Both the position numbers and the translations under genes were made by a program. A stretch of DNA of 24,262 nucleotides from a virus: the IMG/VR virus record IMGVR_UViG_3300035099_000678, positions 1 through 24,262 of that record. The stretch is one strand, 5' to 3'. The number at the start of each line of letters is the position of its first letter. The stretch's first letter is position 1. Positions 1 through 24,262 of this stretch are shown piece after piece. Below the pieces are notes generated by a model. That model worked only from the letters and a program-made list of their open reading frames with translations. It did no database searches and was not told the DNA's origin.

Positions 1-525
1 ATGGCAGGGCGTAAGAAGCTCCTAACGCTGGTCAAGAAAAATAAGGGGACGCTTCGGAAGTGCAGGGAGAACCCGGGCGCGCCGGCGGCGCCCCCGGATT
101 TGCCGAAGGCTCCTTTCTGCCCGATGTCGGACCGCTGCAACGTGCTGTTCGGGATGATCGTCTCCTGGATGCAGGCGGTAGGCGCGGCATCCGCGATCTA
201 TACGGCAACCATCACGATCCTGGCAATGCGCCTGGAGGAGATCGAGCTCTGCACGGAGAATATCCGGCAGAACGGCGCGCAGTACTCGAAGCTCGAGTTG
301 ATCAAAGTCCCCGATCCCAACCATCCCGAAAGGATGATCACGAAAGCCCAGAAATCCTGGAAGGCCAATCCCGCCGTCGCGCAGCGTGCGGAGGCGGCTC
401 GGCACGCGCAGGCGCTGCTGGCCGAGCTTGGCCTGTCCCCGACCGCGATCGCCAGGCTCAATTCTGGCAGCGCCGGCGGACAGGCCGCGGGTTCGAACCC
501 GTGGGAGGCCCTGGCGAATGCATAG
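1..525 (+). CDS. Phage terminase small subunit, P27 family
   Basis: This 174-residue protein is the DNA-recognition subunit of the packaging motor. It would bind the packaging start site and hand the DNA to the large subunit. The N-terminus is basic and Gly/Pro-rich, the middle is helical (about residues 45-90), and the C-terminus carries the P27-family signature around residues 121-152, with an NPAVAQR segment followed by an Ala-rich helix and LGLSPTAIARL. The large terminase subunit starts 60 bases downstream, as expected. The ATG is the first base of the window, so a slightly longer N-terminus upstream cannot be excluded, although the MAGRKK start is typical. The assignment rests on recognised motifs and position; I see no separate canonical HTH. 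Confidence 0.85.
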   Translation: MAGRKKLLTLVKKNKGTLRKCRENPGAPAAPPDLPKAPFCPMSDRCNVLFGMIVSWMQAVGAASAIYTATITILAMRLEEIELCTENIRQNGAQYSKLELIKVPDPNHPERMITKAQKSWKANPAVAQRAEAARHAQALLAELGLSPTAIARLNSGSAGGQAAGSNPWEALANA

Positions 526-585
526 GCCCGCGTCCATTCGCTCGATCCCGGCCATCCTGGGCGAGTTTTCAGGCCGTCTGATCCG

Positions 586-2277
586 ATGAGCAAGAAGCCG
601 AAAGACTATGTCGCCATCGCGAAGCGATACGCCGAGGGCGTGGTGTCCGGAAAGATACCGGCCTGCTCATGGGTGAGGAAGGCCTGCCAGAGGCAGCTGG
701 ACGACCTGGCGCGATGGAAGGACTCCGGCCCGTTCGCGTTCGACCGGAGGAAAGCCAACCGCATCTGCGCGTTCGTCGAGATGCTGCCGCACATCAAGGG
801 CGAGTGGGCGAAGCGCGGCGAGAGGCTGACGCTTCAGCCCTGGCAGGTGTTCATCTACGCGACCGTGTTTGGATGGGTGCGCCGGGACTCCGGGCTGCGG
901 CGGTACCGCATCGCCTATCTCGAGATGGCGCGCAAGCAGGGGAAGAGCTCCATGTCATCGCCGGTTGGGATCTACATGACAGGCGCGGATGGAGAGGCAG
1001 GCTCTGAGGTCTACAGCGCCGCCACGACGCGCGACCAGGCGAAGGTGGTATGGGAGACCGCGAAGCACATGGTCGAGCGGGAGCCCGGGCTGCGGGCGGC
1101 GTTCGGGATCGACACGTCGGCCCACTCGATATTCCAGGCGCGCAGCGGGTCGCGGTTCCAGGCGCTGTCGGCGGAGGGCAACTCGCTCGACGGTCTGAAC
1201 ATCCACTGTGCGATCGTGGACGAGCTGCATGCGCATAGGACGCGGAAGGTCTACGACGTTCTCGAAACGGCGCGCGGCGCGCGCCTCCAGCCGCTTCTGT
1301 GGCTGATCACAACGGCCGGATTCGACCGCTCCGGGATCTGCTACGAGCAGCGGACGTACCTGACCAAGATCCTGGACAGGGTCGTCGAGGACGAGACCTA
1401 TTTCGGCATGATCTACACGCTCGACGAGGGGGACGACTGGAAGGACGAGCGCAACTGGATCAAGGCGAACCCGAACCTCGAAATCTCGGTCTACCTCGAC
1501 GAACTGCGCCCCCTGGCGCTCAAGGCCCAGAAGATGGCGAGCGCCCAGAACAACTTCCTCACGAAGCACATGTCGGTCTGGGTCAATGCCGACACGACGC
1601 TTTTCAACGCGGATGCTTGGCGAAGGCTCGGGGATCCCTCGCTCGATGCGGACGACTTCGCCGGCGAGCCGTGCTGGATCGGGCTCGACCTCGCCCCGCA
1701 GCACGACTTCACGTCGCGGGTGCTCCTGTTCAGGCGCGACGGCGAGTACTATGTTTTCGCCCGTCACTTCCTGGGCGAGGGCGAGATCGAGAGGTCCGAC
1801 AACTCGCAGTATGCGGGATGGGCGGCCGACGGCTGGATCACGGCCTGCGCCGGCGAGACGACCAGCTACGACGACGTGGAGGACGACCTCCGCGACCTGA
1901 ACGAGCGGTTCCGGCCGCTCGAGGCGGCCTACGATCCGTACACGGCCAAGGAGATCCTCGACCACATGCAGGCCGAGGGAATCAACATGGTCGAGATGCG
2001 CCCGATCGTCGCCAACTTCAGCGAGGCGACGAAGCGCCTCGGAGCGCTCATCTCCGAGGGCAGGATCCACCACGACGGCGACACGGCGCTCACCTGGATG
2101 ATCTCCAACGTGGTGGGCAGGTACGACCGCAAGGACAACGTTTTCCCGGCCAAGGAGCGCCGCGAGAGCAAGATCGACGGCGCGATCGCCCTGATCATGG
2201 CGCTCGGGCGGGCCATGACGCATCCCGGCGGCCGGCCGGAGAGCGTATACGAGGTTCGGGGGCCGCAGTTCGTATGA
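586..2277 (+). CDS. terL: Phage terminase large subunit (TerL, ATPase plus nuclease)
   Basis: This 563-residue protein is the ATP-driven DNA translocase and headful or cos nuclease that fills the prohead. The N-terminal ATPase domain has a Walker A-like motif, MARKQGKSS, at residues 114-122. The Walker B motif with catalytic Glu is CAIVDE at 208-213, and a coupling motif (LITTAG) lies some 30 residues further on. The C-terminal RNase H-like nuclease domain shows the expected acidic residues: D368 in GLDLAP, D450 in AYDPY and D531 in KIDGAIALIMALGRA. Length and motif order are normal for the Terminase_1/HK97-type family, so it looks intact. Its stop overlaps the start of the next small ORF in an ATGA, implying translational coupling. 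Confidence 0.96.
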   Translation: MSKKPKDYVAIAKRYAEGVVSGKIPACSWVRKACQRQLDDLARWKDSGPFAFDRRKANRICAFVEMLPHIKGEWAKRGERLTLQPWQVFIYATVFGWVRRDSGLRRYRIAYLEMARKQGKSSMSSPVGIYMTGADGEAGSEVYSAATTRDQAKVVWETAKHMVEREPGLRAAFGIDTSAHSIFQARSGSRFQALSAEGNSLDGLNIHCAIVDELHAHRTRKVYDVLETARGARLQPLLWLITTAGFDRSGICYEQRTYLTKILDRVVEDETYFGMIYTLDEGDDWKDERNWIKANPNLEISVYLDELRPLALKAQKMASAQNNFLTKHMSVWVNADTTLFNADAWRRLGDPSLDADDFAGEPCWIGLDLAPQHDFTSRVLLFRRDGEYYVFARHFLGEGEIERSDNSQYAGWAADGWITACAGETTSYDDVEDDLRDLNERFRPLEAAYDPYTAKEILDHMQAEGINMVEMRPIVANFSEATKRLGALISEGRIHHDGDTALTWMISNVVGRYDRKDNVFPAKERRESKIDGAIALIMALGRAMTHPGGRPESVYEVRGPQFV

Positions 2278-2411
2278 AAGAGCATATGCGCGACATTCTC
2301 GGATGGACAGGCGCCGCGTTGGCTAGCCTCGGGCTCGGCTGGATCTACCCGCCGCTGATGCCGATCTCGCTCGGATGCTTCCTCGTCTTCGTCGCGGTCA
2401 GGGGCCGCTGA
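2274..2411 (+). CDS. Mini membrane protein between terminase and portal
   Basis: A 45-residue ORF that begins in the last codon of terL (ATGA) and whose TGA overlaps the portal ATG (TGATG). It is therefore wedged without spacing between two essential genes, which argues that it is real. Residues 1-8 are charged. They are followed by two short hydrophobic stretches (about 9-24 and 29-42) separated by a WIYPP turn, and it ends in basic RGR. This looks like a small hairpin membrane protein. I recall similar unassigned mini-proteins at this position in other phages, but I know of no defined function. The overlap architecture alone could serve to couple portal translation to terL. Confidence 0.6.
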   Translation: MKEHMRDILGWTGAALASLGLGWIYPPLMPISLGCFLVFVAVRGR

Positions 2412-3634
2412 TGGGGCTATTCACGCGGGCATTCGAGCGCAGGTTGAATCTGGCCAACCCGGATCCCTGGCTGGTCGCGGCGCTCGGCGGGCCGGCCTCG
2501 GCGACCGGGATCCGGGTCAATGCCGAGACGGCGATGAGGCTCACGGCCGTGTTTTCCGCCGTCCGGATCCTCGCCGAAACCGTGGCGACCCTGCCGCTGA
2601 TCGTCTACCGCAGGACGAAGAACGACGGGAAGGAACGCGCGACCGATTATTTCCTCTACCGGCTGCTTCACGACCAGCCGAACGAGGAGCAGACCTCGGT
2701 CGAGTTCCGCGAGATGCTCCAGGGGCACCTGGCTCTGCGCGGCAACGCCTACGCGCAGATCGACAGGGCAAGCGGCTATCCGGCGCGGCTCGTGCCGCTC
2801 CATCCCGGCCGCGTCGAGCCGAGGCGTGAAAACGGGGAGCTCGTCTACAAGGTGAGCCCGGAAAACCGCCCGTCGTATACTCTGCGCCGGTCGGCGGGAG
2901 AGATCCTGCACCTGCGCGGGCTGTCCTCGGACGGAGTCATGGGCTTGAACCCGATCGAGCTATTCCGCGAGGCGATGGGGCTCGGGCTCGCCTACGAGGA
3001 GTACAGCGCCCGCCTGTTCGCAAACGGCGCGAACGTCAACGGCGTCCTCGAAACACCGCACGCGCTGAGCGACGAGGCGCTCAAGCGTTTCCGCCAGCTC
3101 TGGCAGGAGAACTACGGCGGCATCGGCAATGCCGGCAAGACCGCCATCCTCGAGCAGGGGATGAAGTGGCAGGCGATCGGGATTGCGCCGAAGGACGCCG
3201 AGTTCATCATCAGCCGCAAGTTCCAGGTGACGGAGATCGCGAGGATCTTCCGCGTTCCGCCGCACATGCTGGCCGACCTGGAGCGGGCGACGTTTTCGAA
3301 CATCGAGCACCAGTCGCTCGAGTTCGTGCGCGACACGATCCGGCCCTGGCTCGTGCGCTGGGAGCAGGCGCTTGCGCGCGATCTTATCCCGCCGGCGGAC
3401 CGCGCCGAGTACTTCGTCGAGTTCCTGATCGACGGGCTGCTCAGGGGGGACCTGAAGGCCCGGTACGACGCCTACGCGGTCGGGCGGAGCAACGGCTGGC
3501 TCTCGGCCAATGATATCCGGCGGATGGAGAACATGAACCCGCTGCCGCCCGAGCAGGGGGACGTGTATTTGATCCCCCTCAACATGGTGCCGGCGGGATC
3601 GCAAGCGGCGCCCGGGCCGGAGCATCCGGCATAG
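2411..3634 (+). CDS. Phage portal protein, HK97 family
   Basis: This 407-residue protein forms the dodecameric portal ring at one vertex of the head through which DNA enters and leaves. HK97-type hallmarks include an N-terminal TVATLPLIVYRR strand, an LRGLSSDGVMGLNPIE segment, and the diagnostic FRVPPHML at residues 280-287 followed by SNIEHQS at 296-302. The ATG at 2411 is preferred over an in-frame ATG at 2375, because MGLFTRAFERR is the usual portal N-terminus and the TGATG overlap with the mini membrane ORF fits the coupling seen elsewhere here. The C-terminal tail is Pro/Gly/Ala-rich and probably disordered. The prohead protease follows after 9 bases. Confidence 0.95.
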   Translation: MGLFTRAFERRLNLANPDPWLVAALGGPASATGIRVNAETAMRLTAVFSAVRILAETVATLPLIVYRRTKNDGKERATDYFLYRLLHDQPNEEQTSVEFREMLQGHLALRGNAYAQIDRASGYPARLVPLHPGRVEPRRENGELVYKVSPENRPSYTLRRSAGEILHLRGLSSDGVMGLNPIELFREAMGLGLAYEEYSARLFANGANVNGVLETPHALSDEALKRFRQLWQENYGGIGNAGKTAILEQGMKWQAIGIAPKDAEFIISRKFQVTEIARIFRVPPHMLADLERATFSNIEHQSLEFVRDTIRPWLVRWEQALARDLIPPADRAEYFVEFLIDGLLRGDLKARYDAYAVGRSNGWLSANDIRRMENMNPLPPEQGDVYLIPLNMVPAGSQAAPGPEHPA

Positions 3635-3643
3635 GAGAGAGGT

Positions 3644-4246
3644 ATGGGAAAAGAGAGGCGCGCCTTCAAACTGTGTGGCCTGCGCTCGGACACCCCAGAT
3701 GGGGATAGCCGGCCGCATATCACGGGCCATGCCGCCGTGTTCAATTCCCTCTCGGAGATGCTCTGGGGATTCCGCGAGATCATCGCTCCGGGGGCTTTCA
3801 AGGACGCGATCGGGAAATCCGATGCGCGCGCCCTCTTCAACCACGACCCGAGGCTCGTTCTGGGCAGGCAGAGCAAGGGCACGCTCAAGCTCTGGGAAGA
3901 TGAGCGCGGCCTGGCCGTCGACATCGACCCACCCAGGTGGGCCGGGGACCTGCTGGAAAGCATCGGCCGGGGCGACATCGACCAGATGAGCTTTGCGTTC
4001 ACCGTGGGCGAGGACCGCTGGGAGACGATCGACGGCGAAACGCGCCGCACGATCCTGCGCGTCGATGAAGTTTTCGATGTCTCTCCCGTGACTTTTCCAG
4101 CCTACCCGGAGACGGACCTCGCGCTGCGCGCGCGGTTCGCGGAGCGGATCGAGGGGCTGAAAGCCCCGGCCGAACCAGGCTCCGCGCCGGTCGGCGGCCT
4201 TGACCTTTTCAGGCGGCGGCTTCGCATCGCGGAGCTGACGCGCTGA
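3644..4246 (+). CDS. HK97-family prohead maturation protease
   Basis: This 200-residue serine protease would remove the scaffolding-like N-terminal delta domain of the capsid protein after prohead assembly and then digest itself. The herpesvirus-assemblin-like fold is recognisable. The catalytic His is H67 in FNHDP and the nucleophile Ser is S116 in QMSFAF, followed by the family segment VFDVSPVTFPAYPET. The upstream AGGAG at 3633-3637 lies six bases from the ATG. It sits between portal and capsid genes as in HK97. Both catalytic residues are present, so it should be active. The last 30 residues are variable and basic. Confidence 0.94.
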   Translation: MGKERRAFKLCGLRSDTPDGDSRPHITGHAAVFNSLSEMLWGFREIIAPGAFKDAIGKSDARALFNHDPRLVLGRQSKGTLKLWEDERGLAVDIDPPRWAGDLLESIGRGDIDQMSFAFTVGEDRWETIDGETRRTILRVDEVFDVSPVTFPAYPETDLALRARFAERIEGLKAPAEPGSAPVGGLDLFRRRLRIAELTR

Positions 4247-4279
4247 CCGTAAGACGATTCACCATTTCGGCAACCGGCA

Positions 4280-4310
4280 GCCCGCGCCGTTCGCGGGCGT
4301 TTTCATTTTC
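4280..4310 (+). terminator. GC-rich hairpin with T-rich tail before the capsid gene
   Basis: A perfect 7-bp stem (GCCCGCG at 4280-4286, CGCGGGC at 4292-4298) closes a five-base loop and is followed by GTTTTCATTTTC. This has the form of a weak intrinsic terminator or 5' mRNA-stabilising hairpin, placed between protease and major capsid protein. A full terminator here would silence the capsid gene unless a promoter lies inside the gap, so an attenuator or mRNA processing/stability role is more likely. Structure is seen in the sequence; function is inferred. Confidence 0.5.
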
Positions 4311-4322
4311 AGGGGAAAATCA

Positions 4323-5546
4323 ATGAAAGATCTCAACGAGCTCCGCAGGAAGCGGGGGAGCATCATCGAACAGATGCGCGCCCTGGTGGACAAGGCGGAG
4401 AAGGAAGGGCGCGGCCTGACTGCGGAGGAAAACGACCAGTGGGCCAGGATGGACGCCGAGCAGGAGGTCATCCGCCGCGAGGTAGAGCGTGAGGAGAGGC
4501 AGGCGGCGCTCGACGCGGAGCGGAACGCGCTCGACAGGCCGCCGGCCCCGATGCCTGACCCGCAGAGGCCCGCGCCCGAAAACGCGAATCCTCGCGCGAG
4601 CGAGCAGTACCGCGCCCAGTTCACCGACATGCTCTGCCGCGGCTATCGCCCGGCCGAGCACAGGGACCTGCAGGCCGACTCCCAGGTCGGCGGCGGATAC
4701 CTCGTCGCGCCCGAGCAGTTCGTCAACAGGCTCATCGAAGGCCTGCGCGACCAGGTCTTCATCCGGCAGCTCGCGACCGTGATCCCGGTCCAGAAGGCGA
4801 CGAGCCTCGGCGTCCCCGTGCTGCAGACCCGGCCGGACGACGCCGATTGGACCGTCGAGCTGAAGACCGGCTCGGCCGATACGGCGATGAACTTCGCCAG
4901 GCGCGAGCTGCATCCGCACCCGGCCGCGAAGCGCATCCTCATTTCGACTTTCCTGATCAATAACGCCGTCCTGCCGGTGGACCAGATCGTCCGGGATCAG
5001 CTGGCTTACAAGTTCGGGATTACCCAGGAGAAGGCCTTCATGGCAGGCTCGGGGGCCGGGCAGCCGCTCGGCGTCTTCACGGCAAGCGCGAACGGTGTCA
5101 ACACGGACCGCGATGTCTCGGCCGGCAACGAGGCGACCGCGATCGGGGCCGACGGGCTGATCAACGCGAAGTATGCCTTGAAGGCCCAGTACCAGAAGAC
5201 CGCGCGCTGGATCTTCCACCGCGACGCCGTCGCCGCCATCCGGAAGCTGAAGGACAAGAACGACCAGTACCTCTGGCAGCCCGGGCTCGTCGCCGACAAG
5301 CCGGACACGATCCTCGAGCTTCCGTTCTACATGTCGGAGTACGCGCCGAACACGTTCACGACCGGGAAGTACGTCGGCATCGTCGGCGACTTCTCCTTCT
5401 ACTGGATCGCGGACTCGATGGAGTTCTCCATCCAGGTGCTCAAGGAGCTATACGCCGAGTCGAACCAGATCGGCTACATCGGGCGCATGGAGTGCGACGC
5501 GCAGCCGGTGCTGTCCGAAGCTTTCGTACGTGTGAAGCTCGCGTAA
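4323..5546 (+). CDS. Major capsid protein, HK97 fold
   Basis: This 407-residue protein forms the icosahedral shell. The first ~70 residues are highly charged and predicted coiled coil, matching the HK97 delta (scaffolding) domain, followed by a Pro-rich linker (about 75-95). The mature region should begin shortly before residue 120, since a conserved QVGGGYLVAPEQF segment occupies about 121-133 as in HK97 capsids. Downstream motifs FLINNAVLPVDQIV, KAFMAGSGAGQPLGVF and a C-terminal VLSEAFVRVKL are typical. The adjacent protease supports processing of the N-terminal domain. Whether it makes HK97-type isopeptide cross-links cannot be read from sequence alone. The ATG follows a weak AGGGG-type ribosome binding site. 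Confidence 0.95.
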   Translation: MKDLNELRRKRGSIIEQMRALVDKAEKEGRGLTAEENDQWARMDAEQEVIRREVEREERQAALDAERNALDRPPAPMPDPQRPAPENANPRASEQYRAQFTDMLCRGYRPAEHRDLQADSQVGGGYLVAPEQFVNRLIEGLRDQVFIRQLATVIPVQKATSLGVPVLQTRPDDADWTVELKTGSADTAMNFARRELHPHPAAKRILISTFLINNAVLPVDQIVRDQLAYKFGITQEKAFMAGSGAGQPLGVFTASANGVNTDRDVSAGNEATAIGADGLINAKYALKAQYQKTARWIFHRDAVAAIRKLKDKNDQYLWQPGLVADKPDTILELPFYMSEYAPNTFTTGKYVGIVGDFSFYWIADSMEFSIQVLKELYAESNQIGYIGRMECDAQPVLSEAFVRVKLA

Positions 5547-5563
5547 CCGACACTGGATCGAAC

Positions 5564-5589
5564 GGGGCCGGGCAAAGGGATCCGGCCCC
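5564..5589 (+). other. Strong hairpin downstream of the capsid gene
   Basis: A perfect 8-bp GC inverted repeat (GGGGCCGG at 5564-5571, CCGGCCCC at 5582-5589) with a ten-base loop lies 18 bases after the capsid stop. No T-run follows, so it is not a standard intrinsic terminator. A 3' hairpin that protects the highly expressed capsid message, or modulates readthrough into the next gene, is a reasonable inference. Confidence 0.5.
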
Positions 5590-5613
5590 TCACGACAAAA
5601 AGGAGACTGACAG

Positions 5614-6054
5614 ATGAATCTCAGCAAAGCGGTAAAGGTGGCCCCCGTGCTCAATGGAGTGGCTGCGGGAACGACCGAGCAAACGGGTTCGGTGGTTGAC
5701 ATGCAGGGTTTCGAGGGCGTGCAGTTCGTCGCTCTTTTCGGGGCGCTTACGGCAACGCAAGTCACGAGCCTGAAGGTGCAGCAGGGGAGCCTCGCGGATG
5801 GCTCGGATATGGCCGACCTGGCAGGCAGTCTGCACACGGCGCTCGCCGACGCGGACGGAAACAAGTGCCTGGTCACGGATCTCTTCCGACCTCAAAAGCG
5901 TTACGTGCGCTGCGTGGTGGAGCGGGCCACGGCCAATGCCGTCATCGACGGGGCGATCGCGCTTCTCTATGGCCCGAGAGTGGAGCCCGTGGCCAAGGAT
6001 GCGACCGTGAAATCGGTCAAGACTCTGATTTCACCCGATGAAGGGACGGCGTAG
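5614..6054 (+). CDS. Small head-associated protein, possibly decoration
   Basis: A 146-residue protein of unknown exact role, with AAGGAG at 5600-5605 eight bases before the ATG. It is rich in Ala, Val and Thr, with alternating hydrophobic patterns that suggest a beta-sandwich. The start (MNLSKAVKVAPVLNGVAAGTT) and the segment RPQKRYVRCVVERATANAVIDGAIALLYG resemble a conserved phage protein that I recall between capsid and connector genes and that is usually left as hypothetical. Position directly after the major capsid gene, with its own good ribosome binding site, suggests a capsid decoration or stabilising protein. That role is inference; no catalytic motif is visible. Confidence 0.6.
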   Translation: MNLSKAVKVAPVLNGVAAGTTEQTGSVVDMQGFEGVQFVALFGALTATQVTSLKVQQGSLADGSDMADLAGSLHTALADADGNKCLVTDLFRPQKRYVRCVVERATANAVIDGAIALLYGPRVEPVAKDATVKSVKTLISPDEGTA

Positions 6055-6056
6055 GC

Positions 6057-6290
6057 ATGAAGATCCGCCTGAAGACATTGATGGCCGGGCCTGATGGCGT
6101 TGCCACGCCGGGATCGGTGATCGAAGCCTCGGATGACGAGGCGCGGATGCTGATCGACGGCGGTTTCGCCGAAGCCGTTCAACGTGTCGCCGGGTCCGCT
6201 CATGCTGAAACATCGGCGGTCGAGACGGCGGCATTCGAGCCGGGAAACCGCGCCGTCAAGCCCCCGGCCCGCCCGAGAAAGACGCCCTGA
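6057..6290 (+). CDS. Small conserved phage head/neck-region protein
   Basis: A 77-residue protein starting two bases after the previous stop and ending in a TGATG overlap with the connector gene. Residues 1-41 (MKIRLKTLMAGPDG...PGSVIEASDDEARMLIDGGFAE) form a compact module I recognise from many phages, where it is annotated as hypothetical or as an SH3-like/HeH-like small protein. The remainder is Ala/Pro/Arg-rich and probably disordered. The tight coupling with the connector argues for a head-completion role, but no specific function is assigned. Confidence 0.6.
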   Translation: MKIRLKTLMAGPDGVATPGSVIEASDDEARMLIDGGFAEAVQRVAGSAHAETSAVETAAFEPGNRAVKPPARPRKTP

Positions 6291-6892
6291 TGGGACTGAA
6301 GCTCGTCGCGCCTCCCGAGGTCGAGCCGGTAACGCTCGCCGAGGCAAAGGCGCACCTGAGGCTTGACACAGACGCGGACGACGCCTACGTGTCCGCGCTG
6401 ATCGCCGCGGCGCGGGAGCGGGTTGAACTGTTCCTGCGCCGCGCGCTGATTACACAGACTCTGGAGTACACGCTTGATGGCTTCCCGGCAAATCGGTCTT
6501 TCATTTACTCAATTTCGGCAATCGATATGCCGAGGCCGCCGCTCCAATCGGTTGATGCGATCCGGTATGTCGACACAGCGGGGAACACTCGGGTTCTTGC
6601 ATCTGGAGATTACGTGGTCGATGCCTCGTCGAGCGAGGTCGGGCGCGTGGCGCTCGCCTGGAACCGCTTCTGGCCGATCACGCGGGATTCGATCAACAGC
6701 GTCGTTATCAGGTTCGTCGCCGGATATGGCGATTCGCCGGAAGACGTCCCCCAGGCAATCCGGCAGGGGATCCTGATCGAAGTCTCGAACCTATACGAAA
6801 ACCGCGAGGACATCGCGGCCGGCCAGAGCGTAAGCGTGATTTCCCTCTCCGAGCGGCTGCTGTGGCCATATCGCGCCTTGTCGGTGGCGTGA
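6290..6892 (+). CDS. Head-tail connector protein, HK97 gp6 family
   Basis: This 200-residue protein is the adaptor ring that docks under the portal and starts the neck. The N-terminus VEPVTLAEAKAHLRLD (about residues 12-27) followed by DDAYVSALIAAARERVELFLRR is the hallmark of gp6-like connectors. The C-terminal helix with IRQGILIEVSNLYENREDI is also typical. The middle (residues about 60-130) is beta-rich. It starts by TGATG overlap with the upstream small ORF and ends by TGATG overlap with the head closure gene, so the neck genes form a coupled set. Confidence 0.9.
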   Translation: MGLKLVAPPEVEPVTLAEAKAHLRLDTDADDAYVSALIAAARERVELFLRRALITQTLEYTLDGFPANRSFIYSISAIDMPRPPLQSVDAIRYVDTAGNTRVLASGDYVVDASSSEVGRVALAWNRFWPITRDSINSVVIRFVAGYGDSPEDVPQAIRQGILIEVSNLYENREDIAAGQSVSVISLSERLLWPYRALSVA

Positions 6893-7209
6893 TGCGCGGC
6901 GGATCCCTGCGCCATCGGATCGTAGTCGAGCGCCCCGTCGAGGCGCAGGCCGCGGATGGTTCGATCGTCACCACCTGGGAGACGTTCGCGACCGCCTGGG
7001 CTTCGATTGAACCCCTCGTTGGCCGGGAGTACTTCGCGCAACAGCGGGAACAAGCGACGGTGAGCCACAAAATCAGGATGCGATACCTACCGGGAATCAC
7101 GCACAAGATACGGCTTGTTTGGGGATCGAGGGCCTTTGAAATCGAGTCGGTCTTGAACGTCGCGGAACGCAACCGGGAGCTGGTCCTCATGGCAAACGAG
7201 ACCGTATGA
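6892..7209 (+). CDS. Phage head closure / head-tail adaptor protein
   Basis: A 105-residue protein of the SPP1 gp16-like head-tail adaptor family, which closes the DNA channel beneath the connector. The start MRGGSLRHRIVVERPV, the central WASIEPLVGREYFAQQREQATVSHKIRMRY, and the C-terminal RAFEIESVLNVAERNRELVLMA match the family pattern. The ATG at 6892 is chosen over an in-frame ATG at 6862, because it makes the characteristic N-terminus and overlaps the previous TGA. The stop overlaps the next start (ATGA at 7206). Confidence 0.88.
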   Translation: MRGGSLRHRIVVERPVEAQAADGSIVTTWETFATAWASIEPLVGREYFAQQREQATVSHKIRMRYLPGITHKIRLVWGSRAFEIESVLNVAERNRELVLMANETV

Positions 7210-7613
7210 CGACAGCAACACTCGACGAAGGGCTGTTCGACTATCTGACGCATCACGCCGGCGTGGCCACGCTCATCGGGACGCGGCTCCATCCGGATTA
7301 TTTCTCCGAGGACGAGGAACTGCCCGCGATTGCGTACTCGCTCGAAGACGACCGCTCGATGCACACGCAGCAGGGGCCGTCGGCATTGCGCCAGGCGATC
7401 TACCGATTCGACATCTGGGCGGACACGGCGGCTGAAGCGATGGCCGTCGCGCGGCAGATGCGCGTGGCCCTGGACGGCTATCGGGGGTTGTTCAGGGACA
7501 TCCCGATCGTCGGGGCGTTCTTCGACGGCGCCGGCCGCAGCCGCGACCCGGACACGGCTACCTTCAACGTTTCAATGCGATTCACGATTCATTATCAGGA
7601 GAAACAGTCATGA
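7206..7613 (+). CDS. Tail completion protein, DUF3168 (gp17-like)
   Basis: A 135-residue protein of the DUF3168 family, which sits at the head-tail joint and terminates the tail tube. Visible family features are an N-terminal helix with GLFDYLTHHAGVATLIGTRLHPDYF, a PAIAYSLEDDRSMHTQQG strand-turn, RFDIWADTAAEAMAVARQMR, and a C-terminal antiparallel strand (FNVSMRFTIHYQE). It overlaps the head closure gene and the tail tube gene by four bases each. Usually an HK97-gp10-like gene precedes it; here that gene is found 4 kb downstream. Confidence 0.87.
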   Translation: MTTATLDEGLFDYLTHHAGVATLIGTRLHPDYFSEDEELPAIAYSLEDDRSMHTQQGPSALRQAIYRFDIWADTAAEAMAVARQMRVALDGYRGLFRDIPIVGAFFDGAGRSRDPDTATFNVSMRFTIHYQEKQS

Positions 7614-8044
7614 GCGACGGTGTAATCGGTTTGGGAACTTTACTGAAGATCGGCGACGGCGCGCAACCCGAGGTGTTCACGGCGATCGCCGAGGTCAAGG
7701 ACATCAACGGCCCCGTGCTAAGCCGCGAGTTCGCGGAGTTCACGCACCAGCAGTCGGCGGGAGGCTACCGCGAGTATAAGCCCACGTTCAAGAGTTCGGG
7801 CGACGTGACCTTCAAGTGCAACTTCCTGCCCGACGACGAGACGCAGGGCTTCCAGACCTCCGGCCTCCTGAAGGACTACGAGGACGGGACGTTGCGCAAT
7901 TTCGAGCTGGTGTTCCCGGACACCGGGGCCACCAAGGCGAAGTTTGCCGCATATGTGGCCAATATCAGCCCCGGCGCTCCCATCGCGGGCGCTCTCGAAC
8001 TCAACGTGACCCTGCGGGTAACCGGGCCGATCGCTTGGAGCTGA
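7610..8044 (+). CDS. Major tail tube protein
   Basis: This 144-residue protein would polymerise into hexameric rings forming the non-contractile tail tube. The N-terminus (MSDGVIGLGTLLKIGDG) followed by VKDINGPVLSREFAEFTHQQSAGGYREYKPT, the central GDVTFKCNF, and the C-terminal ELNVTLRVTGPIAWS are typical of tail tube proteins in phages with this neck type. It overlaps the DUF3168 gene by four bases. It is normally followed directly by the G/GT chaperone genes, but here a 2.9-kb insert intervenes. The final nine bases, TGGAGCTGA, recur at the right end of that insert. Confidence 0.88.
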   Translation: MSDGVIGLGTLLKIGDGAQPEVFTAIAEVKDINGPVLSREFAEFTHQQSAGGYREYKPTFKSSGDVTFKCNFLPDDETQGFQTSGLLKDYEDGTLRNFELVFPDTGATKAKFAAYVANISPGAPIAGALELNVTLRVTGPIAWS

Positions 8045-8051
8045 TCTCCGA
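8036..8051 (+). repeat. Left copy of direct repeat flanking the cargo insert
   Basis: Sixteen bases, TGGAGCTGATCTCCGA, span the last two codons and stop of the tail tube gene. They recur with one mismatch at 10893-10908. The pair brackets the AT-richer cargo genes and is likely a recombination or duplication scar. Confidence 0.6.
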
Positions 8052-8218
8052 TGGGGGTGCAGTCCAATGCAAAGACGAATTTAAAGCCTGCGCCGCTGAT
8101 GAAAAAATCCTGAGCCCCCTCAAGCACCTGGTTCCAATCCGTTTAACACAGATGCTCGGCAAACCACGGCGACCGTTCCCGGCAGAATAAAGCGCGCCTG
8201 TTCTTTTGCATTTTCTTA

Positions 8219-8247
8219 TTGACTCGTCTCATTGCAGGTGCTAGAAG
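8219..8247 (+). promoter_or_regulatory. Candidate sigma70-type promoter of the cargo genes
   Basis: A -35-like TTGACT (8219-8224) is separated by exactly 17 bases from a -10-like TAGAAG (8242-8247). Transcription would start near 8254, about 30 bases ahead of the ATG at 8285. The match is five of six and four of six to consensus, so it is only plausible. An own promoter would let the cargo be expressed while phage genes are silent. The rest of the gap (8052-8218) shows no convincing gene. Confidence 0.4.
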
Positions 8248-8284
8248 GTCTCTAAGACTATCACCTGTGCGGCAAGAGGCCCCA

Positions 8285-8800
8285 ATGCGAACGGGATTAA
8301 AGTCCAAGAGGTTGGAACTGGCCACCAATGTGGCAATCATCCTCACTTGCGTTCTTTTCAGCATTTACTTGGGATTCCGCATCTACAATGAGAGACGCCC
8401 GGTAGCTGCTGCGGTTGGTTATCGGGTGGGGGAGACGATCGCTGAAACTCCCGAATTGACCTTTACTGCTTCTTCGATGACGGCACTGCTCGTTACCAAG
8501 AGTAGTTGCCATTTTTGTACAGAGAACATGCCTTTCTATCGTCGCCTGATTGAGGTTGCGAGAGGGTCCAGTGTCAGGTTGATTGCACTTTCGACAGAAG
8601 AACCAGCTGCCAATAGAGCGTATCTTCTTTCCAACAAAGTCCAAGTGGAAGCTGTTCTTTCAAGTACACAGAATGGGCTCAGACAATTGCCAACGCCGAC
8701 ATTAATCCTGGTAAACCGGGAAGGACGTATCTTGAAAATCTGGGTGGGAATGGTGAACGAGGCCGGACAGAATGAGGTTTTGAAGGCTATCAGTGAATGA
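8285..8800 (+). CDS. Membrane-anchored thioredoxin-like protein (CHFC)
   Basis: A 171-residue protein with a basic N-terminus, one membrane segment (about residues 12-32) and an extracytoplasmic thioredoxin-like domain. The redox motif is C75-H-F-C78 in LLVTKSSCHFCTENMPFY, at the start of the first helix as in TlpA/ResA-type proteins. A cis-Pro loop LPTPTLILV (P138) and the NREGRILKIWVG strands follow. It probably reduces or rearranges disulfides outside the cytoplasmic membrane. The ATG at 8285, behind an AAGAGG, is preferred to a TTG at 8219, which gives a poor N-terminus and coincides with the promoter-like -35. Its last codons overlap an ATG (8797) of the next ORF. The adjacent cysteine-rich secreted peptide is the obvious candidate substrate; that link is inference. 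Confidence 0.8.
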   Translation: MRTGLKSKRLELATNVAIILTCVLFSIYLGFRIYNERRPVAAAVGYRVGETIAETPELTFTASSMTALLVTKSSCHFCTENMPFYRRLIEVARGSSVRLIALSTEEPAANRAYLLSNKVQVEAVLSSTQNGLRQLPTPTLILVNREGRILKIWVGMVNEAGQNEVLKAISE

Positions 8801-8829
8801 AGTCAAATAACATCCAAGGAGGTAAACGG

Positions 8830-9081
8830 ATGAAAAGGCGAATGCTCATGCTTCTGTTGCTCCTGGCTATGTTTGTGTCTGTTATTTATGCTCTTCCACC
8901 TCCTATGGCGGGGAGCGCATCGGACCCGTATTGTTGGGATGTCTGCTCCGACTACTGCTTTGAGGTTGGCATGTGGCCCCCCAACATTGCTTGGGCGTGC
9001 GAGGATGGATCTTGCTGGTGTGTTTGCTATGGCGTCCCGCCGCCACCCCCGCCATCAGGTTGTTACCCGCCAGCAAAGTAA
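8830..9081 (+). CDS. Secreted cysteine-rich mini-protein, defensin-like spacing
   Basis: An 83-residue ORF with a perfect AAGGAGG (8816-8822) seven bases before the ATG at 8830; a start at 8797 lacks this. Residues 1-21 form a clear signal peptide (KRR then a Leu-rich core ending VIYA), leaving about 62 residues. Eight cysteines at 35, 39, 43, 57, 62, 64, 66 and 78 give C-x3-C-x3-C-x13-C-x4-C-x-C-x-C-x11-C. The C-x3-C followed by C-x-C (here CWC) is the pattern of cysteine-stabilised alpha-beta (CS-alpha-beta) defensins and scorpion toxins. A poly-Pro stretch (70-75) precedes the last Cys. Function is unknown: a secreted toxin, bacteriocin or matrix peptide are options. The even cysteine count and the thioredoxin-like neighbour suggest disulfide bonding. 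Confidence 0.72.
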   Translation: MKRRMLMLLLLLAMFVSVIYALPPPMAGSASDPYCWDVCSDYCFEVGMWPPNIAWACEDGSCWCVCYGVPPPPPPSGCYPPAK

Positions 9082-9099
9082 CAACTCTTCGGCCCGAAA

Positions 9100-9152
9100 G
9101 CGGCACCGATATTTGGCTGATGAAACGTGAACCGGCTGAAGCTCGGTGCCGC
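9100..9152 (+). other. Inverted repeat between peptide and VWFA genes
   Basis: A perfect 10-bp inverted repeat (GCGGCACCGA at 9100-9109, TCGGTGCCGC at 9143-9152) with a 33-base loop sits in the gap between the cysteine-rich peptide and the VWFA gene. There is no T-run, so it is not a standard terminator. It could uncouple peptide expression from the downstream gene by RNA processing or partial termination. Confidence 0.4.
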
Positions 9153-9209
9153 AGGGTGCATTCCCTCTTGCTAGTCAAGGCCTCAGGGTACCGGCCGATT
9201 GGAGGTAGA

Positions 9210-10727
9210 GTGCTGTTTCCGCGAATCCGGTTCCAGAACGTTACTGCACCCAAAAAGGCTGCTCTCATGTTGCTTTGGGCTGCGACTCTGCTCGCTCAAC
9301 AGCCGGATCCCGAAGAAATACGTATTTTACGACTCCCCTATGATCCAGGTTCACGACACACATTTAGAGTCGAAACTAGTCTTGTTGAAGCCGGCGTATT
9401 AGTTCGAAATTTTCGAGGTGATATTGTCACTGGACTGAATAAAGACGATTTCGAGATTTATGATGCCGGGAAACGGAAGAATGTCGAATATTTTGCAACA
9501 GTGCCGGGGGCCCCATCAGAAGACGATGGCCTTCCCCGCCGTTTCGTGGCCTTCGTTTTTGACGATACGAGCAGACGGTTCGTCGGCGATTTGATTTATG
9601 CAAAGGAATCGGCAAAGCGGTTTGTATCCAAAGGCCTTGCTCCCGGCGATGTTGTATCGGTATTCACGTTCTCAGGGCGGCAGGTCTTGCCCTTTACTCG
9701 GGATCCGCAGAGTATTATTGCTGCGCTTGACCGCGTCACGCTGCGCTCGTTTGCACACATAGTGCCAGCACAAATCATTGCCGACGTAGTCTCCTATATG
9801 TCACGGATGCCAGGTCAGCGCATCATGGTGCTGTGTTCTTCGATGTTTTACGCCCAGCGTTTTGACCAGGAATCAATTATCAGTCGCGCAATCCGCGGCG
9901 GGGTGATCATAAACGGCATCGCCGCCCAGGGAGTTTCAGCAATGTCAATCCGCGGCGACCCGTCATTAGAGGCCATGCCGTATGTGGCTGAGAGCACGGG
10001 GGGCGTCTATTTCACTCGGAACAACGACCTTGTTTTGGGCTTTAAGACGACTGCTGCACCTCCAGAACTTGGATATATTTTGGGTTTCTATCCGGACGAT
10101 GTACGCGATGGCCATTATCATCGGCTGACGGTCAAAGTGAGATCAACGGCGGCTCGGTCAGTACAGGCTCGTCCAGGTTATTTTGCCCCAAAAAAAGAAA
10201 CCGAGCGCCCGATCGATCGGGCATTTGCTTCTGCTGAAGACCTCAACCAAATACCGGGCGTTCGCATTGTTACGTTGCCGGGCACGGACAGTATCCAAGA
10301 CGAAATTGCCAGCATCAAGGTCGTAGCGCACTTCGATGCTAAGGACGCCCTCTTCCGGAGACAATACGACCGGCACGTGCAGAATTTTAGGTTTGTCGCC
10401 GCTCTTCTGGACCAGCAAGGTTCTCCCGTGACTGGCGCTGAGGGGATAATCGAGTTGGCACTGAAAGAGGATACATACACTTCTCTAAAGGATGGGTTGA
10501 ATGTCATCCTTGAACTGCAGGCCCCGATAGGGAGCTACTACCTCAGGGCGGTTATTCAGGAGGGCCTCCAAGGAAAGATGACGGCAGTCAGATTGCCCAT
10601 ACGTTTGCCGTCCAATGACGGTTTGGATCTCTTATCCGTCAGCACAGGAGTTTCTCAGCAGATCCAGGAGTTTGCCGCGGATCGACGGCGATTCCGTTGC
10701 TTTGCAGCCGTGGTCTCAAGCCGTTGA
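9210..10727 (+). CDS. Secreted VWFA-domain protein, acidobacterial type
   Basis: A 505-residue protein with a probable signal peptide (basic residues to K16, hydrophobic core 17-29, ending LLAQ). Residues about 53-96 form the N-terminal module seen in this family (VRNFRGDIVTGLNKDDFEIY, then KRKNVEYF). The VWA fold runs from about 110 to 300 and ends with LGFYPDD and ARPGYFAP (320-327). The last 175 residues are beta-rich and unassigned. These features match the VWFA-related family that is strongly expanded in Acidobacteria. The metal site looks degenerate: FDDTS (117-121) replaces DxSxS, so metal-dependent ligand binding may be lost. The GTG at 9210 behind GGAGGT (9201-9206) is chosen; longer in-frame extensions upstream lack signal-peptide character. 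Binding partner is unknown. Confidence 0.82.
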   Translation: MLFPRIRFQNVTAPKKAALMLLWAATLLAQQPDPEEIRILRLPYDPGSRHTFRVETSLVEAGVLVRNFRGDIVTGLNKDDFEIYDAGKRKNVEYFATVPGAPSEDDGLPRRFVAFVFDDTSRRFVGDLIYAKESAKRFVSKGLAPGDVVSVFTFSGRQVLPFTRDPQSIIAALDRVTLRSFAHIVPAQIIADVVSYMSRMPGQRIMVLCSSMFYAQRFDQESIISRAIRGGVIINGIAAQGVSAMSIRGDPSLEAMPYVAESTGGVYFTRNNDLVLGFKTTAAPPELGYILGFYPDDVRDGHYHRLTVKVRSTAARSVQARPGYFAPKKETERPIDRAFASAEDLNQIPGVRIVTLPGTDSIQDEIASIKVVAHFDAKDALFRRQYDRHVQNFRFVAALLDQQGSPVTGAEGIIELALKEDTYTSLKDGLNVILELQAPIGSYYLRAVIQEGLQGKMTAVRLPIRLPSNDGLDLLSVSTGVSQQIQEFAADRRRFRCFAAVVSSR

Positions 10728-10957
10728 TAAGGCAGTACCTGCTCTAAGTGTCACCCAGCTCTGCACTTCGACTTGGCTTTTGATCGGGTTGTGCCGCAAA
10801 CAGTTCGTTTTCATATGCCCCGATAATTAGTAAATCATATTGATGCATCGGAAGTCTGCGTATCGCAGTCACGGCTGCGTTCTCCCGTGACCTGGAGCTG
10901 ATTTCCGACAGATCCAGTTGGTCTCAAATCAATCACAAGAAAATCTGGAGTCAGATC
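10728..10957 (+). other. Cargo-phage junction with small hairpins
   Basis: This 230-base gap has no supported gene. Two small hairpins lie side by side near the right end: CTGCG/CGCAG (10856-10868) and GTCACGG/CCGTGAC (10868-10874 with 10885-10891). They are followed at once by the right copy of the 16-bp repeat. A GGAG at 10947-10950 is the ribosome binding site of the tail chaperone gene. No convincing terminator T-run follows the VWFA gene. Confidence 0.5.
10893..10908 (+). repeat. Right copy of direct repeat; remnant tail-tube 3' end
   Basis: TGGAGCTGATTTCCGA matches 8036-8051 at 15 of 16 positions. Read in the frame that ends at the TGA 10899-10901, the preceding codons give LRSPVTWS-stop, closely resembling LRVTGPIAWS-stop of the intact tail tube gene. 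It therefore looks like the original or a foreign tail-tube C-terminus left at the insertion junction. Confidence 0.55.
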
Positions 10958-11347
10958 ATGATTCTTACCAAACTGCAGATCCTCGCAACCGCGCCCCGCC
11001 TGAAGGAAGTGGAAGTCCCCGAGTGGGGCGGGTCCGTATTCATCCGCCCATTGACGATCCACGAGCAGGCGAAGCTTGCCGACCTCGGAACGAAGTACGA
11101 GAAAAACTCGGTCGTGGACCGCATGAAGAACTGCACCCTGCGCCTGGTGCAGTGGTCCGTATGCGACGAGCAAGGCAGTCCCCTGTTCGACGCGGCCGAC
11201 CTCGAGTCATTGATGAGCAAGGCCGCGAGCGCGTTCCTGCGCCTGCAGGATGCGATCCTCGCCATGTCCGGCCTCACGGAAGAGTCCCGTAAGGAACTGG
11301 AAAAAAACTTGCTGAGCGCCCCGAGCGACGCGCTCGATTCCGTCTAG
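10958..11347 (+). CDS. Tail assembly chaperone, G-type
   Basis: A 129-residue cytoplasmic chaperone that would coat the tape measure protein before tail tube polymerisation and is absent from the virion. The N-terminal segment (KLQILATAPRLKEVEVPEWGGSVFIRPLTIHEQAKLADLG) and the central LRLVQWSVCDEQGSPLFDAADLESLMSKAASAFLRLQDAI are typical of siphovirus chaperones. GGAG (10947-10950) lies seven bases before the ATG. The reading frame ends at TAG 11345-11347, but a slippery heptamer 40 bases earlier diverts some ribosomes into the -1 frame, giving the longer GT form listed separately. Confidence 0.88.
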   Translation: MILTKLQILATAPRLKEVEVPEWGGSVFIRPLTIHEQAKLADLGTKYEKNSVVDRMKNCTLRLVQWSVCDEQGSPLFDAADLESLMSKAASAFLRLQDAILAMSGLTEESRKELEKNLLSAPSDALDSV

Positions 11348-11526
11348 CCAAGACGCTCGGACGCACCGTCGAGGAACTCGAAAGGACAATGTCCTACTCC
11401 GAGTTCCTCGAATGGGTCGCGTACTTCCGGCTGGAATCCGGCGGCGGGTCCCAGTCGGTTCCAAACTGGCAGAAGATGATGCAATCGATGCGGCTCGTGA
11501 CTGAACTCCAGAAAGCGAAAGCATGA
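10958..11526 (+). CDS. Tail assembly chaperone GT, -1 frameshift fusion
   Basis: Predicted product of ribosomes that slip -1 at 11302-11308. The first 117 codons are those of G up to Asn at 11306-11308, then translation resumes with CTT at 11308 and continues to TGA 11524-11526, adding 72 residues for 189 in total. The extension reads through FRLAKTLGRTVEELERTMS and EFLEWVAYFRLE, the conserved T-domain pattern of tail chaperones, which in lambda binds the tail tube protein. The extension has no convincing start of its own, and the -1 frame is closed upstream by TAA at 11290-11292, so the shift must occur between 11293 and 11347. The adjacent tape measure gene is the expected client. Confidence 0.85.
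11302..11360 (+). promoter_or_regulatory. Programmed -1 ribosomal frameshift signal
   Basis: The heptamer A AAA AAC (11302-11308) is in the correct codon phase of G (Lys-Asn codons) for simultaneous -1 slippage. An AAGGA (11291-11295) six bases upstream can act as an internal Shine-Dalgarno stimulator. Twelve bases downstream, CCGAGCG (11321-11327) can pair with CGCTCGG (11354-11360) across the G stop codon, and a competing GAGCG/CGCTC hairpin lies at 11323-11335. All three are the usual elements of bacterial frameshift sites. Confidence 0.85.
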
Positions 11527-11711
11527 AAACGATGGAGGACCGGCTCACACGCCGCATCGACTACTAGGAAATCTGCCGCTGCGGCCATCCCCGCTCCGAA
11601 CATCACCGCGCCTTCGGTTGCATGCGCTGGGATGATCGCCGCGCCGGCGGCTGGTGCGGCTGCGACGGATTCGCCGCGCCCAACCGCATGGACGACCATG
11701 GCAGGCATTGA
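11523..11711 (+). pseudogene. Amber-interrupted small Cys/His-rich ORF
   Basis: The ATG at 11523 overlaps the GT stop (GCATGA), the same coupling used by other genes here. It is followed by 13 sense codons, then TAG at 11565-11567, then 47 further sense codons to TGA 11709-11711. The downstream part contains ICRCGHPRSEHHRAFGC, then WCGCDGF after a short spacer: a C-x-C-G-H-x4-H...C...C-x-C arrangement that looks like a small zinc-binding fold. Its end overlaps the gp10-like start at 11698. It is either a nonsense-mutated gene, a readthrough gene, or a sequencing error. Function is unknown. Confidence 0.45.
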
Positions 11712-12102
11712 GATCAAGGGCTTCGAGGATCTCCGGCGCGAAACGGAGCACATCTGCAAGGACGTTCTCGACCTCGCCATCCAGGCAGCCGAGGATGCCG
11801 CGGCCCAGATCATCAGGCAGACCGTGGAGGCATCCGCGCCGCAGCGGACCGGACAGCTCGCTAAGAGCGTCATCGTCTACGAAAGTGTCAATCAGAAAGC
11901 CCTCATGGGCTCAACGCGCAGGAGGCTGCTTGTGGGTCCGGAGAAACGCAAGGGCTTCTATGGTTACTTCTACAATTTCGGCCGCAAAGGCCAGCCCGCC
12001 CGTCCTTGGTTTGAGACCGCTTCTGCAAGCGTGGAGGCTCAAGCCATGGAAGCGGGCATCGCTGCATTTCAGGCAATAATCCAACAGGAACTCGGAAGAT
12101 AG
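11698..12102 (+). CDS. HK97 gp10-like tail/neck protein
   Basis: A 134-residue protein of the HK97-gp10 family, associated with tail completion or the head-tail joint. The start MAGIEIKGFEDLRRETE, the central ASAPQRTGQLAKSV (about residues 42-55), and the C-terminal YFYNFGRKGQPARPWFETA are diagnostic. The ATG at 11698 is chosen because MAGIEIKGF is the family N-terminus; an in-frame upstream ATG at 11632 would add an Ala/Pro-rich stretch lying inside the Cys/His-rich ORF. The usual place of this gene is between head closure and DUF3168. Here it has moved to just upstream of the tape measure, whose ATG follows its stop directly. Confidence 0.87.
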   Translation: MAGIEIKGFEDLRRETEHICKDVLDLAIQAAEDAAAQIIRQTVEASAPQRTGQLAKSVIVYESVNQKALMGSTRRRLLVGPEKRKGFYGYFYNFGRKGQPARPWFETASASVEAQAMEAGIAAFQAIIQQELGR

Positions 12103-15100
12103 ATGCCGGTTATCGGACGCCTCTTTTATGAGATCGGTGGCGACACCGACCGGCTCCAGGCTGATCTGCGCAAAGCCGTGGATATGGCCAAGGACGCCGG
12201 ACTCGACATCAAACGCGCCGGTCAATCCTTCCTCGCGTCGTTCAACGAGGCCCTCAATCCAACTGGCCTCTTGACCGAGAAGCTCCGGCTGCTCGAGGCC
12301 GCGGGCAAGTCGAACAGTGAGATCATGGCGGTCATGGGCAACCAGATCAAGGCTGCCGCGGAAACTGCCAAGGCCAATAGCCAGGCGATCGATCCCCTGG
12401 TGCAGAAGTACGCCGATCTCGCGAATGCTGCAAAGGGCGGCGGTTTCTCGATCGAAAGTCTGGGCAAGACGCTCACCGACTTTGCCCGGAATCCCATGTC
12501 GGCTGCAAAGGAAGGAATCGGCAGCTTCGCCGAAAAGCTCGGACCGGCTGCAATCGGCCTGGCTGGGATCGCCTCCGCTGCAATCGCGGCCGGGGCGGCG
12601 ATCTTCAAGCTTGCCGAAAGCACTGCAAACGAAGCCGAGCAGATCACGAACCTGTCGCTCCGCACCGGGATCGGCGTCGAACGGGTCCAGAGCCTGCAGA
12701 AGGCGGCGGAGCTGATGGGCGTGAGCGGCGAAACGGTCATATCGGCGGTCTCGAAGATCAACCTGGAACTCGGCAAGTTTGGAACCGGCGGCGAGTTCAC
12801 GAAGGGAATCACGGCCCTCGGCATCTCTCTCGAGGACGCCTCGGGCAAGGCGAAGCCGGCAGTGGATCTCCTGTCCGAGTTGCGGACCAAGCTCCTGGAA
12901 ATCGAGGACCCATCCGAGCGCGCCCAGGTCGCGACGGCGGTGCTCGGCAGGCGCAACCAGGAACTCGTCCCGTTGCTCCTGAACGCAAAGGACAACCTCT
13001 TTGACCTAGCGAAGCAGCTCGAGGACACCGGCGCGGTCATGGACAAAGTCGCCGTCGACCAGGCGATGAAGCTTGACGAGAAACTCGATATCCTCTCCGT
13101 GCGGTTCGCCAAGGTCAAGACGATCGCAAAGGAGGCGGCCGTAGAGACCGCGCTCGCCGTAAGCGACATCTTCACGGGCGATTTCTGGAAGCTCCTGGCC
13201 TCGAACCTTGCCAAGGGCGCGGGCATGCAGGCCGCGTCGCTTGCCTCCCTGCAGATGAGGATCAAGGAGGCAGCCGACGCCGCAATCGAGGCCTCGAAGA
13301 AGCACGAAGAAGCGGGAAAGAAAGCCGCCGACGCCGCCGGACTCGCTCGGATGAAAGAGGAGGAACTTTACAACGAGCGCCTGAAGCTCCTCTCCCAGGG
13401 CAAGGAAAACGTGGATCTCCTGCTCAAGCTCCAGGAGGCGCAGGAAAAGCTCAATACGGCGGTCGAGAAGGGCCTGAGCCACAAGGAGAAAGAGAAGGCG
13501 CTCAGCGCCGTGCTATCGATCCGGGACCAGATCAAGGCGCGCGAGGACGAGGCGCGCGCCTATGAAAAGGCACTGGATGCCGTGGAACGGATGCAACGGG
13601 AGCGCTACGAGGCCGCGGAGAAGCTGAGGCAGAAGGAAACCGAGGAGGAAAAGAAACGGCTCGAAGACCAGCACGCTTTCTCCGCGAAGCTGCAGATGGA
13701 AATCAACAAAGCGGCTGCCGGCCTCGAGAAGATCAAGCCGGAGAATCCCCTCAAGGATCTCCTCCCGACCGAGAAGGACATCCGCGACATGGAGCGCCGC
13801 TCGGCCGAGTTCAACCGTATTGCCGGCGGCTGGGGCAAGGAAGCCGTTTCCATCGGAGAGGAGATGCGCAAGCAGATCAGCACCGTGGTGAACGATTTCG
13901 GCAGGCAGGTGGCCGGCGCGATCGTGCACTGGAAAGGGCTCGGCAATGCGGTGAAGGAGTTCTTCTCGAGCCTCGCGGAATCGACGCTGCGGATTGTGAT
14001 CGAGAGGCTCTTCAACCCGCTGCAGAAGCTCCTGGGCGATGCCATGGACTCCCTGTCCGAGCGCTTCTTCGGCGGCGGGAAGAAAACGACGGCCAGTCCC
14101 GCGCCAGCCCCTGTTTCCGGTTCCTGGGGCAACCTCCTCGGGACGGTCGGAAGCGGTCTGCCCGACTGGCTCAAGGCGGCGGCGACGCCGGCGGAAGAAG
14201 GACCGAGCATCTCCGAAATTCTCACCGCTGGGAATCCGCTCCTGCAGGTTTACAGGCCTGTCGAATTCTCCGCGCCGCGGACTTCGCCCGGTTTCGTCGG
14301 CCCGACGCTCGACATGGTGAAGGGGGGAGCGCCGGCCGGCGGGATCTTCGGCGTGGGCGGGACCGCGGGCTCCATGATCCAGGGCGGACTCATGGCCGGA
14401 GGCACGGCGGCGTTCCTGGACTCGTTCAGCCAGAAAGGCGTCCGGGGCTGGGCGGAAGCCATCGGCGGCGGCGCGGCAATCGGCGCGGCGATAGGGTCCG
14501 TGGTGCCGGTCATCGGCACGGCGATCGGCGCTGCAATCGGCGCTGCCGCCGGTGCTCTGGCGAAAGGCATCCAGTCACTGGTCACGGCCATCAAGGGGAA
14601 GAACGCCTATCAGGCCGGATCGATGGAGCTGGGGCGGGACTTTGGCGGCATCACGATGTCCCCGGACGATTTCAAAAAATGGCTCGGTGAGATGGGCATC
14701 TCGGAAAGCCAGACTTATCCCATCCGAAAGGATATCGAATCGAGTTCCAAATTCCTGGCCGAGGTGGCCGGCCCCCTAGCCGCGGCACAGGGAAAAACGC
14801 AGGAGTTCCTGAAGTCGCTCGAATTGGTGAAGACGGCCTCGGGGACGTTCGATTTCCGCAAGCACTACCAACTTGGCGAGCTGACAGGTGACTGGTCGGC
14901 CCTCGACGAAGCCTTCAAGGCCGCGTTCAAAGACTCGCAGGCATTAAATCAGAACGTCCCGGATTGGCAATCGAAGCTTCTGATGCTTGGGGACGCGACC
15001 AGGAAGACGGCTGCCGATTTCCAGAACCTGTATAAGCAGTTTGATGAAACCAAGACCGTTTCGGATGAGTTCTCGGATTTCCTGAAAGAGAATGCCGAAG

Positions 15101-16281
15101 TGCTCGATGAGGCGGCGAAATCATCCTCGGCTTTCGCCGACGAGCTCGAGGTCGCCCGGAAAGCCCTGGAGCTGAAACCCCTGCTTGACGGCCTCAAGAG
15201 CCTGCGGGATGGGATCTCCGGGATGATTCCCGCGGTTGAGACGATGTACGACCGATTTCTCAAGACAGGCGAGATTACGGAGGAGTTCGCCGCCAAGATC
15301 ACCGAACTCGGCGGGGACATTTCAAAGTTCACAGAGGTGTCGGGACTCGTCAAGCTCAACAGCTATTTCGCGGAGATGGTCCAGCACTTCCGGGACACGG
15401 GAGAGATCCTTCCCGACCTGCGCGACCTCTTCCAGCAGTTCGGTGGCGATCTTTCGGCATTGGACAAGGCCGCGGATCTGTCGGGCCTCAAGTCTTCGCT
15501 CGGCTTCATCGAGCAGCTGTCAGACGAACTCACGAAGTTCCTGCCCGAACAGACCGCGATTCAGAAGCTGATGGCCGGAAACGTGGATCAGTCGGTCATT
15601 GATGCACTCACCGGCGCGGGCATCGCTCCCGAGAGCCTGACGAAGATCACCGGCCTTTTGAAGATGGAAACCGGCTGGGACGATGCGATCAAGAAGTTCC
15701 AGGACTCGGGCAAGCTGCTACAGGGCGGCCTCCTCGAACAAGCGCTGTCGCAATATGGCGGAAGCGCCGGGCAGACCGCAGTCAGCCGATACGGAGAGGG
15801 CTTCAATACCGTTACCGACCAGCTGCTCGCCGCGACCAAGGCCGCAATGGATGCCGCTTTTCGCAATGAAAGAACCGGCGTCCTCGACATCCTGAAGCAG
15901 GCTGCCGGAGACATCACGACACAGGTCGGCAACATCACGAAGCCGATCGAGGACCAATTCACTATCGTGAGCACGAACATCCAGACGGCGTTTCAGACGG
16001 CGGCCGCGGCGGCGATCGCCGAACTCGATAAGATCCTCGCGAAGATCGAGGAGATCAAGGACGCGACGAAGGACATAGTACCCGAACCTGTGACGCCTGG
16101 CGCGGGCGACACTCAGCCCGTCGAACCGGAGCCGGTTGAGCCTGTCCCCACGGCCGAAGCCTGGCAGGGGGCGTATATCGATCTGCGCGGCGCCACGATC
16201 TTCGGGTACGACGAGTTCGCCAGGCGCGTCGCCGAGGCGCAGGCGCTGAACGCCCGGCGTTCCGGTCTCGCGCCGGCGTGA
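12103..16281 (+). CDS. Tail tape measure protein
   Basis: This 1392-residue protein sets tail length and is ejected into the cell envelope during infection. At the rule of thumb of about 0.15 nm per residue the tail would be near 200 nm. Visible architecture: an Ala-rich helical N-terminus, a first hydrophobic segment (about 147-168), long charged coiled coil (about 400-540), a Gly/Ala-rich second hydrophobic region (about 787-825) able to span a membrane, then helical repeats with a 44-residue period (TGEI at 1055-1058 and 1099-1102, GGD at 1070-1072 and 1114-1116). It ends with a Pro/Glu-rich stretch from about 1327. No peptidase or transglycosylase motif was seen. It starts immediately after the gp10-like stop. 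Confidence 0.93.
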   Translation: MPVIGRLFYEIGGDTDRLQADLRKAVDMAKDAGLDIKRAGQSFLASFNEALNPTGLLTEKLRLLEAAGKSNSEIMAVMGNQIKAAAETAKANSQAIDPLVQKYADLANAAKGGGFSIESLGKTLTDFARNPMSAAKEGIGSFAEKLGPAAIGLAGIASAAIAAGAAIFKLAESTANEAEQITNLSLRTGIGVERVQSLQKAAELMGVSGETVISAVSKINLELGKFGTGGEFTKGITALGISLEDASGKAKPAVDLLSELRTKLLEIEDPSERAQVATAVLGRRNQELVPLLLNAKDNLFDLAKQLEDTGAVMDKVAVDQAMKLDEKLDILSVRFAKVKTIAKEAAVETALAVSDIFTGDFWKLLASNLAKGAGMQAASLASLQMRIKEAADAAIEASKKHEEAGKKAADAAGLARMKEEELYNERLKLLSQGKENVDLLLKLQEAQEKLNTAVEKGLSHKEKEKALSAVLSIRDQIKAREDEARAYEKALDAVERMQRERYEAAEKLRQKETEEEKKRLEDQHAFSAKLQMEINKAAAGLEKIKPENPLKDLLPTEKDIRDMERRSAEFNRIAGGWGKEAVSIGEEMRKQISTVVNDFGRQVAGAIVHWKGLGNAVKEFFSSLAESTLRIVIERLFNPLQKLLGDAMDSLSERFFGGGKKTTASPAPAPVSGSWGNLLGTVGSGLPDWLKAAATPAEEGPSISEILTAGNPLLQVYRPVEFSAPRTSPGFVGPTLDMVKGGAPAGGIFGVGGTAGSMIQGGLMAGGTAAFLDSFSQKGVRGWAEAIGGGAAIGAAIGSVVPVIGTAIGAAIGAAAGALAKGIQSLVTAIKGKNAYQAGSMELGRDFGGITMSPDDFKKWLGEMGISESQTYPIRKDIESSSKFLAEVAGPLAAAQGKTQEFLKSLELVKTASGTFDFRKHYQLGELTGDWSALDEAFKAAFKDSQALNQNVPDWQSKLLMLGDATRKTAADFQNLYKQFDETKTVSDEFSDFLKENAEVLDEAAKSSSAFADELEVARKALELKPLLDGLKSLRDGISGMIPAVETMYDRFLKTGEITEEFAAKITELGGDISKFTEVSGLVKLNSYFAEMVQHFRDTGEILPDLRDLFQQFGGDLSALDKAADLSGLKSSLGFIEQLSDELTKFLPEQTAIQKLMAGNVDQSVIDALTGAGIAPESLTKITGLLKMETGWDDAIKKFQDSGKLLQGGLLEQALSQYGGSAGQTAVSRYGEGFNTVTDQLLAATKAAMDAAFRNERTGVLDILKQAAGDITTQVGNITKPIEDQFTIVSTNIQTAFQTAAAAAIAELDKILAKIEEIKDATKDIVPEPVTPGAGDTQPVEPEPVEPVPTAEAWQGAYIDLRGATIFGYDEFARRVAEAQALNARRSGLAPA

Positions 16282-16304
16282 GTACCCGCTTCGGAAAGGT
16301 CAGG

Positions 16305-16328
16305 AACTGTCCAATCGATTGGACAGTT
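16305..16328 (+). promoter_or_regulatory. Perfect 24-bp palindrome
   Basis: The half-site AACTGTCCAATC (16305-16316) is followed directly by its exact reverse complement (16317-16328), with no loop bases. A second inverted repeat, GTTGTGC (16326-16332) with GCACAAC (16348-16354), overlaps its right edge. They lie in the 131-base gap between the tape measure and hub genes, the longest gap in the tail block apart from the cargo. A dimeric-regulator operator or an RNA hairpin that sets the ratio of hub to tape measure are both possible. There is no T-run for an intrinsic terminator. Confidence 0.6.
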
Positions 16329-16412
16329 GTGCGTCTTGACTGCTATTGCACAACAAAAAGAGGTTTCCAAGATCGCATGGGTTGCGAGGCGGGCCGGCAA
16401 TCCACATAGACG

Positions 16413-19346
16413 ATGATCACCGCAACCTACCGCTACTACGTCGACTGGAACGGGGATGGGGATTTCTCCGATGCGAACGAGAATATCTCCACGTTCGCAT
16501 TCGAGGCGACCTGGGAGTACGGGCGGGACTATGCCTCGCAGCTGAGCGGCAGGAGCAAGGCCGGCAGCTGCCGGATCAGCCTCGACAACTCCGACAGCCG
16601 GTTCTCGCCGTTCAACGATTCCAGCCCTCTGTACGGCCAGATGCTCCCCGGCCGCCGCGTGCGCGTCACGATGCAGGTCGGCGGCGGCGAAGAAGCCACG
16701 ATGTGGCAGGGATATCTCGAATCCGTCACGCCGAATGCGGGCGCGGTTGTGGGGATATCGACCGCGGAACTCCTGGCCTACGGCGCCCTCGCCCACAGGT
16801 CGCTGCAAAGCCAGGTATCGGCGCCGATGCACACCGACATCAAGACCGGCGATGCCATATCCGAAGTGCTCGACCAGGCGGAGTTTGCCGCGGCCGACCG
16901 TCTGATCGATCCCGGACAGGGGACGATGTCGCGATGGTGGGACAAGGGGACCGCGACCCAGGCGCTTCGCGACCTCGAGGAAACGGAAGCCGGATTCCTT
17001 CGGGAGGCAAAGGACGGGAAACTCGCATTCGAAGACCGCGCCCACCGGCTTTCGGCCCCGCACACCGTAGCGCAGGCAATCTATGGCGGCGGCAGCCTGA
17101 TGCTATGGGACCCGCGGCAGGGCGATTCCGCCAAAGGCATCTTCAATTACATCGAGGCCGCGGTCAGGACGTTCGACGTGTCCGAGGAGATGGTCCTCTG
17201 GACGCTGTCGGGCAATCCTCCCGCGATCGCGCCGGGCGCGACACTTTCGATTAAGGGCCAGTTTCCGACGCCGACGGGCCCGAGCGGATACATCGCCGTT
17301 TCCGAATGGACCACGACCGATTACCAGGCCAACAGCCAGGCCGATGGCGGCGGGGACGAGCTCACCGAGTTTATCGACGCGGTTGCAACCAAAAGCGCGA
17401 GCGAGATTCTGCTCGAGTTCACGAATAATGGCGCCGAGACGGCCTATCTGACGCTTTGCCGCTGCCACGGAATCGCCATTGTGGAAAGCGACTCGGCCAA
17501 AGTCTGGGCCGAGGACGCGGAAAGCAAGGAGCAGTTCGGGTATCTCCCCTATACGAATGTCGGCAAGTTCCTGACGAACATCCAGGAGGCGCAGGACCGC
17601 TGCGACCATTTCCTCGCGATCTACAAGGATCCGGTACCGATCGTCTCGTTCGACCTGAAGGCGAACTACGACGCCGCGCATCTCGCGGAAGCCCAGAGCC
17701 GCGATGTGAGCGACAGAATCACAATTCGCGCCGGCGCTCCCTACGGCCTTTTCATCGATGAGGACTTCTTTGTCGAATGGATCCGCCACACGGTCGGCAG
17801 GGACAAACGCCATGTCGTGACGCTGCTCTGCTCCTCGGTCGTCTCGCACCATTGGCCGGCGAGCGGCACGCCGTACGAGCCCAGGGTAATTCCGCCGATC
17901 ACCGGCGGCGGATCGCCGCATGTGCCCGACGACCTGTGGACAAACGCAATCTCGAACGGACTCGGTCTCGACATGGGCTGTGCCGCGGACAAATGGAATG
18001 TGGACATAGACGGCGCCGAGTTTCGGGCGCAGCTCTTCGGAGTCGGTTTCTCGGACAAATCGGTCGATCTCCGGACACCAGCCGAGGGCGGAACGCTCGA
18101 GCACAACGGCACGGACCAATGGGTCGTATCGGGCCTGAAGGCCAACATGTATGGCGCCCGGTTCTTCATCAAAGCCGCGCAGCAGGGGCGGCTGTATTTT
18201 GTCTTCCGGCTTCACAATACCAAGGGCTGGAGCGTCTGGAGCGACGGCAATGACACACCCGAGGTCGTCACCGACTTCATCGACACCGAAGACCAGGCGC
18301 TTGCCGACACCGGTCCACCCGCAGACTGGGCGGTCGAGGTCATCAAGGGAATCGCCGACGGCACCTGCCGCGTGCGCGCGTCCAGGCCGAAAACGAACAG
18401 CCACAAGATCCTGTTCGCGTTCTTCCAGATCAAGGACTCGACAACGGGGCAGTGGCGGGACATCAACTCCGATTCCGGCGTTGCGGGATCATCCGATGTC
18501 CTTTACGACGGCAGCGCCATCAGCCATTCGCTCGACCCGATCACAGGCGAGCTGACGATCGACGAGGGCGGCCCGGCCGATTTCGGCGCCGGCCTGGCCG
18601 GTGGGCTGCTCCTGATGGATGTCCGCGCCGGGCAGTTCGACGAGAAATATTGCGTCTGGAACGGGATCGGCTCCTCCCAGATCAGCGGCAATAAGATCAC
18701 GGATCGTTTCGGCATCAGGCTCGCCGCCGATCCGGACGAGGACGGCAAGTACCACGACGTGCGCATCATGATCGTGAAGCCGCCGTGGGAGTGGACCGCC
18801 GAAGGATACCAGGGCGCCCAGACCGGCCTTGGCATGTACATGGGCGAGTACTGGCGAAACGGCGGCGACAAGGCAACCCAGACCTTCGAGTCGATCGATA
18901 TTCCGTACGATTCCACAGTCGATTTCGAGGACCTGCAGGGCCGGGTGTGGTTTGCGAACGCATACTCATTCTCGGATGACGACACTGTCTCGCCGTGCCC
19001 GACCGATCCGCCGCCGGGAGGAAACGACCCGGGCGTCATCATCATCAAGACCGAGACGCCCATCGTGATCGACTGCAACCTGGGGAGCATCTTCTACCTG
19101 CTCCTGACCGCGGACGCGATCCTCGATCCGCTGAAGAACGCAAAACACTGCAAGCCCGTCATCCTCGTGGTGCAGCAGGACGAAACGGGCGGCCACAAGC
19201 TCGTGCTTGATGAAAAGTACAACACGGGCTGGGACATCGACGATGTCGCCCTGTCCGGTGAAAGCGAAAGCCGCGATTACTTCGGTTTCATGTACAACGC
19301 CGACTATGACGTGATCGACGTGGTCGCCTTCGTGAGGGGGTACTGA
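16413..19346 (+). CDS. Tail hub/tip protein with fibre-like C-terminus
   Basis: A 977-residue protein placed directly after the tape measure, where siphoviruses encode the distal tail and hub proteins. The N-terminus contains YVDWNGDGDFSDANE (residues 9-23), an acidic loop resembling a calcium-binding turn. It is followed by DSRFSPFNDSSPLYGQMLPG and RRVRVTMQ, a pattern I know from phage minor tail/hub proteins. A helical linker with ATQALRDLEETEAGFLREAKDGKLAFEDRAHR then leads to beta-rich hub-like sequence to about 500. The middle (500-860) is beta-rich and unassigned. Residues from about 872 to the end (QQDETGGHKLVLDE, ESRDYFGFMYN, DVVAFVRGY) resemble C-terminal domains of tail fibres. The start choice is moderately secure, as the ribosome binding site is weak. 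Confidence 0.75.
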   Translation: MITATYRYYVDWNGDGDFSDANENISTFAFEATWEYGRDYASQLSGRSKAGSCRISLDNSDSRFSPFNDSSPLYGQMLPGRRVRVTMQVGGGEEATMWQGYLESVTPNAGAVVGISTAELLAYGALAHRSLQSQVSAPMHTDIKTGDAISEVLDQAEFAAADRLIDPGQGTMSRWWDKGTATQALRDLEETEAGFLREAKDGKLAFEDRAHRLSAPHTVAQAIYGGGSLMLWDPRQGDSAKGIFNYIEAAVRTFDVSEEMVLWTLSGNPPAIAPGATLSIKGQFPTPTGPSGYIAVSEWTTTDYQANSQADGGGDELTEFIDAVATKSASEILLEFTNNGAETAYLTLCRCHGIAIVESDSAKVWAEDAESKEQFGYLPYTNVGKFLTNIQEAQDRCDHFLAIYKDPVPIVSFDLKANYDAAHLAEAQSRDVSDRITIRAGAPYGLFIDEDFFVEWIRHTVGRDKRHVVTLLCSSVVSHHWPASGTPYEPRVIPPITGGGSPHVPDDLWTNAISNGLGLDMGCAADKWNVDIDGAEFRAQLFGVGFSDKSVDLRTPAEGGTLEHNGTDQWVVSGLKANMYGARFFIKAAQQGRLYFVFRLHNTKGWSVWSDGNDTPEVVTDFIDTEDQALADTGPPADWAVEVIKGIADGTCRVRASRPKTNSHKILFAFFQIKDSTTGQWRDINSDSGVAGSSDVLYDGSAISHSLDPITGELTIDEGGPADFGAGLAGGLLLMDVRAGQFDEKYCVWNGIGSSQISGNKITDRFGIRLAADPDEDGKYHDVRIMIVKPPWEWTAEGYQGAQTGLGMYMGEYWRNGGDKATQTFESIDIPYDSTVDFEDLQGRVWFANAYSFSDDDTVSPCPTDPPPGGNDPGVIIIKTETPIVIDCNLGSIFYLLLTADAILDPLKNAKHCKPVILVVQQDETGGHKLVLDEKYNTGWDIDDVALSGESESRDYFGFMYNADYDVIDVVAFVRGY

Positions 19347-20153
19347 GTGGCAGTCCCGAATTTCCTGACCACCGTGTTCCGATTCGTCGAGATCCTGACC
19401 TCGGACACGCAGGACATCATCAATGGCCTCTACAGCGAGCTCGTGACAAACGGCGGCTGGACCTGCGCGGCCGGCGGCCTCGGGCAGTCGCCCACGACAT
19501 TCAAGTCTCCGGACAGGGCTGATGGTCTCTTCTTCGCGATCCAGTGCTCGCGGGTCAGCGCGTCGAGAATCTCCTACGTGGTCAAAGATCACATGGGGCT
19601 GCTCGTCAACAACGACACCGAAACTCGGCAAGGGATAGCGGGCACATCCTACGTCAGGCTCTACACGAGCCCCGCGCAGGTGATTGTGGATTCGGGAGGT
19701 GCATCAGCCGGAACGCCGGAATGTTGGGGCTGCGGAATCATGGACAGGACCCCGGAGCCGATCGACAAACCTCGGCCCTGCTACTGGGCTTCGCGCGGCC
19801 CGCGCACGCCGGCCGACGCGCTCACGTACAATGTCTGGAACAACACATGGACGCTCAAGGTCGGCGGCTCCTCGTATGTGTCGGGCAGCTACGACGTCAT
19901 CAACGAGCGGGCGCCGTCAGTCTCGCAGTACCAGGATAAGTTCACGTGCGCGGGCACGATGTTCTTCGCGCCGCTCGAGTTCATCGATGGCGGCTGGCTG
20001 CTCGGCAGAGCGCACGGGATCCTGATGGCCGAGTGGAGCCTGCCCGACCAAGGCGTGTTCGACGTTCCGATCGATCCCGAGACGCTGGGCACGTTCAAGA
20101 TCCTGGGCTGGAATATCAGCAACGCGGCGAAGCTCTGCGCGAGGATTGCATAA
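19347..20153 (+). CDS. Tip-region tandem paralogue 1 (type A)
   Basis: A 268-residue protein with a GTG start directly after the hub TGA. It shares an N-terminal module with the next three genes: M-[AG]-[VI]-P, [FY]-R-[FY], then D-x-Q-x-I-I. Type A sequence then follows: LVTNGGWTCAAGGLGQSPTTFKSP, ADGLFF, and a distal ECWGCGIMDRTPEPI with YWASRGPR. Its closest relative in the window is the third copy, not its immediate neighbour. The position after the hub suggests a virion tip or receptor-interaction role, but no known fold or enzyme motif is recognised. Cysteines at several sites are shared with the third copy. Confidence 0.7.
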   Translation: MAVPNFLTTVFRFVEILTSDTQDIINGLYSELVTNGGWTCAAGGLGQSPTTFKSPDRADGLFFAIQCSRVSASRISYVVKDHMGLLVNNDTETRQGIAGTSYVRLYTSPAQVIVDSGGASAGTPECWGCGIMDRTPEPIDKPRPCYWASRGPRTPADALTYNVWNNTWTLKVGGSSYVSGSYDVINERAPSVSQYQDKFTCAGTMFFAPLEFIDGGWLLGRAHGILMAEWSLPDQGVFDVPIDPETLGTFKILGWNISNAAKLCARIA

Positions 20154-20993
20154 ATGGCGGTTCCGCATTTCCTCAGCACGGGATTCAGGTTCAAGGAGCG
20201 GGTCAGCGTCAGCGATGTCCAGGCAATCATCGACGATTTCGATGGCGAAGTACTTGCGGTCGACAACCCCGGTCTCGGATGGAGTGCGTGGTCGTTCCTC
20301 GGCGGCGGCGGCTACCGGAGCCCGATCGATCAATGGGGCAGGCGCTTCGACGTCTACCTGTCGCGGGTCACGCAGCAGAAGCTGCAAATGGAGGTTCGCG
20401 ACCAGAGCGGCATCTCGCTATGCACGCGCCGGATCAACTGCCCTTCCGCGAACACCTGGACGGCGCGGATCTTCACCGGGCAGTACCATGCGGTGATCGA
20501 TGTCATGATGGGATCGGCCGTGCCTGAAGCGCTTTATGGTGGCATCCTCGACCTGAGCCCGGACACGCAGGACGCTCACCAGCATTATGTTTACGGCGGC
20601 GGTTTCCGGAACATAAGCGACACGAACGATTACCTTAACGATGTCTTCACTGTTTTCATGCTCGATGATGCGACCCCGATGTCAAAGTCGCGCGGGACGA
20701 TCTTCTGCGGAGCCGGCTCGGGTTCGGCTGTGGGACGCAAGACTCTGAGCGGCGCGCGGGTGTACCGGCCGAGGGAACTCTGGTGCCAGCAGACCGGGGC
20801 CGGCGGCACCTATGGATACATGCACTACGCCGGAAGGTGCTTCCAGCAGCTGCTCTGCCCGGCCAATCTCGCCAAAGGGGCGAGGATCTATGTGCCGATC
20901 GACACCGGCGTCATCGGCGAGTTCATCGTGGCCGGCGGCGTCGCCGGCAACAATGCCGATACTGCCTGGGCTCTCTGCGTGAGGTGCGCGTAA
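20154..20993 (+). CDS. Tip-region tandem paralogue 2 (type B)
   Basis: A 279-residue protein whose ATG follows the previous TAA with no gap. After the shared N-terminal module (FRFKERVSVSDVQAIIDDF) it carries type B sequence: RSPIDQWGRRFDVYLSR, EVRDQSGISLCTRRIN, NTWTARIFTGQYH, YVYGGGFRN, RPRELW and a C-terminal VPIDTGVIGEFIVAGG. The fourth copy shows the same landmarks in the same order. It is likely a structural tip-region protein that docks through the common N-terminus; the specific function is unknown. Confidence 0.7.
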   Translation: MAVPHFLSTGFRFKERVSVSDVQAIIDDFDGEVLAVDNPGLGWSAWSFLGGGGYRSPIDQWGRRFDVYLSRVTQQKLQMEVRDQSGISLCTRRINCPSANTWTARIFTGQYHAVIDVMMGSAVPEALYGGILDLSPDTQDAHQHYVYGGGFRNISDTNDYLNDVFTVFMLDDATPMSKSRGTIFCGAGSGSAVGRKTLSGARVYRPRELWCQQTGAGGTYGYMHYAGRCFQQLLCPANLAKGARIYVPIDTGVIGEFIVAGGVAGNNADTAWALCVRCA

Positions 20994-20995
20994 GC

Positions 20996-21805
20996 ATGGG
21001 AATACCGGCGCATTGGAACACGTCCTTCAGGTACAAGGAGACGCTTGCCGTTATTGATGTCCAGACCATCATTGACGACCTCTACGCCGAGCTCGTGACG
21101 AACGGTGGTTGGACGTGCACGGCGGGAGGCGTCGGGCAGAGCCCGACGACATTCAAATCTCCCGCGCGGGCGGATGGTTTGTTCTTTACTGTCCAATGCA
21201 CGCGCGTCAGTGCCACGCGCGTTGGCTACGTTGCGCGCGACTGCGCGGGCATGCTGATAAACAACCAGACGTCGAGTACGCAGGACATCGATGCCGCGCC
21301 AGGAACGACTGTCCACTATTTCACGGGTCCGCTCCATCTGTGTGTGAACACCGAGCGGACGACGCCGGAGTGCTTCGCCTGTGGCGCGCTTGACCAGTCA
21401 CCCGAGCCGATCATCGGAGCGCCGCGCGCCTCGTACTGGGCCGGCAATGGCCCGCGCGGGAATACCGGCACCTGGCTCGTTTCGGGCTGGACAACGAACT
21501 GGGCGCTTGCCAAGGATGGGACGGCATATGCCAGCTCGCAGCGTGCGATTGGCCGCGGCTGCCCAACATCGCACCGCCGCTGGCACGCAAACGGGACGAC
21601 CCTCATAGAGCCGTTCGAGATAGGCGATTCGACAAATCCCGAGGTGCTGCTCGGCAGGGTCTTCCAGGCGGCTATCGTTCCGGAGCAGCTGGCCTTCGCC
21701 GCGGAGATCACGGTTCCTCTTGGCGACGGTTCGAGCACTGGCGTTTTCAAGGTCGTCGGGCTGATAACGACGGGCAACGCGCGGGTGGCATTCAGAAAGG
21801 CGTAG
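20996..21805 (+). CDS. Tip-region tandem paralogue 3 (type A)
   Basis: A 269-residue protein starting at the ATG 20996, two bases after the previous stop. A longer in-frame ORF from 20783 lies inside the upstream gene and lacks the MGIP start that the fourth copy shares. It matches copy 1 across its length: LVTNGGWTCTAGGVGQSPTT, FKSPARADGLFFTVQC, ECFACGALDQSPEPI and YWAGNGPRGN. Conservation is also evident at DNA level around 21085-21215 compared with 19435-19565. Divergence is concentrated in the second half, which could reflect selection on an exposed surface. Same unknown tip-region role as copy 1. Confidence 0.7.
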   Translation: MGIPAHWNTSFRYKETLAVIDVQTIIDDLYAELVTNGGWTCTAGGVGQSPTTFKSPARADGLFFTVQCTRVSATRVGYVARDCAGMLINNQTSSTQDIDAAPGTTVHYFTGPLHLCVNTERTTPECFACGALDQSPEPIIGAPRASYWAGNGPRGNTGTWLVSGWTTNWALAKDGTAYASSQRAIGRGCPTSHRRWHANGTTLIEPFEIGDSTNPEVLLGRVFQAAIVPEQLAFAAEITVPLGDGSSTGVFKVVGLITTGNARVAFRKA

Positions 21806-21807
21806 CC

Positions 21808-22611
21808 ATGGGAATCCCGACGTTCCTTAACTCGAGCTACAGGTATTTCAGCCGGGTTGGCGCGAGCGACGTGCAGCAGATCATTGACGACTTCCAGACG
21901 GAAGTCCTGGCCAACATGCCCACCTGGACGAACCCGGGCGCGGGACTTTACAAATCGCCGGTCGATGCCGACGGCAGGTGGATGGATGTCCTCCTGACAA
22001 AGATCTCGGCGAGCAAGCTCGAGATGAGGCTGCGAGATCAGCTCGGGCAGACGATCTGCACCCGCAGGATCAATAACACCTCCGGCGCGGGCAACACGTG
22101 GACGGTTCACACCATGACCGGTCAGTACCACATGAATGTCAGCGTCGATTCGGGCACCGGCTGGGAAGGACTCGGCGCCTTCATCCTCGACCAAACGCCG
22201 GAAGCGCAAGGCTCGAACGCGCGTTACGTGTGCGGCGGCGGCTATCGCAGCAACGCCGATTCCGCCGATGGCTACTGGAGCGCGCTCAGGTGGTTCATGA
22301 TGGACAATAACGCCGCGGCATACGCCGAGCGCGTGACGCAATGGTACGCAGTTTCCGCGGCGTCATCCTCGGCGATGTTCACGCTCAATGGAACGCGGAT
22401 CATCCGCCCGATGGGCCTGTGGACCAAACCGGCGGGAGAGGTTTCGTATTACCGGTTCCACGGCCGCGCCTACCAGCACGTGCTGGTCGAAAGCGGCGTT
22501 GCGACGGGATCGAAGCTGACGATACCGATAGACGTCGGGTTGTCGGGATTGTTCTTCGTGGCGGCGGTGCCTTCCGGAGCATCCACCAAGGTCGCAATCA
22601 GAATAGGTTGA
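21808..22611 (+). CDS. Tip-region tandem paralogue 4 (type B)
   Basis: A 267-residue protein starting two bases after copy 3. The shared N-terminus (MGIPTFLNSSYRYFSRVGAS then DVQQIIDDF) is followed by type B landmarks: YKSPVDADGRWMDVLLTK, RLRDQLGQTICTRRIN, NTWTVHTMTGQYH, YVCGGGYRS, RPMGLW and IPIDVGLSGLFFVAA. It is therefore the partner of copy 2 and completes an A-B-A-B order. No catalytic motif is recognised. Confidence 0.7.
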   Translation: MGIPTFLNSSYRYFSRVGASDVQQIIDDFQTEVLANMPTWTNPGAGLYKSPVDADGRWMDVLLTKISASKLEMRLRDQLGQTICTRRINNTSGAGNTWTVHTMTGQYHMNVSVDSGTGWEGLGAFILDQTPEAQGSNARYVCGGGYRSNADSADGYWSALRWFMMDNNAAAYAERVTQWYAVSAASSSAMFTLNGTRIIRPMGLWTKPAGEVSYYRFHGRAYQHVLVESGVATGSKLTIPIDVGLSGLFFVAAVPSGASTKVAIRIG

Positions 22612-22615
22612 CGGT

Positions 22616-23629
22616 TTGCCGAAGCTGCAATTCAGGAGATGGCTCGGAAGTTTCCTGCCGGCAACGGAGCCCATGGCTTGCTCCCACAAGGTTACGTCTC
22701 CCGCCGCGGCTTCCGTATACGAATGGCTTGGCTTCCATGCTCCTTCTTCGACCTACGAGGTGCAGTCGAGCCAGAAGCTTTCGCAAGCCGAGGACATCTG
22801 GACGGGAAAGATCCGTACCTTCGATGCCGAGACCGAACACTATGGGGCGCTCGCGCCGGCAAACGACTTTCCGGCGCCGCTGCTCTGCGAGGATGTCGTC
22901 ATCGACCTCGGCTTCTGGATGCAGTTCACGTTGGTCGGCTGGACCAACAAGGCGAACTGCGACATGCCGCCGCTCGCGCAGCTTCAGGTTTACGAGGCAG
23001 TCAACATCGGCAACGGATGCGTCACGCCACCCGGCGGATACGTGCTGATGAACATGTCGAGCGGCGAGCTCATTCACTACTTCGGGCGGAACAACAGCCA
23101 GTACGGCGGCACATTCACGGGCATCGTCCGCGGCTGGCTCGGCACCATTCCGTCGGTGTGGGAGGGGCACGACAGGGGCGCGCAGGATCCCGGCCCGCCG
23201 CCCATCCCGCCCGATACAGTGCACGATCCGATCGGCATCTACTGGCCGCCGAAGACCGCGCTTCTCGGCTTCATGGCGACGAGTTCCGCGCATGCGAGCG
23301 TGATCGCGCGGCCGATCCCGTATGCCCCACCGGGATCGCACTGCGGGATCTTCATGCCGATCATCATGCGGTACCTGGCCGACCGTTGGATCACGAAGAC
23401 GGTGACCAAAACCGTTACAAAGCTAATTTCGAAGACGCGAGGCACGCCGCCAGTCGCCGTGCCAGATCCAAGCATCCTCCCTCGTCCGGAGGAGACTCGT
23501 AAAGTAACGCCTGGCGGCGGTGTCGGATTCGGGTCGCCGATCGATTCGACAGCGGACGAGGGCGAGACGCAGCGCGATTACGGCGAGCAGCCGGACCGCA
23601 ACGGCCCCGGCGGATACCTGATGCTGTAA
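22616..23629 (+). CDS. Unassigned tip-region protein
   Basis: A 337-residue ORF that I do not recognise. The TTG at 22616 gives MPKLQFRRWLGSFLPATEP; an in-frame ATG at 22673 (MACSHKVTSPAAAS) would give 318 residues and is about equally plausible, because neither has a strong ribosome binding site. The N-terminal 230 residues look beta-rich. A Pro-rich linker (GPPPIPPD) lies near the middle. A short basic amphipathic repeat, ITKTVTKTVTKLISK, precedes a Pro/Gly-rich, probably disordered C-terminal tail that ends in GGYLML. Placement between the paralogue cluster and the lysis genes suggests a virion tip component. Confidence 0.6.
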   Translation: MPKLQFRRWLGSFLPATEPMACSHKVTSPAAASVYEWLGFHAPSSTYEVQSSQKLSQAEDIWTGKIRTFDAETEHYGALAPANDFPAPLLCEDVVIDLGFWMQFTLVGWTNKANCDMPPLAQLQVYEAVNIGNGCVTPPGGYVLMNMSSGELIHYFGRNNSQYGGTFTGIVRGWLGTIPSVWEGHDRGAQDPGPPPIPPDTVHDPIGIYWPPKTALLGFMATSSAHASVIARPIPYAPPGSHCGIFMPIIMRYLADRWITKTVTKTVTKLISKTRGTPPVAVPDPSILPRPEETRKVTPGGGVGFGSPIDSTADEGETQRDYGEQPDRNGPGGYLML

Positions 23630-23667
23630 TCCTCTAACCCAGTTCTGAGTTCGAAAGTAGGTGCGAA

Positions 23668-23985
23668 ATGACTCCACCCCGCATCGAATGGAAGATCAAT
23701 GTCGGTCATCTGATTACGCTCCTCGTTCTCCTGGCGGGTTTCGTCGCGGGCTACGCGAAGCTCGAGGCCCGCCAGGCCGCGATCGAAGTGCGCTTCAACG
23801 AGCACGAGGCGTATGACGACAAGCGTTTCGACTCGTTCGCGACGAAGGAAACGCGCGCGGCGCGGGATCAGGAAGTCAACGCGAAATTCGACCTGATCAT
23901 GCGCCAGCTGGACGAGGCCAACAAACGGCTCGCGCGGATCGAGCAGCTCCACATGGGAGCCGGGAGAGTGACAAATGAACGATGA
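23668..23985 (+). CDS. Small membrane protein with coiled coil, lysis region
   Basis: A 105-residue protein with an AGTAGGTG ribosome binding site. After ten N-terminal residues, a membrane segment (about 12-29, GHLITLLVLLAGFVAGYA) is followed by a charged helix to about residue 95 with heptad character. Such an N-anchored coiled coil next to an endolysin gene could be an inner-membrane spanin or a holin/antiholin-associated protein. No family is recognised with certainty. Its stop lies inside the next gene, an 11-base overlap, which suggests coupled expression with the lysozyme. Confidence 0.65.
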   Translation: MTPPRIEWKINVGHLITLLVLLAGFVAGYAKLEARQAAIEVRFNEHEAYDDKRFDSFATKETRAARDQEVNAKFDLIMRQLDEANKRLARIEQLHMGAGRVTNER

Positions 23986-24262
23986 GGAACTGCGCCAGCT
24001 GCGGCACATCCGCGAGACCTACGGCGATCTGATCTCCGCGGCAGCCGCGCGCCACGGGCACCGGCCCGAGGTCGTGGCGGGAATCATGATGCGCGAGAGC
24101 GGAGGCGGGCTCTCCGCATGGCTCGACAAGCCAGGTCCCGAGGGCCGAGGCGACGCCGGCCACGGCCACGGCCTGATGCAGATCGACGACCGGTCCTTCT
24201 CGGACTACTGCGGCGGCGAGCACTGGAAGGAACCGGCCAACAACATCGACTTTGGGTGCTGC
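23975..24262 (+). CDS. Goose-type lysozyme-like endolysin, 5' part
   Basis: The first 96 residues of a muralytic enzyme; the gene runs off the window. The helix VVAGIMMRESGGG contains the likely catalytic Glu (E41), followed by GHGHGLMQIDDRSF, the classic lysozyme-G/SLT-like motif, and by WKEPANNIDFG, where such enzymes continue into the second lobe. There is no signal peptide, so release would need a holin or other membrane partner, for which the upstream membrane protein is a candidate. The ATG at 23975 overlaps that gene. It would cleave the glycan strands of peptidoglycan at the end of the lytic cycle, or act in the tail tip during entry. Confidence 0.85.
   Translation, partial: MNDEELRQLRHIRETYGDLISAAAARHGHRPEVVAGIMMRESGGGLSAWLDKPGPEGRGDAGHGHGLMQIDDRSFSDYCGGEHWKEPANNIDFGCC

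Follow-up and report, generated by a model that had tools for sequence, protein, structure and literature searches.

How a tailed phage came to carry four similar genes in a row, alternating between two types, and what their products do for the virion are the questions raised by a locus in IMG/VR virus record IMGVR_UViG_3300035099_000678. The window analyzed here is the whole stretch of 24,262 nucleotides (positions 1 to 24,262 of that record). It covers the structural region of a tailed phage's genome, with PHROG matches to terminase, portal, protease, capsid, connector and tape measure proteins. The tape measure gene is followed by a gene for a 977-aa tail protein, the four genes A1, B1, A2 and B2, a gene for a 337-aa protein with a C-terminal part rich in proline and glycine, and then the lysis region (Table 1). 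Gaps within the block of four are 0-2 bases long. We start A2 at the ATG at 20996, which is the one that aligns; the mechanical open reading frame opens earlier, at 20783.

Table 1. Genes of the four-gene block and its surroundings, with coordinates in the window
Feature	Position	Strand	Basis
Tape measure protein, marks the phage tail module	12103..16281	+	Matches to PHROG tape-measure families, best 1.7e-19
977-aa tail protein, directly upstream of A1	16413..19346	+	C-terminal part: weak PHROG matches to tail proteins
A1 (g1), first type-A subunit, 268 aa, GTG start	19347..20153	+	BLASTP homology within the block
B1 (g2), first type-B subunit, 279 aa	20154..20993	+	BLASTP homology within the block
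A2 (g3), second type-A subunit, 269 aa	20996..21805	+	Homology; AlphaFold2 model with VIA match to 8rk3_K
B2 (g4), second type-B subunit, 267 aa	21808..22611	+	Homology; AlphaFold2 model with VIA match to 8rk3_K
337-aa protein downstream of B2, right-hand boundary of the module in close relatives	22616..23629	+	Comparison with relatives

Two types of full-length homologues alternate in the block

The proteins encoded in the order A1-B1-A2-B2 are homologous over their full length. Like pairs share 40.9% identity (A1-A2, BLASTP E 2e-63) and 38.8% identity (B1-B2, E 7e-60), while unlike pairs share 28-31% (E 7e-14 to 1e-27), E-values that rule out chance similarity. This bears out the first-pass annotation of the sequence, which had sorted genes 1 and 3 into type A and genes 2 and 4 into type B. 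Profile-profile comparison likewise finds A and B homologous (HHalign probability 100), and in the DNA a repeat of 170 nt is retained at 74% (19410-19579 versus 21062-21231).

That annotation had also seen a shared N-terminal module, read as a docking end carrying variable distal parts. The similarity among the four genes is real, but it extends well beyond the N terminus. Between A and B, conservation is best at residues 1-60 (32-38%), 121-140 (31%) and 241-269 (31-39%), and lowest at about residues 161-220 (14-20% identity), so that the picture of a conserved end and a variable part is roughly right, with both ends conserved and the variable part internal. One motif, N-N-x-T at residues 89-92 of A2, occurs in every one of the ten A proteins compared, and nine of the ten B proteins have a gap there. 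Net charge, compared between A and B proteins, does not separate the types.

Family libraries offered no name for these proteins. Neither Pfam nor PHROG gave a credible match to the four, or to 12 members scanned with E-values up to 1 allowed; a match to DUF4256 (0.0022), seen in two members only, was rejected. Neither a sequence search of solved structures with the A/B proteins nor a tblastn search of 50,697 phage records with five members as queries produced a match, and scans of bacterial and archaeal genomes for A/B homologues found none. The 977-aa protein gave a single weak partial match against the phage records. Viral-contig scans with individual window proteins were also empty, and relatives emerged only with profiles.

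Related phages carry one or two A-B pairs

Profile scans of IMG/VR recovered eight relatives, all of them uncultured contigs. Three (L004, L005 and L017) have the identical A-B-A-B order, each behind a counterpart of the 977-aa protein. Five more distant contigs, found with wider profiles (L026, L027, L028, L029 and L057), encode exactly two members each, adjacent and with A first. Thus, of nine contigs including the window, four carry A-B-A-B and five a single A-B pair. There are no lone A or B genes and no other gene orders among the nine; the single genes of mixed type that would have spoken against the first-pass reading are absent, A and B being always paired. Searches of the whole single-pair records, which may be fragments, found no further A/B copies elsewhere. 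One of them, L057, keeps the tape measure, the 977-aa protein (53% identity), the 337-aa protein and the lysis gene in the window's order, and the two genes that enclose two A-B pairs in the window enclose a single one here.

The junction with the upstream gene is itself conserved. Seven of the eight relatives, L029 (7866-9053) among them, contain a match to the C-terminal ~105 residues of the 977-aa protein (about 19029-19343) immediately ahead of gene A. In L026 the match persists as a 119-aa open reading frame (8808-9167) while the remainder of the protein is absent. Because the match adjoins gene A even without the rest of the protein, this C-terminal segment may be a docking site for the fibers proposed below.

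The pair appears to have been duplicated as a unit

Phylogenetic analysis places the split between A and B before the doubling. The A|B split received 100/100 support in trees of 12, 16, 24 and 22 proteins, and the rival grouping of g1 with g2 was rejected (p-AU 8e-67). With single-pair relatives in existence, these results uphold the history first proposed from the sequence, an ancient divergence of A and B followed by duplication of the pair as a unit.

The copies also group by position across phages. A1 of the window joins the first genes of its relatives (98/98) and B1 their second genes (97/98); the placement of A2 with the third genes is weaker (83/85), and that of B2 with the fourth genes is weak in the tree and not rejected (p-AU 0.20). 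Clades uniting A1 with A2 (p-AU 0.0004) or B1 with B2 (p-AU 0.004) within the window were rejected, and the doubling is therefore older than the split of the window phage from L004 and L005. A tree built from the C-terminal portion of the 977-aa protein separates the four A-B-A-B phages from L028 and L057 (100/100). We regard a single unit duplication on the branch leading to the A-B-A-B phages as the simplest account of these trees.

Alternatively, the second pair could have been taken up from another phage, which would leave the monophyly of A copies and of B copies in the A-B-A-B phages, relative to single-pair phages, without firm support, as is indeed the case. With L057 included, though, all A copies of the A-B-A-B phages do group (79/66), the matching grouping of B copies is not rejected (p-AU 0.19), and a single internal event requires no donor; we consider uptake unlikely. 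The contig L017 may have a history of its own: its second and fourth genes group together (91/82), whereas the tree of the flanking protein joins it to the window, and it possibly duplicated its pair independently or borrowed the second one.

Predicted structures match the lateral tail fibers of phage JBD30

The AlphaFold2 models of A2 (pLDDT 82, pTM 0.86) and B2 (pLDDT 73, pTM 0.76) point to a known fiber fold. With the A2 model, Foldseek returned only two chains at E < 0.001, both from the baseplate of JBD30 (3.5e-5 and 3.5e-4). VIA-align matched chain 8rk3_K to A2 (Z 17.1 over 238 residues, rmsd 3.7; next entry 4.8) and to B2 (Z 14.4 over 226 residues, rmsd 4.2; next entry 4.5). By chain length and sequence, the matched 8rk3 chains are gp47 and gp48. 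The models thus predict the gp47/gp48 fold for both A and B, with JBD30 as the sole strong structural match. Three entries of BFVD with consecutive numbers (A7KUT2, A7KUT3 and A7KUT4) all match the B2 fold as well, which suggests that proteins of this fold are also tandemly arrayed in another phage.

JBD30 is a Pseudomonas phage whose gp47/gp48 tail-fiber structures were obtained by cryo-EM (PDB 8rk3 and 8rk5; PMC11445458). The two proteins have similar folds and form heterodimers with a charged interface; three heterodimers make up each lateral tail fiber, and three fibers embrace the type IV pilus (PMC11445458). As in the window, two adjacent paralogous genes of the tail module encode subunits of similar fold, and genes of the gp47/gp48 type were adjacent in ten annotated phages that we examined. 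Unlike the window, JBD30 has one pair only, and it lies between the tape measure and a distal tail protein. Typically such a pair comes right behind the tape measure gene, as in nine phages compared; the window's block instead follows the 977-aa tail protein.

The predicted tie between A/B and gp47/gp48 is one of fold rather than of sequence. Both gp47 and gp48 match phrog_687, while 12 A/B members gave no match to it at E up to 1. Profile-profile comparison of A with gp48 was weak (probability 34-72%), other comparisons of A/B with gp47/gp48 gave nothing, and sequence profiles do not distinguish whether A is the counterpart of gp47 or of gp48. Given the missing PHROG match, the weak profile comparison and the different gene position, we do not place A and B in PHROG 687.

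Pairs resembling gp47/gp48 have been recognized elsewhere by structure prediction, as the tail fibers gp67/gp68 of phage Lydia (Mesyanzhinovviridae; PMC11946847) and as GP41/GP42 of a Mu-like Vibrio siphophage (PMC12482185). In the parts of these reports available to us both are single pairs, with no duplicated pair described, unlike the window. A literature search with partial coverage turned up no duplicated pair of this kind, which would be a variant on the single pairs already known.

The four genes diverge fast and stay intact

Between the window and L004/L005, the A1, B1, A2 and B2 proteins are 43-53% identical, compared with 75-90% for the capsid part, the tape measure and the 977-aa protein, or 75-93% when a small protein of the connector region is counted with them. 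Values of dN/dS, rough because dS is close to saturation, are 0.27-0.51 for the four genes versus 0.09-0.17 for these comparison genes. All A/B copies are intact. On these sequence comparisons, fast divergence with intact copies is in keeping with host-recognition proteins exposed to changing pressure, and less so with duplicates in decay. The neighboring 337-aa protein diverges as fast as the fiber genes (41-43% identity to relatives).

Each pair probably forms a heterodimer of a lateral fiber

A and B are two adjacent, similar proteins that always occur together and in one order, like gp47 and gp48, and for this reason we propose that they are the two halves of a lateral fiber subunit. By this analogy, each A-B pair probably forms a JBD30-like heterodimer, and the phage would have two kinds of it. 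An ancestral phage with one A-B pair would have duplicated it as a unit at a time when the window phage and its two nearest relatives had not yet diverged, and purifying selection would have retained both pairs. The heterodimers would stack into lateral tail-fiber arms near the baseplate, and these arms would catch a structure on the host surface before the main receptor is engaged. Type IV pili are a possible receptor, a suggestion we hold tentatively at best. With both pairs presumably in the same virion, the two kinds of heterodimer would occupy different positions in one arm or build two kinds of arm. The heteromeric arrangement that the first-pass annotation had envisaged thus fits the gp47-gp48 heterodimer, while its tip decorations would, by analogy with JBD30, rather be lateral arms than the tip itself.

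A more specific arrangement, which we think possible if on the doubtful side, is a single arm of four paralogous subunits in fixed order, with A1B1 and A2B2 at set positions. Such an arm would give one fiber two binding faces, able to hold two receptors, or two sites on one, simultaneously.

Two other readings do without a virion bearing two kinds of heterodimer. Many phages have several separate receptor-binding proteins, and A and B retain the same predicted fold and similar conserved ends; each gene could thus encode its own homo-oligomeric spike or fiber, the alternation of A and B being a historical relic. We find this improbable, since A and B occur always together and in one order across nine contigs and the JBD30 subunits of this fold act as a heterodimer. 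That the pairs are alternative fibers, one being used per virion or per host, would suit the fast divergence of all four genes if receptors shift, yet it is highly improbable: no long inverted repeat was seen flanking the block, hence no hint of inversion switching, and the genes are spaced as in one transcription unit.

If the heterodimer reading is right, the host-grabbing device seems to have been doubled as a unit in this lineage. This suggests an expansion route for two-protein host-binding devices in which both genes are copied at once, as one would expect of partners that depend on each other. Phages with one pair and phages with two, sharing their flanking genes, provide a natural before-and-after comparison. 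The models would also extend the JBD30 fiber fold to phages without recognizable sequence similarity, whose proteins are unnamed in current family libraries.

Other variable parts of the tail region

The middle module of the 977-aa protein (about residues 500-858; window 17900-19000; L027 577-2808) is another repeated tail part: two single-pair phages (G005 and G007) each have it in three separate large open reading frames of about 740-780 aa. Further upstream, two conserved genes that lie about 0.3 kb apart in L004 are separated by about 2.9 kb in the window (8045-10917). This segment, likely an insertion in the tail region, holds open reading frames of 193, 94 and 584 aa, of which those of 193 and 584 aa have no PHROG match.
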